In this document: positions 1-64,000 of the stretch, in pieces
Numbering within the stretch: the stretch's first letter is position 1
How the letters are laid out: each line of letters opens with the position of its first letter
Source of the DNA: Acidobacteria bacterium RIFCSPLOWO2_12_FULL_66_21
Lineage (GTDB): Bacteria > Acidobacteriota > Vicinamibacteria > Vicinamibacterales > 2-12-FULL-66-21
NCBI GenBank assembly: GCA_001767455.1
Contig: MELC01000039.1
Location: 1 to 64,000 of the forward strand
Direction of reading: 5' to 3'
Length of the DNA stretch: 64,000 nt
Position numbers and translations under genes: made by a program
The notes under the pieces: generated by a model
Told to the model about the DNA's origin: nothing
What the model saw: the letters and a program-made list of their open reading frames with translations, nothing else
Databases searched by the model: none

Positions 1-96
1 GATGGCCTCGACTCATGAAGCCCGAATCGATCGAAGCACCGTGGCAACTTCAAATCGTATGACTCGTGGACTCCGAATTTCCGAAAGGCATTGCCT

Positions 97-882
97 TTAG
101 GGCTGCCCGTCAGGACGCGGAACCGAGGGCGCGTGGCGGCGCAGCCGTGCGTACGTCCATCCCACGAACGCGGAGATGACGTATGCGTACGAAAGCGTGA
201 CCAGGGCGACGCGCGGATGGGCCGCGATCAGGACCAGGACGACTGCCGCGAGGAACAGCACGAGATACGACCGCCGCCAGCCGACGTCGATCGCCTTCAC
301 GCTGCGGAACCGCAACGTGCTGACCATGAGGAGCGCGGGCACGAGGACCATCGCGAGCGCCAGCAGCGCGCGGCGGCGATCGTGGAGGCCGTACGGATAC
401 AGGTACACGGTGGACGCGATGACCGACGCCGCCGCCGGACTCGGCATCCCCACGAAATAGCGCTTGTCGGTGACATTCCCCGTCTGGATATTGAACCGCG
501 CAAGCCGCAGCGCCGCCGCGCTGACGAACAGGAACCCGACCGCCCACCCGACGCGCTGCAGCGGCCAGAGACCCCACGTGAACGCGAGGATCGCGGGCGC
601 CAGGCCGAACGAGACGACGTCGGCCAGCGAGTCCAGCTCGACGCCGAACGCGGTCGACGAGTTGGTCAGCCGCGCGAAGAAGCCGTCCAGCGTATCGACG
701 ACCATCGCGATGCCGATGAACAGCGCCGCCGTATCGAAGTCGGCGCGCGTCGCATAAACGACGCACGCGTAGCCGCAGAACAGGTTGCCGATGGTGAACA
801 GCGACGGCAGGAGGAAGACGCCGCGCCTGAAGCGCGCGGGTCGATCCTCGCGCCGCCGGTGTGGCGGGGGGCTACCGAGCAC
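97..882 (-). CDS. pssA: CDP-diacylglycerol--serine O-phosphatidyltransferase
   Basis: Integral membrane enzyme that joins CDP-diacylglycerol and serine to make phosphatidylserine, the first step toward phosphatidylethanolamine. The CDP-alcohol phosphotransferase signature D-G-x2-A-R-x8-G-x3-D-x3-D is complete at residues 66-88 (DGFFAR ... GVELDSLAD). Several hydrophobic segments follow, and the length of about 261 residues fits the family. I chose the GTG at 882, which overlaps the psd stop by 11 bases; an ATG at 957 would overlap psd by 86 bases and add an Arg/Ala-rich stretch that does not look like this family. It is the second gene of a psd-pssA operon, so substrate formation and decarboxylation are encoded together. 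Bases 1-96 downstream hold nothing recognisable. Confidence 0.93.
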   Translation of the reverse strand: MLGSPPPHRRREDRPARFRRGVFLLPSLFTIGNLFCGYACVVYATRADFDTAALFIGIAMVVDTLDGFFARLTNSSTAFGVELDSLADVVSFGLAPAILAFTWGLWPLQRVGWAVGFLFVSAAALRLARFNIQTGNVTDKRYFVGMPSPAAASVIASTVYLYPYGLHDRRRALLALAMVLVPALLMVSTLRFRSVKAIDVGWRRSYLVLFLAAVVLVLIAAHPRVALVTLSYAYVISAFVGWTYARLRRHAPSVPRPDGQP

Positions 883-1510
883 CGGTGCTCCCGAGCGTCG
901 CCAGGACCGTCTCGCCGCCGACGACGCGCGCGCCGACGCCGACGCGCAGCACCGCATCCGGCGGGAGGAACACGTCCATCCGCGATCCGAATCTCATCAG
1001 GCCGACGCGCTGCCCCCGCTCGAGCATTTCCCCTTCGTGCACGCGGCACACGATGCGCCGCGCGAGAATCCCGACCACCTGGCGGAAGACGACCGAGCGA
1101 CCGTGGTGATCGAGCCAGATCTCGTTCAGCTCGTTGTCGTTCGATGCTGCATTGTAGGCCGGAAGGAACTTCCCCGGCCGATATTCGATCCGGGTCACCC
1201 GGCCGTCGACCGGCGCGCGGTTGATGTGCACGTCGAGGGGCGAGAGAAAGATGGTCACCTGCTGCCACGCTCCCGGCGGCGCCCAGCGGTGATCGGTCGG
1301 ACCCGCGATCATCACCCTGCCGTCGGCCGGCGACACGACGAGGTCCGGCGCGGTTGGAACGGCACGCTCCGGATCGCGGAAGAAGTAGGTCAGGAAGCTT
1401 CCTGCCAGCGCGAACGCGATGGCCGGCGTGTACCGCCGCGCCGCCGCCAGGGCAGCCGCCGGAACGAGCGCCGCGGCGATGAACGGGATGCCGGCTCGAT
1501 CGATTTTCAT
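872..1510 (-). CDS. psd: Phosphatidylserine decarboxylase, short (type A) form
   Basis: Pyruvoyl enzyme that decarboxylates phosphatidylserine to phosphatidylethanolamine at the inner membrane. About 212 residues, the size of the short class rather than the long E. coli class. Visible features are an N-terminal hydrophobic stretch, FFRDPER, SPADG, LDVHINR, and the sequence RFGSR, whose Ser (about residue 176) is expected to become the pyruvoyl group after self-cleavage between Gly and Ser. A second LGST sequence at the extreme C-terminus resembles the self-cleavage site of the long class, but its position is wrong and I consider it coincidental. Start at MKIDRAG; an upstream in-frame ATG at 1606 would add a non-conserved basic segment. 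Overlaps pssA by 11 bases. Confidence 0.93.
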   Translation of the reverse strand: MKIDRAGIPFIAAALVPAAALAAARRYTPAIAFALAGSFLTYFFRDPERAVPTAPDLVVSPADGRVMIAGPTDHRWAPPGAWQQVTIFLSPLDVHINRAPVDGRVTRIEYRPGKFLPAYNAASNDNELNEIWLDHHGRSVVFRQVVGILARRIVCRVHEGEMLERGQRVGLMRFGSRMDVFLPPDAVLRVGVGARVVGGETVLATLGSTGAR

Positions 1511-1625
1511 CTGTCGGGAGGGATCGCCTCCGCCTCTCAAACGTGAAAAGGCCCCGCAGCGCGGCGGTGCGGAAATCGCGCGCCGGTCTGCAGGGCCTCC
1601 GGTCACTCGGCCGAGAATGCTGTGA

Positions 1626-1874
1626 TCAGTGCTGGGTCGCGGGGGCCGACATGCCGGCGGCCGTGCGGCGCAGCAACGCTTCCATCTGATCCTTCAGCTG
1701 GAGCTTGCGCTTCTTCAACCTGACTTCTTCGAGCTGTTCGGGTTCGGAAAGGTGTGGGCGAGTCGCGAGGTTATGAATCTGTTCGTCGAGTGTCTGATGT
1801 TGGGTGGCCAGCTGGCGGAACTCCTCGTCGCTCTGCAGCAGTTTACGCTTCAGCTCTTCGAAGTCTGTCGGCAT
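1626..1874 (-). CDS. Small coiled-coil protein, DUF465/YdcH family
   Basis: An 82-residue, highly charged, helical protein. It carries the pattern of DUF465/YdcH proteins: a paired-helix segment FEELKRKLLQSDEEF, a hinge around TRPHLSEPEQ, then KKRKLQLKDQMEALLRR. The molecular role of the family is not established. The ATG at 1874 is preceded by a strong Shine-Dalgarno (AAGGAGG, about 7 bases away). It sits between rimI (77 bases upstream) and psd (115 bases downstream) on the same strand, so it may share the tsaB-rimI transcript. Confidence 0.85.
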   Translation of the reverse strand: MPTDFEELKRKLLQSDEEFRQLATQHQTLDEQIHNLATRPHLSEPEQLEEVRLKKRKLQLKDQMEALLRRTAAGMSAPATQH

Positions 1875-1951
1875 CTCCGCCTCCTTGGAGAAGGATCTCA
1901 GTCGCAAAGCACATTCATGACTGAAACGGTACCATAAGAAGCGCCGGCGCA

Positions 1952-2434
1952 TCAAGGCATTCGACGGGCCGCCAGATCGCGCTTCCACAGGATGAGCGCG
2001 TCCTCCTCCGGGTGCGTGTAATACTGCGGCCGCACGGCCTCGACCGCGAAGCCGAGCCGTTCGTACAGTCGAAGGGCCGCCACGTTCGATCGACGGACTT
2101 CCAGCGTCGCCCGCTCGATGCCGTCCGCCGCGGCCTCTTCCAGCAGCCCGCCGAGCAGCGCCAGCGCCAGCCCGCGGCGCCGCAGGCGCTCCTCCACCGC
2201 GACCGTATTGATGTGCAGCTCGTCCGCGATCCACCAGCAGGAGCAGAACGCGGCCACTCGCCGCTCGGGCGTGCGCAGCACGTACACCCGCATGGTGTCG
2301 GAGTGGCCGAGCTCTCGGGCGAGCAGTTCGCGCGTCCAGGGGTTGGTGAACGAGGCCGCCTCCAGCGCGGCGACCTCGTCGAGGTCCGCCTCGCTGGTGA
2401 GCCGTTCGACGACGTATGGCAGATCGGAAGACAT
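1952..2434 (-). CDS. rimI: GNAT N-acetyltransferase, RimI-like ribosomal protein alanine acetyltransferase
   Basis: GNAT-fold acetyltransferase of 160 residues. The acetyl-CoA binding motif (R/Q-x-x-G-x-G/A) appears as RRRGLALALLGGLL, followed by the typical ATLEVRRSNVAALRLYERLGF segment and a C-terminal ALILWKRDL. The family acetylates the N-terminal alanine of ribosomal protein S18, and the gene is often found next to tsaB as here: only 7 bases separate the two genes. The ATG at 2434 is the first methionine that keeps the conserved YVVERLTSEADLDEV start. A broader GNAT specificity cannot be excluded from sequence alone, but neighbourhood and length favour RimI. Confidence 0.88.
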   Translation of the reverse strand: MSSDLPYVVERLTSEADLDEVAALEAASFTNPWTRELLARELGHSDTMRVYVLRTPERRVAAFCSCWWIADELHINTVAVEERLRRRGLALALLGGLLEEAAADGIERATLEVRRSNVAALRLYERLGFAVEAVRPQYYTHPEEDALILWKRDLAARRMP

Positions 2435-2441
2435 CGGCGGT

Positions 2442-3134
2442 TCAGCGCGCGGCGCGGCGCGCGCGGGCGATTTCCGCGTCGGTGGCCCGGACGTAAATGG
2501 GCACGATCGCGTGCGGGAGCATCGCGCGATCCGGGTGGTCCGCCGCGATCCGCGCGATGAAGCGCGCCAGCGGAGGCGCCGGCACGACGTGCGCGTCGTG
2601 GCCCGCGGCGCGTGCGATGGCGTCGCGGTACCGGTCGGCACCGTCTCCGATGAAGATGGCCCCAGCCAACGGCGCCGCGGCGCGCTGCCAGCGCTCGAGT
2701 GTCGTGTCGGGGGGCGCCGAGGTTGGCGGCTGGAGAATCGAGACGGCGTCCGCCGCGTACAGCGCCGCGAACACCTCGCCGCGCTGCCCGTCCATCCACG
2801 CGGCAACCGGGCGGACGTCGTTCCGCGCGGCGCGCGCGAGCGCGTCCAGCGCCGACACCGGCACGACCTTCTTGCCTCGAGCGACCGCGAGCCCCTGTAC
2901 CGTCGCGATGCCCACGCGAAGGCCGGTGAACGATCCGGGGCCGGCGGCCACCGCGAACAGATCCACGCGTTCTATTCCGAGGCCGGCGGCGTCGAGCACG
3001 TTCGCGAGCTCGCCGGGCAATCGCTGTCCGTGCGTCAGCGTGGGATCGCCGGTGTGCTCGGCGGCGAGGGCGCCGTCGCGCCACACCGCCGCGCTTCCCT
3101 GCCGGGTCGTCGTATCGAGTGACAGGATGATCAT
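2442..3134 (-). CDS. tsaB: tRNA threonylcarbamoyladenosine biosynthesis protein TsaB
   Basis: ASKHA-fold partner of TsaD in making N6-threonylcarbamoyladenosine at position 37 of ANN-decoding tRNAs. The 230-residue protein begins with MIILSLDTTT, then carries the hallmark GPGSFTGLRVG motif and an HG/LP segment near THGQRLPGELANVL. It lacks the metal-binding histidines of TsaD, as expected for TsaB. Start chosen at the ATG at 3134, which gives the standard beta-strand start; the longer in-frame extension to 3227 runs through repeat-rich intergenic DNA. First gene of the tsaB-rimI pair and divergent from mutS across a 241-base region. Confidence 0.93.
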   Translation of the reverse strand: MIILSLDTTTRQGSAAVWRDGALAAEHTGDPTLTHGQRLPGELANVLDAAGLGIERVDLFAVAAGPGSFTGLRVGIATVQGLAVARGKKVVPVSALDALARAARNDVRPVAAWMDGQRGEVFAALYAADAVSILQPPTSAPPDTTLERWQRAAAPLAGAIFIGDGADRYRDAIARAAGHDAHVVPAPPLARFIARIAADHPDRAMLPHAIVPIYVRATDAEIARARRAAR

Positions 3135-3143
3135 TGGTAATTG

Positions 3144-3340
3144 CGAATTCTGAGTTGTGAATTGACCGGCAACAGGCTGACCTCGTCCGCCGGGACGACG
3201 CCTGCCGCCGGCCGCTTCACGGACCACGGCGCTGACGTCGTCCGGGCCGGCGATGCCGCGCCGCTGTCGCTCAATTCATGATTCAGAATTCACAACTCGC
3301 GAGCTGCGAGCCGCGGGCTGCGAGCCGCGGGCTGCGAGCA
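3144..3340. repeat. Degenerate intergenic repeats between tsaB and mutS
   Basis: Two AT-rich patches, at 3144-3165 and 3271-3299, are built from the same words (GAATTCTGA, GTTGTGAATTG) in opposite orientation. They are followed by a GC-rich tandem repeat at 3308-3335, two exact copies of a 14-base unit (GAGCCGCGGGCTGC) flanked by partial copies. The region lies upstream of both divergent genes. No coding potential is visible. Confidence 0.7.
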
Positions 3341-3347
3341 ACCCCAA

Positions 3348-3356
3348 TGTTATACT
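3348..3356 (+). promoter_or_regulatory. Extended -10 promoter element of mutS
   Basis: TG-T-TATACT, an extended -10 box, ends 19 bases before the mutS ATG at 3376. A start about 7 bases after the box would leave a leader of roughly 12 bases. No clear -35 box or Shine-Dalgarno is visible. Confidence 0.5.
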
Positions 3357-3375
3357 CGACCACCAGCTCTCCTGT

Positions 3376-6027
3376 ATGGCCTCCCCTGACGTGTCTTCAC
3401 TGGAACCAGCCGGCGCGACCCCGGCCATGCGGCAGTACTTCGACGCGAAGCGGCAGCACCGCGACGCGATCGTGTTCTTCCGCATGGGGGACTTCTACGA
3501 GATGTTCTACGAGGACGCGCTCACGGCGGCGCGCGCGCTCGAGCTGACGCTGACCTCGCGCTCCAAAGACGCGGGCGGCGGCGCGATCCCGATGTGCGGT
3601 GTACCCTACCACGCCGCCGACACGTACATTGCCCGTCTGGTGCGCAAGGGATTCCGGGTCGCGGTCTGCGAGCAGGTCGAGGATCCGAAGAAGGCGAAAG
3701 GACTCGTTCGCCGCGAAGTCGTTCGCGTCGTCTCCCCCGGCACGCTGACCGACGCGTCGTATCTGGACGCGCGCGAGCCGGCGTTCCTGATGGGACTCTC
3801 GCCGGCGCTGCCGGGCCCCGGCTTCGGCGTCGCCCTGCTGGATCTGTCCACGGGACAGTTCAGCGCGGCGGAGTATGTCGGGGCCGACGGCGTGCAGGCG
3901 CTTGCCGACGAGCTGTCGGTGCTGCGGCCGCGCGAGATCGTGGTGCCCGCGGCCTTCGAGGCCGGCAAGACCCTGATAGCCGCGCTGCGCGAGCCGGCGC
4001 GCGTGACGGAGGCCGACGCGTGGACCTTCGAGTACGAGTCGGCACGCCGGACGCTGCTCGCGCAGTTGCAGGCCGAGAGCCTCCAGGGCTTCGGCCTCGA
4101 CGATCGACCGGCGGCGACCTGCGCCGCGGGCGCGCTCGTGCAGTACCTGCGCGAGACGCAGAAGGCGGATCTGGCGCACGTGCGCGAGATCGCGTTCCGC
4201 GCGTCGGCCGACTGCATGGTGATCGACGCGACGACGCTCGGCAATCTCGAGGTGATCGAAGGAGCGGAGGGCGGTCGCCCGGGTTCGCTGCTCGACGAGA
4301 TCGATCGAACCGTCACGCCGATGGGAGGCCGCCTGCTCCGCGCCTGGCTGCTGCGGCCGCTGCTGGCGCTCGAGCGGATCCAGGATCGCCTCGACGCGGT
4401 CGAGGAGCTCGCGTTCCGCGGGACCGAACGCGCGAAGCTGCGCGAGACGCTGAAGACCGTCCACGACATGGAGCGGCTGGTCGCGCGCGCGGCGCTCGGC
4501 ACGGCCGGGCCGCGCGACCTCGTGTCGCTGCGGCAGTCCTTCGCCGCGGCGCCGCGCATCCGGATGCTGCTCTCGGATCTTCGCGCGCCGCTCGTCACGA
4601 GCCTGCTCGCCGAGATGGACGATCTCGCGGACGTCCGCGCGGATCTCGATCGGACGCTGCTCGACGAGCCGCCGGCGATCGCGCGCGAGGGGGGCGTCAT
4701 CCGCGACCTCGTCGACCCGGAGCTGGATGACCTGCGCGGCATCAGCCGGTCGGGCAAGCAGCGCATCGCCGAGATGGAAGACGTGGAACGCGCGCGCACC
4801 GGCATCACGTCGCTCAAGATTCGGTACAACCGCGTGTTCGGCTACTACATCGAGATCTCGAAATCGAATCTCGCCAGCGTGCCCGCCGACTACCATCGCA
4901 AGCAGACGATTGCGGGCGGCGAGCGCTTCATCACGCCCGCGCTCAAGGAATACGAGGAGAAGGTCCTCGGCGCCGACGATCGCATCGCCGAGCGGGAAAT
5001 CGAGATGTTCGAGGATCTGCGCCGCCGCGTCGCGGGGGAGGCGCCGCGCATCCAGGACACGGCGCGCGCCGTCGCCGCGCTCGACGGCCTGGCCGCGCTC
5101 GCCGAGACCGCGGCCGTGCAGAACTACATCAAGCCGCTGATGCACGCGGGCGACGAGCTGGTGGCCTCCGACGTGCGTCATCCGGTGGTCGAGCGCCGCG
5201 TGACGGAGGCGTTCGTGCCGAACGACGTCACGCTCGACAGCGCCGCGCACCAGCTCATCATCCTGACCGGCCCGAACATGGGGGGCAAGTCCACGTACCT
5301 GCGGCAGACGGCGCTGCTCTGCCTCATGGCCCAGGCCGGCTCGTTCGTGCCGGCACGCACCGCGAAACTACCGGTGGTGGATCGGCTGTTCGCGCGCGTC
5401 GGCGCCTCGGACAACATCGCGCGCGGGCAATCCACTTTCATGGTGGAGATGCAGGAGACGGCGAACATCCTCCACGCGGCGACCTCGCGCAGCCTCGTCA
5501 TCCTGGATGAAATCGGCCGCGGGACCGCGACCTTCGACGGACTGAGCCTGGCGTGGGCCGTCGCGGAGCACCTCGCGTCGAGCGGCCGGGCGCGGCCCAA
5601 GACGATTTTCGCCACGCACTATCACGAGCTCACCGACCTGGCGGACGCGCTGCCCAGCGTCGCGAACTTCCACGTCGTCGTGCGCGAGTGGCAGGACGAC
5701 ATCGTGTTCCTGCGGAAGGTGGTGCCGGGCCGATCCGACCGCAGCTACGGCATCCAGGTCGCGCGCCTCGCGGGCCTGCCGCCGCCGGTCGTCGCGCGGG
5801 CGCGGGAGATTCTCAACGGGCTCGAGCGCGACGAGCTGTCGCGCGGCGGGAGGCCGTCGCTCAGCGGCGAGGCGGCGACGCGCCAGCAGCAGCTCGGTCT
5901 CTTCCAGTCGCCGCGGCCCGACGACGACGCGGTGTACCGGCGCTTGCGGGAAGTGGACATCGACCAGATCACGCCGTTGCAGGCGCTCACGCTCCTGGCC
6001 GATCTGAAGCGGGAGGCTGACGAGTGA
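3376..6027 (+). CDS. mutS: DNA mismatch repair protein MutS
   Basis: Mismatch-recognition ATPase that binds mispairs and recruits MutL. The 883-residue protein has all expected parts: the mismatch-wedging Phe-x-Glu motif (F40-Y-E42 within RMGDFYEMF), connector and lever domains, the Walker A loop GPNMGGKST near residue 633, and Walker B LVILDEIGRGT near residue 708, followed by FATHYHEL. The ATG at 3376 gives the canonical N-terminus; a longer reading frame from 3253 passes through intergenic repeats. The stop codon overlaps the GTG start of the next gene (GTGA), so mutS is the head of a three-gene chain with two unrelated envelope proteins. Confidence 0.97.
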   Translation: MASPDVSSLEPAGATPAMRQYFDAKRQHRDAIVFFRMGDFYEMFYEDALTAARALELTLTSRSKDAGGGAIPMCGVPYHAADTYIARLVRKGFRVAVCEQVEDPKKAKGLVRREVVRVVSPGTLTDASYLDAREPAFLMGLSPALPGPGFGVALLDLSTGQFSAAEYVGADGVQALADELSVLRPREIVVPAAFEAGKTLIAALREPARVTEADAWTFEYESARRTLLAQLQAESLQGFGLDDRPAATCAAGALVQYLRETQKADLAHVREIAFRASADCMVIDATTLGNLEVIEGAEGGRPGSLLDEIDRTVTPMGGRLLRAWLLRPLLALERIQDRLDAVEELAFRGTERAKLRETLKTVHDMERLVARAALGTAGPRDLVSLRQSFAAAPRIRMLLSDLRAPLVTSLLAEMDDLADVRADLDRTLLDEPPAIAREGGVIRDLVDPELDDLRGISRSGKQRIAEMEDVERARTGITSLKIRYNRVFGYYIEISKSNLASVPADYHRKQTIAGGERFITPALKEYEEKVLGADDRIAEREIEMFEDLRRRVAGEAPRIQDTARAVAALDGLAALAETAAVQNYIKPLMHAGDELVASDVRHPVVERRVTEAFVPNDVTLDSAAHQLIILTGPNMGGKSTYLRQTALLCLMAQAGSFVPARTAKLPVVDRLFARVGASDNIARGQSTFMVEMQETANILHAATSRSLVILDEIGRGTATFDGLSLAWAVAEHLASSGRARPKTIFATHYHELTDLADALPSVANFHVVVREWQDDIVFLRKVVPGRSDRSYGIQVARLAGLPPPVVARAREILNGLERDELSRGGRPSLSGEAATRQQQLGLFQSPRPDDDAVYRRLREVDIDQITPLQALTLLADLKREADE

Positions 6028-7574
6028 GCCGCCGGCGACGCGCGCGCGGCCTGGCCGGCCTGACGCTCGCCGCCCTGATTGCCGGCGGCTGCGGCCAGCG
6101 CCGTCTGGAAGGGGACGCCATCATCGTCGGCATGGCGAACCCGGTGATCAATCTGGATCCGCGCGTCGGCGCCGATGAGGCGTCACAGAAGGCGCACCAG
6201 CTGCTCTACAACACCCTCGTCCGCATCGACGACGGCCTGCGCATCGTTCCGGACCTGGCGGAATCTCTCGAGCGGCCGGATCCGCTCACGTATCTCGTGC
6301 GGCTCCGCCACGGCGTGCTGTTCCACAACGGGCGGGAGCTGACGTCGGCCGACGTGGTGTACACGTTCCGCAGCTTTCTCGACCCGAACTTCCGCGGCCG
6401 ATCGGGAGCGTACCGCCTGCTGGCTTCCGTCAATCCCCTCGATCCGTACACGGTCGAATTCAAGCTGAAGGAACCATTCGGATCGTTTCCCATCAACCTC
6501 GTGATGGGGATCGTGCAGGCCGGTTCGGGGGAGGCGAACGCGCGGCAGCCGATCGGCACGGGGCCGTACCGGCTCACGCAGTTCGTCGCGGATGATCGGG
6601 TCGTCCTCTCGGCGTTCGATCCGTACTTCGGGGGGGCGCCGAGGAATCACCAGGTCGTCCTCAAGGTGATCCCCGACGACACCATGCGCGGCCTGGAGCT
6701 CCGCAAAGGGACCATCGATCTGATCGTGAACGATCTGTCGCCGGACATCGTGTGGCAGTTCCGCGAGGAAGGAAAGCTGAACGTCGTGACCGGTCCTGGC
6801 ACCGATTACGCGTACATCGGCCTCAACCTGCGAAGCCCCGTGCTGTCGCACCCGGAGGTGCGCAAGGCGATCGGGTACGCGATCGATCGCGACGCGATCG
6901 TCAAGTACTTGCGGCGCGGGTTCGCCACGACGGCGGTCGGGATCGTTCCTCCCATGTCGTGGGCGTTCGAGTCGAACGTCTTCGATTTCACGTACGACCC
7001 GGCGGAAGCGAAGCGTCTCCTGGACCGGGCGGGGTTTTCCGATCCCGACGGCGACGGGCCCCTGCCCCGCTGCCGCCTGTCGATCAAGACTTCCACCTCG
7101 GAGGTGTATCGGGTCCAGGCGGCGGTCATCCAGCAGAATCTCGCGAAGGTGGGAATCGCCGTGGACGTGCGATCCACCGAGCTGGCCACGCTCCTCGGCG
7201 ACGTGGTCACAGGCGCGTTCGAGATGTACACGCTGCAGTTTGTCGGCGTCACCGACCCGGACATGCTGCGGCGCGTCTTTCATTCGAAGCAGGAGCCGCC
7301 GGCGGGATTGAACCGCGTCCACTACGCCAATGCGGAGGTCGATCGACTGATCGAATCGGCGGCCTCGGCGGTCAACGACGGCGAGCGGCATGCCCTCTAC
7401 ACGAAGGCCCAGCAGTTGATCGCGCTCGACGTGCCCTACGTCAGCCTGTGGTACAAGACGAACGTCGCCGTCTCGCAGGCGGACATCCGCGGCGTGCGCC
7501 TCTCGCCGATTGCCGACTTCCTGTTCCTGAAGGACGTCTACCGCGAGGAGAGCGAAAGGCGGGGCACGAAGTGA
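6024..7574 (+). CDS. Peptide/nickel-type ABC transporter substrate-binding lipoprotein (orphan)
   Basis: Family 5 solute-binding protein (DppA/OppA/NikA type), 516 residues. It starts with a basic stretch, a hydrophobic core and a weak lipobox ending in AGGC, suggesting a lipid-anchored periplasmic protein. Family features include VINLDPRVGADEASQKAHQ, an LVRLRHGVLFHNGRELTSADV segment, and IGTGPYRL. It begins at GTG 6024, overlapping the mutS stop, and its own stop overlaps the next GTG start. No permease or ATPase genes are nearby, so either it works with a transporter encoded elsewhere or it has a sensing or scavenging role. The exact ligand cannot be read from sequence. Confidence 0.9.
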   Translation: MSRRRRARGLAGLTLAALIAGGCGQRRLEGDAIIVGMANPVINLDPRVGADEASQKAHQLLYNTLVRIDDGLRIVPDLAESLERPDPLTYLVRLRHGVLFHNGRELTSADVVYTFRSFLDPNFRGRSGAYRLLASVNPLDPYTVEFKLKEPFGSFPINLVMGIVQAGSGEANARQPIGTGPYRLTQFVADDRVVLSAFDPYFGGAPRNHQVVLKVIPDDTMRGLELRKGTIDLIVNDLSPDIVWQFREEGKLNVVTGPGTDYAYIGLNLRSPVLSHPEVRKAIGYAIDRDAIVKYLRRGFATTAVGIVPPMSWAFESNVFDFTYDPAEAKRLLDRAGFSDPDGDGPLPRCRLSIKTSTSEVYRVQAAVIQQNLAKVGIAVDVRSTELATLLGDVVTGAFEMYTLQFVGVTDPDMLRRVFHSKQEPPAGLNRVHYANAEVDRLIESAASAVNDGERHALYTKAQQLIALDVPYVSLWYKTNVAVSQADIRGVRLSPIADFLFLKDVYREESERRGTK

Positions 7575-10405
7575 CGGCACGTGTCCTGCTGGCGTGCCTC
7601 GTGACCGCGCTGTCGGCCGCGCACCTGGGCGCGGCCACCCGGTACGATCCGCGCCTGCGGTTTCGGACCGTGTCAACCGTCCACTTCGACATTCATTACC
7701 ACCAGGGAGAGGAAGCGCTCGCCAGGCGGCTCGAACGCCTCGCCGAAGAGGTCGCCGCGAGTCTCGAGCCGCGGCTCGGACGTCCCGCGGGGCGGGTGCA
7801 CGTCATCCTCGTCGCGCAATCCGATCTCTCCAACGGATGGGCGACGCCGGTTCCATACGATCTGATCGAGATTGTGACGACGGCGCCAGGGGGCGCGAGC
7901 CTCATCGGCAACACCGATGACTGGCTGCGGCTGGTCTTCTCGCACGAGTACACGCACATCGTGCATCTCGATCGGTCGCGCGGACTGTTCGGCGGGCTGC
8001 GCCGCGTCTTCGGCCATCTGGCGCCGCTCTATCCGAACCTGTTCCTTCCCGGGTGGCAGGTCGAAGGTATCGCGACCTTCGAGGAAAGTGCGATCACCGG
8101 GCGCGGCCGGGTGCGCGCCGGCGATTTCCGGATGTGGCTGGACCAGGCGGCCGCGGCCCGCCGCTTCGATCCGATCGATCGTGCGAGCGGCGGACTGGTC
8201 GACTGGCCGGCCGGCAACGCGGAGTACCTCTACGGCGCCTATTTCCATCAGTACCTTGCCGATCGATTCGGCCCGGAGAGTCTCGCCCGCCTCGAGCGGC
8301 AGACCTCCGGGCGCGTGCCGTATTTCGGATCTGGTGCGTTCGGCAAGGTGTTCGGCCGCTCGCTTGGCACGCTCTGGCGCGAGTTCGAAGACGACGCCCG
8401 CCGGCGCGCGCGGGTCGACAACGGATCGCGCGTGCGACTGACGCATCACGGATTCAGCGTGAGCAGTCCGCGCTTCAGCGCGGACGGCCGGCTGTTCTAC
8501 GCGGTCGGCAACCCGCACGGCTTCCCGGCGCTGATGGAGCTGGGATCGAACGGCGCGGCGGACCGTCAGGTGACGACGAAATACGGGGGCGCGGGCATCG
8601 CGCCCTCGGGCGGGACGCTCGTCTTCGATCAGCTCGAGGTCGTCCGCAACGTCGCGCTGCAATCCGATCTCTACGCCGTCCCGGCCGACGGCGGCCGGGT
8701 CCGGCGGCTGACGCGCGGCGCTCGCGCCGCGGAGCCGGACGTCGCCGCGGACGGCCGCAGGATTGTCTGCACGGTGCAGTCCGCCGATCGGCGCGACCTC
8801 GCCATCCTGGAGATGCCCCCCGACGGCCGCAGGGCCGTTCCAGTGACGCTCGTCTCCGAACCGTTTACGCAGTTCGACTCGCCCCGCTGGTCGCCCGACG
8901 GGCGGTCCGTGGCCGCCGTCAGGCAGCGGCTTGGCGGTCCTTCGGAGATCGTCGCGATCGACACCGCCACCCGCGCCGTGCGGGTGCTCGTGTCGTCCAG
9001 CCCCACCCGGAACATCGCCCCGGCGTGGCTGCCGGATGGAACGCATCTGCTGTTTGCGTCGAACCGCGAGGGCCCCTTCGACACGCTCAGGACAGGGCAG
9101 CCGTTTTCGATCTACGAAGTGGATGTCGACACGCTGGCCATGCGCAGACTCGGCGACTCTGGCGACGGAGCGCAGTCCCCGTCGTTGTCGCCGGATGGCC
9201 GGACCCTCGTGTTCGTCGGGTACTCCGCGGACGGGTACGACCTCTACTCGATTCCCTTCGACACCGCTGCGTGGACGGAAGTCGCCCGCGGTTCCACCAC
9301 ACAAGAGGACGCCACTGCGAGTGCCCTCACAGCCGACACGGCCTCCCCGACGCGGACCTACGCGCCCTGGACGACGCTGGCGCCGCGATTCTGGGTCCCT
9401 ATCGTCGACTCGAGCAATGGCGAAACGAGCGCGGGGGCGGCGACCGGTGGCAGTGACGCGCTGGGACGGCACTCCTACAGCACCTTTGTCGAGTGGAGCG
9501 GCACGCGGGCCCGTCCGGACTGGCAGGTGGCGTATGCATACGATCGCTGGTGGCCGACGCTGTTTGCGAATGTGTCGGACGACACCGATCCGTGGCGCGA
9601 AGGACTGGTGCGGACCCGCGAGGCGAACGCCGGAGCCCTGCTGCCCTTTGCGCGCGTCAGACGGGTCCAGACGGCCCTCGTCGCGCTGCACGCCTCGTCG
9701 GATGCCTTCGATTGCGGCGCCTGCGACCCGGCAATCGCCGGGGTCGCGACCCGCCGCGCGGTCCGCGCGGCATGGCGCCACGACAGCGCGAAGACCTACG
9801 GGTACGCGATCAGCGACGAAGAAGGCGGGACGCTGGCCGTCACGTCCGAGTGGACGCGGCGCGCGCTCGGGTCGAGCGGAAACGCGGGCGCGCTTGTCGT
9901 CGATGGCCGGGTGTATCGCCGCGCGTTCGGGCGCCACGACGTGATCGCGGCGCGAGCCGCTCTGGCATCCGCGTGGGGCGACGACTCCGTGCGCCGCGCG
10001 TTCAGCGCGTCGGGCCCGGGACCGCAGGGAGGCGGGTTCGAGTTCGGGCGCGATGCCATCGGTCTGCTCCGCGGTCTGGAGGAAGGGGCCCTTTCCGGAT
10101 CTCGCGCCGCCGTCATCAATCTCGACTACCGCGTGAAGCTTGCGAGCGTTCAACGGGGCTTCCGGACGTGGCCCTTCTTCCTGCGCAGCGTTCACGGCGC
10201 CGTGTTCGCCGACGCCGGCTCGGCGTGGGAGACGGTCTTCCGGCGATCCGAGGTGAAGAAGGCGCTCGGCGTCGAGCTGTCCATGGATACGATTGTGGGA
10301 CACGCGCTTCCGCTGACCTTCACGGCGGGCATGGCCTGGCGCGACGACCCCGCCGTGCGCGGCCGCGGCGTTGCCGCATTCGGTCGCATCGGGCGCGCGT
10401 TCTGA
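7571..10405 (+). CDS. Secreted peptidase-MA-like metalloprotease with TolB-type propeller and C-terminal barrel-like domain
   Basis: A 944-residue exported protein. The N-terminus is a signal peptide (VLLACLVTALSAAHLGA). The first domain holds HEYTH (residues 125-129), a gluzincin-type zinc motif, with a likely third ligand in the following WQVEGIATFEE. The middle has repeated PD40/TolB-like propeller blades (for example SPRFSADGRLFY, SPRWSPDGRSVAA, SPSLSPDGRTLVF). The last 300 residues are rich in alternating hydrophobic and aromatic residues, contain FADAGSAWE and end in GRAF, as expected for an outer-membrane beta-barrel. Start is GTG 7571, overlapping the lipoprotein stop by 4 bases. Zinc-protease activity is inferred; the target is unknown. 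Confidence 0.8.
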   Translation: MTARVLLACLVTALSAAHLGAATRYDPRLRFRTVSTVHFDIHYHQGEEALARRLERLAEEVAASLEPRLGRPAGRVHVILVAQSDLSNGWATPVPYDLIEIVTTAPGGASLIGNTDDWLRLVFSHEYTHIVHLDRSRGLFGGLRRVFGHLAPLYPNLFLPGWQVEGIATFEESAITGRGRVRAGDFRMWLDQAAAARRFDPIDRASGGLVDWPAGNAEYLYGAYFHQYLADRFGPESLARLERQTSGRVPYFGSGAFGKVFGRSLGTLWREFEDDARRRARVDNGSRVRLTHHGFSVSSPRFSADGRLFYAVGNPHGFPALMELGSNGAADRQVTTKYGGAGIAPSGGTLVFDQLEVVRNVALQSDLYAVPADGGRVRRLTRGARAAEPDVAADGRRIVCTVQSADRRDLAILEMPPDGRRAVPVTLVSEPFTQFDSPRWSPDGRSVAAVRQRLGGPSEIVAIDTATRAVRVLVSSSPTRNIAPAWLPDGTHLLFASNREGPFDTLRTGQPFSIYEVDVDTLAMRRLGDSGDGAQSPSLSPDGRTLVFVGYSADGYDLYSIPFDTAAWTEVARGSTTQEDATASALTADTASPTRTYAPWTTLAPRFWVPIVDSSNGETSAGAATGGSDALGRHSYSTFVEWSGTRARPDWQVAYAYDRWWPTLFANVSDDTDPWREGLVRTREANAGALLPFARVRRVQTALVALHASSDAFDCGACDPAIAGVATRRAVRAAWRHDSAKTYGYAISDEEGGTLAVTSEWTRRALGSSGNAGALVVDGRVYRRAFGRHDVIAARAALASAWGDDSVRRAFSASGPGPQGGGFEFGRDAIGLLRGLEEGALSGSRAAVINLDYRVKLASVQRGFRTWPFFLRSVHGAVFADAGSAWETVFRRSEVKKALGVELSMDTIVGHALPLTFTAGMAWRDDPAVRGRGVAAFGRIGRAF

Positions 10406-10413
10406 ACCATGGA

Positions 10414-10503
10414 GCAGCCCTGAAGGGCTGCGCTACAGGGATCACGAAGGGGGCCGCGCCATGCCCACACCGAGGGTCCTGTTGCGCAGCCCTTCAGGGC
10501 TGC
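10414..10503. repeat. REPIN-like pair of inverted REP palindromes
   Basis: Two near-identical 18-base palindromes, GCAGCCCT-GA-AGGGCTGC at 10414-10431 and GCAGCCCT-TC-AGGGCTGC at 10486-10503, lie in opposite orientation. Similarity continues about 12 bases on the inner side (CGCTACAGGGATC versus the complement of the matching stretch). This is the layout of a REPIN/BIME element between the peptidase and agmatinase genes. A single copy of the same palindrome occurs at 56055-56072. Confidence 0.8.
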
Positions 10504-10538
10504 TAGTATGTGAACGGCTTTCGCTTCGAGGCCTGCGA

Positions 10539-11435
10539 ATGAGCTTTCCCTTCGGGTACGACCACGGCGCGCCGCTGATGTTCGGCGGCGCGATGCCGCA
10601 GATGAAGTCGTTCGGCGACTCCCGCGCGATCGTCCTGCCCATTCCGCTGGATCGCACGACGTCGTATGTCGGTGGAACGCGCAACGGCCCGCATGAAATT
10701 CTGCAGGCCTCGTCGCACATGGAGCTCTGGGACGAGGAGCTCGGCGCCGACGTCCACGGCATCGGCATCTTCACGCTCCCCGAGATGGAGCTGCCGTTCG
10801 GCGAAATGGGGCAGGTCGTCGAGGAGATTCGGCGCGTCGCGCATGAAATCCTCCGCCGCGACAAGTTCCTGGTGGCGCTGGGCGGCGAGCACTCGATCAC
10901 GCCGCCGCTCGTTGCCGCCGCCGCGGCGCATCATCGCGGTCTGTCGGTGCTGCAGATCGACGCGCACGCCGACCTGCGCGACGGCTACATGGGCACGCCG
11001 CACAACCATGCGTGCGCGATGCGGCGATCGCTCGAGTATGGGCACGTCACGCAGGTCGGCATCCGCAGCATGTCGGCGGAGGAGGCGGACGCCGCACCGG
11101 GCTTGAATACCACCATCTTTTACGACGCGATGATGCGGCAGGACCCGCAGTGGATCGATCGCGTTGTCGACTCGCTCACCGATCCCGTCTACATCACCAT
11201 CGACGTGGATGGCCTGGATCCGGCGATCATGCCGTCGACCGGCACCCCGGAGCCTGGCGGCCTGTCCTGGTACGAGATGCTCGCCCTGCTCCGCGCCGCG
11301 ATTTCGCGCCGGACGGTGGTCGCCTGCGATGTCGTCGAGCTCAGCCCGATTCCCGGCCTCGTCGCGCCAAACTTCCTCTGCGCCAAGCTCATCTATAAGG
11401 TCCTTACATACCGATTCGGCACACTCAGCCCTTAG
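10539..11435 (+). CDS. speB: Agmatinase (ureohydrolase family)
   Basis: Manganese ureohydrolase that splits agmatine into putrescine and urea. The 298-residue protein carries the three metal-binding signatures: GGEHS, DAHADLRDGY and DVDGLDPAIMPSTGTPEPGG. The N-terminal TTSYVGGTRNGP segment is typical of agmatinase-like ureohydrolases. I use the ATG at 10539 because the upstream in-frame sequence runs through the REP palindromes. It stands alone: no arginine decarboxylase or spermidine synthase is adjacent. Other guanidino substrates are possible for this family, so agmatine is the likeliest rather than a proven substrate. Confidence 0.88.
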   Translation: MSFPFGYDHGAPLMFGGAMPQMKSFGDSRAIVLPIPLDRTTSYVGGTRNGPHEILQASSHMELWDEELGADVHGIGIFTLPEMELPFGEMGQVVEEIRRVAHEILRRDKFLVALGGEHSITPPLVAAAAAHHRGLSVLQIDAHADLRDGYMGTPHNHACAMRRSLEYGHVTQVGIRSMSAEEADAAPGLNTTIFYDAMMRQDPQWIDRVVDSLTDPVYITIDVDGLDPAIMPSTGTPEPGGLSWYEMLALLRAAISRRTVVACDVVELSPIPGLVAPNFLCAKLIYKVLTYRFGTLSP

Positions 11436-11467
11436 CACCCAGCACCGAGCACCCGGCACCTGGTACC
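11432..11467. repeat. Low-complexity AGCACC-type run after agmatinase
   Basis: A short run of degenerate AGCACCC/GGCACC words (complement GGTGCT) immediately follows the agmatinase stop. It uses the same word family as the longer runs at 59970-60060 and 60468-60560. No coding or folding role is evident. Confidence 0.5.
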
Positions 11468-11497
11468 GACCCGGTATTCTCCCTTCTGTATACGAGC

Positions 11498-11503
11498 TAT
11501 ACT
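11498..11503 (+). promoter_or_regulatory. -10 box immediately before the sigma54 activator gene
   Basis: TATACT lies 7 bases before the GTG at 11511. Transcription starting about 7 bases downstream would begin at or next to the start codon, so a leaderless mRNA is likely. No Shine-Dalgarno or convincing -35 box is present. Confidence 0.5.
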
Positions 11504-11510
11504 GCCCCCC

Positions 11511-14408
<2,898 letters not shown>

Positions 14409-14605
14409 TCGACTACCTGGTATCCATCGATCCTGCCGATCGTATACTCCGTAATCAACAGGGGCGCTCGACGCCAGAAGTGTAATTGTCGCTAAGTTTC
14501 TCAATTGCAGTAGTTTACATAATGGAGTCGTCCGCCGGCGTGGTGCCACGGATCGGGTGCGCAACTTGATAGAGGACGGGGTGGGCAGCTACTCCCGGAG
14601 ACAAC

Positions 14606-15028
14606 ATGGACCAGCGACTTCGACTCGTGCAGGGCAACATTGGCCGGTCCGAGAAACGCGCGGCCGATCGACAGCCAATCTCCGTGCGCGGGCAGATTGT
14701 CTGGAAGGACGCGCGCGGCAGCACGCAGGTCACCTCGGTGATCACCCGCGACGCCAGCGAGCGCGGGGTCACCGTCGAGTGCGAGGGGGGCAGGGCAATC
14801 CCTCTCTATCGCCTGGTGTACTTCCAGGTCGACCGCGACTCGCGGCGACGGCCCGATCTGCCGGCTCCGCTCCGCAACCCGAGCGTCCTCTCGGCCGTGT
14901 TCCGCGTCGGCCCCTACAGCGAGGCCACCGGGTCGCCCGCGGAGTACGGTCTGCGTCTTCTGGTCGAACCTCAACCGGTATCCGCCTCGGGCTGGACGGC
15001 GCGGCTCGGAAAGATGGCGACAGCATGA
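14606..15028 (+). CDS. PilZ-like domain protein
   Basis: A 140-residue cytoplasmic protein. It contains RAADR followed about 25 residues later by DASERG, matching the PilZ cyclic-di-GMP signature R-x3-R ... (D/N)-x-S-x2-G, with alternating beta-strand-like segments between and after. Family knowledge suggests a c-di-GMP-responsive adaptor; the binding call rests only on this motif. Its stop overlaps the start of the downstream cupin gene (ATGA), so the two are translationally coupled. The 197 bases upstream hold AT-rich patches, including a TATACT at 14443-14448, but no clear promoter. Confidence 0.65.
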   Translation: MDQRLRLVQGNIGRSEKRAADRQPISVRGQIVWKDARGSTQVTSVITRDASERGVTVECEGGRAIPLYRLVYFQVDRDSRRRPDLPAPLRNPSVLSAVFRVGPYSEATGSPAEYGLRLLVEPQPVSASGWTARLGKMATA

Positions 15029-15438
15029 CTCCCTCGATTGCGACGGCGGCGCGGGCGTGGGAATCGTCGGGAGTGGCGGCAAGACTGAGGTCCAGCATGA
15101 TGTTGCTGATGCGAATCGACCGATGGGATGTGCGACGCGACGGGCCGCTGAGCGAGGCGGCACTTCAACGCAAGCTGCAGGCGCTGGGGTACCAGGTCAC
15201 CGCGCGGACCTACTCGTCCGGTTCGGCCTCGCCGACGTGTACCGACTCGAAGGAGCGGATCGAGGCCGTCGTGCACGGCCTGGTCAAGGTGAGCATCGAC
15301 GGCGAGGCGGCCATCCTCACCGCCGGTGACGTGGTCTACGTGCCGCGCGGCGCCGTGCGGCGGGTCGAGGTGGTCGGCACCAATTCGGCGCACTGTCTCG
15401 AGGCCGTCTACCAGACGGACGAAGACGAAGTCGCCTAG
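15025..15438 (+). CDS. Small cupin-domain protein
   Basis: A 137-residue protein whose C-terminal half has a cupin pattern: VHGLVKVSIDGEAAILTAGDVVYVPRG, then strands RRVEVVGTNSAHCLEAVY. The central G(X)5-6G-D-V-x-P-x-G motif is clear; the first motif is poorly preserved in metal-binding histidines, so it may not bind metal. Starts at ATG 15025, overlapping the PilZ gene stop by 4 bases. The N-terminal 50 residues (RIDRWDVRRDGPLSE...) are unique. Pairing with PilZ suggests a joint regulatory role, but no substrate can be named. It meets the TPR gene on the other strand tail to tail with a 4-base overlap. Confidence 0.7.
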   Translation: MTPSIATAARAWESSGVAARLRSSMMLLMRIDRWDVRRDGPLSEAALQRKLQALGYQVTARTYSSGSASPTCTDSKERIEAVVHGLVKVSIDGEAAILTAGDVVYVPRGAVRRVEVVGTNSAHCLEAVYQTDEDEVA

Positions 15439-16175
15439 CTTTTCTTCACGACCTCGAGGGCGCGGCGTGCATCCGCCGCGTACAGGGACTGCGGGAATTC
15501 CTCGACGATCCGCGTAAAGGCATGAGCCGCGTCGTCTTTCTTGCCCGCCTTGGCGTAGGCCCTGCCAAGCTGCATCAACACACCGTCCAGCGGGAGCTGC
15601 GAGTTCGAGTCGGTGGCCAGCTCCTGGCAGATCTTGATCGCCTGGTCGTACTTCCCCTGCGCGATCATGGCGTCGGCGAGTCCGAGGCGCGCGGTCCGTC
15701 CGTACACCCGGGAGCCGCCCTTGTCGATCACTTCCTGAAAGCGCTGTTCCGCTTCGGCGTGGCGCCCGAGCGCGGCGAGGATCCCGGCGGCGTGGTAGCG
15801 GGCGGCGATGCCGGCGTTGGTCCCGGCATAGCGGTCCGCCGCCTCGAGGAACCTCGGCAGCGCCGCCTCGATCTTCGCCTGTTCCGTCTGGAACGTGCCG
15901 GCCTGCGGGACCGGCATCGGGCTGCCGGGGGCGGGTGCCGTCACGGGCACGACGGGGGCTTGGTACACGGCAAGCGCCGAGGCGAGCAGCCCCTCCGCCT
16001 TCGCGTTTCGCGATTGCCGGTACCAGGTGTAGCCGCCAATCGCGGCAATCACGACCGCCGCGACCAGGATCGTGGTCGTGACGCCACGGGAACGCGCCTC
16101 GAGCATGTTTTTCGCGTGCGTGACCGTACGGGCGAACTCGTTTTCCTTCAGCTTGTGGCGCTCAGTTCTTTTCAT
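15435..16175 (-). CDS. Membrane-anchored TPR protein (YfgM-like)
   Basis: A 246-residue protein with a charged cytoplasmic start (MKRTERHKLKENEFARTV), one membrane helix (TTTILVAAVVIAAIGGYTW), and a periplasmic region with tetratricopeptide-like repeats, including AGILAALGRHAEAEQRFQEV, RLGLADAMIAQGKYDQAIKI and QLGRAYAKAGKKDDAAHAF. The layout resembles YfgM/TPR_21 proteins, which act near the Sec translocon or as envelope scaffolds. A TAGAAT box ends 9 bases before the ATG, so the mRNA may be nearly leaderless. The gene lies directly downstream of tRNA-Arg on the same strand. Confidence 0.75.
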   Translation of the reverse strand: MKRTERHKLKENEFARTVTHAKNMLEARSRGVTTTILVAAVVIAAIGGYTWYRQSRNAKAEGLLASALAVYQAPVVPVTAPAPGSPMPVPQAGTFQTEQAKIEAALPRFLEAADRYAGTNAGIAARYHAAGILAALGRHAEAEQRFQEVIDKGGSRVYGRTARLGLADAMIAQGKYDQAIKICQELATDSNSQLPLDGVLMQLGRAYAKAGKKDDAAHAFTRIVEEFPQSLYAADARRALEVVKKS

Positions 16176-16184
16176 CGCTCTGCA

Positions 16185-16190
16185 ATTCTA
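16185..16190 (-). promoter_or_regulatory. -10-like box before the TPR membrane protein gene
   Basis: TAGAAT on the minus strand, 9 bases before the ATG at 16175. The -35 position would fall inside the tRNA-Arg gene, so read-through from the tRNA is an alternative. Confidence 0.35.
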
Positions 16191-16197
16191 CGGAAAG

Positions 16198-16271
16198 CGC
16201 GCCCGGCAGGTCTCGAACCTGCGACCCCCAGTTTAGGAAACCGGTGCTCTGTCCTGCTGAGCTACGGGCGC
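16198..16271 (-). tRNA. tRNA-Arg (anticodon CCT)
   Basis: A full cloverleaf can be drawn: 7-bp acceptor stem GCGCCCG/CGGGCGC, D-arm GCTC...GAGC, anticodon stem CCGGT/ACTGG with loop TTCCTAA (anticodon CCT, reading AGG), and T-arm GCAGG-TTCGAGA-CCTGC. The discriminator base is G, and CCA is not encoded, so it must be added after transcription. The tRNA is followed on the same strand by the TPR gene. Confidence 0.97.
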
Positions 16272-16306
16272 AAAGGGAAACACAGCATTCTATCGCAGCT
16301 TTTGCG

Positions 16307-16335
16307 TTGACGCCTGACGAGCGGCTTCGTATAGT
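16307..16335 (+). promoter_or_regulatory. Near-consensus sigma70 promoter
   Basis: TTGACG at 16307-16312, a 17-base spacer, and TATAGT at 16330-16335. Each box matches 5 of 6 consensus bases. It lies between tRNA-Arg (opposite strand) and the ATG at 16352, implying a leader of about 9 bases without a Shine-Dalgarno. Confidence 0.75.
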
Positions 16336-16351
16336 CGAACGCCACGATCCC

Positions 16352-16648
16352 ATGTTCAGAACACCGTTTGTCTGGGAAGTGCAGGTCCGCCGAGAAGTCC
16401 TGGAAGCGGAAATCGCGCACTTGCGGGAACTGCCCTACAGCCTGTGGCGACAGGTGTTGTCACGGCCGATGACGAAGGCCACGCGCGGCCGCGACAACCG
16501 CAGTTATCGCGTCCGCACCACCGCCAAGTACGTGCAGGAAGGGGCGGACGACATCCGGGTCACTGTGGTGCTGGAAAGCGGCGCCTTGCGCCGCCACCTC
16601 ATGCGCCAGAGCTTTGTGATCACTCCCGACAACCGGTTTACAGACTAA
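16352..16648 (+). CDS. Unknown 98-residue protein
   Basis: I do not recognise this family. The sequence starts MFRTPFVWEVQVRREVLEAE, contains two basic patches (SRPMTKATRGRDNRSYRVRTTAKY) and a beta-rich second half (DDIRVTVVLESGALRRHLMRQSFVITPDN). The mix of a helix, a basic loop and strands is compatible with a small nucleic-acid-binding protein, but that is only a guess. Support for a real gene comes from the near-consensus promoter 16 bases upstream and coding-like third-position GC. It converges with apt on the other strand. Confidence 0.65.
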   Translation: MFRTPFVWEVQVRREVLEAEIAHLRELPYSLWRQVLSRPMTKATRGRDNRSYRVRTTAKYVQEGADDIRVTVVLESGALRRHLMRQSFVITPDNRFTD

Positions 16649-16664
16649 GAGGTGCGAGCACCTT

Positions 16665-17180
16665 TCAGTACTGTAGGACCGCCATGATGTTCTCGCCGGG
16701 CAGGCGCGAGCGGCCATTCAGCCCGACGAGCTCGATCAGGAACGCGAGCCCTTCGACCTGCCCGCCGAGCTGCTTCACCAGATCGACGGTCGCTCGCGCG
16801 GTCCCTCCCGTCGCCAGCAGGTCGTCGACGATGAGGATGCGCTGTCCTTTCTCGATCGCGTCGCGATGGATCTCGAGGCTGTCGGTGCCGTACTCGAGCT
16901 CGTAGGTGGCCCGTACCGTCTCGGCCGGCAGCTTACCCAACTTGCGCACGGGCACGAACCCCGCTCCGATCCGATCGGCGACGGCGGCGCCCAGAATGAA
17001 GCCGCGGCTCTCGATTCCCACCACCGCGCTGATGGCCTTGTCCCCGTACGGCAGGGCCATCCTGTCAATCGTAAGCTTGAACCCCAGCGGATCGCGCAGC
17101 AGCGTCGTGACGTCGTAGAAGAGGATGCCGGCCTTGGGAAAGTCCGGCACGTGGCGAATCCGCGATTTCAGTTCCTGCAT
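16665..17180 (-). CDS. apt: Adenine phosphoribosyltransferase
   Basis: Purine salvage enzyme converting adenine and PRPP to AMP in the cytoplasm. The 171-residue protein aligns end to end with the family: RIRHVPDFPKAGILFYDVTTLL at the start, the substrate loop VVGIESRGFILGAAVA, and the PRPP-binding loop ILIVDDLLATGGTA. It ends with the family-typical FLIELVGLNGRSRL. Start ATG 17180. It is followed at a short distance upstream by the acylphosphatase gene on the same strand (27 bases apart), so the two may be co-transcribed. Confidence 0.96.
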   Translation of the reverse strand: MQELKSRIRHVPDFPKAGILFYDVTTLLRDPLGFKLTIDRMALPYGDKAISAVVGIESRGFILGAAVADRIGAGFVPVRKLGKLPAETVRATYELEYGTDSLEIHRDAIEKGQRILIVDDLLATGGTARATVDLVKQLGGQVEGLAFLIELVGLNGRSRLPGENIMAVLQY

Positions 17181-17207
17181 TGGTGTCCTGATGCCCGTCC
17201 CGCGGGC

Positions 17208-17483
17208 TCATGTGCGAATGGTGAATCCCGTGGCGCGCCCGCCCGGCACCACGTCCTCGACGACAAACGAGTCCACCCGCGCGCCGATTGGGCCGCGCGA
17301 GAGCGCCAGCTCAATCCGGTTCACCGATTCCTCGTCCCCTTCGACGAACGCTTCGACGCGGCCGTCGTCCAGATTCCGTACGTAGCCGTGGACGCCTTCG
17401 ATGGCCGCGCGCTCCTCGGCGAACAGGCGGAAGCCCACGCCCTGCACACGGCCGTCAATCAGGAACCGCCTCGCGACGATCAT
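17208..17483 (-). CDS. acyP: Acylphosphatase
   Basis: Small (91 residues) alpha/beta enzyme that hydrolyses acyl phosphates. The catalytic phosphate-binding loop is present as GRVQGVGFR, with its essential arginine, and the catalytic asparagine lies in GYVRNLDDGRVEAFVEG. Length is standard. A perfect TATAAT lies 11 bases before the ATG at 17483, predicting a leader of only about 5 bases. It sits upstream of apt on the same strand and diverges from the uricase-like gene. Confidence 0.93.
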   Translation of the reverse strand: MIVARRFLIDGRVQGVGFRLFAEERAAIEGVHGYVRNLDDGRVEAFVEGDEESVNRIELALSRGPIGARVDSFVVEDVVPGGRATGFTIRT

Positions 17484-17494
17484 GGAACGCCCGG

Positions 17495-17500
17495 ATTATA
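17495..17500 (-). promoter_or_regulatory. -10 box of the acylphosphatase gene
   Basis: Perfect TATAAT on the minus strand ending 11 bases before the ATG at 17483. The -35 region is weak. The expected leader is about 5 bases, with no Shine-Dalgarno. Confidence 0.5.
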
Positions 17501-17558
17501 CCGTCAGAACTCCTTCGCGGGCTGCGAGCGACGAGCCGCGTCGTGTTACAGTCTCGCC

Positions 17559-18407
17559 ATGCCCCGCATCGGATCGAGTACTCACGGAGAATCACGCATC
17601 CGCCTTCTTCGCATCGTGCGGCGCGGCGATCGCCACGATCCGAAGGAACTGACCGTGTCGCTCCGCTTCGAAGGGGAGTTCGCGGCCGCGTTCCGCGATG
17701 GCCGGAGCGACCTGGTGCTGCCGGGCGAAACCCTGAAGACCCTCGTGCACGCCGCCGCGCGCAAGGCGGGCGACTCCGAGATCGAAGCCCTGGGATTGAT
17801 CCTCTGCGAGCGGATTCTCTCGAAGACCCCGAGGATCACACGCGCGCGGGTGGAGATTGCCGAGGAGAGCTGGACGCGCCTGCAGGCGCGTGGCAAGGCA
17901 CAAGGGCAGGCGTTCATGGCGGGCGGGTCCGCGCACAACAACGCGGTGATTACGAGCAACGGAGGTCAGACAGCGGTGGTCGCGGGCTTCGATCGCCTGC
18001 TGCTGATGCGCACGGCGGGCTTCGCGCCCTCACCGCGCGACGATGATGACGACGGGGTGTCGGACCGGCTGCAGCGGCTGCTTGTCGGATCGATGGATGC
18101 GCGATGGACCTATACCAGCGCCGACGTCACGTTCCGTCCGTACCGCGAGGGGGTGCGCGCCGCGATCATCGAGACGTTCGCCTGCCATGCGAGCGCGTCC
18201 GTGCAGCACACCTTGTACGCCATCGCCGATGTGATCCTCGCGACGTACGAGGAGATCGCGGACGTCACCCTGGCGTTCCACGAACATCCCTACCGGCCCG
18301 CGGATCTCTTCAGCGCCGGGATTGAGAATCCTGACGAGCTGTTCGTCGCGCTCGAGGAGCCGCTGAGCGTGGTCGAAGTGACCGTCGAGCGCGACGAATC
18401 GCGCTAG
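17559..18407 (+). CDS. Uricase-fold (urate oxidase-like) protein with substituted catalytic residues
   Basis: A 282-residue protein that aligns along its whole length with urate oxidase: LTVSLRFEGEF ... LKTLVHAAARK in the first T-fold unit; ARWTYTSADV, IETFACHASASVQHTLYAIADVIL and IENPDELFVALEEPLSVVEV in the second. By eye, however, the catalytic positions known from the Aspergillus flavus enzyme are changed: Lys10 is Glu (HGESRIR), Thr57 is Gly (LPGETLK), Asn254 is Glu and His256 is Pro (HEHPYRPADL). Gln228 is kept (SVQHT). So it may not oxidise urate, and I leave the symbol blank. No purine catabolic genes are adjacent. Start ATG 17559. Confidence 0.8.
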   Translation: MPRIGSSTHGESRIRLLRIVRRGDRHDPKELTVSLRFEGEFAAAFRDGRSDLVLPGETLKTLVHAAARKAGDSEIEALGLILCERILSKTPRITRARVEIAEESWTRLQARGKAQGQAFMAGGSAHNNAVITSNGGQTAVVAGFDRLLLMRTAGFAPSPRDDDDDGVSDRLQRLLVGSMDARWTYTSADVTFRPYREGVRAAIIETFACHASASVQHTLYAIADVILATYEEIADVTLAFHEHPYRPADLFSAGIENPDELFVALEEPLSVVEVTVERDESR

Positions 18408-21400
18408 AACCTGCTGGCGGTCTCCGCCGGGGGCGGCGGTACGCCGTCCTTCACCGGATCCAGCTTGCCGCCCGCGAGAAGCTTGTTCAGCGCCGCAAGA
18501 TCCGTCTTGACGAGCGCCTCGAGCTGCGCGATCTGCTTGTCGAGCCGCTCCGAGAGATCCTTGAACACCGTGGAGGCCTGGTCGGTCGGCTTGCCATCGC
18601 CGCTTTCCACGATGCCCTGCAGCGCCGCCAGCTTGTTGTTCAGTCGGATCGGGAAGTTCAGCGGATCCTGGCTGCTGCGGTTCCGGTACTGATAAACCTC
18701 CCCCTCCACGCCGGTCAGCTTCTCTGTCAAGGCCTCCCCCGCCGCTTTGATCTTCGCGTCGGGTGTCTTGCCGAGCCGATCGGCAATCTGATCCTTGAGA
18801 CTTCGGATCCGCAGCACGCTCTCGTTGGCGAGCGTCACCTTGTCGTTAATCTGCTTGGCGAGCTTGAACTGCTCCTGCAGATCGGCGTCGGTGACCGTCC
18901 TGACCGCCTCGTTGCGGCGAATCTGGACGTCGGCCGTCTTCGTCATCCCATTGGCGGTGAGCGTGACAGTGTACCGTCCGGGAGGGGCCATCGGACCGCG
19001 GGTGCTGCCCGCCCACATGATCAATCCTGGAAAGTCCCTCGCGCCCGGGTACCGCATGTCCCACGTGAAGCGGTTCATCCCCTGCTTGACCGGCACGCGC
19101 GCGGGCGGCGCGCCCCGGAATCCCTCCTCCCCGCCTTCGTCGGGCACCGCTCCCTCCGTCTTGGGCGGAGTCCCGGTGAACGTGCGCACCGAATGGCCGG
19201 CGGCGTCGACGATCTCGATCGTGACCTTGTCGGCCGCGTTCTTCAGGTAGTAGTCGATGGCCGCGCCCCGCGACACGGACCGCACGGCGTCAGCCGGCGC
19301 AAAGAGCGTGACCGGCTCGCTGGTCGTGTCGCGCGTCATCTGGCGCAGTACCGAAATGTTGTCCATCACATAAAAGGACCGGCCGTGGGTCGCGATGAGG
19401 AGATCGTTCCCCTTGATTTCGATCCCGTGAACCGGCGTCACCGGCAGCTCGAGCCGCAGCGACTGCCACGTGCCGCCGGCGTCGAACGACACGTGGATGC
19501 CGGTCTCCGTGCCGAGGAACAGGAGTCCCTTGCGCTTCTTGTCTTCGCGAATCACGCGGGCGAAATCGTCGCCGGCCAGGCCGCCCACGATCTTCGTCCA
19601 GGTCCGCCCGTAGTCGTTGGTCCTGTAAACGTAAGGACCGCGATCCGACAGTTGATAGCGATTGCCCGCCAGATACGCGGTCCCTGCATCGTGCGGCGAC
19701 GCTTCGATCAAGCTGATGCGCGTGAAATCGGGCAGATCCGGCGGCGTCACCTTCTGCCAGCTCTTTCCGCCATCGCGCGTCACGTGCACGTAGCCATCGT
19801 CGGATCCCGCCCAGATCACCGTGCCGTCGACCGGGCTCGGCGCGAGCGCGAAGATGACGGCATACGTCTCGACGCCGGTCTGATCCAGCGTGATGGGGCC
19901 GCCGGAGGGTCCGAGCGTCGACGGATCGTGCCGCGACAGGTCGGGACTGATGCGCTCCCATGACTGCCCCTCGTTGGTGGTCTTCCACACGTGCTGCGAC
20001 GTGACGTAGAGCGTGTTCGGATCGGTGGGCGCGATGACGATCGGGTACGTCCACTGAAAGCGCTCCGTGATGTCTCCAGACGAGAAGCCCATGGGGTTGT
20101 CCGGCCAGACGTTGATCGCGCGGACCTCGCCGGTGCGGCGGTTCACGCGCGTCAGGAGACCGCCGTAGCTGCCGGCGTAGAAGACGTCGGTGTCTTCGGG
20201 GTCGGGCGCGATGTAACCGCTCTCTCCCCCGCCGACGTCATAGAGCCTTCCGTCGCCGACGCTGGACACGCACGCCGTGCTGTTGTCCTGCTGCGCGCCG
20301 CAGACGTGATACGGCACGTGCGCGGTCGCGATCACGTTGTAGAACTGCGCCGTGGGAAAGTCCTGATCCGTCCACGTCTCGCCGGCATTGGTGGAGACGT
20401 TCGCGCCGCCGTCGTTGCCGTTGATCATCCGCGTCGGATCGTTCGAGGCGATCCAGAGATCGTGATTGTCCCCGTGGGGCACGCGGATCGCGCGGAGCGT
20501 CCTGCCGGCGTCGGTCGATCGGTACATGCCCGTGTTCAGGACGTAGACCGTGTCCTTCACCTGCGGGTCGGCGTAGATGCGCGTGTAGTAGAACGCCCGC
20601 TGACGGATGCGGCGATCGTCGTTGGTCATCTTCCACGTCGTTCCGCCGTCGTCGGACAGGAACATCCCGCCGGAGGCGGCCTCGATTATCGCGTAAACCC
20701 GGTTGGGGTCGGCAGCCGACACGGAGACGCCGATCTTTCCCCAGATCCTCGGCGGCAGGCCGCTGTTCTTCGTCAGGTCGGTCCAGGTCTTGCCGCCATC
20801 GACGGTCTTGTACAGCCCGCCGCCGGGCCCTCCGCTCGAGAGCGAATACGGCGTCCGGAACACTTCCCACAGACCGGCATACAGCACGTCGGGGTTCTTC
20901 GTATCGAGCGACAGGTCGACCGCGCCAGTCTTTTCGTCGTGAAAGAGAACGCGGTTCCAGGTCTTGCCGCCGTCGGTGCTCTTGAACACACCGCGGTCCG
21001 GGTTGGGGCCGTACGGATTGCCGAGCGCCGCGACGTAGACGATGTCCGGGTTGGCCGGGTGAACGCGTATGCGCGCGATTGCCTTCGTCTTGTCGAGGCC
21101 GACATGCGTCCATGTCTTGCCGGCGTCCGTACTCTTGTACACGCCATCGCCCTGAATGATGTTGCCGCGCAGCTCCGTCTCACCCGTGCCGGCGTACACG
21201 ACGTCGGGATTCGATTCCGACACCGCCACCGTGCCGACCGATGATGTCTTGAAGAAGCGATCCGACACCGCTCGCCATGTGACGCCGCCATCTGTCGTCT
21301 TCCACAACCCCCCGCCCGTGGCGCCGAAGTAGTACTCCAGCGGACGGCTTGCGCTGCCGGCGACCGCCTGCGAGCGTCCTCCCCGCGCCGGACCGATCGA

Positions 21401-21565
21401 GCGCCATCGGAGGCCCGCAAGAAGCGCCGGCTCCATGCCGGCTGCCGCACGCGGCGTGGACGCGGACTGCGCACGAACAGCGGGTGCGAAGGTGACGCCA
21501 GCGGCGACGATGGCGAGAGCGATCGTGCTCGTAACGAAAGCCACGCAACGGTGATGTGTCCGCAT
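18404..21565 (-). CDS. Secreted sortilin/VPS10-like BNR-repeat protein
   Basis: A 1053-residue exported protein. A signal peptide (STIALAIVAAGVTFAPAVRA) is followed by at least ten BNR/Asp-box repeats of the S/T-x-D-G-G-x-T-W type (TTDGGVTWRAV, STDAGKTWTHV, STDGGKTWNRV, TVDGGKTWTDL, TRDGGKSWQKV and others), forming a VPS10/sortilin-like propeller. A C-terminal beta-sandwich-like region and helical segment follow. Such proteins are often labelled glycosyl hydrolase, but I see no catalytic residues that prove hydrolysis. The ATG at 21565 has a good Shine-Dalgarno (AGGAGA). It converges with the uricase-like gene, overlapping its last 4 bases. Confidence 0.85.
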   Translation of the reverse strand: MRTHHRCVAFVTSTIALAIVAAGVTFAPAVRAQSASTPRAAAGMEPALLAGLRWRSIGPARGGRSQAVAGSASRPLEYYFGATGGGLWKTTDGGVTWRAVSDRFFKTSSVGTVAVSESNPDVVYAGTGETELRGNIIQGDGVYKSTDAGKTWTHVGLDKTKAIARIRVHPANPDIVYVAALGNPYGPNPDRGVFKSTDGGKTWNRVLFHDEKTGAVDLSLDTKNPDVLYAGLWEVFRTPYSLSSGGPGGGLYKTVDGGKTWTDLTKNSGLPPRIWGKIGVSVSAADPNRVYAIIEAASGGMFLSDDGGTTWKMTNDDRRIRQRAFYYTRIYADPQVKDTVYVLNTGMYRSTDAGRTLRAIRVPHGDNHDLWIASNDPTRMINGNDGGANVSTNAGETWTDQDFPTAQFYNVIATAHVPYHVCGAQQDNSTACVSSVGDGRLYDVGGGESGYIAPDPEDTDVFYAGSYGGLLTRVNRRTGEVRAINVWPDNPMGFSSGDITERFQWTYPIVIAPTDPNTLYVTSQHVWKTTNEGQSWERISPDLSRHDPSTLGPSGGPITLDQTGVETYAVIFALAPSPVDGTVIWAGSDDGYVHVTRDGGKSWQKVTPPDLPDFTRISLIEASPHDAGTAYLAGNRYQLSDRGPYVYRTNDYGRTWTKIVGGLAGDDFARVIREDKKRKGLLFLGTETGIHVSFDAGGTWQSLRLELPVTPVHGIEIKGNDLLIATHGRSFYVMDNISVLRQMTRDTTSEPVTLFAPADAVRSVSRGAAIDYYLKNAADKVTIEIVDAAGHSVRTFTGTPPKTEGAVPDEGGEEGFRGAPPARVPVKQGMNRFTWDMRYPGARDFPGLIMWAGSTRGPMAPPGRYTVTLTANGMTKTADVQIRRNEAVRTVTDADLQEQFKLAKQINDKVTLANESVLRIRSLKDQIADRLGKTPDAKIKAAGEALTEKLTGVEGEVYQYRNRSSQDPLNFPIRLNNKLAALQGIVESGDGKPTDQASTVFKDLSERLDKQIAQLEALVKTDLAALNKLLAGGKLDPVKDGVPPPPAETASRF

Positions 21566-21801
21566 GGAGCTTCTCTCCTCGAAAGGAATCCGCATCGAGA
21601 CCCGCACATCCTATCGGAGGACACCGGGGCCGACAAGGCGGCGCGTCATATGCGCCGTCGAGGCGGCTCAACTGCGCAAAGGTGGGTAGGCAGTGACGTA
21701 CCACGGCCGAGCACAGAGTGTAAGCCCTTGAATATGAAGCTGTTGAGCCGCTCGGCCCGCGCGGCATGCCTTGTGCTCAATACGTACGCAGGAGGGGGAA
21801 A

Positions 21802-21951
21802 ATGCTCTTTACGATTGCGGTGGTTCTTCTGGTGCTGTGGCTGCTCGGACTCGTCAGTGGCTACACGATGGGCAACTTCATCTACGTGCTCCTCGTGATC
21901 GCATTGGTGCTGTTCGTGGTCGGCCTGGTGAGCGGCAGGCGAACCGTCTGA
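21802..21951 (+). CDS. Small membrane protein, lmo0937 family
   Basis: A 49-residue protein made of two membrane helices (LFTIAVVLLVLWLLGLVSGY and IYVLLVIALVLFVVGLVSG) joined by TMGNF, which is the lmo0937/DUF5670 pattern. Its function is unknown; the family is common and often stress-associated. The ATG at 21802 is preceded by a strong Shine-Dalgarno (GGAGGGGG, 5 bases away). The gene stands alone after 236 non-coding bases. Confidence 0.85.
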   Translation: MLFTIAVVLLVLWLLGLVSGYTMGNFIYVLLVIALVLFVVGLVSGRRTV

Positions 21952-22122
21952 CGACGACCGGATCTACCGGTGATCGGCCAACCCGTTGGCCACCGGCCAG
22001 CGGATTGGCCGTTCCTCTGGCTGCCTCGGCCTGCGGAAACGAAATTTCTTTAGGAAATTTGACGATTCGTTCGGTCGAGCTCGGGCACGGCTGTTGCTCA
22101 GTATCGAAGCGGAGACGCCTCA

Positions 22123-22353
22123 ATGCCCAGAGCTTTCTCGACGCAGTACGTTGACTCGCAGATGGCAGCCGCAGGCCTGCAGCCGCACTATGGAGTGCGC
22201 GGCGATTTGAATTGCGCGCATTGCGAGCATCCACTGGAGTGCGTCGAGCAAAGCCACCGGTCCGGGACCTGGCTCGGTTCGTTCATCTGCCCGAATTGTC
22301 GCAGCGAGTACTTCTACGCGTACCGGTGGAGACGGCTGGTTCAGAAGTCGTAG
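22123..22353 (+). CDS. Small putative zinc-ribbon protein
   Basis: A 76-residue protein with two Cys pairs, CAHC and CPNC, about 30 residues apart, consistent with a zinc ribbon, followed by aromatic and basic residues (EYFYAYRWRRLVQKS). I do not recognise the family. An AT-rich palindrome (AAATTTC-TTTAG-GAAATTT, near 22039-22057) lies upstream within otherwise GC-rich DNA and could be a terminator of the previous gene or an operator. Coding-like composition and the paired cysteines support a real gene. Confidence 0.55.
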   Translation: MPRAFSTQYVDSQMAAAGLQPHYGVRGDLNCAHCEHPLECVEQSHRSGTWLGSFICPNCRSEYFYAYRWRRLVQKS

Positions 22354-22374
22354 GGGTTGAGCCGCCCCATCGGC

Positions 22375-22494
22375 GGCTGGCAGTAGACAGCAGGCGCCAG
22401 GTGAGCGGTTCCGGTCTCCTCCGGGCCGGGACGGTTTCATCCAGCTTGCAGCGCTGGCCTGGCGGGGGTTTCATCCTGCTGTCTACTGGCAGCC
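22375..22494. repeat. Long imperfect inverted repeat (20-bp arms plus inner 7-bp arms)
   Basis: Arms at 22375-22394 and 22475-22494 match at 19 of 20 positions in inverted orientation (GGCTGGCAGTAGACAGCAGG on the left). Directly inside, CGCCAGG at 22395-22401 pairs with CCTGGCG at 22458-22464. The loop also has two direct copies of GGTTTCATCC. No coding sequence fits, so it could be a small MITE-like element or a structured RNA between two convergent genes. Confidence 0.75.
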
Positions 22495-22538
22495 GATCCG
22501 CCCCCCATGGAAGCCCTGACAGCGTTCCCTTATCCCGT

Positions 22539-22775
22539 TTACTCGGCGCTCGTATCGGTATCGTCTTCGACCAGGTCCTCGTCGTTCCATGGACGAGGCT
22601 GCGGACCGGGAACGATGCCGGCGATATCGGGATCTCCGTCGCTGCCGCCTGTCGAGGGCTCGTTGGCCTTGCGGGTGCGCGCCTCTTCCCGCCGGCGCGT
22701 TTTTTCCTGCTGACGTTCCTGCTTCGCGCGTTCGCGCGCCCGCTTCTGCTGGGTGACTTTCGTGCGATTGGCCAT
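22539..22775 (-). CDS. Small highly charged protein of unknown function
   Basis: A 78-residue protein: an N-terminal Lys/Arg/Glu-rich helix (MANRTKVTQQKRARERAKQE ...), then a Gly/Pro/Asp-rich acidic tail (DPDIAGIVPGPQPRPWNDEDLV). The basic helix followed by an acidic disordered tail suggests a nucleic-acid or ribosome-associated small protein, but this is a guess. Start chosen at MANRTK (22775), with AGAGAG upstream. It follows the CBS-domain gene on the same strand, after a terminator-like hairpin. Confidence 0.6.
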   Translation of the reverse strand: MANRTKVTQQKRARERAKQERQQEKTRRREEARTRKANEPSTGGSDGDPDIAGIVPGPQPRPWNDEDLVEDDTDTSAE

Positions 22776-22815
22776 AGCGGACTCTCTTTCTGCGCGTCGC
22801 GGTCGCTGTACAGCG

Positions 22816-22837
22816 AAAAGGCCGGTCGAACCGGCCT
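22816..22837 (-). terminator. Rho-independent terminator-like hairpin after the CBS-domain gene
   Basis: On the minus strand, a 7-bp perfect stem (AGGCCGG / CCGGCCT) with a 5-base loop is followed by TTTT. It lies about 115 bases beyond the stop of the CBS-domain gene and before the small charged gene. Confidence 0.6.
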
Positions 22838-22952
22838 CAGTCAATGCTCGAGTTGATAGGGCTGTCCGGCAATTCCTGTAAGCATACCACTGTCGAGGCG
22901 GTTCGTCAGGCGCGCGCCCGTCCGCGCGCCTCGTTCCTCAACTCGACGTCGT

Positions 22953-23402
22953 TCAGAAAATGCCTGATCGGCTCCTGCCCGAATCCCGCGATACTTCACG
23001 CACCCGCTCCGCTACCTCGTGTTCCGGACCCTTTCTCGCGACATCCGCCTGGGAGATGATCCCCGTGCAGCAGCCGCTCTCGTCAACGACGGGCACGCGC
23101 CGGATCTGGTGCCGCTCCATCGCCGACACCACCTCGTCGAGGGGCGCGTCGACCGGAACAGTCACGACCGGCTGTGTCATGCAGCCTTCGATCGTGTGGC
23201 CGGTCGGGTTCTTTCCTTCCGCGACCACGCGGCACACGATGTCGCGGTCCGTCACGACGCCAATCACGCGGTCCTGGGCATCGATGACGGGGATTTCCCC
23301 GCAGTTGTTCTGCACCATCATCTTGGCGACCTCGTCAACGGTCGCGTTGTGGCTGCAGCACGCCGGGTCGGGTGTCATCACATCACGGGCACGCGTCGTC
23401 AT
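22953..23402 (-). CDS. CBS-domain pair protein
   Basis: A 149-residue protein consisting of two CBS domains: ARDVMTPDPACCSHNATVDEVAKMM ... GEIPVIDAQDRVIGVVTDRDIV, and IEGCMTQPVVTVPVDAPLDEVVSAM ... RRVPVVDESGCCTGIISQADV. CBS pairs bind adenine nucleotides or act as redox or energy sensors. The nucleotide-contacting VVTDRDIV and IISQADVA segments are present. ATG at 23402 with a strong Shine-Dalgarno (GGAGGA). It lies downstream of the phosphoribosyltransferase-hydrolase pair on the same strand, with 144 bases between, so the three could respond to the same stress. Confidence 0.88.
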   Translation of the reverse strand: MTTRARDVMTPDPACCSHNATVDEVAKMMVQNNCGEIPVIDAQDRVIGVVTDRDIVCRVVAEGKNPTGHTIEGCMTQPVVTVPVDAPLDEVVSAMERHQIRRVPVVDESGCCTGIISQADVARKGPEHEVAERVREVSRDSGRSRSGIF

Positions 23403-23546
23403 TTGGTCCTCCTTCAGGCCTACCGTGGAATGACCGGTTACAGTGCAAGGCGTGCACCAGCCGAGAGGCACGTGCTTCGCTGGGGTTCGCGCGGCCGAGC
23501 CGTAGCGCTTCGCGACAGATGAAGAAAAAGGGACCGGATGAGCCGC

Positions 23547-24230
23547 TCACCGATCGCGAGTCAAATGGCGCCGGAACCAGTCCGCCGCGAGCTCCATGAC
23601 CTGCTCCAGCGTGCCGGGCTCCTCGAAGAGGTGCGTCGCGCCCGGCACGATGTCGAGGCGAACCTCGCAGGTCATCCTGCGCATCGCGTCGCGATTCATG
23701 TCGATCACCCGCCTGTCGTCGCCGCCCACGATGAGCAGCGTGGGCGCCTGCACAACCGGGAGGGCGCCATCGGCGAGATCGGGCCGCCCGCCGCGCGAGA
23801 CCACCGCGCGCACCAGCGCGGGCCGCTCGGCTGCGGCGACGAGCGCGGCCGCGGCCCCGGTGCTCGCGCCGAAATACCCGAGCGGCAGCCGCTCGAGGTC
23901 GCGCCGTTGCCGCACCGCATCGGTCGCCACGACGACTCGCGTGCCCAGCATGGGGATGTCGAAGCGGTATTCGGCCGTATGGACATCGATCGACTCCTCC
24001 CTGCTGGTGAGGAGATCGAGCAGGAGCGTACCGAACCCTCTCGGTTCCAGAAACTCGGCGACGGCGCGATTCCGCCGGCTGAAGCGGCTGCTGCCGCTGC
24101 CATGCGCGAACAGCACGAGGCCCGCTGCATGCTCCGGCACGCGGAGGTCCGCCTCGATCCGATCCGTGCCGATGGGAATCACGATCGATTCGGCCGCGGC
24201 CGGGTGCGCCTTCCCGATGTCCGGCGTCAT
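23547..24230 (-). CDS. Alpha/beta hydrolase, dienelactone hydrolase-like
   Basis: A 227-residue serine hydrolase. The oxyanion region is VLFAHGSGSSRFS. The nucleophile elbow reads GYFGASTGAAAAL (Ser in G-A-S-T-G); the acid is likely in LIVGGDDRRV and the catalytic His in IVPGATHLFEEPG. This pattern is typical of dienelactone-hydrolase-like proteins found beside or fused to phosphoribosyltransferases. Here the ATG at 24230 overlaps the stop of the upstream phosphoribosyltransferase (ATGA), a strong sign of coupled function. The substrate is unknown. Confidence 0.85.
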   Translation of the reverse strand: MTPDIGKAHPAAAESIVIPIGTDRIEADLRVPEHAAGLVLFAHGSGSSRFSRRNRAVAEFLEPRGFGTLLLDLLTSREESIDVHTAEYRFDIPMLGTRVVVATDAVRQRRDLERLPLGYFGASTGAAAALVAAAERPALVRAVVSRGGRPDLADGALPVVQAPTLLIVGGDDRRVIDMNRDAMRRMTCEVRLDIVPGATHLFEEPGTLEQVMELAADWFRRHLTRDR

Positions 24231-24910
24231 GTCCGTTGCCTCCCGCCGCCGAGTCTCGCGGCGTGCTCGTCGAGAAGCGCCCGCACTTCGGCGTCCGTGG
24301 TCTGTGAAAAGTCCCGGTACCACTGCCCCACCGCGGAGAACGGCTCGGGCGTGCGCGCGCACACGATTTCGTCCGCGATGCCCTTGAACTGCGTGCAGGT
24401 CGAGGGCGCACCCACCGGCACGGCCACGACGACGCGCGTTGGCCCGAGCTGGCGCACGGCGCCCACGGCGGCTCGCATCGTCGAGCCGGTCGCGAGCCCG
24501 TCATCGACCAGAATCGCCACCTTGCCGCGCAGATCCGCGAGCGGCTTGCCCTGCCGGTACTCGCGGTCGCGGCGCTCGAGCTCCGCCTGCTCCTCGCGGG
24601 CGACCGCCTCGATGGCCGCTTCGGGCACCACATACCAATTCATCACGTCTTCGTTGAGCACACGTACGCCGCCGGAGGCAATCGCCCCCATGGCGAGTTC
24701 GGGATGTCCGGGCAGGCCGAGTTTTCGTACGAGGAAGATGTCGAGCGGCGCGTCGAGCGCCCCGGCGACTTCAAAAGCGACAGGCACGCCGCCGCGCGGC
24801 AGCGCCAGGACAACGACGTCCGGGCTTCCGGAGTAGTGGCGCAGGCTCGCCGCCAGCTCCTTGCCGGCAGCACGGCGATCCGTGAAGCGCGGGGATGATT
24901 CGCGGTGCAT
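24227..24910 (-). CDS. Phosphoribosyltransferase-family protein
   Basis: A 227-residue type I phosphoribosyltransferase-fold protein. The PRPP loop is VAILVDDGLATGSTM, and the N-terminal PDVVVLALPRGGVPVAFEVA is typical of the subfamily found with dienelactone hydrolases. The subfamily has no assigned base substrate. Start at ATG 24910 (MHRESSPRFTDR). Its stop overlaps the start of the hydrolase by 4 bases, so the two form an operon. It diverges from the permease gene across 94 bases. Confidence 0.85.
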   Translation of the reverse strand: MHRESSPRFTDRRAAGKELAASLRHYSGSPDVVVLALPRGGVPVAFEVAGALDAPLDIFLVRKLGLPGHPELAMGAIASGGVRVLNEDVMNWYVVPEAAIEAVAREEQAELERRDREYRQGKPLADLRGKVAILVDDGLATGSTMRAAVGAVRQLGPTRVVVAVPVGAPSTCTQFKGIADEIVCARTPEPFSAVGQWYRDFSQTTDAEVRALLDEHAARLGGGRQRT

Positions 24911-25004
24911 CGGTTCGCACGACTCGTCCCGTTTGAAGCAAGGGACGCGCCCGTCTGTTAACTCTAGCGCCCTTTTTCGCGTAGTGATATGGCAGAGTAC
25001 CACC

Positions 25005-27476
25005 ATGTTCCTGCAGGACCTTCGATACGCCGTGCGGTCCTTCCGCGGCAGGCCCGCGGTTGCGGCCATTTCCGTGCTGTCTCTGTCGCTGGGCCTTGGC
25101 GCGGCGGCGAGCGCGGTGAGCCTGCTGGACGCCTTCGGCATGCGGTCGCCCGCCATCGTGGACCCGGGCAGCCTGGTGCAGGTGCGCGCGGTGGAGCGGA
25201 CGACATCCTCCGGCCGCATGTCGTATCCGGACTTCGAGGATGTGCGGGATCGCGCGCGGAGTTTCAGCAGCCTTGCGGCGTACGGGATCCGCGGGGCGGG
25301 CGTCAGCGGTCCGGAGGCGCCCCCCGAGGTCGTGTTGATCAACACGGTCTCGTCCGACTACTTTGCCACGCTCGGGGTGTCCGCCGCGATCGGCCGCACG
25401 CTCGGTCCCGCCGACAGTGCCAGTCACGCCACGCCCGCGGTGCTTCTTTCGGATCGCCTGTGGCGGCGCCGCTTCAATGCCGACGCCGGCACCGTCGGCC
25501 GCACGATCCTGGTGAATGGCGCGGAATGCGCCGTCGCCGGCGTGCTGCCGCGCGGGTTCACCGGCCTGGATGCGATGGCGGCGCCAGACATCTGGATTCC
25601 CCTGACGGCGTGGAACGCGCTCCTTCCCGGCGCCTCGTCCGAGCTCACGGCCCGTGATTCGCGGTGGCTCACCGTGGTCGGACGCCTTCGTGCCCCTCTG
25701 TCGTGGGGCGACCGTCTGCGCGATCGCGTCGGGGCGATCCCCGTCCCGATTGGCCTCGCGCAGAAGGAAATCGAGAACATCGCCGCCCAGTTGCGCGCGA
25801 GCTATCCCGCGACCAACCGGGACATGCGGCTTGCGGTGCTCGGTCCGTCGAAAGCCGGCGCGCGCGCCCTGACGGTCGCGGCCCTGCTGCTGTGGACGCT
25901 GGTCGCGCTGGTCGTGCTGGTAGGGTGCGCGAACGTGGCGGGATTGCTCCTCGGACGGGCGGAGGATCGCCGCCAGGAGATGGCGGTCCGCGCGGCGCTG
26001 GGCGCGCGTCCGCGGCGGCTCGTCAGGCAGTTACTGACTGAGAGCGCCGCACTGGCGGCGCTCGCGATCGCTCTCGGCTTGCTGTTCGCCGCGGGAATCA
26101 TCCGCAGCCTCCCTGCGCTGCTTCCTCCGATGGCGCTGCCGCTCGGCTTCGATTTCCGCCTCGATCTGCGTGTCATCGTCGCGACGTCGGCGATCGGCGC
26201 GGCGACCGTACTCGTCTTCGGGCTCTGGCCCGCGCTGGCGGTCTCGCGGCGCGCGCTCGCGCAGGCCGCGCGCGGGGCTGCCCCGGTCCGGAGCCGGCGA
26301 GGCTCGCCCAGAAACGTCCTCGTGGTCCTGCAAATCGCCGTCTCGTTCGTGCTGCTCGTCGCGGGCGCTCTTCTTGGTCTCAGCCTTCGCAACAGGCAGT
26401 CGATCGATCCGGGCTTCGAGGTGCGCCCGCTTCTGCTGGCCACCTTGTCACCTGTGGCAGCAGGCTACGCGCCGGCGGCATCCCGGGCGTTTTTCGATGA
26501 CCTCGTCGTGCGGGCGAGCGCCGCACCTGGAGTCGAGCGCGTCAGTGTGGCGCGCCGGATTCCCCTCGATCCGAATGGCGGCGGCGCCGCGAGGGACATC
26601 GTCCTGCCGGATCGCCCCCTGCCGGCTGACGGCGTGCCGCTGCGCGTCAAATACAACACCGTGGCGGCCGGGTACTTCGAGATCATGGGAACCCGGCTCA
26701 CCCGCGGCCGCGCGTTCGGTGTCCGAGATGGAGCACGCGATCCGAAGGTTGTCGTCATCAACGAGACGATGGCGCGGCGATACTGGCCGGACGGCCCGGC
26801 CATCGGCGAGCGTATCCGCGTGGCCGGCGCCGGAGCCGGCGAGTTCGAGGTCATCGGCGTCGTCGCCGACGGGAAGATCAACCGCCTGACGGAGCCGCCG
26901 CAGCCGTACTTGTTCTTTTGTTTCGCGCAGGTGCCCTCATCCGAGGCCACGCTCATCGTGCAGGCCGGCGCCGATCCCCGGCGCGCCGCCCCCGCGGTGC
27001 GCGAGGTCGTGCGCGGGCTCAACCCGCGTGTCCCGCTCCAGATGATGACGCTCACCGAGCACATGAAATACGCGTCCTACGAGGACCGCCTCGTGGCGAC
27101 CGTGGTCACGAGCCTCAGCGTGCTCGGTGTGTCGTTGACGCTGATTGGGCTGTACGGCGTCGTCTCCTTCGTCGTTGCCTCGCGCACCAGGGAAATCGGC
27201 GTTCGCATGGCGCTTGGAGCTCGTCCCGCCGACGTGCTCCGCGAGGTCATGCGCCGCGCCGTCGTCCTGACGCTGATCGGCACCGGCATCGGCGTCGGTC
27301 TGGCGCTTGCGGCATCCCAGGTGCTCGTCAGTTCCCTGTACGGCATCAGCGCCGCGGATCCATCCGTGTTTGCCGCGACCGCCGCGGGGCTGCTCCTCGT
27401 CTCGCTTCTATCAAGCTGGCTTCCCGCCCGCCGGGCCATGCGCGTCAATCCAATCGACGCGCTCAGGCATTCTTAG
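25005..27476 (+). CDS. ABC transporter permease, MacB/FtsX type (ADOP-like, no prefix domain)
   Basis: An 823-residue inner-membrane protein with two MacB_PCD-FtsX units: an N-terminal helix (FRGRPAVAAISVLSLSLGLGAAA), a large periplasmic domain, three helices around residues 280-430, then a second copy with a periplasmic domain and a final three-helix unit ending RRAMRVNPIDALRHS. This double-permease form is very abundant in Acidobacteriota and usually lacks a dedicated ATPase, as here. Unlike its neighbour at 28-30 kb, it has no ADOP prefix and no PadR partner. Cargo is unknown; mechanotransmission or efflux of peptides or lipids is plausible for the family. Confidence 0.88.
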   Translation: MFLQDLRYAVRSFRGRPAVAAISVLSLSLGLGAAASAVSLLDAFGMRSPAIVDPGSLVQVRAVERTTSSGRMSYPDFEDVRDRARSFSSLAAYGIRGAGVSGPEAPPEVVLINTVSSDYFATLGVSAAIGRTLGPADSASHATPAVLLSDRLWRRRFNADAGTVGRTILVNGAECAVAGVLPRGFTGLDAMAAPDIWIPLTAWNALLPGASSELTARDSRWLTVVGRLRAPLSWGDRLRDRVGAIPVPIGLAQKEIENIAAQLRASYPATNRDMRLAVLGPSKAGARALTVAALLLWTLVALVVLVGCANVAGLLLGRAEDRRQEMAVRAALGARPRRLVRQLLTESAALAALAIALGLLFAAGIIRSLPALLPPMALPLGFDFRLDLRVIVATSAIGAATVLVFGLWPALAVSRRALAQAARGAAPVRSRRGSPRNVLVVLQIAVSFVLLVAGALLGLSLRNRQSIDPGFEVRPLLLATLSPVAAGYAPAASRAFFDDLVVRASAAPGVERVSVARRIPLDPNGGGAARDIVLPDRPLPADGVPLRVKYNTVAAGYFEIMGTRLTRGRAFGVRDGARDPKVVVINETMARRYWPDGPAIGERIRVAGAGAGEFEVIGVVADGKINRLTEPPQPYLFFCFAQVPSSEATLIVQAGADPRRAAPAVREVVRGLNPRVPLQMMTLTEHMKYASYEDRLVATVVTSLSVLGVSLTLIGLYGVVSFVVASRTREIGVRMALGARPADVLREVMRRAVVLTLIGTGIGVGLALAASQVLVSSLYGISAADPSVFAATAAGLLLVSLLSSWLPARRAMRVNPIDALRHS

Positions 27477-27532
27477 GGCAATCAAACTTACGAGCCACGA
27501 GCCACGAGCTGCCATCAGCGTAAGATCTGTGC

Positions 27533-27991
27533 ATGACGGAACGCCTCAACTATGCGGAAGCTTCCCCTGCCGGCTACCACGCCATCATGGGGCTCGAGCG
27601 CCACGTTCGAGCCAGCGGCTTGGAGCAGTCGTTGCTCGAGCTCGTGAAGACCCGCGCGTCTCAGATCAACGGCTGCGCCTATTGCATCGACATGCACACG
27701 AAGGATGCGCGCGCCGGAGGAGAGACCGAACAGCGGCTGTACGCGCTCAGCGCGTGGCGCGAGACCCGGTTCTTCACCGAGCGGGAACGAGCCGCGCTCG
27801 AATGGACCGAAGCGCTCACGCTCATCGCCGATGGCGGCGTGTCGGATGACCTGTACGAACGGGTCCGGCGGGAGTTCACAGAAGCAGAGCTCGTGAACCT
27901 CACGCTCGCCGTGGTCGTGATTAACGGCTGGAACCGCCTGGCAATTTCCTTTGCGACGGTGCCCGGGTCGTATCAACGCGAACAGGGCTAG
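27533..27991 (+). CDS. Carboxymuconolactone decarboxylase / AhpD-like peroxidase family protein
   Basis: A 152-residue all-helical protein with the AhpD redox motif CAYCIDMH (C-x2-C-x3-H) in the family context LVKTRASQINGCAYC. Such proteins act as alkylhydroperoxidase-like thiol enzymes. The C-terminal INGWNRLAISF segment is also conserved. A TAAGAT box lies 6 bases before the ATG at 27533, again suggesting a leaderless transcript. It stands between the two permease genes, with its 3-prime end facing the second. Confidence 0.9.
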   Translation: MTERLNYAEASPAGYHAIMGLERHVRASGLEQSLLELVKTRASQINGCAYCIDMHTKDARAGGETEQRLYALSAWRETRFFTERERAALEWTEALTLIADGGVSDDLYERVRREFTEAELVNLTLAVVVINGWNRLAISFATVPGSYQREQG

Positions 27992-28005
27992 AACCGCGCG
28001 GCCAG

Positions 28006-30672
28006 TCACTCCTCCCTGAGCACCACCATCGGGTCGACACCGGCAGCGTGCCGTGCGGGGATGAGCGCTGCGACCGCCATTGTCAGCAGCAGGAACGCCG
28101 CGGCAGCGGCGAATGACAACGGATCGACCGGTGCGGCGCCGTACATCCGCGACCGCACGACGAGCGCGGTCGCCACCGCTCCGCCGGTGCCCGCCAGCGC
28201 GCCGATCGCCGTGGGCGCCAGCGCCTCCCGTACGATGAGCCCCACCACGGCGTAGCCGGTCGATCCGAGAGCGAGGCGGACGCCAATCTCGTGGCGCCTC
28301 AGCGCCACGACATAGGACACCACGCTGTACAGTCCGCCGGCCGCGAGCAGGAGAGCGAAGATCCCGAGCGCGGCCACGCCACTTGCGAGGAACCGGCGCT
28401 CCGTGCCGGTGCTCTCCCGCCGTTCCCGCAACGTTGCGGGACTCCGTACAGGCACGCGGGCATCCACCTGCCGCACGACCGCCTGCAGCGCGGTCAGGTT
28501 GAACCGGCCGGACTCGTCGAAGAGTACGTAGAGCGTGCGGGCAGGCGCGTGCGCGACCGGCGCCGGGTAGTACAACATCGGGTACGAGTCCGGGCGGTAG
28601 CCGGTCGCGACGCCGACGACGCCGATGACCGTCACATCGAGCGCGGCGCCGTATTCGGAGTTCCGAGTGCCGATGCGGAGCCTGCGATTGAGTGCGTTGG
28701 ACTCCAGGAACGTGCTGGCGAATGACTGATTGACGATGACGGAGCTGACGGGCGTGGCGCGCTCCGCGTCCGTGAACAGGCGTCCCTGCAGCAGCGGCAC
28801 GCCGGCCGCGGCGAAGAAACCTCTGGAAGCGTGCGCCGCCAGCTGGTTCTTTCCCTCCCCCGGTCCCTGCTGCGGCAGCCAGATGCGCGCGGCAGCAGAC
28901 ATGTCCATGGCGTCGGTGATGAGGCCGCCTATCGAGAAACCTGCCGCGACGACGCCGGGCACCGACGATGTTCCCTCGAGCACACGGGCGTAGAAGTCGT
29001 CTGCCGCCTCGCGCCGCACGTTGAGCGGGTCGAGATCGAACGAAGCGATGAGCAGTCGTTCCGGCGGAACGCTGTCGGCCCGGCCGGTCTGCGCGTGGAC
29101 GGTCTTCACGAATTGAGCGCCCGTGGCCAGCAGTCCAAGCGACAGCGCCGCCTGCGTGGCGATGAGCGCGAAACGCACGCGCGAGCGAGCCGGACCGGTC
29201 ACGATCCGCGACAGCCCGCTCGGATCCGCGGCGCGCGAGGAGACGTGCAGCGCGGGTGCGAGCCCGAACGCGATCGCGGTGCCGACGGCCGTGGCGACCG
29301 TGAACAGCAGGACGCGTGCGTCCATCGGCAACGGCATGGGCCAGAGGTGCGCGACGAGCTTGAGGGCCCAGGAGGTCAGGGCCAGGCCTGCACCGGCCGC
29401 GATGATCGCGAGCAAGGCCGACTCCACGAGCACCTGGCGGACGATGCGCCATTTCGAGGCGCCGAGCGCGAGCCGCACGCGCCAGTCGCGGCTGCGCTGA
29501 CTCGATCGCGCGAGCAGGAGGTTCGCCGCGTTCACGCAGGCAATCGCGAGGACGAGCAGCGGAACCATCATGAACCCGACGATCGCGGGGGCCGCCTTCA
29601 CGGGATCGTTGAGCCAGACGCGGCCGACCGACACGGTCGCTCCCTGTTTTTCACCGGTGCGGTGCTCGTTGATCTGCCGCGTGAGCGAGGCCGCCTGCGC
29701 TGCGACCTGTTCGAGCGTCGTCCGCCGCCGCCCGATGTAGGTGAACGGCAGGTAGCCCGCGGCGACCACTGACACGGGACGCCGATCCGGCCCGCGCAGT
29801 GCCAAGTGCGCCAGGCTGAACGGCACCCACACGTCGATGCCGTAGCTGCCTTTCTGAACGCCGTGGAACTGCGGCGGTGCGACGCCGACAATCTCGAGGG
29901 CGGCGCCGTTCACGGTCAGGAACTGCCCGACGGCCTCCGGATCCGCCCGGAACCACCGCCGCCACAACGCGTGACTGATGACGACGGCCGCATGCCCATC
30001 GGCCTCGTCGCGCGGGAGGAAGACTCGCCCGGCCGCCGGCCGCACGCCGAGCACGTCGAAGTAGTTGCCCGTGACGAGCGCCCCGTCGAGCGCGGACGCT
30101 TCCCCGCGAAAGAAACCGGCGAATTCCACGCGGTAATGGGCGGCCAGATCCTGCAGCCCCGGCATGCCGCCCCGGAGCGTTTCGTATTCCTCGTGCGTCG
30201 AGGAGATCTCCCATATTCCGAACCGCGTGCGTGTCGACACACCCACACGAACCAGCTCCCGCTGATTCGTGACGCCCGGGAACGGGCGGAAGACCGCCGC
30301 GTTGATGAAGCTGAACGCCGCGGTGTTGGCGGCGATGCCGATACTCAGACTGGCAATCACGCTCACGGCGAACCCGGGCGATCCGGCGAGCGCGCGGCAG
30401 CCGAAGCGGAGGTCCTGACTGATGCCATGGAATATCCGCCCGCGGGGGCCCGGCACGCGGTGGATGAAGCGGGCCGCGCGGCGGACGGCGATTACGTCGG
30501 GCACGGCGCCGAGCGCCATCCGGAGCAGGCGCACGGCGGGGAACCGGCGGCTGGCGAACACCGTCGCCGCATGATGCAGCTCGCCGCTCCACTCTTCGAT
30601 CCAGCCGTCGCGCGACGCGCGCGGAACCCACAGGGCCAGAATGCGAACGAGCGCCAGAGGCAGAGGGCTCAT
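28006..30672 (-). CDS. ADOP-family ABC transporter permease (with N-terminal prefix domain)
   Basis: An 888-residue membrane protein. Residues 1-85 form the ADOP prefix (RDGWIEEWSGELHHAATVFAS), found in Acidobacteria-type duplicated orphaned permeases. The rest is two MacB_PCD-FtsX units, beginning ISQDLRFGCRALAGSPGFAVSV, with helices near 100, 370-470 and 770-860, and ending ARHAAGVDPMVVLREE. No ATPase gene is nearby. Its ATG overlaps the stop of the upstream PadR regulator (ATGA), the usual PadR-ADOP pairing, so expression is probably controlled by that repressor. Confidence 0.92.
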   Translation of the reverse strand: MSPLPLALVRILALWVPRASRDGWIEEWSGELHHAATVFASRRFPAVRLLRMALGAVPDVIAVRRAARFIHRVPGPRGRIFHGISQDLRFGCRALAGSPGFAVSVIASLSIGIAANTAAFSFINAAVFRPFPGVTNQRELVRVGVSTRTRFGIWEISSTHEEYETLRGGMPGLQDLAAHYRVEFAGFFRGEASALDGALVTGNYFDVLGVRPAAGRVFLPRDEADGHAAVVISHALWRRWFRADPEAVGQFLTVNGAALEIVGVAPPQFHGVQKGSYGIDVWVPFSLAHLALRGPDRRPVSVVAAGYLPFTYIGRRRTTLEQVAAQAASLTRQINEHRTGEKQGATVSVGRVWLNDPVKAAPAIVGFMMVPLLVLAIACVNAANLLLARSSQRSRDWRVRLALGASKWRIVRQVLVESALLAIIAAGAGLALTSWALKLVAHLWPMPLPMDARVLLFTVATAVGTAIAFGLAPALHVSSRAADPSGLSRIVTGPARSRVRFALIATQAALSLGLLATGAQFVKTVHAQTGRADSVPPERLLIASFDLDPLNVRREAADDFYARVLEGTSSVPGVVAAGFSIGGLITDAMDMSAAARIWLPQQGPGEGKNQLAAHASRGFFAAAGVPLLQGRLFTDAERATPVSSVIVNQSFASTFLESNALNRRLRIGTRNSEYGAALDVTVIGVVGVATGYRPDSYPMLYYPAPVAHAPARTLYVLFDESGRFNLTALQAVVRQVDARVPVRSPATLRERRESTGTERRFLASGVAALGIFALLLAAGGLYSVVSYVVALRRHEIGVRLALGSTGYAVVGLIVREALAPTAIGALAGTGGAVATALVVRSRMYGAAPVDPLSFAAAAAFLLLTMAVAALIPARHAAGVDPMVVLREE

Positions 30673-30983
30673 GAGCTGCTCCTGCGAGCGAACAGGCGGC
30701 CGAGCGCGCGGTAGCGGACTTCAGCCTCGCCGAGACGCCGCCGGCCGGCGGGCGTCAGCTCGTAGTAGCGGCGACGCGGCCGTCCTTCCTCGCGCGCACG
30801 ATGGTTCGGCTCCCAGTCCGATCGCACGAGCGCCAGCGCCTCGAGCCGCCGCAGCGCCGGGTAGATCGTCCCGCTCGGGAGCCCCGTGACGTCCATGATG
30901 TCGAACCCGAAGCGGTGGCCCCGCTCGAGCGCCTGCAGGACGAACAGACCGGTGTACGACAGGGCGGGCACAGCCGTTGCCAT
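30669..30983 (-). CDS. PadR-family transcriptional regulator
   Basis: A 104-residue winged-helix repressor with the PadR pattern: TGLFVLQALERGHRFGFDIMDVTGLPSGTIYPALRRLEALALVRSDWE, then RRRYYELTPAGRRRL and a short C-terminal dimerisation helix. It is the first gene of a two-gene operon with the ADOP permease. A perfect dyad (CTATG-N8-CATAG) lies 2 bases before the start codon, pointing to autoregulation. Confidence 0.93.
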   Translation of the reverse strand: MATAVPALSYTGLFVLQALERGHRFGFDIMDVTGLPSGTIYPALRRLEALALVRSDWEPNHRAREEGRPRRRYYELTPAGRRRLGEAEVRYRALGRLFARRSSS

Positions 30984-30985
30984 GA

Positions 30986-31025
30986 CTATGCGTATCTACA
31001 TAGCCCCTCGCGCGGGAAATGTCAA
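30986..31025 (-). promoter_or_regulatory. PadR-permease promoter and operator
   Basis: On the minus strand, a consensus -35 (TTGACA, 31025-31020) is followed after 17 bases by TATGTA (31002-30997), a weak -10. Overlapping it is a perfect inverted repeat, CTATG-CGTATCTA-CATAG (30986-31003), just before the PadR start codon. The position suits repression by the PadR product. Confidence 0.6.
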
Positions 31026-31042
31026 CCGCTCAGAGCCCGCGG

Positions 31043-31561
31043 TCAGATCGCCGGCAGGATGATCCCGGGGAGGACATCGGAGGGCGCGGGTTCACCGGGC
31101 CGGCAAGGCCGCCGCTCGGCGACGCCGCGCTCGTTCAACGCGAGGACGACGTACTGGTGGCTCCAGAGATCCGCGAGCCAGCATTCGCGCACGCCGTACT
31201 TCGCGAACCAGCCCACCCGCTCGTCCAGCCTGCCGATCCGCGGGTGCGGCGACAGGATCTCGACGACGAGGTCCGGCGCGCCAAACACCTTCTCCGTCAC
31301 AATCGCTGCACGCGCGGAAGACACGAACAGCAGATCCGGCTGCACCACGAGCGCGCGATCGAAATCGAGGATGACGTCCATCGGAGCGAGCAGCACCTCT
31401 CCGAGTCCTGCCGCTTCGACGTGCGGGGCCATCGCCAGGTGGATCCGTCCGAGCAACCGCTGATGCGAGGTCCGTGGCGAGTCGGCGACACGCATGACGC
31501 CGTAGGCCAGCTCGCGCGGCAGCACCGTTTCTTCCGTGGCGAGGTACTCCTGCGTGGTCAT
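31043..31561 (-). CDS. Uma2-family (DUF820) putative endonuclease
   Basis: A 172-residue protein of the Uma2/DUF820 restriction-endonuclease-like fold. Visible motifs are VQPDLLFVS and PDLVVEILSP (the E/D-x-x and PDxVVEV core) and WFAKYGVRECWLADL, which carry the acidic and lysine/tyrosine residues of the presumed active site. These proteins are common in multicellular and soil bacteria; their biological role is not established. The ATG at 31561 is preceded by AAGGAGG. No partner toxin, antitoxin or methylase is adjacent. Confidence 0.88.
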   Translation of the reverse strand: MTTQEYLATEETVLPRELAYGVMRVADSPRTSHQRLLGRIHLAMAPHVEAAGLGEVLLAPMDVILDFDRALVVQPDLLFVSSARAAIVTEKVFGAPDLVVEILSPHPRIGRLDERVGWFAKYGVRECWLADLWSHQYVVLALNERGVAERRPCRPGEPAPSDVLPGIILPAI

Positions 31562-31730
31562 CGTGCCCTCCTTGCGTCGCGCGCGAGGCCGGCGTCTCCG
31601 ATACGTGACTTCCATGACATCCCTTCCGACCTCTCGACGACGACGACGATGCCATCGTCGTCGCGGAAATGCAAGAGACCGGATCGACTCGAACGCCGTC
31701 CTGTCTCCGGTCTCCTGTATGTCGGAGGCG

Positions 31731-33329
31731 CTATCGGGGTGGATTCTCTGGAAGGCTGGTACCACGATCCTCGAAAGCGCGTAAGTCTTGCCAACTGCGA
31801 CTGCCTGGCTGACGCCCAACCCCTGCGGGCGGCAGGTACTCCCGTTCGGCGGCGCGCAGCGTCTTGTAGCGCCGGAAGACCTCCCGCTCGCTCTCGAGGC
31901 CCAGCGCCGATCGCCACGTGCTTCCGCGGAAGGTATGCGCGAGCATCGCGGGGCCATGGCGCAGTACGAAGCGCGGATACGTTCGCAGCACCGCCGGCAG
32001 GTGCCTGACCTTCATCCACCGCTCCGCGCGCCAGCGGAGGAACTCGATCGCCTCGCTCTCGAGGTGCGCCGTACGCACGACCGCGGTGGTCCCGTCGTAC
32101 TCCTCCACCCGTTCGTTGACGATCAGATCGCGCCGCCGGAAATCCTCGGTCATCGGCGTGCCCGGGTACGGCGTCGGGTGCTGGATATACGGCCAGTCCA
32201 CGTACCGCCGCGCGAACGACAGGTTCGCCTCGATCGATTCACGGGTATCGTCCGGATTGCCGACGATGATGCCGCCGACGACCCACAATCCAGCCCGATG
32301 CAGTTTATGGATCGCGGCGAGCGTGGCATTGCCTGTCCGCTGTCCCCCTTCGCGCCGCGCGTTCTTCGCCGACGCTCGAAGGAACGCCAAGTCGTCGTCG
32401 AGCACGTTCTCGATGCCGAGAAAGACGTAACGGAATCCCGCCTTCCGCATCAGCGGCGCGAGCGCGTCTCCGTGGTTCGCGATGGACGAGGTCATCGCCT
32501 GGACGATGTAGTGCACGTCGTTCAGCCCGGCTTCCACGATCGCCCGGCACAGCGACTCGAAGCGGGCGACGTTCAGCGTGATGTTGTCGTCGACGAGGAA
32601 GACCGCCCGTGCGCCGCAGGTTCTCGCGTCGGCGATGTCGGCGATTGCGCGGCTGATGTCGAACGTGTGGAAGTTCCTCCCACGCATCTCGATGATCGAG
32701 CAGAAGCTGCAGTCGTAGGTGCAGCCACGGGAGGTTTCGACGATATCGATCGGGCGGCCGAGAAATGTGTAGCCGGAGAGCACGCGCGCCCGTCTGTCCG
32801 GAAGCGCGAGCGTGCCGCCATCGAGGCGCGTGACCGGCCGGGAGGCGGCGTGGCAAAAGCCGCGGCCGGGACCGGGCCGGAACGAAAGACCCGCGATGCC
32901 GTTGACGTCGTGGTCCTGTGCGAGCGCGCGCAGCAGCTCGCGAAACGTCGACTCCCCTTCCCCTCGGACGATGAAGTCGACGCCGCTCGCCGGATCGTCG
33001 TACGCGTCGGGTGCGAGGCTCGGATCGTACCCGCCGGCCACGACCGTGACGTCCGGCTTGATCCCGCGAATCAGCCGGATCAGCCGCAACGCGGTGCGGC
33101 GCTGGAACGTCATGATCGAGAGGCCGACGACTTCGGGATCGAGATCGCGCATCAGGCGCTCGACGGTCGGCCCCACGGAACGCTGAACGAGAATCAGGTC
33201 GGCGATGGCCACCCGCTGGCCCGGCCCCGCGTTGGCCGCGAGCGAGGCGAGCGCCCCATTCGGCATGCGCATGGTCAGCGCGGGCGTGTGCTCGAACGAG
33301 TCAGGCATCGAGAGCAGCAGGACTCGCAT
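31731..33329 (-). CDS. B12-binding-domain radical SAM protein (first of two)
   Basis: A 532-residue class B-type radical SAM protein. Residues 1-150 form a cobalamin-binding Rossmann domain without an obvious DxHxxG (LIRGIKPDVTVVAGGYDPSL). The iron-sulfur motif C-x3-C-x2-C is GCTYDCSFCS near residue 205, followed by FLVDDN, GIEN and the PTPYPGTPM strand typical of the family. The substrate is unknown; related proteins methylate or rearrange lipids, tetrapyrroles and natural products. A TATACT box lies 6 bases before the ATG, suggesting a leaderless mRNA. No obvious partner is adjacent. Confidence 0.88.
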   Translation of the reverse strand: MRVLLLSMPDSFEHTPALTMRMPNGALASLAANAGPGQRVAIADLILVQRSVGPTVERLMRDLDPEVVGLSIMTFQRRTALRLIRLIRGIKPDVTVVAGGYDPSLAPDAYDDPASGVDFIVRGEGESTFRELLRALAQDHDVNGIAGLSFRPGPGRGFCHAASRPVTRLDGGTLALPDRRARVLSGYTFLGRPIDIVETSRGCTYDCSFCSIIEMRGRNFHTFDISRAIADIADARTCGARAVFLVDDNITLNVARFESLCRAIVEAGLNDVHYIVQAMTSSIANHGDALAPLMRKAGFRYVFLGIENVLDDDLAFLRASAKNARREGGQRTGNATLAAIHKLHRAGLWVVGGIIVGNPDDTRESIEANLSFARRYVDWPYIQHPTPYPGTPMTEDFRRRDLIVNERVEEYDGTTAVVRTAHLESEAIEFLRWRAERWMKVRHLPAVLRTYPRFVLRHGPAMLAHTFRGSTWRSALGLESEREVFRRYKTLRAAEREYLPPAGVGRQPGSRSWQDLRAFEDRGTSLPENPPR

Positions 33330-33335
33330 CGGCGC

Positions 33336-33341
33336 AGTATA
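33336..33341 (-). promoter_or_regulatory. -10 box directly before the radical SAM gene
   Basis: TATACT on the minus strand, separated from the ATG at 33329 by 6 bases (GCGCCG). Transcription would start at the A of ATG, which is the hallmark of a leaderless gene. Confidence 0.55.
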
Positions 33342-33383
33342 CGCCGCACGTGCCGCCGCAAAGCCCGGCCGTACGGAAACAAC

Positions 33384-33513
33384 TGCCACGGAGGAACACG
33401 GGATTAGCTACCACGGAGGAACACGGAAGAACACGGGACTAACTACCACGGAGGAACACGGAAGAACACGGGACTAACTACCGCGGAGGAACACGGAAGA
33501 ACACGGGCGTAGG
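33384..33513. repeat. 35-bp tandem repeat (three copies plus a shortened one)
   Basis: Three copies of a 35-base unit beginning TACCACGGAGGAACACGGAA start at 33409, 33444 and 33479. The third differs at CCGCGG and at the end. A shortened copy that lacks 10 bases precedes them at 33384-33408. They fill most of the 319-base gap between the radical SAM and Crp genes; the remaining bases up to 33648 contain no recognisable feature except that the Crp frame is open upstream of its chosen start. Confidence 0.9.
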
Positions 33514-33648
33514 AGCACGATTCACGCCCGATTACCGCGGACGCCTGCGTCGAACGTGCGATACTGGGGGTACACCGCTTTCCTGAGCCTGCCGCACTGT
33601 CGGGTCAAGCCCCAGACTCATCAAGGCCTCCGGGTCTGGAGCTCGTCC

Positions 33649-34383
33649 ATGGTAAAACGCTCAACGTCCGGTCGTGTGTCGCCTCCGGCCGGGCGGCCGA
33701 AGAACAAGCTGCTCGCTGCGCTTCCTCCAGAAGATTTCGCGCGGATCCTGCCACACTTGAAGACGATTCCGATCAAGGTCAGACAGGTGCTCTACAGGCG
33801 CGATGAGCCCGTTCGCCAGGTGTTCTTTCCCAATGGCGGGGTCGCGTCCATCACCGCCGCCATGAACGACGGCGCGATGGTCGAAATCGCGACGGTCGGC
33901 ACCGAAGGGATGGTCGGGATGAACGCCTTCTTCGGCGGCGGGATGCTGGCCGGCGAAACGATGATCCAGGTGCCCGACACGAGCGCCGAGGCCATGGGAA
34001 CGGACGCGTTCCAGAAGGAGATCGATCGGCAGGGCGCGTTTCACGACGGCATCCGCCGGTACTCGCAGGGACTGCTGACCCTTCTCATGCAGTCGACGGC
34101 GTGCATGGCGCTCCATCACGTGCAGGAACGCTGCTGCCGGTGGCTGCTGATGACGCACGACCGCGTCGGGCGCGACGAGTTCGACCTCAGCCATGAGTTT
34201 CTCGCGATGATGCTCGGGTCCACCCGCCCGACCGTGAGCGTCGTCGCGGCCACGCTCCAGAAGGCCGGCCTCATTCGCTATACGCACGGCCACATCACGA
34301 TCGCCGATCGGCAGGGGCTGGAACGCTCGTCCTGCGAGTGCTACTCGACGGTGAAGGGGCATTTCGACCGGCTCGGTCTCTAG
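33649..34383 (+). CDS. Crp/Fnr-family transcriptional regulator
   Basis: A 244-residue regulator. The N-terminal cyclic-nucleotide-binding-like beta-roll includes GQ/RQVLYRRDEPVRQVFFPNGGVASI and VEIATVGTEGMVGMNAFFGGG. The C-terminal winged helix reads SHEFLAMMLGSTRPTVSVVAATLQKAGLI. There are no Cys residues in a Fnr-type iron-sulfur arrangement, so oxygen sensing by an Fe-S cluster is unlikely; the cAMP-binding arginine is also not evident. The ligand is therefore unknown. Start at ATG 33649 (MVKRSTSG). It lies between the two radical SAM genes but on the opposite strand. Confidence 0.9.
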   Translation: MVKRSTSGRVSPPAGRPKNKLLAALPPEDFARILPHLKTIPIKVRQVLYRRDEPVRQVFFPNGGVASITAAMNDGAMVEIATVGTEGMVGMNAFFGGGMLAGETMIQVPDTSAEAMGTDAFQKEIDRQGAFHDGIRRYSQGLLTLLMQSTACMALHHVQERCCRWLLMTHDRVGRDEFDLSHEFLAMMLGSTRPTVSVVAATLQKAGLIRYTHGHITIADRQGLERSSCECYSTVKGHFDRLGL

Positions 34384-34571
34384 CCCGCGTTGTTCCTCGG
34401 CGCGGCGCGTTCGTGAATAGCGCGCCGGCGGCCTGAGGTTCCTCGCTGGCGCGTGGGAGGCGCGCGGCAACGCGTCCGCGGTGAATCCCGTTCCGCGCAG
34501 AATTTACACGGGCTCTCATGCCCCCTTGCTGGGCCAGCGGGTCACACTTTCATCATCACGGTGTCTTCCAG

Positions 34572-34760
34572 ATGACTGGCAGGCGGAAGGCTTGCTGGAA
34601 CACTCCGCGATCTCGTCAGCCGGGCGCGCGCGGGCGACCTCGAGGCCTGCGGCGGGGTCGTACGGGCCACCGGGCGAATGGGAAGGTCCTCGATCTGCTG
34701 CGGACCGTCTACGACGACTTCACGGAGATCCGCAAGATCGAAGGCGCCCGCGTCGCCTGA
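34572..34760 (+). CDS. Possible small protein in the gap after Crp
   Basis: The stretch 34384-34795 has no clear gene. A 62-codon frame from ATG 34572 ends in a protein-like segment (ANGKVLDLLRTVYDDFTEIRKIEGARVA) with strong G/C at third positions, but its first half is Arg/Pro-rich and looks non-coding, and there is no ribosome-binding site. It may be a real small gene with another start, or the remnant of one. I see no match to a known family, no repeat and no promoter here. Confidence 0.25.
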   Translation: MTGRRKACWNTPRSRQPGARGRPRGLRRGRTGHRANGKVLDLLRTVYDDFTEIRKIEGARVA

Positions 34761-34795
34761 CAGCGGCCCTGGAGAGCGTCGGGCAGCGGCCGGAC

Positions 34796-35341
34796 TTACA
34801 CGGGTGACGGAGAGCGTCCGTCGAGAATGTCGCGGCACGTGCGCAGGCACTCGGCGCAGATGCGACCCGACGGTGCGGCGATGAGCGGCCGGTCCGCTCC
34901 GGCCCGTTTGGCGCAGAACGCGCAGCGGGCCGTCACGCTCTTCTTCATGACGCCGCGGAAGGGAGCCGCCGGCCTTCCCTTCCGCGTCTTCTCCGCCGCG
35001 CCGACGCACGCATCGCACACATAGACGTGGGGCCCGGCGATCAGTTTTGGCACCTCCGCCGGCGGGCGCCCGCACCAGGTGCACACGGCGTCCGGGTTGA
35101 CCTTGCGGGAGCGCCACACGCGGCTCCACCAGCTCCCCCCCGACTCGCTGACGATCTGCTGCACCCGCTGATGGCTCAGCGAAAGCGCCTCGGCGATCTC
35201 CCGCAGGGAGCCGCCGGCGAGGTGGAGCCGGCGGACGGCGGTGTGATAGTCGGCGCGCGCGAGCAGCGCCTGGCGGTCGGCTTCGTCGAAGGTGGTCCGC
35301 GTCGTGCGCGCCGTCTGGAGCAGTTCGGTGTCCAGCGTCAT
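34796..35341 (-). CDS. HTH protein with two ClpX-type C4 zinc fingers
   Basis: A 181-residue protein. Residues 1-70 form a helical region with a sigma-region-4-like helix-turn-helix (LREIAEALSLSHQRVQQIV). Two ClpX N-terminal-type zinc-binding domains follow: CTWCGRPPAEVPKLIAGP ... CDAC and CAFCAKRAGADRPLIAAP ... CAEC. There is no AAA+ domain, so it is not ClpX. ClpX zinc domains dimerise and bind adaptors and substrates, so this could be a DNA-binding partner or target of the Clp machinery; that role is an inference. A GGAG Shine-Dalgarno precedes ATG 35341, and a cluster of TGTCTA boxes covers the promoter. Confidence 0.8.
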   Translation of the reverse strand: MTLDTELLQTARTTRTTFDEADRQALLARADYHTAVRRLHLAGGSLREIAEALSLSHQRVQQIVSESGGSWWSRVWRSRKVNPDAVCTWCGRPPAEVPKLIAGPHVYVCDACVGAAEKTRKGRPAAPFRGVMKKSVTARCAFCAKRAGADRPLIAAPSGRICAECLRTCRDILDGRSPSPV

Positions 35342-35356
35342 GGCAATGCTCCGATC

Positions 35357-35401
35357 TGTCTAGTCATCATAGACACAATATGTCTACCATGTCTAGACAT
35401 G
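35357..35401 (-). promoter_or_regulatory. Promoter with TGTCTA/TAGACA operator cluster
   Basis: On the minus strand, -35 TAGACA (35395-35390), an 18-base spacer and -10 TATGAT (35371-35366) precede the HTH/zinc-finger gene. Overlapping are a perfect 14-base palindrome CATGTCTAGACATG (35388-35401), a perfect dyad TAGACA-N5-TGTCTA (35370-35386), and one more TGTCTA at 35357-35362. The layout strongly suggests repression, possibly by the gene product itself. The outer palindrome contains the stop codon of the upstream radical SAM gene. Confidence 0.7.
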
Positions 35402-36826
35402 CGGCGTCAACGGGCGGCGCGCGGGCGCCCTCATCCCGCAGCCGGGCCGCCGTCCGCCGGGCGACAGGCGGCCGAACCCGCTGAGGACGCCCTCGAGCAC
35501 CGGCAGCATCGTCCCCGCCCGTTTCATGCGGATCACGAGATCCCACAACGGCTCGCACTTCTTCCAGCCGGCGGCATACGCCAGGTGTCGTGCGCCGGGG
35601 AGGAGGTCCGCATGCGCGGACGCGCCACGGAGAATGGATCCCCATCGATAGAAGTCGCGGTAGGCACGCCAGTAGCCGCGCTCCAGTTCGCCGGCGGTCA
35701 TCAGCGCCGGACGAAAGACCGTGTGCCGCGTGTCGTACAGATTCCAGTCGCGAACGGTGATGCGGCCTTGCGAGGCCACCCGCGCGTGCAACGCGGTCCC
35801 TGGGTACGGCGTCAGAATGTGGAAGGTGGCCGTCTCGATCCCGTGCGCGATCGCCCAGTCGACGGTGCGATCGAAGACCGACGCGTCGTCCGCATCCATG
35901 CCGAAGACGAAGCTGCCGTTGATCATGACGCCGAGACCGTGCAGCCGCCGGATGGCCGCGGCGTAGTCGCGCCGCAGGTTCTGGTACTTCCGCTGCTCGA
36001 TCAGGTTGGCCGGCGTGATCGATTCGAACCCCACGAACAGGCTGCGAAGGCCCGCTTCGACCGCGCGCTCCAGCAGATGCGGCAGGAGCACCGTGTTGAC
36101 GGTGCCTGCGGCCTGCCACAACCGTCCCATTCCCCGCATGCCATCGAACAACGCCGCCGCGAATCGGCGATCGCCGAACAAGTGGTCGTCGAGAAAATAG
36201 AGGTGGCGCCCCGGCAGCCGCTCGATCTCCGCGAGCGCGGCGTCCACCGTCTGCGTGTAGAACGATCGGCCCCCTTCGAAGAACGCCTCCTTGTAGCAGA
36301 AGTCGCAGACGTGTGGGCATCCGCGCGACACCACGATGGAGTTCGGGACGAGGTACAGGCCGCGTTTGATCAGATCGCGCCGGACCGGCGGAAGATCCGC
36401 GAGCGTACGCGTCCGCGACCGGTACACGGGCTTCGCGCACCCGCCGCGGAAGTCCGACAGGAACTGCGGCCACGTGTCCTCGCCGGGCCCGAGGAAGATC
36501 GTGTCCGCATGCTCCGCCGCTTCCGCCGGCAGGGAGGTGACGTGGAGTCCGCCAAGCGCGACGTGCGCGCCCCGGCGCCGGTAGTGATCGGCAACACGAT
36601 ACGCGCGATAGGCCGACGTGATGTAGACCTGGATGACGACGAGATCCGGCGTGTCGTCGAGCCGCAGCCGCTCGACATGCTCGTCCTGAATCTCCACCTC
36701 GTCGTCGTCACGCAGGTACCCCGCGAGCGTGGCGAGACCCAGCGGCGGGAAGAGCGAGTATTTGATCGGCCGCCAGAACGGGCTCGTGGCCTCGGTCAGG
36801 GCCGGCAGAATCAGTGTGACCTTCAT
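35393..36826 (-). CDS. B12-binding-domain radical SAM protein (second of two)
   Basis: A 477-residue radical SAM protein. The N-terminal domain (TLAGYLRDDDEVEIQDEHVERL, HVALGGLHVTSLPAEA) is cobalamin-binding-like. The Fe-S motif is GCPHVCDFCYKE near residue 165, then LYFLDDHLFG, FVGFESI and TPYPGTALH. Its ATG overlaps the stop of a YjbQ gene (ATGA), so the two are co-translated. It is distinct from the 31.7-kb protein in length and C-terminus. The substrate is unknown. The stop codon lies inside the operator palindrome of the next gene. Confidence 0.88.
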   Translation of the reverse strand: MKVTLILPALTEATSPFWRPIKYSLFPPLGLATLAGYLRDDDEVEIQDEHVERLRLDDTPDLVVIQVYITSAYRAYRVADHYRRRGAHVALGGLHVTSLPAEAAEHADTIFLGPGEDTWPQFLSDFRGGCAKPVYRSRTRTLADLPPVRRDLIKRGLYLVPNSIVVSRGCPHVCDFCYKEAFFEGGRSFYTQTVDAALAEIERLPGRHLYFLDDHLFGDRRFAAALFDGMRGMGRLWQAAGTVNTVLLPHLLERAVEAGLRSLFVGFESITPANLIEQRKYQNLRRDYAAAIRRLHGLGVMINGSFVFGMDADDASVFDRTVDWAIAHGIETATFHILTPYPGTALHARVASQGRITVRDWNLYDTRHTVFRPALMTAGELERGYWRAYRDFYRWGSILRGASAHADLLPGARHLAYAAGWKKCEPLWDLVIRMKRAGTMLPVLEGVLSGFGRLSPGGRRPGCGMRAPARRPLTPHV

Positions 36827-37296
36827 CGCCGGATGTCCCCGGCGACCAGAATCGAGACCTCGCGCGTGCGCGGGCCGTCGAGTTCGGCGAGGAAGACGCG
36901 CTGCCAGCGCCCGAGCTGCAGGCGGCCATCGGCGACGTTGACCGCCGCGGAGGCGGACATCAGCAGCGCCCGGCAGTGGGCGTGTCCGTTGCGGCGTTCG
37001 CCGGGGAACAGGTTGATCGTGCGCACCGACGTGTCGTCGTGCCGGTAGAACGCTCCGGCGGGCGCCGTGCGCTCGAGCAGCGTGCCGAAGTCGGCCAGCA
37101 GCAGCGGCTCGTGCTCGTTGATGACGATGGCCGTCGTCGTATGGAGGCTCTGGATGTTGACGAGGCCGGTGTCCAGGCCAGCCTCGGCGACGAGCGCTTC
37201 AACACGCTCCGTCAGGTCGATGAATTCTGTCGGGTGTTCGGTCGCGATCCGGATACTGGCATGCCGGCAGGTCCTGGCCGAAGCGAGGGTGTGCAT
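36823..37296 (-). CDS. YjbQ / UPF0047 family protein (secondary thiamine-phosphate synthase-like)
   Basis: A 157-residue protein with the UPF0047 signatures: NIQSLHTTTAIVINEHEPLLLADF, ERTAPAGAFYRHDD, NGHAHCRALLMSASAAVNVADGRLQLGRWQRVFLAELDGPRTREV. The conserved histidines and acidic residues of the family are present. The name thiamine-phosphate synthase reflects weak side activity reported for the family; the true role is not settled. It starts at ATG 37296 with GGAGG 7 bases upstream and overlaps the radical SAM start by 4 bases. Confidence 0.92.
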   Translation of the reverse strand: MHTLASARTCRHASIRIATEHPTEFIDLTERVEALVAEAGLDTGLVNIQSLHTTTAIVINEHEPLLLADFGTLLERTAPAGAFYRHDDTSVRTINLFPGERRNGHAHCRALLMSASAAVNVADGRLQLGRWQRVFLAELDGPRTREVSILVAGDIRR

Positions 37297-37428
37297 CGGG
37301 TGTCCTCCACGCGCGGCGCCCGCGGGCGTGCGGGTCGCGTTGCACCCGAAGCATCCGCTGCGGAAGGACTTGCAGTCTTCACCAGGGGGTGAGCATTTGG
37401 TGAGATGACGATGATGTGGGCCCGGCCT

Positions 37429-38793
37429 TCAGGCCGGGCGCCTCATCAACCCGAACGTCAGACCGATCCCGAAGACGGCTCCCTCGCCGAGCGCGAGGAC
37501 GGCTTGGGTGATCGGGCCAAAACCCGGCTCGCCGATCAAGCGCCCCAACGGCGCCAGCGTGACCTGCGAGCCGTGGGCGGCTCGCGCGATCTCGTGTACC
37601 GTGCCGCCGACCAGCGGATACCCGGCGCGGGTCAGTGCCAGCGCCGCGAGGCCACATAGCGCCGAGGTGACGGCGGCCGCATACAGTCTCCGCCGTCCTC
37701 GGGGAGCCGCGAGGCCGCCTTCTGAACGGCGAGTGGCGAGGGCATACCCCATCCCAGCGGCGCTTCCGATCGCTAGCCCCTCCAAGGCGCCACCGACGTC
37801 GACGTCCAGGCCGAACAGCGCCGAGAGGCTCCATCGGCCGATCCACTCGACCCCGGCGCCGACAAACACGCCGCCCAGAGCCGCGCCGCCCACGAGCGCG
37901 ATCGTACGGCGCGATCGGGCGATGGCTTCGGCGGTGGCCAGCCCCGCGCCCACACCGGCGCCTCCAATCGCACCGCAGCCACCGCCGATGACGGCGAGTA
38001 CCGCCGCCACAGCCACCGGCGCCGAACTTTCCGGCGCGGCAGCCAGAACAAGCCCTCCCAGTGCTCCCGCGGCGACGCCGGCCAGCCCCGCGCCGGCCGA
38101 CGCGCCTGCCCATCGCCGCGCCACCAGCCGCGCGGCCCGGCGCAGCCGTAAGGCGACGAGGGCGCGGGTCACCGCGATCGGCGCCGGCGCGCCCAAAACC
38201 GCCACCTGCGAGGCTTCCGGAGAATCCCAGCGCGTGTCGCGGAGCAGCGCCCGCGCGAGCGCGTGTCCCGGCCGGGTGCCAAGGCGCTTCAGCGCTTCGG
38301 ATGTTCCCATGCCGTGGAGCAGCTCCGCCGCCTCGCGCCGCTCTTCTTCTTCGCCGGCGCTTCGCGCCACCCGGGTCACGCGTTCCAGAAGCGGCTCGAA
38401 CATGTCGGCGTCGCTGCGAATCGCGGCCGGCGGAATCGGGGCACTCGCGTCGGCCGATGGCCACGCGCCGTCGTCCTCTTCTTCCACGACGCCGTCGAAC
38501 ACGAAACGGTACCCGTGGCGTGAAACCGTGCGGATGAAGCGCGGCTCGCGCGAGTCGTCGCCGAGCGTGCGCCGCAGCGTCCGGATCGCCTGGCTGAGCG
38601 CGCTGTCGGAGACGATCACATCGTTCCAGACCCGGTCGAAGATGTCGCGGCGGTGCACGGCCTCGTGGCGCCGCTCGATCAGAAACACCAGCAGATCGAA
38701 GTAGCGCGGGATGAGCGGCAGCTCGCGCCCCTGGCGGACGAGCAGCCTCCGGCGCGGCGACACGATGAACTCGGCGAAGCGGTACCGGTGCAT
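37429..38793 (-). CDS. CadC/ToxR-like winged-helix regulator fused to a Gly/Ala-rich membrane domain
   Basis: A 454-residue protein. Residues 1-105 are an OmpR-type DNA-binding winged helix (RQGRELPLIPRYFDLLVFLIERR ... LSQAIRTLRRTLGDD ... IRTVSRHGYRFVF). After an acidic linker and a helical segment (SEALKRLGTRPGHALARALLRD), residues about 205-454 form a row of Gly/Ala-rich hydrophobic helices (AGLAGVAAGALGGLVLAAA, VAAVLAVIGGGCGAIGGAGVGAGLA, TIALVGGAALGGVFVGAGVEW and others), at least six membrane segments. ToxR-like regulators usually have one helix, so this polytopic domain is unusual and may be the sensor. A 24-codon frame ends directly before its ATG. Confidence 0.85.
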   Translation of the reverse strand: MHRYRFAEFIVSPRRRLLVRQGRELPLIPRYFDLLVFLIERRHEAVHRRDIFDRVWNDVIVSDSALSQAIRTLRRTLGDDSREPRFIRTVSRHGYRFVFDGVVEEEDDGAWPSADASAPIPPAAIRSDADMFEPLLERVTRVARSAGEEEERREAAELLHGMGTSEALKRLGTRPGHALARALLRDTRWDSPEASQVAVLGAPAPIAVTRALVALRLRRAARLVARRWAGASAGAGLAGVAAGALGGLVLAAAPESSAPVAVAAVLAVIGGGCGAIGGAGVGAGLATAEAIARSRRTIALVGGAALGGVFVGAGVEWIGRWSLSALFGLDVDVGGALEGLAIGSAAGMGYALATRRSEGGLAAPRGRRRLYAAAVTSALCGLAALALTRAGYPLVGGTVHEIARAAHGSQVTLAPLGRLIGEPGFGPITQAVLALGEGAVFGIGLTFGLMRRPA

Positions 38794-38868
38794 CTACGCG
38801 ACCGTCTCCCGGCGCGCCGCGGTGACTTCGGTTTCGATCAGGCGTCTCGCCACGTGGGTCTCCTGCAT
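38794..38868 (-). CDS. Possible 24-residue leader peptide before the CadC-like gene
   Basis: A short frame (MQETHVARRLIETEVTAARR, then ETVA) ends in TAG immediately before the regulator ATG (TAGATG), so translation of the two would be coupled. It has TACAAT 20 bases upstream as a possible -10, and its start context (GGACACCCGATGCA) matches that of the YjbQ gene. It could be a leader peptide or simply the upstream part of the transcript. Confidence 0.35.
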   Translation of the reverse strand: MQETHVARRLIETEVTAARRETVA

Positions 38869-38915
38869 CGGGTGTCCGCCTCAGCCGCATTGTAGCGTGT
38901 GCCCGACGGTACATC

Positions 38916-38974
38916 CGCAACCATTCGGTTGCGACATGCGGCGGGCGCGTGTATCATGGCAACCGAGAGGTTGC
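38916..38974 (+). promoter_or_regulatory. Paired GCAACC-N4-GGTTGC operators of the SRPBCC-ArsR operon
   Basis: Two perfect dyads, CGCAACC-ATTC-GGTTGCG (38916-38933) and GCAACC-GAGA-GGTTGC (38959-38974), have centres 42 bases apart, about four helical turns. A TATCAT -10 candidate (38952-38957) sits between them. They lie just before the SRPBCC start at 38977 and are the likely binding sites of the ArsR protein encoded in the operon. Confidence 0.7.
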
Positions 38975-38976
38975 AT

Positions 38977-39471
38977 ATGCCCACCGTGACAGATCGTATC
39001 GAGAAAAAGGTGCTCCTGCGTGCGCCCCGTGCGCGCGTCTGGCGGGCGATCGTCGACTCCCGGGAATTCGGCAAATGGTTCGGCGTGAAGTTCGACGGCC
39101 CGTTCAAAGCCGGCGAGGCCCTGCGAGGGGCCATCGTCCCGACCACCGTTGATGCCGAGGTGGCGGCGGCCCAGCAGCCGTACGCGGGCACGGTTTTCGA
39201 GATTACCGTCGATCGAATCGAACCCGAGCGGCTTTTCTCCTTCCGCTGGCATCCGTTTGCGATCGAGCCCGGCCGCGACTACTCGGGCGAGCCGACGACG
39301 CTCATCGCCTTTGCACTCGACGAGGTTGCCGGCGGCACGATGCTCACCGTTACCGAATCAGGCTTCGATCGCATTTCGCTGGAGCGCCGGGCGAAGGCGT
39401 TCACGGCGAACGAGCAGGGCTGGGAGATGCAGATGAAGCTGATCGAGAAGTATCTGGCCGATGGCGCGTAG
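38977..39471 (+). CDS. SRPBCC (AHSA1-like) family protein
   Basis: A 164-residue START-like protein. The family pattern is clear: KKVLLRAPRARVWRAIVDSREFGKWFGV at the start, PERLFSFRWHPFA, TTLIAFALDEVAGGTMLTVTESGFD, and a C-terminal helix ending GWEMQMKLIEKYL. Such proteins bind hydrophobic ligands and are commonly paired with ArsR repressors. Start chosen at 38977, with GAGAGG 7 bases upstream; an alternative ATG lies at 38954. Its stop overlaps the arsR-like start by 11 bases. Confidence 0.9.
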   Translation: MPTVTDRIEKKVLLRAPRARVWRAIVDSREFGKWFGVKFDGPFKAGEALRGAIVPTTVDAEVAAAQQPYAGTVFEITVDRIEPERLFSFRWHPFAIEPGRDYSGEPTTLIAFALDEVAGGTMLTVTESGFDRISLERRAKAFTANEQGWEMQMKLIEKYLADGA

Positions 39472-39799
39472 CGCAAAGGCGACCGCGGAACTCGCCGGCT
39501 CCGCGCCGGTGTTTGCCGCGCTGGGGGACGGGACCCGGCTCCGCCTGGTCTCGCGCCTCTCCCGCGACGGACCGACCTCGATTACGCGGCTGAGCGCCGG
39601 CTTCCCCATCACCCGCCAGGCGGTTACCAAGCACCTGCGCGTCATGGAAGACGCGGGCCTCGTGCGCAGCGTGCAGCATGGCCGAGAGAGCGTCTGGCAG
39701 TTGGAACAGAAGCGTCTCGCGGAGGCACGCCGGCATCTCGAGACGATCTCGGCGCAGTGGGATGAGACGCTCGACCGCTTGAAGAGCTTCGTCGAATAG
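39461..39799 (+). CDS. ArsR-family transcriptional regulator
   Basis: A 112-residue winged-helix repressor: VFAALGDGTRLRLVSRLSRDGPTSITRLSAGFPITRQAVTKHLRVMEDAGLVRSVQHGRESVWQL is the ArsR/SmtB pattern. No metal-binding Cys or His cluster is seen, matching the group linked to SRPBCC proteins rather than metal sensors. It overlaps the SRPBCC gene by 11 bases. It probably represses the operon through the paired dyads upstream. Confidence 0.93.
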   Translation: MARSAKATAELAGSAPVFAALGDGTRLRLVSRLSRDGPTSITRLSAGFPITRQAVTKHLRVMEDAGLVRSVQHGRESVWQLEQKRLAEARRHLETISAQWDETLDRLKSFVE

Positions 39800-39818
39800 G
39801 GCTCGTCGATCTCGCCTG

Positions 39819-40866
39819 TCAGGGGCGAGGCGCCCCGGACGGGGTCGCGCGCGCGGCGAGCTCGGCCACGGCCGCGACGAGCGCTGAAGGCGCCAGCGGC
39901 TTGGCCAGGTGCATCTGGAAACCTGCCGCCAGCGCGCGTTCGCGCTCGTCGTCGCGCGCGCAGGCCGTGACCGCGGCGGCCGGGATGCGGGCGGCGTCCG
40001 CCGCCGGCTGCGACCGGACTTCGCGGATCAGCTCGTAGCCGTCCTGCCCGGGCATGGCGATATCGGACAGCAGCACGTCGATCCGTTCGCGGCTCCCGGC
40101 GAGCGTGTCCAGCGCATCGCGCGCGGAAGCGGCGGCCATCACGGTCGCGCCGGACGCTTCGAGCGCGGACACCATCATGTCGCGTGCATCGCTCTCGTCG
40201 TCCACCAGCAGGACGCGCAGCCCCGTGAGCCGGGGCGCGGGCGGTTCCACGCGCGAGGGGCGAACGAGTTCCCCTGACGCATGGTCCGCCGACCCGCGCG
40301 AATCCGCGATCGGCAGCGTGACCGTGAAGGTCGCGCCCTTGTCGAGTCCATCGCTCGTCACGTTGATCGCGCCATGGTGCGCCTCGACGAGATGCCGGGC
40401 GATGAACATTCCGAGCCCCAGCCCGCCCACCTCCCGCGCCGTCGTGCTGTCGGCCTGGCGAAACCGTTCGAAAACGTGCGGGAGGAAGGCGGGATCGATC
40501 CCGCGGCCGGTGTCGGTCACGTGCACGGCAACCGACCGGCCGGCAATCCGCGCGCCGATGACGACGCGCCCGCCCGAGGGCGTGAACTTGACCGCGTTGG
40601 TCAACAGATTGAGAAACACCTGCTCGAGGCGGGAGGCCGACGCCGTCATCCCGCCGCTCCACGGCCAGCGAGCCCACCGGCTGGAGGAAGAAGTAGTCCG
40701 CCAGCAGCGTCGAGATCAGGGTCGCGAACAGTCCGGGCCCGTAATTGCCATACCAGGCCCCGAGGATCACGGCGGCCGGAAATACCGCGAGCGGATATCG
40801 CCCGTCGAGTACTGGCTGGAGGAGCCGCTGGGCGCCCGCCGCCGACAGGCAGATCGCCAGCGTCAC
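39819..40866 (-). pseudogene. Broken hybrid sensor kinase (DUF4118 - HATPase - receiver), frameshifted and internally deleted
   Basis: The 5-prime part (about 40650-40866, GTG start) encodes a DUF4118 membrane segment (YPLAVFPAAVILGAWYGNYG ... LLADYFFLQPVGSLAVE). It then runs directly, in another frame, into a histidine-kinase ATPase domain (RLEQVFLNLLTNAVKFTP, VTDTGRGI, GLGLGMFIARHLVEAH) and a receiver domain (VLLVDDESDARDMM, LLSDIAMPGQDG, AVTACA, KPL). The second half of DUF4118 and the whole HisKA region with its phosphorylated His are missing. Total length is not a multiple of 3. So it is a decayed gene, or the DNA was mis-assembled here. The receiver portion (39819-40649) is an intact 276-codon frame. 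Confidence 0.75.
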
Positions 40867-41023
40867 CGTGTACTTGAGAACGTCGCGACGACGGGTGGCG
40901 CTGTTCGACGTCAGGGACGTGCAGGCTGGGAGAATCGCCAGCGCGGTCGCAGGGGAGGCAGGGTCATGTTACCACGCTGGCCGAGGCGAGAGCGCACGGC
41001 GGGCCGACCTCAGCCGTGGAGTC

Positions 41024-41824
41024 CTACCTCGGCGGTGCGCACTGGCTCGACCGGAGCTCGAAGACTTCGCGCAAGCCGGTCACATTGAACTCGGCGACAG
41101 CGGGAGGCGCGTTGTGCGGCGTGTACCCGAACCGCAGCGTACGGGCCGCGAGAAGCTGCCCGACGAGTCCCGCCCCGTCTGGCGCGAACAGCGCGTCGTG
41201 GTCGTCCGAGTCCGGCCACCGCTCGCTCAACTCCGGACCGTCGTCGAAACGGATGCGCACACCGTGCTTCTCGTCCTGCGGCTCGATTTGCGCGGCCGAT
41301 TCGATGAAGACGAATGCCTCGGAACGTTTCGAGATGCAGCGGACCACGAGGATCGGGCGCGCGTCGCGCCGCTGCCAGAGGTGCACCTCGTTGTTGGACA
41401 ACAGCTCGAACGCCGCGGCGTGCCGCTCGTCGCCGATCCACCGCCGGTTGGAGGCGTTCCACTTGCGCGGCCCGTCCGCAGGTCTGACCGGTCCGGCAGG
41501 TTCCGCTGCCGCCGTGGCGGCAACGGGTGCCGGCGCACGCGCCGGCTGGCGCGACGAGGCGCTGAGGAATTCGTAAGTGCCCACGCCCGCGACGACAAAC
41601 GCGACGGCGATCATCAGGAGCTCACGGCCGCTGACGGAAGCACGCGCCGGCGGGGACTGCCGCTCGGCGGCCGCGGCAGTCACGGTCGCGGCCGTCGTCG
41701 CAGGCGGCCGCGCCTCGGCGCTGAAGCCGGGAACGGCGAGCGGGTCGATGCGGTGCTGGCTGCACTGCTCGCAGAACAGCATCGCGTCCGGAACCTCGCG
41801 CTCGCACTGCAGGCAGTGGTTCAT
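41024..41824 (-). CDS. Zinc-ribbon, single-helix protein with VasI-like C-terminal domain
   Basis: A 266-residue protein. It begins with a zinc ribbon (CLQCEREVPDAMLFCEQCSQH), then a Pro/Ala linker, one membrane helix (ELLMIAVAFVVAGVGTYEFL) and a C-terminal domain (KWNASNRRWIGDERHAAAFEL ... GVRIRFDDGPELSERW) resembling VasI-like proteins. VasI is linked to type VI secretion in Vibrio, but no such genes are nearby, so the name only marks the fold. ATG 41824 has AGGAG 8 bases upstream. Its 3-prime end faces the broken kinase. Confidence 0.75.
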   Translation of the reverse strand: MNHCLQCEREVPDAMLFCEQCSQHRIDPLAVPGFSAEARPPATTAATVTAAAAERQSPPARASVSGRELLMIAVAFVVAGVGTYEFLSASSRQPARAPAPVAATAAAEPAGPVRPADGPRKWNASNRRWIGDERHAAAFELLSNNEVHLWQRRDARPILVVRCISKRSEAFVFIESAAQIEPQDEKHGVRIRFDDGPELSERWPDSDDHDALFAPDGAGLVGQLLAARTLRFGYTPHNAPPAVAEFNVTGLREVFELRSSQCAPPR

Positions 41825-42023
41825 GCACACAGCTCCTGATAGGGCTCAATCCCCCGGGGCAAGAGCCGTACCACGGGTGAAACGGGCGTAAGTGCATGAT
41901 CCTGGCGGTCCGCCGCCCGGGTGCGCCCACAGAAGTGCACGCGAGTGACAGTTCTGACGCGGCGGACCCGCTCTCTTCCACACGACTTTCTCGAGCCCAC
42001 CGGGCGGTCGCGCGGGGCCGGGC

Positions 42024-42050
42024 GATGTGCTATATATGTAGCATCTATGC
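42024..42050 (+). promoter_or_regulatory. BlaI-type operator
   Basis: An imperfect dyad GATG-T-GCTATATATGTAGC-ATC (42024-42045, core 42029-42042) lies just before the BlaI ATG at 42063 and overlaps possible -10 sequences (TATGCT at 42046-42051). BlaI/MecI operators are TACA/TGTA dyads, so this is probably the autoregulatory site. Confidence 0.6.
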
Positions 42051-42062
42051 TATGCTCCTAAC

Positions 42063-42452
42063 ATGACATCGCCGCACGCCGCACTCACCCGCCGGGAGCG
42101 GGAGATCATCGACATCCTCTACCGCCGCGGGCGCGCGACGGCCGGCGAGGTCATGCGCGACCTGGCGGGCGGCCCGAGCTGCTCGACCGTCCGGACGCAG
42201 CTCCGGGTGCTCGAATCGAAAGGCCACGTCCGCCACGAGGAAGTCGGGCTCCGCTATGTGTACATGCCGGCGCTGCCACGCCATGCCGCGCGGAAGTCCG
42301 CGCTCCGGCATCTGGTCGAGACCTTCTACGGCGGCTCCACGGAGAAAGTCGTGGCGGCCCTGCTTGGCGCCGAGCACGCGAAGCTGTCACCCGAAGAACT
42401 GGATCGCATCGCGGAACTGGTCGAGAAGGTACAGAAGGAAGGCCGGCGATGA
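42063..42452 (+). CDS. BlaI/MecI/CopY-family transcriptional repressor
   Basis: A 129-residue repressor with the BlaI winged helix: LTRREREIIDILYRRGRATAGEVMRDLAGGPSCSTVRTQLRVLESKGHVRHEEVGLRYVYMPAL, followed by the family dimerisation region (LRHLVETFYGGSTEKVVAALL). Its stop overlaps the start of the membrane peptidase (ATGA). In BlaI-BlaR systems the peptidase inactivates the repressor after a signal, so this pair is likely a signal-transduction unit. It is preceded by a BlaI-like dyad. Confidence 0.95.
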   Translation: MTSPHAALTRREREIIDILYRRGRATAGEVMRDLAGGPSCSTVRTQLRVLESKGHVRHEEVGLRYVYMPALPRHAARKSALRHLVETFYGGSTEKVVAALLGAEHAKLSPEELDRIAELVEKVQKEGRR

Positions 42453-44143
42453 TGCTCCCCTTCGATGCCACCATCCGGGTCTCGCTCATCATCCTGATCG
42501 CGTTGGCCGGCACGCTGGTGTTCCGGCGCCGCTCCGCCGCGGTTCGCCACTGGGTGCTCGCGCTCGGCATCGCCTGCGCCGCTCTCTCGCCGCTGCTGCA
42601 CGTCTTCCTGCCATCGTGGGACATCGACATCATCGCGTTTTCGTCCGCCCCGCCAGGCGCCGCGGCGCCGCCAGCGGTCACGACGGCGGTCGCGGTGCAG
42701 CACCTCGGGACACCTTCACCTCAATTGGGTCCTTCAGAGGTTGGCCAGGGCGCGCCGCGCGGGCGGATCCCGCTGTCCGCGGCGGTGACCATCGTGTGGC
42801 TTGCCGGAGCCGCGGTCAGCGTGTCCGTGCTCCTCGTCGGCTCGAGGCGTCTGTCGCGAGTGGCCTCGGCCGCCCGGCCGGTCCGGACCGGACCCTGGGT
42901 CGACCTGGCGGCGGACCTGTGCCGCACGATTGGTCTCTCCCGCCGTGTCTCATTGCTTCAGAGCGACCATCCGACCCTCCTGGTGACCTGGGGGCTCGCA
43001 CGACCGAAGATCATCCTGCCCGCCGGTGCGGCCGACTGGCCGCGCGATCGCGTCCGGATCGTCCTCGGGCACGAGGTCGCGCACATCCGCCGTGGCGACT
43101 GGGCCGCCCAGATGATCGCGGAGATACTGCGCGCCGTGTACTGGTTCAACCCCCTGTTGTGGATCGCGTGCACGCGCCTGCGCGAGGAAAGCGAGCGTGC
43201 GTGCGACGACGCGGTGCTGACGAGCGGGGTGGAATCGGCCGACTACGCCTCGCATCTGGTGGACCTCGCCCGAACTCTGAACGTCGCGCCGCGGGTGCCC
43301 GGACCCGCGCTCGCGATGGCCCGCGCATCAAGCCTGGAAGGGAGAGTCAACGCCATGCTGAATACCCGCCTCAATCGCCGCCCGCCCAGCCATGTCACCC
43401 GCGTCGCGACCGCCGTGGTCCTTGTCGCGCTCGCGATCCCGATTGCCGTTGCGGCACAGCATCGGTTCTCGACAGTCGCCGGAACGGTGCTCGATCAGAC
43501 CGGCCGCTTCATGCCCGCCGCGACGTTGACGCTGACGAACACGTCGAACGGCGCAAAGTACGAGGTTCGTACCGACGGAACGGGCCGCTTCGTGTTCGTC
43601 GGCCTGCCGCCGGGCGACTATCGGTTGTCGGTGGCGCAGCCGGGCTTCATGTCCTTCAGTGAGTCGCTCGCGATCGCCGGAGATCTGAACCGTACGATTA
43701 CGCTTCAGATCGGTGCACTCCAGGAGACCGTTACGACGACCGGCAACGCGGCCGCGGCGCCTGATTCGACTGCCGCCCAGCGGCCGGAAGTCCGCGAACG
43801 CGCGGACCGGGCGCGGCAGCAGGCCGCGGCGAAGTGCGCCGGCGGCGCCCTCACCGGCGAGGCGGGAGGGAACATCCTGCAGCCGATGAAGATCGTCGAC
43901 GTCCGTCCGGCGTACCCCGAGGCGCTGCGGGCCGCCGGCATCGGCGGCGTCGTCACGCTGGAGGCGGTGATCGGCACGGACGGCACGGTTCGCGAGTCGA
44001 AGGCGGTGGCGCCGTCGACACCGGAGTTCGAAGCCGCGGCGACCGACGCCGTGCGCCAATGGGAATTCACGCCGACCTATCTGAACTGCACGCCCATCGA
44101 AGTCCGGATGAAGGTGACCCTCAACTTCGTGCCGCAGCGGTAG
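42449..44143 (+). CDS. M56 (BlaR1-like) membrane metallopeptidase with carboxypeptidase-regulatory and TonB domains
   Basis: A 564-residue membrane protein. Two or more N-terminal helices (SLIILIALAGTLVF, AAVTIVWLAGAAVSVSVLLVG) precede the M56 peptidase domain with HEVAH at residues 208-212 and AVYWFNPLLW ... ESERACDDAVL. After another helix comes a carboxypeptidase-regulatory-like beta-sandwich (VAGTVLDQTGRFMPAATLTLTNTSNGAKYEVRTDGTGRFVFVGLPPGDYRL), then a TonB C-terminal domain (GGVVTLEAVIGTDGTVRESKAV ... WEFTPTYLN). The beta-lactam sensor domain of classical BlaR1 is absent. Overlaps blaI-like by 4 bases. Confidence 0.9.
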   Translation: MMLPFDATIRVSLIILIALAGTLVFRRRSAAVRHWVLALGIACAALSPLLHVFLPSWDIDIIAFSSAPPGAAAPPAVTTAVAVQHLGTPSPQLGPSEVGQGAPRGRIPLSAAVTIVWLAGAAVSVSVLLVGSRRLSRVASAARPVRTGPWVDLAADLCRTIGLSRRVSLLQSDHPTLLVTWGLARPKIILPAGAADWPRDRVRIVLGHEVAHIRRGDWAAQMIAEILRAVYWFNPLLWIACTRLREESERACDDAVLTSGVESADYASHLVDLARTLNVAPRVPGPALAMARASSLEGRVNAMLNTRLNRRPPSHVTRVATAVVLVALAIPIAVAAQHRFSTVAGTVLDQTGRFMPAATLTLTNTSNGAKYEVRTDGTGRFVFVGLPPGDYRLSVAQPGFMSFSESLAIAGDLNRTITLQIGALQETVTTTGNAAAAPDSTAAQRPEVRERADRARQQAAAKCAGGALTGEAGGNILQPMKIVDVRPAYPEALRAAGIGGVVTLEAVIGTDGTVRESKAVAPSTPEFEAAATDAVRQWEFTPTYLNCTPIEVRMKVTLNFVPQR

Positions 44144-44217
44144 GGCCGCCGGCATTCGCCGCGGGAGCGGTTTCGGGGCGGATCGGCCCGGGATGAGGAG
44201 ATCGGCCGCATGCTTCA

Positions 44218-44223
44218 TATAAT
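44218..44223 (+). promoter_or_regulatory. -10 box of the cyclic glucan synthase gene
   Basis: Perfect TATAAT. Transcription from about 44230 would place the GTG at 44244 and the ATGs at 44268 and 44280 within 15-50 bases. The -35 region is weak. Confidence 0.45.
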
Positions 44224-44267
44224 GACTGCATGCTGATCGCCTCGTGTGCGCGCGGGCTCATCGCCTG

Positions 44268-47200
44268 ATGCCGGAGACCATGCCATTGCCGGCGGAATCG
44301 CCGGACGCGCCGCCAGCCTCTCCTCCGCTGTTCAGCCACGAGCAACTCGAGGCGCACGCGCTCGCGCTGGCGGCCGCGCACGCGGTGTCGGCCGACCCGC
44401 GCCGCGCCCGGCCGCTCCTGCCGCAGCTTGACGAGAGCGGCGCGCGCCTCGAAGAGGCGTACCAGTTCCTCTCCACCATCGCGCGCACCGACCCGCAGCC
44501 GGTCGCCTCGGAGGACTGGCTGCGCGACAACTACCACGTCGTCCAGGATCAGGTCCGCGAAGTCCGCCAGGATCTGCCGCGAAAGTTCTACCTCCAGTTG
44601 CCGAAGCTCGCCGAGGGTCCGTACGAGGGATACCCGCGCGTCTATCTGATCGCGCGCGAGCTCATCGCGCACACCGCGGGGCGCTTCAATCTCGAGACGC
44701 TGGTCGACTTCACGACGGCGTATCAGCGCGTCGCGCCGCTCGCGATCGGCGAGACGTGGGCGATTCCGATCATGCTCCGGCTCGGCCTGGTCGAGGAACT
44801 GCGGCGTCTGGTGGAGGGCGTCGTCTCGGCGCGCCACAGCCGCGAACAGGCGCGGAAATGGGAGGCCGCGCTCGCCGCGCGCACGACGCATCGCGAACCG
44901 GACTTCGATCGGATCCTGCAGGCCGAAGCCGCGGGCGGCGCGCGATTGTCCGCGGCGTTCGTCGTGGAGCTGATGCAGTGGCTCCGCGACCAGCCGGCGT
45001 CAGCGGCGCCTGCCTGGCAGGCCCTGCAGCGCGCGCTCGAGGCGCAGGGGGACTCGCCCGAAGAGCTTCTTCGCGTCGAGCACCAGCGCGAGGCGACCGA
45101 CCAGCTCGCGATCGGCAACGTGATCACGAGCATGCGCCTGCTGTCGTCGATCGACTGGGCGGTGTTCTTCGATCGCGTCAGCGTGGTGGAGCGGATCCTC
45201 GAGAACGATCCCGCCGGCGCGTACGGGGAGATGGATTTCGCGACCCGCGATCGCTACCGGCACTCCGTCGAGCAGCTGTCGCGGCGGTCGGCGACGCCCG
45301 AGCTCGCCGTGGCGGAGCGCGCGATCGCGCTCGCCCGTCACGCGCACGAGCACGATCCGAAGAACGACCGCCGCCATCACGTCGGCTACTACCTGATCTC
45401 GCGCGGACGCTTCAGCCTCGAAAAGGAGCTCGCGTACTCGCCCCACGCGCGCGAGCGGCTCGCCCGCTTCGTCTTCGAGCATCCGGCGATCGGGTATCTC
45501 GGCACGATTGCCGTGGCGACGGCCCTTGGCGTCTGGGGGCTCATCGCGTATGCGGGCCGGCAGGGCGCCACGCCCGGTGCGCGGTGGCTGGTCCTCCTGG
45601 CGACCCTCCTGCCCGTCAGCGAGCTGGCGATTGCGCTGCTGAACTCCCTCCTCACGTCGATGATTCAGCCGCGTCCACTGCCGAAACTGGGCTTGCGCAA
45701 GGGCATTCCAGCCGAGGATCGAACCATCGTCGGGGTGCCCGCCATCATCGGCTCGGAGGCGCACATCGAGTCGCTGTTCCACGATCTCGAGGTCCGGTTT
45801 CTTGCCAATCGCGATCCGTACCTCCATTTCGCGCTGCTCAGCGACTTCGCCGACGCGCCGGCCGAGGTCGACGAAGGTGACGGCCATCTGCTGACACTCG
45901 CGGTGGCGAAGGTCGACGCCCTCAACGAGCGGCATGGAGCCGATCGCTTCTTCCTGTTTCATCGCCAGCGCCGCTGGAACGCCGGCGAGCAACGCTGGAT
46001 GGGATGGGAGCGCAAGCGCGGGAAGCTCACCGAGTTCAACCGCCTGCTGCGGGGCGCGACCGATACCAGCTTCATCGTCACCCACGGCGACGTCACGATC
46101 CTGCCGTCGATCAGGTACGTGATCACCCTCGACTCCGACACCCAGCTGCCGATGGAGGCCGGACGCCGCCTCGTCGGAACCTTGTCGCACCCGCTGAACC
46201 GGCCCCGGTTCGATGCGCGATTGCGGCGGGTGACGGAAGGATACGGCGTGCTGCAGCCGCGCGTGCAGGTCAGCGTCGAGAGCGCGGCCCGGACGACCTT
46301 CGCGCAGGTCTTTGCCGGCCACGTCGGCCTCGATCCGTACACCACCGCCGTGTCCGACGTGTATCAGGATCTCTTTCACGAGGGCAGCTACGTCGGCAAG
46401 GGCATCTACGACGTCGATGCCTTCGACGCGGCTCTCGACGGCCGGGTCCCCGAGAACGCGCTGCTCAGCCACGATCTCTTCGAGGGCCTGTATGCGCGGG
46501 CGGGCCTGTGCACCGACATCGACCTGGTCGACGACTACCCGTTGAACTACCTCGCGTTCGCGGCGCGCCAGCACCGGTGGGTCCGCGGCGACTGGCAGAT
46601 TGCCCGGTGGCTCTGGCGCACCGTACCGGACGCGAACGGCCGGAAGGTGCCCAACCGGCTCCCCGCCATCGCAAGCTGGAAGATCCTCGACAACCTCCGG
46701 CGGAGCCTGCTCGCGCCCGCGCTCGTCGCGCTGTTCCTGGCGGGCTGGACGATGCTGCCGGGATCCGCCATGGTCTGGTCGGGCCTCGCCCTGCTGGTCC
46801 TCGCCTTCCCGGCGTACATGCAGGTGGGGCGATCGCTGTCCAGCCGTTTTCGCGGCGTGCCGCTGCGCGAGCACGTCCTCGCGGAGCGCGACAACGTGAT
46901 CGCCAGCGCCACGCAGGCGTTCCTTTCCACTGTGTTCCTGCTGCACCAGAGCTGGGTAATGCTCGACGCGATCGGACGCACGCTCGTGCGCCTGCTCGTC
47001 ACGCGCCGGCACATGCTCGAGTGGGTCACCGCGGACCACTCCGCCCACGTCGAGGCCACCGTGGGCGACGTCGTCCGGCACATGATCGCGACGCCGCTTG
47101 TCGCCGCGGCGATTGGGGTGGGTGTCCGTCTGGTCGCGCCCGCTCACCTGCCGCTCGCGCTTCCCATTGTCGCGCTCTGGTGCCTGTCACCGGCGCTCGC

Positions 47201-50200
47201 GTATGAAACGGGGCGTCCGCGCTCGAGCCGCCGCACGGCCCTCACGCACGCGCAGCGGACGGCCTTTCGCCGGATCGCGCGAAAGACGTGGCGGTTCTTC
47301 GACGATCTCGTGAAGCCGGAGGATCACTGGCTGATCCCCGACAACCTGCAGGAGAACCGCCGCGAGCTCGTCGCGCACCGCACGTCGCCGACCAACATCG
47401 GGCTGCAGCTGCTCTCGACGCTGGCGGCGCTGGACTTCGGGTATATCACCGTCGAGGCGTTCCTCGGCCGGCTGGAAGCGACCTTCGTGACGCTGCTCGC
47501 GCTGCAGCGGTACCGGGGCCACTTCTACAACTGGTACAACACGCGGACCCTCGAGCCGCTGGCGCCGTGTTACATCTCGACCGTCGACAGCGGCAACCTG
47601 GCCGGGTACCTCGTCACGCTGCGCGGTGCGCTTCTCGAGATCGGCGAGCGCCCCCCCGCGGTCGACGCGTCGTTCCTGGAAGGGCTCGAGGATCTCGTCG
47701 GCCTCGTCGAGGAGGAGATCGCGCGCGGTGAGGCGGACGCGGGCAGGGGCGCCGGCACGATCGCGCTGAAAAAGGATCTCGCGCACTTGCGCACCGAGCT
47801 CGGCCATCGGCCCGGCACGGCCGCGGCATGGAAGTCGCGGCTGACGCTGCTCCGCGACCGCATCTCCATTGTCAGCGTGCTGCTGCACGAGCTCGAAGAG
47901 CCGCTGCTCGCCACGAGCGCCGCGCCGGGGGCCCAGGTGTTCGGCGACGCGGGCTATTGGCTGGACCAGGCGGCCGCCGCGGTCGCCGATCGGATGCGGG
48001 ACCTCGAACACCCCATTCCGCGCGCGGAAATCGTCGAGCGCGCCGAACGGCTCGCCTCCCTCGCCGACGATCTTGTCGAGGAAACCGAATTCGACTTTCT
48101 TTTCGACAAGGAGCGGCAGCTCTTTTCGATTGGATTCAACGTCTCGGAAGGCCGTCTCGACGCGTCGTACTACGACACGCTGGCGTCGGAAGCGCGCCTG
48201 GCCAGCTTCCTGGCGATCGCGACCGGCAAGATCGATCAGGCCCACTGGTTCAAGCTGGGCCGGTCGCTGACGCCGAGCGGCCGATCGCGTGCGCTCCTCT
48301 CGTGGAGCGCCTCGATGTTCGAATACCTGATGCCGCTGCTCGTGATGCGCACGTATCCGGGCACGCTCCTGCACGAGACGTACGAAGCCATCGTCCGGCG
48401 CCAGCTCCAGTACGGCGAGCGGCGCGGCGTGCCCTGGGGGATCTCGGAGTCCGCCTATTACGCGCAGGACCTCGACGGCAACTATCAATACCGCGCCTTC
48501 GGCGTGCCGGGGCTCGGCCTCAAACGCGGGCTCGCTGACGACCTGGTCATCGCCTCGTACGCCAGCTTCCTCGCCGCCCCGCTGGCGCCGGAGGCGGTGC
48601 TCGCCAACGTCGAGCAGCTTCGAGCCGCGGGACTCGAAGGACAGTACGGGTTCTACGAGGCGATGGACTACACCATCGATCGACTGCCGAAGCAGCACGC
48701 CGGCGGAATGGCCGTGCGCACCTACATGGCGCACCATCAAGGCATGAGCCTGGTCGCCATCGACAACGCGATCAACGCCTGGCCGATGCAGAACCGCTTT
48801 CACGCGGACCCGCGCGTGCAGGCCGCCGAGCTGCTGCTGCACGAACGCATTCCGCACCTCGTCCCGCTGACGAATCCGCCGCTCGAAAAGGCCGAGCATG
48901 TCCCGGCGACGCGGCGGCTGCCGTCGCTCCATGTGCGCCGCTATGTCACGCCGCACACCCTGAGCCCGCGCACCCACTTCCTGTCGAACGGGTCCTACAC
49001 CGTCATGGTGACCAATGCCGGCGGCGGATACAGCCGCCGGCAGAACCTCGCGCTGACGCGATGGCGCGAGGACATCACCGGCGACGGCTGGGGCGCCTTC
49101 ATCTACGTGCGCGACCTGGACTCGAGAGAGGTCTGGTCGACCACGTTTCAGCCGACCGAACGCGAGCCGGATGAGTACGAGGTGACCTTCGCGCCGGACC
49201 GCGCGACGTGGCGGCGCGTGGACGGGACCATCGAGACGCGGACCGAGATCGTCGTCTCGCCGGAAGACGATGTGGAGCTGCGGCGGGTGTCGCTGACGAA
49301 TCACGGACGCGAGGCGCGCAGCTTCGATCTCACCAGCTATGCGGAGGTGGTGCTGGCGCCGGGGGACGCGGACCTGTCGCACCCGGCGTTCAGCAATCTG
49401 TTCATCGAGACGATCGCCGTGCCCGAACGCGACGCGTTGATGTGCCTCAGGCGGCCGCGCAGCGGCACCGACCGGCCGCACCTGATTCACGTGCTCAGCG
49501 GACGCGGCCGCCTGAGCGCCGCAACGGAGTACGAAACCGATCGCGGGCGGTTCGTCGGCCGCGGCCGCGGCCTCGATCGCCCGATTGCGCTGCAGACGAC
49601 CGCGCGCCTCGCGAATACCACCGGTCCCGTTCTCGATCCCATCGCCAGCCTGCGGCAATCGGTGCGCATTCCGCCGGGCGGGACGGCGCGGATCGCGTTC
49701 ACAACCGGATGTGCCGACACCGAAGAGGGCGCGCGGCAGTTGATCGAGAAGTATCACGACCGGCGCGCGGTCGCCCGCGCGCTCGCCCTGGCGAGCACCC
49801 ACAGCCAGATCGAGCTGCGGCACCTCGGGCTCACCATTGACGACACGATGACGTTTCAGCGCCTGGCGGGCCGTCTGACGTACGCCGATCCGCGCCTGCG
49901 GTCCGTCGACGCGGTGCGGCGAAACACGCGCGGGCAGGCCGAGTTGTGGAAATACGGCATTTCCGGCGACGTGCCGATCCTGCTCGTGCATGTCAAGGAG
50001 GCCGGAGAGGTCGAGCTGCTGCGCGACCTCCTGAAGGCGCACGAGTATCTCCGGCGCAAGGGCCTGGCCTTCGATCTCGTCGTGCTGAACGATCACGCGT
50101 CCAGCTACCTGCAGGACCTGCAGAACACGCTGCTCCAGATGGTCGAAAGCAGTCCCGAGCAGGGCTGGGTGGATCGTCCGGGCGGCGTCTTCCTGCGCCG

Positions 50201-52811
50201 GGCGGACTTGATGCCGTCCGAGGACCGGACCCTGCTCGAGGCGGTGGCGCGCGCCGTGATGGACGGCGGCGATGGGGGCCTTCGCGATCAGTTGAAGCGT
50301 CCGCAGATTCCGTTCGGGCCGGAACGCGGCATGATTCCCGAGCTTGCCACCCAGGCCCTGGTCGGTCGTGAATCCGCCGCGCGCAGCCCGGTGCCTCCCG
50401 CCGGCCTCGAGATGGACAACGGCGCCGGCGGATTTGCCGACGATGGTCGCGAGTACGTCATCTCCGTCGATGACGCCGCCGGCACGCTGCCGCCCCGACC
50501 GTGGTCGAACGTCGTCGCGCATCCGACCTTCGGGTTCGTGGCGACGGAGTTGAGTCCTGGCTGCACGTGGTCGAGAAACAGCCACGACAACCGCTTGACG
50601 CCCTGGAGAAACGACCCCGTCAGCGATCCTCCCGGCGAGGCGATCTTCATCCGCGATGAGGAGACCGGGGGATTCTGGTCCGCCACGCCGCTGCCGGCTG
50701 GCGGCGGCCAGCCGTACACCGTGCGGCACGGCCAGGGCTATTCGGTGTTCGAGCACGCCCGGAACGGTCTCGCGTCGACGCTGCTGGTGTTCGTGCCGCC
50801 GGCCGACGAAGTGAAGGTGTTTCATCTGACCCTTCGCAACCACTCGACGGTGGCGCGACGGTACACGGTGACGGTGTACGTGGAATGGGTGCTCGGCGAA
50901 AACCGGTCCCGCTCGCAGCCGCACGTCGTCACGAGCCGGGACCCGGAGACAGGGGTGCTCTTTGCGCGCAACGCGTTCCGCCAGGAGTTTGCCCATCGCG
51001 TGGCGTTTCTCGATCTCGATCCCGGCGAGGCAAAGACGGCAACCGGCGACCGAACGGAGTTTCTCGGAAGGAACGGCAAGCTCGCCCGGCCCGCCGTCAT
51101 GCGGCGCGTGTCGCTGTCGGGTCGCACAGGCGCCGCCCTGGATCCCTGCGGCGCCATCCAGGTCGCCGTTGTCCTCCAACCGTCGGAGACTCGAACGCTC
51201 GTCGGACTGCTCGGTGACGCGGTGGACTTTGCGGCGGCGCGCGAGCTCGTCCGGAAGTACCGCGATCGACGGGCAGTGGATGACGCGTTGCACCGCGCGG
51301 CCGGGTTCTGGAATCGACTGCTGGAGACGATCGTCGTCAAGACGCCGGATCGCGGGTTGGACCTGATGCTCAACCGCTGGCTTCCCTATCAGACACTTGC
51401 GTGCCGTGTGTGGGGCCGATCGGCGTTTTACCAGTCGAGCGGCGCGTTCGGCTTCCGCGATCAGTTGCAGGACGTCCTGGCGCTGCTCTTTGCGGCGCCG
51501 CACCTGGCGCGGACCCATCTCCTGCAGGCGGCGTCGCGGCAATTCCTGGCGGGCGACGTGCAGCACTGGTGGCACGAGCCTGGCGGCCAGGGCGTGCGCA
51601 CGCGGTTCTCCGACGATCGGCTCTGGCTGGTGTACGCGGCGCTGCAGTACGTCGCGTCGACTGGAGATGACGCCGTCCTGGACGAGCAGGTGTCGTTCCT
51701 GGAAGGCCGGGCACTCGAGCCCTACGAGCACGACGCGTACGATCGTCCGTCGATCTCCGTCGAGAGAGCGTCGCTGTACGAGCATTGCGCGCGCGCCGTG
51801 GCGATCAGCCTGGCGACCGGAGCGCACGGCTTGCCGTTGATTGGCACCGGAGACTGGAACGACGGGATGAACCTGGTGGGATTCGAGGGCCGTGGCGAAA
51901 GCGTGTGGCTCGCGTGGTTCCTGCTCTCGATCCTGCCGCCGTTCGCCGCCCTGGCGGAGGCTCGAGGGGACGGGTCCCGCGCGGCGCAGTATCGCGCGCA
52001 CGTCGAGCAGCTGACGGAGAGCGTCGAGGAAGCCTGGGACGGCGAATGGTATCGCCGCGCGTACTTCGACGAGGGGACGCCGCTGGGGTCGAAGGACAAC
52101 ACGGAGTGCCGAATCGATGCGATCGCGCAGTCGTGGGCCGTCCTTGCTGGAACCGGCGACCCCGTGCGTGCGCGACAGGCCATGGAGTCGGTCGACACGC
52201 ATCTGGTCCGGCGCGAAGACGGACTTGCCTTGCTGCTCGCGCCGCCATTCGATCGGATGGTGCCAACGCCTGGCTACATCAGAGGCTACGTGCCTGGTGT
52301 GCGGGAAAACGGCGGACAGTACACGCACGCGGCGCTGTGGAACGTCATGGCGTTCGCGCGGCTTGGCGACGGCAATCGCGCGATGGAGCTGCTCGCGATG
52401 CTGAACCCGGTGAACAGGGCGCGTACGCCGGCAGACGTTGCCCGATACCAGGCGGAACCCTACGTCGTGGCGGCGGATGTGTACTCGAACCCCGCGCACA
52501 ACGGCCGCGGCGGGTGGACGTGGTACACGGGGTCCGCCGGGTGGATGTATCGGATCGCGATCGGGAATCTCCTGGGATTGACGCTCAATCGCGGGGCCCT
52601 GCACATCGACCCGTGTATCCCAGATACCTGGCCCGGCTACGAGGCGGTGCTCAAGACGCTCAAGGCCGAATTCAAGATCGTCGTCGACAATCCGGAGAGG
52701 GTGAGCCGCGGCGTGCGTGTCATGGACCTCGACGGCACGCCGGCACAGGGCGATATTGCCCTGGCAGACGCCGTGGGGACGCACATCGTCCGCGTCGTGC
52801 TGGGCAGATAG
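44268..52811 (+). CDS. ndvB: Cyclic beta-1,2-glucan synthase (NdvB/ChvB type, GT84-GH94)
   Basis: A protein of about 2847 residues that makes and cyclises beta-1,2-glucan at the inner membrane. Domains in order: N-terminal region (1-400), two helices (about 407-465), the GT84 transferase with the D-x-D-like TLDSDTQLP near residue 621, SHDLFEGLYARAGLCTDIDLVDDYP and QHRWVRGDW, more helices (813-985), a glycoamylase-like region (MPLLVMRTYPGTLLHETYEAIV ... MAHHQGMSLV), beta-sandwich repeats, and a GH94 phosphorylase domain with GTGDWNDGMN near residue 2525. All parts expected of the family appear intact. Start uncertain: GTG 44244, ATG 44268 or ATG 44280 (the last has GGAG close by). Confidence 0.95.
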   Translation: MPETMPLPAESPDAPPASPPLFSHEQLEAHALALAAAHAVSADPRRARPLLPQLDESGARLEEAYQFLSTIARTDPQPVASEDWLRDNYHVVQDQVREVRQDLPRKFYLQLPKLAEGPYEGYPRVYLIARELIAHTAGRFNLETLVDFTTAYQRVAPLAIGETWAIPIMLRLGLVEELRRLVEGVVSARHSREQARKWEAALAARTTHREPDFDRILQAEAAGGARLSAAFVVELMQWLRDQPASAAPAWQALQRALEAQGDSPEELLRVEHQREATDQLAIGNVITSMRLLSSIDWAVFFDRVSVVERILENDPAGAYGEMDFATRDRYRHSVEQLSRRSATPELAVAERAIALARHAHEHDPKNDRRHHVGYYLISRGRFSLEKELAYSPHARERLARFVFEHPAIGYLGTIAVATALGVWGLIAYAGRQGATPGARWLVLLATLLPVSELAIALLNSLLTSMIQPRPLPKLGLRKGIPAEDRTIVGVPAIIGSEAHIESLFHDLEVRFLANRDPYLHFALLSDFADAPAEVDEGDGHLLTLAVAKVDALNERHGADRFFLFHRQRRWNAGEQRWMGWERKRGKLTEFNRLLRGATDTSFIVTHGDVTILPSIRYVITLDSDTQLPMEAGRRLVGTLSHPLNRPRFDARLRRVTEGYGVLQPRVQVSVESAARTTFAQVFAGHVGLDPYTTAVSDVYQDLFHEGSYVGKGIYDVDAFDAALDGRVPENALLSHDLFEGLYARAGLCTDIDLVDDYPLNYLAFAARQHRWVRGDWQIARWLWRTVPDANGRKVPNRLPAIASWKILDNLRRSLLAPALVALFLAGWTMLPGSAMVWSGLALLVLAFPAYMQVGRSLSSRFRGVPLREHVLAERDNVIASATQAFLSTVFLLHQSWVMLDAIGRTLVRLLVTRRHMLEWVTADHSAHVEATVGDVVRHMIATPLVAAAIGVGVRLVAPAHLPLALPIVALWCLSPALAYETGRPRSSRRTALTHAQRTAFRRIARKTWRFFDDLVKPEDHWLIPDNLQENRRELVAHRTSPTNIGLQLLSTLAALDFGYITVEAFLGRLEATFVTLLALQRYRGHFYNWYNTRTLEPLAPCYISTVDSGNLAGYLVTLRGALLEIGERPPAVDASFLEGLEDLVGLVEEEIARGEADAGRGAGTIALKKDLAHLRTELGHRPGTAAAWKSRLTLLRDRISIVSVLLHELEEPLLATSAAPGAQVFGDAGYWLDQAAAAVADRMRDLEHPIPRAEIVERAERLASLADDLVEETEFDFLFDKERQLFSIGFNVSEGRLDASYYDTLASEARLASFLAIATGKIDQAHWFKLGRSLTPSGRSRALLSWSASMFEYLMPLLVMRTYPGTLLHETYEAIVRRQLQYGERRGVPWGISESAYYAQDLDGNYQYRAFGVPGLGLKRGLADDLVIASYASFLAAPLAPEAVLANVEQLRAAGLEGQYGFYEAMDYTIDRLPKQHAGGMAVRTYMAHHQGMSLVAIDNAINAWPMQNRFHADPRVQAAELLLHERIPHLVPLTNPPLEKAEHVPATRRLPSLHVRRYVTPHTLSPRTHFLSNGSYTVMVTNAGGGYSRRQNLALTRWREDITGDGWGAFIYVRDLDSREVWSTTFQPTEREPDEYEVTFAPDRATWRRVDGTIETRTEIVVSPEDDVELRRVSLTNHGREARSFDLTSYAEVVLAPGDADLSHPAFSNLFIETIAVPERDALMCLRRPRSGTDRPHLIHVLSGRGRLSAATEYETDRGRFVGRGRGLDRPIALQTTARLANTTGPVLDPIASLRQSVRIPPGGTARIAFTTGCADTEEGARQLIEKYHDRRAVARALALASTHSQIELRHLGLTIDDTMTFQRLAGRLTYADPRLRSVDAVRRNTRGQAELWKYGISGDVPILLVHVKEAGEVELLRDLLKAHEYLRRKGLAFDLVVLNDHASSYLQDLQNTLLQMVESSPEQGWVDRPGGVFLRRADLMPSEDRTLLEAVARAVMDGGDGGLRDQLKRPQIPFGPERGMIPELATQALVGRESAARSPVPPAGLEMDNGAGGFADDGREYVISVDDAAGTLPPRPWSNVVAHPTFGFVATELSPGCTWSRNSHDNRLTPWRNDPVSDPPGEAIFIRDEETGGFWSATPLPAGGGQPYTVRHGQGYSVFEHARNGLASTLLVFVPPADEVKVFHLTLRNHSTVARRYTVTVYVEWVLGENRSRSQPHVVTSRDPETGVLFARNAFRQEFAHRVAFLDLDPGEAKTATGDRTEFLGRNGKLARPAVMRRVSLSGRTGAALDPCGAIQVAVVLQPSETRTLVGLLGDAVDFAAARELVRKYRDRRAVDDALHRAAGFWNRLLETIVVKTPDRGLDLMLNRWLPYQTLACRVWGRSAFYQSSGAFGFRDQLQDVLALLFAAPHLARTHLLQAASRQFLAGDVQHWWHEPGGQGVRTRFSDDRLWLVYAALQYVASTGDDAVLDEQVSFLEGRALEPYEHDAYDRPSISVERASLYEHCARAVAISLATGAHGLPLIGTGDWNDGMNLVGFEGRGESVWLAWFLLSILPPFAALAEARGDGSRAAQYRAHVEQLTESVEEAWDGEWYRRAYFDEGTPLGSKDNTECRIDAIAQSWAVLAGTGDPVRARQAMESVDTHLVRREDGLALLLAPPFDRMVPTPGYIRGYVPGVRENGGQYTHAALWNVMAFARLGDGNRAMELLAMLNPVNRARTPADVARYQAEPYVVAADVYSNPAHNGRGGWTWYTGSAGWMYRIAIGNLLGLTLNRGALHIDPCIPDTWPGYEAVLKTLKAEFKIVVDNPERVSRGVRVMDLDGTPAQGDIALADAVGTHIVRVVLGR

Positions 52812-52937
52812 AACCAGCGGCGGCACGGGGCCCAGAGGACGGTCGAGCCACTCGTTGCAGTTCTTGGATCCACGCTGCGGGAGGTTCCGCGACGCACCGA
52901 CCGGCTAGCGCGGGTGTAATATCTCAGCAGGGTCAAG

Positions 52938-53429
52938 ATGGAGTTCGACCATTCCGACCGCGATCGTCCCGGAGCGAGTCCGGATTCCGCAGCGCCAGGT
53001 TCAGGCAGGCGAATCGAGAACGCACGCGACGGGGACAGCGGTGAGCAGCAGCGTGAGGCCGCGGAGGAAAACCGCGAGATTGCCGAGGAGGAGCGCGCGG
53101 CCGCCGAGGCGGCGCGTCGGACGGACGAAGGCCTCCGAAGGATGGCCGAGGAGGTTCGGACCAGGGAGGAGGCCGCCCGCCTTGCAGCCGAAACGACGCG
53201 GCTGGCTGCCGAACAGGCCAGGCGCAACGCCGAACATGTGCGGGAAGCGGCGGAAGCTGCGCGCGACGCGGCGGGCAAGGCTCTGGGCGCGCGCGACGAT
53301 CTGGTGGAAGCCGCACAGGCGCTCCGGGATGGTCTCGCCGACCAGCAGCGGCAGCTGGATGAGCTGCGAGAGACGACAGAAGACATGAAAGGCACGATCG
53401 TGCCTAAAACCCCCAAGGCCGGCGTCTGA
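52938..53429 (+). CDS. Coiled-coil protein of unknown function
   Basis: A 163-residue protein dominated by one long Ala/Glu/Arg-rich coiled coil (REAAEENREIAEEERAAAEAARR ... LVEAAQALRDGLADQQRQLDEL), with disordered ends. There is no signal peptide, membrane helix or cysteine. Heptad-like repeats of 7 residues run from about 35 to 145. Function cannot be assigned; proteins like this often act as scaffolds. A weak Shine-Dalgarno (AGGG) precedes ATG 52938. It converges with the SecA paralogue. Confidence 0.7.
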   Translation: MEFDHSDRDRPGASPDSAAPGSGRRIENARDGDSGEQQREAAEENREIAEEERAAAEAARRTDEGLRRMAEEVRTREEAARLAAETTRLAAEQARRNAEHVREAAEAARDAAGKALGARDDLVEAAQALRDGLADQQRQLDELRETTEDMKGTIVPKTPKAGV

Positions 53430-53547
53430 GGCCGCACACCCGCGCACAGGTGGACTCTGTCTTCGCAAGTTGGTGACGTCGCGTTCGTGCCGCGTCTTCC
53501 TCGCCGGCGAGCACCTTGCGTTGGAGAGCCAGTAGCCGACAGGGTTC

Positions 53548-55998
53548 TCAACGCCCGAACGGGTCTCCGCGGCGGCCCGGGCGCTTTCGAAAGACTCGAT
53601 CGACCACGCCCCACAACAGCAACAGCGGTCCGAGCAGTGCCGCCGCGTAAGTGGCGATGGTTGTCCTTCCCGGCCCGGTCAGCATCATGCCGATCTGGTT
53701 GCGGAACGGATCGTCGTTCACGAGGTACGTCCAGGTCGATGACGGTCCTCTGATCCCGATCTCGTCAAGGGCGATCCGGCCGTCCTTGACGCGCACGTCT
53801 TTCAGAAGGTCGAGCGCCACGTTGTCGATCGCCTCTTCCATGCGCCGGAACGCCGCCGTAGTCTCCTCGGTGAAGTGCCGCAGCGGGTCGCGGCCGCCGA
53901 GCGCGACGAGGTGAATCCCCTCGCGCAGATCGGCGGCGAGTGCCAGGTGGTCGCGCCAGGCTCGATCGATCGCGAACAGCATCACAGCGCGCTCTGCGCG
54001 CTGAACGGCGTCCTCGCCGGCCTCCTCGACCAGCGCGCGCCGCCGCTCCGGCTCGCGCTGCCAGATCTCCGGCACGTCGTCGCCGCGCAGGATCGCCTGC
54101 CTGATGGTCATGACCTCGCGGCGTTGGTCCTCGATGGCCGACGCGTAGCGCCACAGCGTCTTTCGAATCTCGAGGTTCTGTCCTTCGACGATGCGCTGAG
54201 CGCGCGCCATCTCGGCGCGCACGATGGGGTGGTCGAACGGCTCGTCGCGTTTCGCGGTCACCACGCGGCCCGCGATGAGCGTCTCGATGCCGTAGCGCAC
54301 CAGCAGTTCGTCTTCGAGGCTCGCGAAGAAACGCGACTCCCCCGGATCCCCCTGGCGCCCGGCGCGGCCTCGAAGCTGGAGATCCACGCGGCGGCTTTCG
54401 TGGCGATTCGTTCCGATCACATAGAGGCCACCGAGCGCCGCGACCTGCGCGTGTTCCTCCTCGTGCTCTCCCCCGAGGCGGATATCCGTCCCGCGCCCGG
54501 CCATGTTCGTGGAAATGGTGACCGCCCCTGGCGCGCCGGCGCGTGCGACGATGCGCGCTTCCATCGCGTCGTTCTTGGCGTTCAGAATCTCGCACGCCAC
54601 GCCGGTGTCACGGAGCCGCGCGGCGACGCGTTCCGACTCCTCGATCGTCAGAGTGCCGACGAGAACAGGCCGCCCGGAGGCATGTGCCCGCTGGATCTCG
54701 CCGACGGCCGCCCGTTCCTTCGCCTCCCGATGCGTGAAGACGACGTCCGGGCGATCGATGCGGATCATCGGCTTGTGTGTCGGAATGACGACGACGTCGA
54801 GGCCGTACAGGTCTCGCAGCTCAGGCGCGGCCGTTTGCGCGGTGCCGGTCATGCCGCACAGGCGCGGATATCCCTGCAGGAAATGCTGAAGCGTGATCGA
54901 CCCCAGGATGCGTCCGTCGGCCTGCCGCTCGAGTCCTTCCTTCGCCTCGAGCGCCGCCTGGAGGCCGTCGGGCCAGTGACGGTCGGCGACGACGCGGCCG
55001 GTGAACTCGTCCACCACCCCGATGCGGCCGTTCCGGACGATGTAGTCGACGTCGCGCCGCAGGAGCGCGTGCGCGTGGAGCGCGCAGTTGATCTCGGTCA
55101 GCAGGCGGTAATTCTGCGCGTCATGCAGGCTGCCGGCGCCGAGCGCGCGTTCGACCTGTTCGAAGCCGGCCTCGGTCAGCTCGACGTCGCGGCCGTACTC
55201 GTCGGCATCGAAATGGACGCCGGGCGCGAGCGACGCCACGAGCGCGGCCAGCCGCGGCGCCGACGACGTCTCGCGGCCGACGCTGCCGGCGATGACGAGC
55301 GGGACGCGCGCTTCGTCGATGAGGAGCGAGTCGGCTTCGTCCACGAGCGCGAAATGGAGCGGCCGGTGCACCAGCCCCTGCGGATCCATCGCCAGCAGGT
55401 CGCGCAGGTGATCGAATCCCGCCTCCTTGGCGGTCACGTAGGTGAGGTTGGCGAGGTAGGCGCGGCGGCGGTCCTCGGGCGTCATCCCCTCTTGGACGAA
55501 CCCGACGCTGAGTCCCAGCATCGTGTAGACGGGTCCCATCCACTCCGCGTCGCGGCGCGCCAGGTAGTCGTTGAACGTGAGGACGTGCGCGCCCTGGCCC
55601 GCGAGCGCGCGGAGCGCGGCCGGCATCACGGCCGCGAGCGTCTTTCCTTCGCCGGTCTGCATTTCGACGATGTGGCCGGCGTCCAGCGCGAGCGCGGCGA
55701 GGACCTGCTCGTCGAACGGCGTCATGCCAAGGACGCGGCGCGAGGCCTCCCGGGCGAGCGCGAAGAACTCGGCGCGTATCGACTCGAGCGAGGCGGTACC
55801 CTGCTCCCGAAACGCGCGGGCGCGCGTCTCGATCTCGCGATCGGAGAGGCGCTCGATGCCGCCACCGAAGCGAGCGACCTCGGCCAGCGGCGCTTCGTAA
55901 GGGCCCATGTCGAACGTGACCGGCACGCCCTGCATACGGGCGAGGCGCTGGCGCCACGTGACTCTCACACGACGCTGCTGACTACTGGATATCTCCAC
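53548..55998 (-). CDS. SecA paralogue with C-terminal membrane helix (accessory SecA-like)
   Basis: An 816-residue SecA-family ATPase. Motor motifs are complete: MQTGEGKT (residues 113-120), TFNDYLA, VDEADSLLIDEAR (DEAD at 220-223, where SecA usually has DEVD), VGTLTIEESE, TISTNMAGRGTDI and GTNRHESRRVDLQLRGRAGRQGDPG. The helical scaffold (WRDHLALAADLREGIHLVALGGRDPL) is present. It lacks the C-terminal SecB/zinc-binding tail and instead ends in a hydrophobic segment (TTIATYAAALLGPLLLLWGVVDRVF) followed by a basic tail, predicting membrane anchoring. No SecY2 or cargo is adjacent. GTG 55998 has GGAGG upstream. I consider it a specialised second SecA. Confidence 0.85.
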   Translation of the reverse strand: MEISSSQQRRVRVTWRQRLARMQGVPVTFDMGPYEAPLAEVARFGGGIERLSDREIETRARAFREQGTASLESIRAEFFALAREASRRVLGMTPFDEQVLAALALDAGHIVEMQTGEGKTLAAVMPAALRALAGQGAHVLTFNDYLARRDAEWMGPVYTMLGLSVGFVQEGMTPEDRRRAYLANLTYVTAKEAGFDHLRDLLAMDPQGLVHRPLHFALVDEADSLLIDEARVPLVIAGSVGRETSSAPRLAALVASLAPGVHFDADEYGRDVELTEAGFEQVERALGAGSLHDAQNYRLLTEINCALHAHALLRRDVDYIVRNGRIGVVDEFTGRVVADRHWPDGLQAALEAKEGLERQADGRILGSITLQHFLQGYPRLCGMTGTAQTAAPELRDLYGLDVVVIPTHKPMIRIDRPDVVFTHREAKERAAVGEIQRAHASGRPVLVGTLTIEESERVAARLRDTGVACEILNAKNDAMEARIVARAGAPGAVTISTNMAGRGTDIRLGGEHEEEHAQVAALGGLYVIGTNRHESRRVDLQLRGRAGRQGDPGESRFFASLEDELLVRYGIETLIAGRVVTAKRDEPFDHPIVRAEMARAQRIVEGQNLEIRKTLWRYASAIEDQRREVMTIRQAILRGDDVPEIWQREPERRRALVEEAGEDAVQRAERAVMLFAIDRAWRDHLALAADLREGIHLVALGGRDPLRHFTEETTAAFRRMEEAIDNVALDLLKDVRVKDGRIALDEIGIRGPSSTWTYLVNDDPFRNQIGMMLTGPGRTTIATYAAALLGPLLLLWGVVDRVFRKRPGRRGDPFGR

Positions 55999-56054
55999 GA
56001 TTCCCTCCTCATGTTACGCGTCTCCTCGCCGGACGCGACCCACGCGGGTGTGGC

Positions 56055-56072
56055 GCAGCCCTCGAGGGCTGC
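56055..56072. repeat. REP palindrome (single copy)
   Basis: GCAGCCCT-CG-AGGGCTGC, an 18-base palindrome of the same family as the pair at 10414-10503, between the SecA paralogue and a small membrane protein gene. Confidence 0.75.
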
Positions 56073-56095
56073 AGACGGCGGCGCGGGCCGAATGA

Positions 56096-56344
56096 CTACG
56101 CGACAGCGAGGGTGATGGGAGGCGCGCGGAAGAGGGCGAGGGAAAGGAGCGAGACGGGCTGGTCGTCGCATCGGGCGGCCGTGCGACGGACGATGACGAT
56201 GGAGACAGCCGGGACGACGAGCCAGAGCGGCGTGAGAATGGCGCTCGGCAGGCCCGACCAGATGGCCGGGACCAGCGACGCCCCGAACACCGCGACGGCG
56301 AGGCCGAACACCACGAACGACTTGTGCGCCCGGAGTGTGCGCAT
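56096..56344 (-). CDS. Small putative membrane protein
   Basis: An 82-residue protein with two predicted helices (SFVVFGLAVAVFGASLVPAIW and LTPLWLVVPAVSIVIV) and short ends. I recognise no family. ATG 56344 lacks a strong Shine-Dalgarno. Located between two small unknown genes on the same strand, upstream of the SecA paralogue by about 100 bases, so a link with it is possible but unproven. Confidence 0.5.
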   Translation of the reverse strand: MRTLRAHKSFVVFGLAVAVFGASLVPAIWSGLPSAILTPLWLVVPAVSIVIVRRTAARCDDQPVSLLSLALFRAPPITLAVA

Positions 56345-56362
56345 GGTGATCAGAGGTCTATT

Positions 56363-56653
56363 CTAACGTGCGGGCGGAGTTTCATTCCACACATACAGAA
56401 AGGTGCCATCGCTGGCGGTGGCCACGTTGCGGCTGCCCTTCCGAGTCGCACGATTCAACGCGGACCGCACCTTTTCTTTGCTGGCCGTCAGTTGGGCCAG
56501 TGGCACCTTGATCGCGACGCCGTCTTCTATCTGATCGAGATCCGAGAGGATCCTGGTCACGATCTCCTTGTGCTTTCCGTTCCGGCCTTGCGGAACCTCC
56601 GTCTGCACCATCGACTTGAAGTTCATCGGCACGTTGTTGCTTCGGCGACCCAC
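56363..56653 (-). CDS. Conserved-looking 96-residue protein of unknown function
   Basis: A soluble protein (MGRRSNNVPMNFKSMVQTEV ... KEIVTRILSDLDQIEDGVAIKVPLAQL ... EKVRSALNRATRKGSRNVATASDGTFLYVW). The second half looks like a small winged or beta-hairpin DNA-binding fold (helix KEKVRSALNRATRK, then two strands), but this is an inference. GTG 56653 has a strong AGGAGG 6 bases upstream, supporting the start. Confidence 0.65.
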   Translation of the reverse strand: MGRRSNNVPMNFKSMVQTEVPQGRNGKHKEIVTRILSDLDQIEDGVAIKVPLAQLTASKEKVRSALNRATRKGSRNVATASDGTFLYVWNETPPAR

Positions 56654-56913
56654 GGCACACCTCCTGGGGCCTGCACAAACCTTAAAATAACCTGACGTAA
56701 TCGTATCCCCTGGTTACGAGCTTTGCAAGTATCGACGCGACCCGCTGAATAAAGCTCCGCTCCCGCTGGCGGGGCGCTACGGGCAAGCCGCCTACAAAAG
56801 CCGCCAATCGAGCCGTTGGAGCCGATGTTAAAGAACAGATGGGTGCCCAAAAGAGGTGACCCGTATCACACACCGGCTGGTACCCTTCCGCGGTGACGAA
56901 GAGGAGCCATGTG

Positions 56914-57093
56914 ATGCGGAAGTCCCAAACCTATTTCGACCAGATTCCCCTCGAGGTCGTGAAGAAGATGGCCGAGGCAGACGTTGCCAAGGATGACAAG
57001 ACTGGCCCTGACAACGTGAGCCTCGAACCGGCATCCGGAAAGCGTGCGCCCGATGGCGTGCCGGCACGGTCGCTCCGCCGAAAGAGCCATTGA
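56914..57093 (+). CDS. Small protein with YFDQIP-type N-terminus, upstream of a histidine kinase
   Basis: A 59-residue protein: MRKSQTYFDQIPLEVVKKMAEADV, then a disordered, basic tail. Small acidobacterial proteins with a Y-F-x-Q-I-P-x-E-x-V-K-K-I/M motif occur elsewhere to my knowledge, but their function is not known. GAGGAG lies 7 bases before ATG 56914. It ends 9 bases before the histidine kinase start, so the two are an operon, and a regulatory or partner role is likely. Confidence 0.65.
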   Translation: MRKSQTYFDQIPLEVVKKMAEADVAKDDKTGPDNVSLEPASGKRAPDGVPARSLRRKSH

Positions 57094-57102
57094 GAGGCTG
57101 TC

Positions 57103-58209
57103 ATGCTCCACGCATTCATCACCACCTATCGTGACGCCATCATCGCGAGGACGAGGGAGAAACTGACCGATCGCCCCTGGCCGCTCGTGTCGACCAGTGA
57201 GCTCGAGCATGGCGTTCCGCTGTTCCTGACCCAGCTCTCGGAGACGCTCCGGCTGGAGACGACGCCGACGCCGTTCTCGCAGAACGCCATCGGCCGGTCC
57301 GCGGGCAAGCACGGGGCGGAGCTGCGGGCGCTGGGGTTCAACATTTCCCAGGTCGTCCACGATTATGGCGACATCTGCCAGGCCATCACGGAAGTCGCCG
57401 TCGAGCAGCGCGTGCCGATCACGACCGGAGAGTTCCACATTCTGAACCGCTGCCTCGACAACGCGATCGCGGAAGCCGTGACGGAGCACGCGCGCATCAC
57501 CGCCGAATCGCGATCGACCGAAGAAATCGAACGATCCGGACAATTGGCGCACGAAATCCGCAACATGCTGAACACGGCGCTGCTCGCGTTCCATACACTG
57601 AAGCGGGGCACCGTCGCCATCAACGGCAGCACCGGGACCGTGCTGGGCCGCAGCCTGATGGGCCTGCGCGACCTGGTCGACAGCACCCTCTCCGACATCC
57701 GGATGGCCGCCAACATCCAGCGGAGCGAGCGGATGAGGGTCGGCACGTTCCTCGACGAGCTCGCGGTGGTGGGCACTCTGCACGCTGAGTATCGCGCCCT
57801 GCACTTCGCCATCGACCCGGTGGACCCGCGGCTCGCCGTGAATGCCGATCCACAGCTCCTCGCGTCCGCCGTGATGAACTTGTTGAACAATGCGTTCAAA
57901 TACACCCCCCCCGGCGGGCGCGTCGTGCTCCGCGCCGTCGGCCAGGATGGGCGTGTCCGTATCGAGGTGGAGGACGAGTGCGGCGGCATTCTCGACAGCC
58001 CGGATGATCTGTTCAAGGCGTTCGCCGACCGGCGCAGGGCCGACCGGACCGGTCTCGGCCTGGGGCTCTCGATCGCCCGCAAGGCCGTCAGAATGCACGG
58101 CGGGGACATCCACGTCCGCAATCTGCCCGGCAAGGGCTGCGTGTTTGCGATCGAAGTGCCCCAGGCTGGAGAAGAGGTTGGCGTTCCCGAAGGCGCAGTC
58201 GTCGGATAA
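57103..58209 (+). CDS. Sensor histidine kinase with RsbRD-like N-terminal domain
   Basis: A 368-residue soluble kinase. The N-terminal 150 residues (TYRDAIIARTREKL ... HGAELRALGFNISQVVHDYGDICQAI) resemble the RsbRD/STAS-associated helical domain. The phosphorylation box is LAHEIRNMLNTA near residue 150, followed by the ATPase domain: N-box NLLNNAFKYTPPGG, G1 DECGG and G2 TGLGLGLSIARKAV. There is no membrane segment, so it senses a cytoplasmic cue. No response regulator is adjacent. GAGAGG lies before ATG 57103. Confidence 0.9.
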   Translation: MLHAFITTYRDAIIARTREKLTDRPWPLVSTSELEHGVPLFLTQLSETLRLETTPTPFSQNAIGRSAGKHGAELRALGFNISQVVHDYGDICQAITEVAVEQRVPITTGEFHILNRCLDNAIAEAVTEHARITAESRSTEEIERSGQLAHEIRNMLNTALLAFHTLKRGTVAINGSTGTVLGRSLMGLRDLVDSTLSDIRMAANIQRSERMRVGTFLDELAVVGTLHAEYRALHFAIDPVDPRLAVNADPQLLASAVMNLLNNAFKYTPPGGRVVLRAVGQDGRVRIEVEDECGGILDSPDDLFKAFADRRRADRTGLGLGLSIARKAVRMHGGDIHVRNLPGKGCVFAIEVPQAGEEVGVPEGAVVG

Positions 58210-58213
58210 ACGC

Positions 58214-58325
58214 CCTCGTTTTGCCAACAACGGTCACCTCGATCTCGATCTTCATGCGTGGATCGACCAGGCCGGCGGCGATCATTGTCGCGGCGGGACG
58301 GACGTCGCCCAGGTACGTGCCTCCT
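58214..58325 (-). pseudogene. Remnant of a RidA-family gene (C-terminal fragment)
   Basis: Between the kinase and the VOC gene, the minus strand encodes YLGDVRPAATMIAAGLVDPRM followed by KIEIEVTVVGK. This matches the C-terminal part of RidA/YjgF proteins, including the arginine/proline-x-A-x-T strand and the final MKIEIE strand, although the usual catalytic arginine region (RTTV) has changed. No start, N-terminal half or ribosome-binding site is visible. It appears to be a leftover of a deleted gene. Confidence 0.55.
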
Positions 58326-58742
58326 TCAGGCTCGCTGGGGTCTGGGGTGGAGCAGCATCCATGACGTGCCGAACCTGTCCCGGAGCATCGCAAAGCGAGA
58401 CGCGAAGAACGTCTCCTGCATCGGCATGAAGATCTGACCGCCCTCTGAGAGCAGATCGAAGATGCGATCGGCTTCCTGGTCGCTCTCGACAGTGAGCGAT
58501 AGATAGGCGCTGCGAATGGGCTGAAAGCGGTCCGGCGGAATGTCGGCGCCCAGGAGCTCCGTCCCTCCGAGGTTCATCCGCGCATGCAGGACGGCGTTCG
58601 CCCAGTCGGCCGGCGCGTTTGGCGCACCCGGCTGCTCGCCGTGCCTCATCATCATCGTGATTATTCCACCCAGGTGCTTTTCGTAGAACTTGAAGGCCTC
58701 CTCGCAGTTCCCGCCGTAGTTCAGGTACGTGTGGAGTTGCAC
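58326..58742 (-). CDS. VOC-superfamily protein, PhnB-like
   Basis: A 138-residue glyoxalase/bleomycin-resistance-fold protein of the PhnB subgroup: LHTYLNYGGNCEEAFKFYEKHLGGII, ADIPPDRFQPIRSAYLSLTV, GGQIFMPMQETFFASRFAMLRDRFGTSWML. The family binds divalent metal loosely and its substrates are mostly unknown. Start at ATG 58742. Its 3-prime end is joined directly to a RidA remnant, so the present stop may be a result of that deletion, though the C-terminus (WMLLHPRPQRA) looks normal for the family. Confidence 0.9.
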   Translation of the reverse strand: MQLHTYLNYGGNCEEAFKFYEKHLGGIITMMMRHGEQPGAPNAPADWANAVLHARMNLGGTELLGADIPPDRFQPIRSAYLSLTVESDQEADRIFDLLSEGGQIFMPMQETFFASRFAMLRDRFGTSWMLLHPRPQRA

Positions 58743-58778
58743 GAGCGCCCTCCCTGCTTCAGCATCGGGCGGAGGTAA

Positions 58779-58970
58779 TCACTCGGATCCGTCCGCGCGT
58801 GTCACATGAACAGCCCGATCTTCGTCTCGATCGGACACGTAAACCCGCCATGGATTGCAGCAAACCTCGCAATCCTGGACGAAGCTGCCGCTGACATCAG
58901 GCTCGATGTAGATCTCCAACTGCTCGCCGCAAAACGGACACGTGACCAAGAAGTTGTCTGGCACTTGCAC
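58779..58970 (-). CDS. CPXCG-motif cysteine-rich protein
   Basis: A protein of about 63 residues: CPFCGEQLEIYIEPDVSGSFVQDCEVCCNPWRVYV. The C-P-x-C-G and C-x2-C pairs define the CPXCG family of small zinc-binding proteins of unknown function. I place the start at GTG 58970 (or GTG 58964, which has AGGAT about 9 bases upstream); an ATG in the same frame at 59114 would read through tRNA-Pro and is unlikely. Confidence 0.8.
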   Translation of the reverse strand: MQVPDNFLVTCPFCGEQLEIYIEPDVSGSFVQDCEVCCNPWRVYVSDRDEDRAVHVTRADGSE

Positions 58971-59043
58971 CGATCCTACTGCGATGCTGGGCAGACAACG
59001 ACGGGACCCTGAGGTTAGAGTCCTGGTCCAATGTTTGGGAGGT

Positions 59044-59120
59044 TGGTCGGGGCGAGTGGATTCGAACCACCGACCCCTCGGTCCCGAACCGAGTGCTCTA
59101 CCAGGCTGAGCCACGCCCCG
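59044..59120 (-). tRNA. tRNA-Pro (anticodon CGG)
   Basis: Complete cloverleaf on the minus strand: acceptor CGGGGCG/CGCCCCG, D-arm, anticodon stem CTCGG/CCGAG with loop TTCGGGA (anticodon CGG), T-arm TTCGAATC, discriminator A and an encoded CCA end (59046-59044). In contrast to the tRNA-Arg gene in this window, CCA is genomically encoded. Confidence 0.97.
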
Positions 59121-59180
59121 ACATAAGCGTGAGGACGAACCGGAACCGCAGGGCGATCGGGAATCGCTGCGGGCGAGAAA

Positions 59181-59948
59181 CTATTCTACCTCAACCCGCC
59201 GCCTCGCGGTTAGCTCTTTCAGCTCTTCCGCCGCCGCAAGCGCCGCATGCGCCGTCAGATCCGGGTGCATGGGGGTCACCGAGACGCAGCCGTCCTTGAC
59301 CGCCTGGTAGTCCGACTGGTCGTGCGGCTCCCAGGCGTCCTGCCCTTCCTCGATCCAGTAATACGCCCGGTTGCGCGGATCCTCCCGCTGCGACACGACA
59401 GTGACGTGATTGCGCTTCGCCTGCACGGTGACGCGCAGCCCCCTGGGCCGTCCCGGCGGCACGTTGATGTTCAGGAACACCCGCGACGGCAGCCCCTTCT
59501 CGAGCACCACGTCCGCCAGCGCCGCGGCCGCGGCCGCTGCCGGCCCAAAATCATACGGGCCGCGGCTGCGCGAGACCGAAACGGCCAGACTCGGAATGCC
59601 CAGCAGCGCCCCTTCCATCGCCCCCGCCACCGTCCCCGAATACGTCACGTCGTCGCCCAGGTTGTAGCCCTTGTTGATGCCCGAGACGACCAGGTCCGGC
59701 ATGCGCGGGTAGAGCTGCGTGACGGCGATGTTGACGCAGTCGGTCGGCGTGCCGTCCACTTCGTATACGCGGTCGTTGAGGTGCTCCATGCGGAGCGGAC
59801 GCCGCAGCGTCAGCGCGTGGCCGATCGCGCTGGCTTCCATGTGCGGCGCGACGATCGTCACTTCGCCAAGCCGCGCCAGCGCGGCCGCAAGGACGTGGAT
59901 CCCCTCGGAGCGGACTCCGTCGTCATTGGTCACGAGAATCGTTTTCAT
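59181..59948 (-). CDS. surE: 5'/3'-nucleotidase SurE
   Basis: Stationary-phase survival phosphatase acting on nucleoside monophosphates. The 255-residue protein starts MKTILVTNDDGVRSEGI with the metal-binding Asp-Asp pair (residues 9-10), followed by the metal Ser region APHMEASAIGHALTL, the conserved VSGINKGYNLGDDVTYSGTVAGAMEG and FLNINVPP. Length is standard. A TATACT box (59967-59962) ends 13 bases before the ATG, giving a leader of about 7 bases and no Shine-Dalgarno. Confidence 0.96.
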   Translation of the reverse strand: MKTILVTNDDGVRSEGIHVLAAALARLGEVTIVAPHMEASAIGHALTLRRPLRMEHLNDRVYEVDGTPTDCVNIAVTQLYPRMPDLVVSGINKGYNLGDDVTYSGTVAGAMEGALLGIPSLAVSVSRSRGPYDFGPAAAAAAALADVVLEKGLPSRVFLNINVPPGRPRGLRVTVQAKRNHVTVVSQREDPRNRAYYWIEEGQDAWEPHDQSDYQAVKDGCVSVTPMHPDLTAHAALAAAEELKELTARRRVEVE

Positions 59949-59961
59949 GGGCAGAAGGACA

Positions 59962-59967
59962 AGTATA
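59962..59967 (-). promoter_or_regulatory. -10 box of surE
   Basis: TATACT on the minus strand 13 bases before the surE ATG. The -35 region falls in a GGTGCTGA-type repeat run. Confidence 0.45.
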
Positions 59968-59969
59968 TC

Positions 59970-60060
59970 AAGGTGCTGAGGGGTGCTGAGGGGTGCTCAA
60001 GGGTGCCAAGAGGTGCCCACCGTGCCCAAGGTGCGAGCAGGTGCTCAAGGGCGCGAACGG
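59970..60060. repeat. GGTGCTGA/GGTGCTCA low-complexity run upstream of surE
   Basis: About 90 bases made of degenerate GGTGCTGAGG, GGTGCTCAAG and GGTGCC words. The same words form the repeats at 60468-60560 and, in complement, at 11432-11467. Confidence 0.7.
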
Positions 60061-60118
60061 GCTTTCGAGCCCGGCCGTGCTCAGATGGGTGCCGCGCAAA
60101 AGCGCGCAGCGCAACGAG

Positions 60119-60211
60119 CCTGCCGCGCCGTAGCGCGAAGCGCGAAGGGCCTGCCGCGCCGTAGCGCGAAGCGCGAAGGGCCTGCCGCGCCGTAGCGCGA
60201 AGCGCGAAGGC
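60119..60211. repeat. 31-bp tandem repeat, three copies
   Basis: Three consecutive copies of a 31-base GC-rich unit (CCTGCCGCGCCGTAGCGCGA ...) start at 60119, 60150 and 60181. The first two are identical and the third differs only at its last base. A related degenerate copy precedes them. They end 4 bases before the stop codon of the zinc-ribbon gene. Each unit contains the palindrome-like GCGCGAAGCGCG. Confidence 0.9.
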
Positions 60212-60214
60212 GGG

Positions 60215-60403
60215 TCAGGCGCGGGCGACGGTGGTGCGGCCGCAGTCGTCGCAGCGCAGATACACGATCGGCAACGACTCGGAACGGCCGAATACGCGCG
60301 CGGTCGGATGCCCGCACTTGGGGCACACTTCGCGGTCGGGCCACGCGGCTTTGACAGGGGGTGCGACGCGGCGAGTGGACTGAAGAGTCAGTTTTCGAAT
60401 CAT
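60215..60403 (-). CDS. Small zinc-ribbon protein of unknown function
   Basis: About 62 residues (MIRKLTLQSTRRVAPPVKAA ...) with CPKCGHPTARVFGR and, about 20 residues later, CDDCGRTTVA, forming a C4 zinc ribbon of the rubredoxin-knuckle type. The start may instead be GTG 60415. It is flanked by repeats on both sides and preceded by a perfect dyad at 60443-60460. No family assignment is possible beyond the zinc ribbon. Confidence 0.6.
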   Translation of the reverse strand: MIRKLTLQSTRRVAPPVKAAWPDREVCPKCGHPTARVFGRSESLPIVYLRCDDCGRTTVARA

Positions 60404-60442
60404 TGAGGTTTGCACAGTTTACATGGTCCAGCCTGGCCGGGG

Positions 60443-60460
60443 GTGTGCAAAAGTGCACAC
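60443..60460 (-). promoter_or_regulatory. Possible operator: GTGTGCA-AAAG-TGCACAC dyad
   Basis: A perfect inverted repeat with 7-base arms and a 4-base centre, about 40 bases before the start of the zinc-ribbon gene. A related half site (TTTGCACAG) occurs at 60409-60417. It could be an operator, or a hairpin between two convergently spaced repeat regions. Confidence 0.4.
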
Positions 60461-60467
60461 ACCATCA

Positions 60468-60560
60468 GGGTGCTGAGAGGTGCCGAGGGGTGCTGAAGGG
60501 TGCTACAGGGGTGCTGAAGGGTGCTGAGAGGTGCCGAGGGGTGCTGAAGGGTGCTGCAGG
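60468..60560. repeat. Two 42-bp GGTGCTGA-type units, partly coding
   Basis: Units at 60468-60509 and 60519-60560 differ at one of 42 positions (60505, A instead of G). The second unit and part of the first encode the C-terminus of the MFS transporter on the minus strand; the single difference creates its TAG stop. Confidence 0.85.
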
Positions 60561-61759
60561 GCGGGCCAGCGGAGGGTCAGGAGCAGGAGGACCGCCGCGA
60601 GCGCGAGGCCGGCGCCGGTCGTGAACGCGGCGTGCGGCGAGACGCGCGTCCAGATGAAGCCGAACAGCAGACTGGCGGCCAGGGAGCCCACGCCAAGCAC
60701 CGCGTTGTAGATGCCGAAGGCGGTCCCGCGCGACGCACTCGGGATCATGTCCGCGACCCAGGCTTTCTCGGCGCCTTCCGTCAGCCCGAAGTAGAGGCCG
60801 TACGAAAGAAAGATCGCGATCGCCGTGGCGGGCGTGTCGAAGGCGCCAAAGCCCGCGTACACGAGCGCATACACGATCCAGCCCAGCACGATCATCGTGC
60901 GACGGCCGAAGCGATCCGACAACGTCCCGCCCGCCAGCGACGAGACGACCTTGACGACGTGCAGGGCCGACCAGAGAAGCGGAATCCAGAACACCGCGAC
61001 GCCGAGGTCGCCGAGCCGCAGCAGCAGGAAGGCGTCGCTCGCGTTGCCGAGGCTGAAGAGAAGAATCACCGCCATCGCCTGATAGAACGACCCGCCCAGG
61101 CGCCACACGCTGACGCGCGGGGTGGGCGGGGCGCCTTCGCCGGACGCCGGCGACCCGCCGGTGGCGATATTCGGCAGCCGCAGGATGACGAAGATGACGA
61201 TGATACCCGGGACGATCGTCAGCGCGAACAGCGGACGGTAGTGGCCGGGATAGAAGAACAGGAACGCTGACGCGAGGAGCGGACCGAGGACCGCGCCGGC
61301 ATGGTCCATCGCGCGCTGAAAGCCGAACACGCGGCCTCGCATGGTGGACGCGGCGAACTCGGCGAGCATCGCGTCGCGCGGAGCGCCGCGAATGCCCTTG
61401 CCGAGCCGGTCCGAAAACCGGATCGCGAACACCTGCGGCCACGCCGTCACGACCGCGGTCAGCGGACGCACGGCCGACGAGAGACCGTAGCCGCCGAGCA
61501 CGAGCCACTTGGGCGCGCGCCACCGGTCCGTCAACCAGCCCGACACGACCTTGAGGGCACTGTTGGCCGCCTCGGCCGCCCCCTCGATCACCGCGAGCGA
61601 CATCGCGCCCGCGCCGAGCACCTGCGTCAAAAAGAGCGGGAGCAGCGGATACACCATCTCGCTCGCGGTGTCGGTGAAGAAACTCACCCACCCGAGAAGC
61701 CAGACGGGACGCGAGAGGCCGAAACGCGGCCCGGGAACTGCGCGCGAGGGATCGGTCAT
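60503..61759 (-). CDS. MFS transporter with repeat-encoded C-terminal tail
   Basis: A 418-residue major facilitator with about 12 helices. Motif A-like sequences are present: GWLTDRWRAPKW between helices 2 and 3, and DRLGKGIRGAPRDAML and GTLSDRFGRRTMIVLG in the second half. The pattern WVSFFTDTASEMVYPLLPLFL marks the subgroup related to fosmidomycin-resistance-like and drug transporters; the substrate is unknown. The last 18 residues (LQHPSAPLGTSQHPSAPL) are encoded by an intergenic repeat and are not family-conserved. Start at ATG 61759 overlaps the upstream stop by one base (TAATG). Confidence 0.9.
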   Translation of the reverse strand: MTDPSRAVPGPRFGLSRPVWLLGWVSFFTDTASEMVYPLLPLFLTQVLGAGAMSLAVIEGAAEAANSALKVVSGWLTDRWRAPKWLVLGGYGLSSAVRPLTAVVTAWPQVFAIRFSDRLGKGIRGAPRDAMLAEFAASTMRGRVFGFQRAMDHAGAVLGPLLASAFLFFYPGHYRPLFALTIVPGIIVIFVILRLPNIATGGSPASGEGAPPTPRVSVWRLGGSFYQAMAVILLFSLGNASDAFLLLRLGDLGVAVFWIPLLWSALHVVKVVSSLAGGTLSDRFGRRTMIVLGWIVYALVYAGFGAFDTPATAIAIFLSYGLYFGLTEGAEKAWVADMIPSASRGTAFGIYNAVLGVGSLAASLLFGFIWTRVSPHAAFTTGAGLALAAVLLLLTLRWPALQHPSAPLGTSQHPSAPL

Positions 61760-62883
61760 TACAGACGGAGGAAAAGGCGGCGCCGGTACATCCACGCGAG
61801 CAGCGCGAAGAGCACCAGGAGGTTCGCGATCGCGTACAGCAGCGACGCGTTCTTGGGCGACGCGAGCGGCACGAAGTAGTGGAGATAGGCGTATTTGCTG
61901 ATCGCGATGGGCGTCCCCTCCGGCCCCGGCACCTTGATGAGGTTCATCGTCTTCACGAGCAGCGCGGACACCGCGAACAGGGTGATCGCGTTGGTCCCCA
62001 GGATCACGAACGGCTTCGTCCAGGCGCGCCAGCCCTTGACGTCAATAGCCCAGTAGCAGAGCGCGAGCAGCAGCGACGCGCCACCCGCCATGAACACCGC
62101 ATACGAGCTGGTCCACAGGTTCTTGTTGATGGGAAACGCGATGTTCCACAGCTCTCCTATCGCGATGCCGAGGACGCCGGTGGCGGCGAGCGCGGCCGCC
62201 TTCTGCTTTGGCGTATATCCCGACCCCAGACAGAGCCCCGCGCACACCCCGAACAGCGTCGTCGAGATCGCCGGAATCGTGCTGAGCAGTCCTTCGGGAT
62301 CCCATCGCGCCTTCCACAGGTGACCGCCCATCACGGTGCGATCGATGTAGGCGCCGAGATTGCCTTCGGCCGAGAGGTCGCCGGCGAACCCACCCGGCGG
62401 CGGCACATGCATCATGACGAGCCAGTACGCGAGCGCCAGCGCCAGCCCGACCGACATCACGATCGCGCCGCGGCGGCGGCGGTCGCCCGCCGTCACGTGA
62501 TACAACGCCGCGGCGGCGAGGTAGCACACGCCGATCCGGGCGAGCACGCCGGGAATGCGCCAGTGCGTCACGTCGAACCGCGGGTAGCCGGCGAGAAACA
62601 GCCCCAGAGCGATGATGAGCGCGGCGCGCCGCACGATCGAGCCCCAGCTCGCGCTCTTCTTCGACAGCGTGATCGACACGCCGACGATGAAGAGGAAGAA
62701 AGGAAAGATCGTGTCGGTCGGCGTCCAGCCGTTCCATTCCGCGTGGAGGAGCGGCCAGTACACGTTGCCCCAGTCCCCCGGGTTGTTCACGATGACCATG
62801 GCGGCCATGGTCGCCCCACGAAAGACGTCCAGCGACACGAGGCGGGTGGCGGCGGCCGGCGCGGCGAGGGTGCGTGTGGCCAT
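61759..62883 (-). CDS. NagX / heparan-alpha-glucosaminide acetyltransferase-like membrane protein
   Basis: A 374-residue protein with about ten helices. The N-terminal SLDVFRGATMAAMVIVNNPGDWGNVYWPLLHAEWNGWTPTDTIFPFFLFIVG is the signature of the DUF5009/NagX family, related to the lysosomal heparan-alpha-glucosaminide N-acetyltransferase. The catalytic His of that enzyme corresponds to the His in LLHAEWNG. Bacterial members are thought to transfer acyl groups to sugars across the membrane; the substrate here is unknown. ATG 62883 has GAGGG upstream. It is co-transcribed with the MFS gene. Confidence 0.88.
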   Translation of the reverse strand: MATRTLAAPAAATRLVSLDVFRGATMAAMVIVNNPGDWGNVYWPLLHAEWNGWTPTDTIFPFFLFIVGVSITLSKKSASWGSIVRRAALIIALGLFLAGYPRFDVTHWRIPGVLARIGVCYLAAAALYHVTAGDRRRRGAIVMSVGLALALAYWLVMMHVPPPGGFAGDLSAEGNLGAYIDRTVMGGHLWKARWDPEGLLSTIPAISTTLFGVCAGLCLGSGYTPKQKAAALAATGVLGIAIGELWNIAFPINKNLWTSSYAVFMAGGASLLLALCYWAIDVKGWRAWTKPFVILGTNAITLFAVSALLVKTMNLIKVPGPEGTPIAISKYAYLHYFVPLASPKNASLLYAIANLLVLFALLAWMYRRRLFLRL

Positions 62884-62903
62884 CAGGGCCCTCACTATAC
62901 CGC

Positions 62904-62909
62904 TATAAT
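62904..62909 (+). promoter_or_regulatory. -10 box of the ferrochelatase gene
   Basis: Perfect TATAAT. It overlaps a TTG at 62909 that would otherwise be the longest start of the ferrochelatase frame, so translation must begin downstream (GTG 62930). Confidence 0.55.
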
Positions 62910-62929
62910 TGCGGGCGAGATCCCCCTTC

Positions 62930-63907
62930 GTGGTTCAGGCATTCGACGGCGTGCTCGTGGTGGCGTTTGGCGGCCCGCAGGGGCCGGCCGACATCCGGCC
63001 GTTTCTCGCCAACGTGCTCCGTGGCCGGCGTGTCAGCCCCGAACGCATCGAGGAAGTCGCGCATCACTACGAACCCTTCGGCGGCATATCTCCGCTGACC
63101 GAGCGGACCCTCCGTCAGGCGGACGGACTTCACCGCCGGTTCGCCGACCGCGGTCTCGATCTTCCCGTCTACGTCGGGATGCGCAACTGGCATCCGTATC
63201 TCGAGGACACGCTCGCCAGGATGTCGGCGGATGGCGTGCGGCACGCGGTCGGATTCATCGCCGCCGCGCATCGCAGTTTCTCGGGGTGCTTGCAGTACCG
63301 CGAGAACGTCGCGGCCGCGCGACAGACGCTCGCCGGCCGGGGCCTGGCGGATGTCGACGTCGTGTACGTCGGCGACTGGCACACGTCCGCGGGATTCATC
63401 GACGCGAACGCGCTGCACGTCTGCGAGGCGCTCGGACGGCTGCCGGAAGAGCTTCGGGCCGGCGCGCGGCTGGTGTTCACGGCCCACAGCATCCCCACGG
63501 CGATGGCCGAGCGCTATCCGTACGAACCGCAGCTCCTCGAGTCCGCGGCCGCGGTTGCCGCGGCATGCCGCCGCCCGGACTACGACGTCGTCTACCAGAG
63601 CAGAAGCGGCCGTCCCGAGGATCCGTGGCTGGGTCCGGACGTTCGCGATCATCTCAGGGACTGCGCCCGGCGCGGCGTGCGCAGCGTCGTGCTCTGCCCC
63701 GTCGGCTTCCTCTGCGATCACGTCGAAGTGCTGTACGATCTCGACGTCGAGGCCGCCGGAGTCTGCCGTGAGATCGGCTTGGCGATGGTCCGCGCCGCGG
63801 CCGTCAACGACGACCCGCGGTTCATCGACGCGATGGCCGAGGCGGTGATGCGGACGATGGACCGGTACGGCAGCGGAAGACCCCTGCCGCTGGTGGCACG
63901 ATCATGA
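62930..63907 (+). CDS. hemH: Ferrochelatase, CpfC-like
   Basis: Inserts ferrous iron into a porphyrin in heme synthesis. The 325-residue protein has FDGVLVVAFGGPQGPADIRPFL, the metal site FTAHSIPTAM (His), YQSRSGRPEDPWLGPDV, and CPVGFLCDHVEVLYDLDVE (Glu). The wording of these motifs and FSGCLQYRENV resembles the coproporphyrin ferrochelatases of actinobacteria and firmicutes, so the substrate may be coproporphyrin III. GTG 62930 is used because a -10 box lies at 62904-62909. Its stop overlaps the start of the next gene (ATGA). Confidence 0.93.
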   Translation: MVQAFDGVLVVAFGGPQGPADIRPFLANVLRGRRVSPERIEEVAHHYEPFGGISPLTERTLRQADGLHRRFADRGLDLPVYVGMRNWHPYLEDTLARMSADGVRHAVGFIAAAHRSFSGCLQYRENVAAARQTLAGRGLADVDVVYVGDWHTSAGFIDANALHVCEALGRLPEELRAGARLVFTAHSIPTAMAERYPYEPQLLESAAAVAAACRRPDYDVVYQSRSGRPEDPWLGPDVRDHLRDCARRGVRSVVLCPVGFLCDHVEVLYDLDVEAAGVCREIGLAMVRAAAVNDDPRFIDAMAEAVMRTMDRYGSGRPLPLVARS

Positions 63908-64000
63908 TGCGAATGGCACCGGCGAGTGTCGGCCTTGCGATCGTCATCGCGCCGTACGTCATGACGGGAGCCGCCATGCAGACGAACCAGACGCTGACGG
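63904..64000 (+). CDS. Start of a probable secreted or membrane protein (cut by window end)
   Basis: Only 32 codons are inside the window: MMRMAPASVGLAIVIAPYVM then TGAAMQTNQTLT. The hydrophobic core and following small residues look like a signal peptide. It overlaps the ferrochelatase stop by 4 bases, so it belongs to that operon. A heme-pathway function is possible but cannot be read from this fragment. Confidence 0.5.
   Translation, partial: MMRMAPASVGLAIVIAPYVMTGAAMQTNQTLT

Follow-up and report, generated by a model that had tools for sequence, protein, structure and literature searches.

Within the window, the 64,000-nucleotide stretch of an acidobacterial contig (MELC01000039.1) analysed here, one gene encodes a protein that resembles urate oxidase and appears to lack the residues with which that enzyme works, which raises the question of whether the protein still oxidises urate and, if not, what it has been kept for. 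Uricase is a textbook cofactor-free oxidase with therapeutic use, and a natural clade that keeps its fold and drops its chemistry illustrates the way in which an active site of this kind can disappear and perhaps be put to new use. We regard it as probable that the window protein is an apt-linked uricase paralogue in which urate oxidation was lost early and which has been retained for another role.

Reading frame, homology and predicted fold

The 282-aa frame opens with ATG at 17559, ends with the stop at 18407 and contains no internal stop in the translation of the window. An in-frame upstream extension to 16866 overlaps acyP and apt on the opposite strand, and homologues begin at the same site (MPRI, MPKI or MALI), so that the start at 17559 is favoured. 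A wholly different family encoded on the minus strand was considered and rejected, as that strand has no long frame and the gene is interrupted by stops when read on it. The gene and its neighbours are as follows:

15435..16175, minus strand: TPR protein (YfgM-like), next conserved gene of the block (PF09976; synteny)
16665..17180, minus strand: apt, adenine phosphoribosyltransferase (named from sequence), conserved neighbour (PF00156, E=4.4e-13; synteny)
17211..17483, minus strand: acyP, acylphosphatase, conserved neighbour (Pfam PF00708, E=6.2e-21; synteny)
17559..18407, plus strand: apt-linked uricase-like protein, 282 aa, urate oxidase catalytic residues replaced (ORF, profiles, alignment, model)
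18404..21607, minus strand: Sortilin-Vps10/BNR-repeat protein, conserved neighbour in the window's family (PF15902, E=5.2e-36; synteny)

Homology to urate oxidase is full-length and far beyond chance: the window protein matched Pfam Uricase (PF01014, E=1.2e-23), PDB entry 7f2v (E=1.1e-37, covering residues 4-280) and TIGR03383 urate_oxi (E=1.1e-46), in the last case with 159.5 bits, below the curated NCBIfam equivalog cut-off of 168.4. The original prediction of a uricase-like fold agreed with superposition of an AlphaFold2 monomer model (pLDDT 82.2, pTM 0.79), which matched urate oxidases best (chain 7f2v, Z 25.9, 273 residues, rmsd 4.4), followed by GTP cyclohydrolase IB (Z 14.6) and dihydroneopterin aldolase (Z 12.5). 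GTP cyclohydrolase IB (FolE2) is likewise a two-repeat T-fold monomer, with no sequence match seen. Judging from the family, the protein would be expected to assemble as a tetrameric T-fold barrel. Low pLDDT of the loop 156-171 was considered as a sign of disorder and dropped, since a canonical uricase control at equal alignment depth shows the same.

Replacement of the active-site residues

Active-site residues are numbered here as in A. flavus urate oxidase, in which the ligand is held by Thr57, Asp58, Arg176, Val227 and Gln228, Phe159 stacks against the ligand, and Lys10, Thr57, Asn254 and His256 form the wall of the cavity in which the catalytic water lies (PMC7792999). Residues were compared in an alignment of 57 proteins, including 44 reference uricases and 11 apt-linked copies. 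The four exchanges originally proposed, Lys10 to Glu, Thr57 to Gly, Asn254 to Glu and His256 to Pro, were all recovered (E11, G56, E242 and P244), and Asp58 was also altered, to Glu57. The positions concerned are:

17589..17591, plus strand: Glu11 codon, replacing Lys10 (alignment)
17724..17729, plus strand: Gly56-Glu57 codons, replacing Thr57-Asp58 (alignment)
18009..18074, plus strand: codons 151-172, an acidic, variable, low-confidence segment replacing the substrate loop with Phe159 and Leu170 (alignment, model)
18201..18209, plus strand: Val215-Gln216-His217 codons, Gln216 aligning with Gln228 (alignment)
18282..18290, plus strand: Glu242-His243-Pro244 codons, replacing Asn254-Lys255-His256 (alignment)

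Phe159 and Leu170 are gone together with the whole substrate loop, whose motif K-x3-S-x-F-x-GF-x-RD-x2-TTL-x-ET-x-DR is replaced, the alignment within the loop being uncertain. The earlier claim that only Gln228 had been kept stood as far as Gln228 itself is concerned, but this residue is not the sole survivor, as Ser226, Val227, Gly9 and an Arg aligned with Arg176 (motif LQRLL) are present too. Neither Arg176 nor Gln228 is fixed among sister proteins, in which Pro occurs at 176 (L034, L036) and Arg or His at 228 (L004 and L036). Lys, Thr or Asn at shifted positions, the circumstance under which the idea of a lost active site was to be given up, did not appear in the alignment. As far as aligned residues can tell, urate chemistry and most of the substrate grip have been lost, save Gln228 and the aligned Arg176.

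Measured against urate oxidase (Uox, PucL C-terminal; PF01014, TIGR03383; 7f2v, 1vax, A. flavus 1r4s), the protein therefore combines a tandem T-fold monomer of full-length homology, which shares Gly9, Ser226-Val227-Gln228 and the core Trp, Phe and Arg residues (G10, E76, W105, F119, G143, W183, R200 and D249-L250 being as in uricases), with replacement of Lys10, Thr57, Asp58, Phe159, Leu170, Asn254 and His256, a different neighbourhood and a score below the TIGR03383 cut-off. Thr57, Asp58, Asn254 and His256 were kept in all 44 reference uricases and Lys10 in 43, the remaining one being truncated there, whereas none of the 11 apt-linked copies had Thr57, Asn254 or His256, and a single one (L039, genome G440) kept Lys10 and Asp58. 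Where uricases are at least 95% conserved, the residue was lost at 7 of 10 pocket positions versus 13 of 42 positions elsewhere (Fisher p=0.029, with sites that are not independent and loop sites counted on both sides).

Within the window's family (f1), the new residues E/G/E/E/P (E11, G56, E57, E242 and P244) occurred in seven or all of the eight complete copies, with at most one exception per site, among members whose identity to the window protein is as low as 52%. This conservation is not exceptional on its own, because about 40% of f1 columns (114 of 282) are conserved in at least seven of eight. The same sites read K/A/D/T/E in family f92, and in family f4 there is T at 10 and H-E at 57-58, the last segment being divergent.

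An orthologous group beside apt and the urate pathway of its genomes

Uricase searches covered a sample of the phylum, the order and the family. Twelve genomes of the window's order carry the gene, as 11 complete copies and one fragment at a contig end; family f1 accounts for eight complete copies, the window protein among them, and for the fragment, f92 for one copy (G440) and f4 for two (G253, G041). A search for related loci from the single window protein found no relative, and one with the clade alignment returned public copies of the same genomes and two canonical uricases (L127 from Thermoanaerobaculia and L130 from Chloroflexi). The complete copies formed one clade with support of 95/91, or 96/92 without the pocket columns, and the family tree proposed with the original prediction thus placed the changes as near-fixed in f1 and as part of an older clade. 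The apt-linked proteins are orthologues of one another that share common descent with urate oxidase, and in these searches they were confined to a single order of soil Acidobacteria; within the known uricase family they represent a conserved, locus-fixed and catalytically dismantled paralogue.

The long stem branches of this clade (0.82 changes per column for f1, 1.72 for f4), together with the lack of the gene in some f1 genomes such as G362, might suggest a decaying relic or pseudogene. This reading, to which we assign very little probability, is already contradicted by selection: the frame is open at full length in 11 genomes, codon-position GC is normal, and pairwise dN/dS is well below 1, with 0.08-0.44 in closer apt-linked pairs versus 0.18-0.19 in canonical pairs (similar or somewhat higher, dS being near saturation in several pairs). 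With such ratios, the protein is maintained under purifying selection.

The statement that no purine breakdown genes are adjacent was literally right, but apt, a gene of purine salvage, lies two genes upstream. Both acyP and apt adjoin every one of the 11 complete copies, joined usually by the TPR gene and, in f1, by the Vps10/BNR gene. In the order's canonical uricases every catalytic residue is retained, and almost all of their genes have HIU hydrolase, OHCU decarboxylase or allantoicase as a neighbour. As a hint of purine salvage the link to apt is weak, since conservation extends to the entire surrounding block and the link may only mirror this. In seven genomes the gene and acyP are transcribed divergently; in four they run in the same direction, 1-166 bp apart (1-14 bp in G348, G400 and G401). 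Relative to acyP-apt, the uricase-like gene is flipped into a codirectional cluster in G348 and G400-G402 (L074-L077, compared with the window and L078-L083), an event that apparently happened twice independently. Two small ORFs on the plus strand (14606-15028 and 16244-16648) are also conserved in the block of relatives and have no Pfam match.

A search of the window genome (G000; 6.5 Mb, 91 contigs) found no second uricase, PuuD, HIU hydrolase or OHCU decarboxylase, so that a product of urate oxidation would lack a known onward route. Canonical uricase was likewise not found in G348, G396, G403 and G404, which have the PuuD-type urate oxidase (PF06181) in its place, inside a purine cluster in G348, G403 and G404; G399-G402 hold both the apt-linked protein and canonical uox. 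With another urate oxidase in relatives and no pathway in the window genome, the apt-linked protein is not needed as the pathway's urate oxidase in these f1 genomes. The protein could still be a urate oxidase that works through different residues, for which the retained Gln228 and aligned Arg176 might speak, but it lacks the entire proton relay, the stacking Phe and the residues of the peroxo hole (roles: PMC7792999), other urate oxidases serve the relatives and the downstream steps are absent from the window genome, so that we hold this to be the most improbable of the readings considered. From the residues, the locus, the other urate oxidases in relatives and the absent pathway, we infer that the window protein almost certainly does not oxidise urate. 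Separately, at L089, L090 and L091 a PuuD-type membrane urate oxidase sits in the purine cluster where sister f1 genomes carry canonical uox, which amounts to a replacement within one family.

Candidate roles of the retained protein

The original prediction offered two possibilities, a T-fold protein that has acquired a new ligand or reaction and a scaffold, and in this general form it is supported by the fold match, the lost residues and the clade. As we picture the former, the protein would still assemble as a T-fold barrel and would use a remodelled inter-subunit pocket, formed by Glu11, Gly56-Glu57, Glu242, Pro244 and Arg246 with Gln216, for a different task. Most likely, it would bind some other small heterocycle or carry out acid-base chemistry on it without oxidation, possibly together with Apt in the salvage of purines. 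A new T-fold enzyme or sensor may tentatively be proposed to have arisen from urate oxidase in this way, the oxygen-activating site having become a conserved acidic one (Glu-Gly-Glu-Glu-Pro) for a purine- or pterin-like ligand, alongside adenine salvage.

Alternatively, the protein may be a pseudoenzyme kept solely as a structural or regulatory scaffold, a T-fold barrel with its old pocket empty that acts through protein contacts. We think this rather unlikely, although the old pocket residues vary among f1, f92 and f4, the substrate loop is variable and the core residues listed above are retained as in uricases. An obligatory heteromer with canonical uricase is impossible in G000 and the four genomes with PuuD in its place, which have none, and the near-fixation of the new pocket residues within f1 favours a new ligand or acid-base reaction, whereas the exchange of these residues for others in f92 and f4 speaks for a relaxed pocket with a structural role; the exchange is as compatible with looser constraint on the old pocket as with a new function. 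On balance, we put a new ligand or reaction somewhat ahead of a structural role.

Another alternative is that the protein stands in for dihydroneopterin aldolase (FolB, PF02152) and fills a gap in folate synthesis, with a pterin as the substrate of its N-terminal T-fold repeat. In f1 genomes there is an apparent gap at this step, with HPPK found in most of them (10 of 12) and FolB missing from most genomes of the order. The sole full-length PTPS, read in ten f1 genomes, has the QueD motif CxxxHGH and not ExxHGH (motifs from PMC5041015), and the PTPS-III type, which bypasses FolB, was not found among the f1 genomes examined. No separate FolB was found in the 12 carrier genomes, versus about 40 of 150 others that have one (Fisher p 0.04, kinship ignored). 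Beyond the shared T-fold, a weak and repeated match of the FolB profile to the N-terminal repeat was seen in 9 of 11 apt-linked proteins (best 1.1e-9) versus 4 of 11 canonical uricases (best 8.8e-4), a comparison of profiles against FolB from the order itself gave a probability of 93% for the apt-linked proteins versus 27% for canonical uricases, and the G404 protein, as the only one in the genome search, passed the Pfam cut-off (34.1 versus 31.8 bits), which the window protein did not reach (20.8 bits).

Catalysis in FolB depends on a Lys (Lys100 in S. aureus) and Tyr54, but these align with Glu102 and Gly56 of the window protein and are thus both absent, while the anchoring Glu aligns with Glu76, which uricases have as well. 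The protein further differs from FolB in its two fused repeats, and in structure comparison uricases ranked far above FolB (Z 25.9 versus 12.5). Most genomes of the order have neither FolB nor the gene (G362, where HPPK is present, is an example), so in them the gap is filled by something else. Taken together, these points make a FolB substitute quite improbable, and the preferred reading remains that of an apt-linked uricase paralogue kept for a role other than urate oxidation.

A full-text search of the open-licence literature found no paper on a uricase pseudoenzyme and nothing direct on T-fold paralogues or K10/T57 mutants. Uricase matches in Acidobacteria may carry a wrong annotation. The f4 orthologue (L031/L082 and L032/L083) is more divergent still, with Gln228 changed to Pro and the loop deleted, and dN/dS between its two copies (G253 versus G041) is 0.08.
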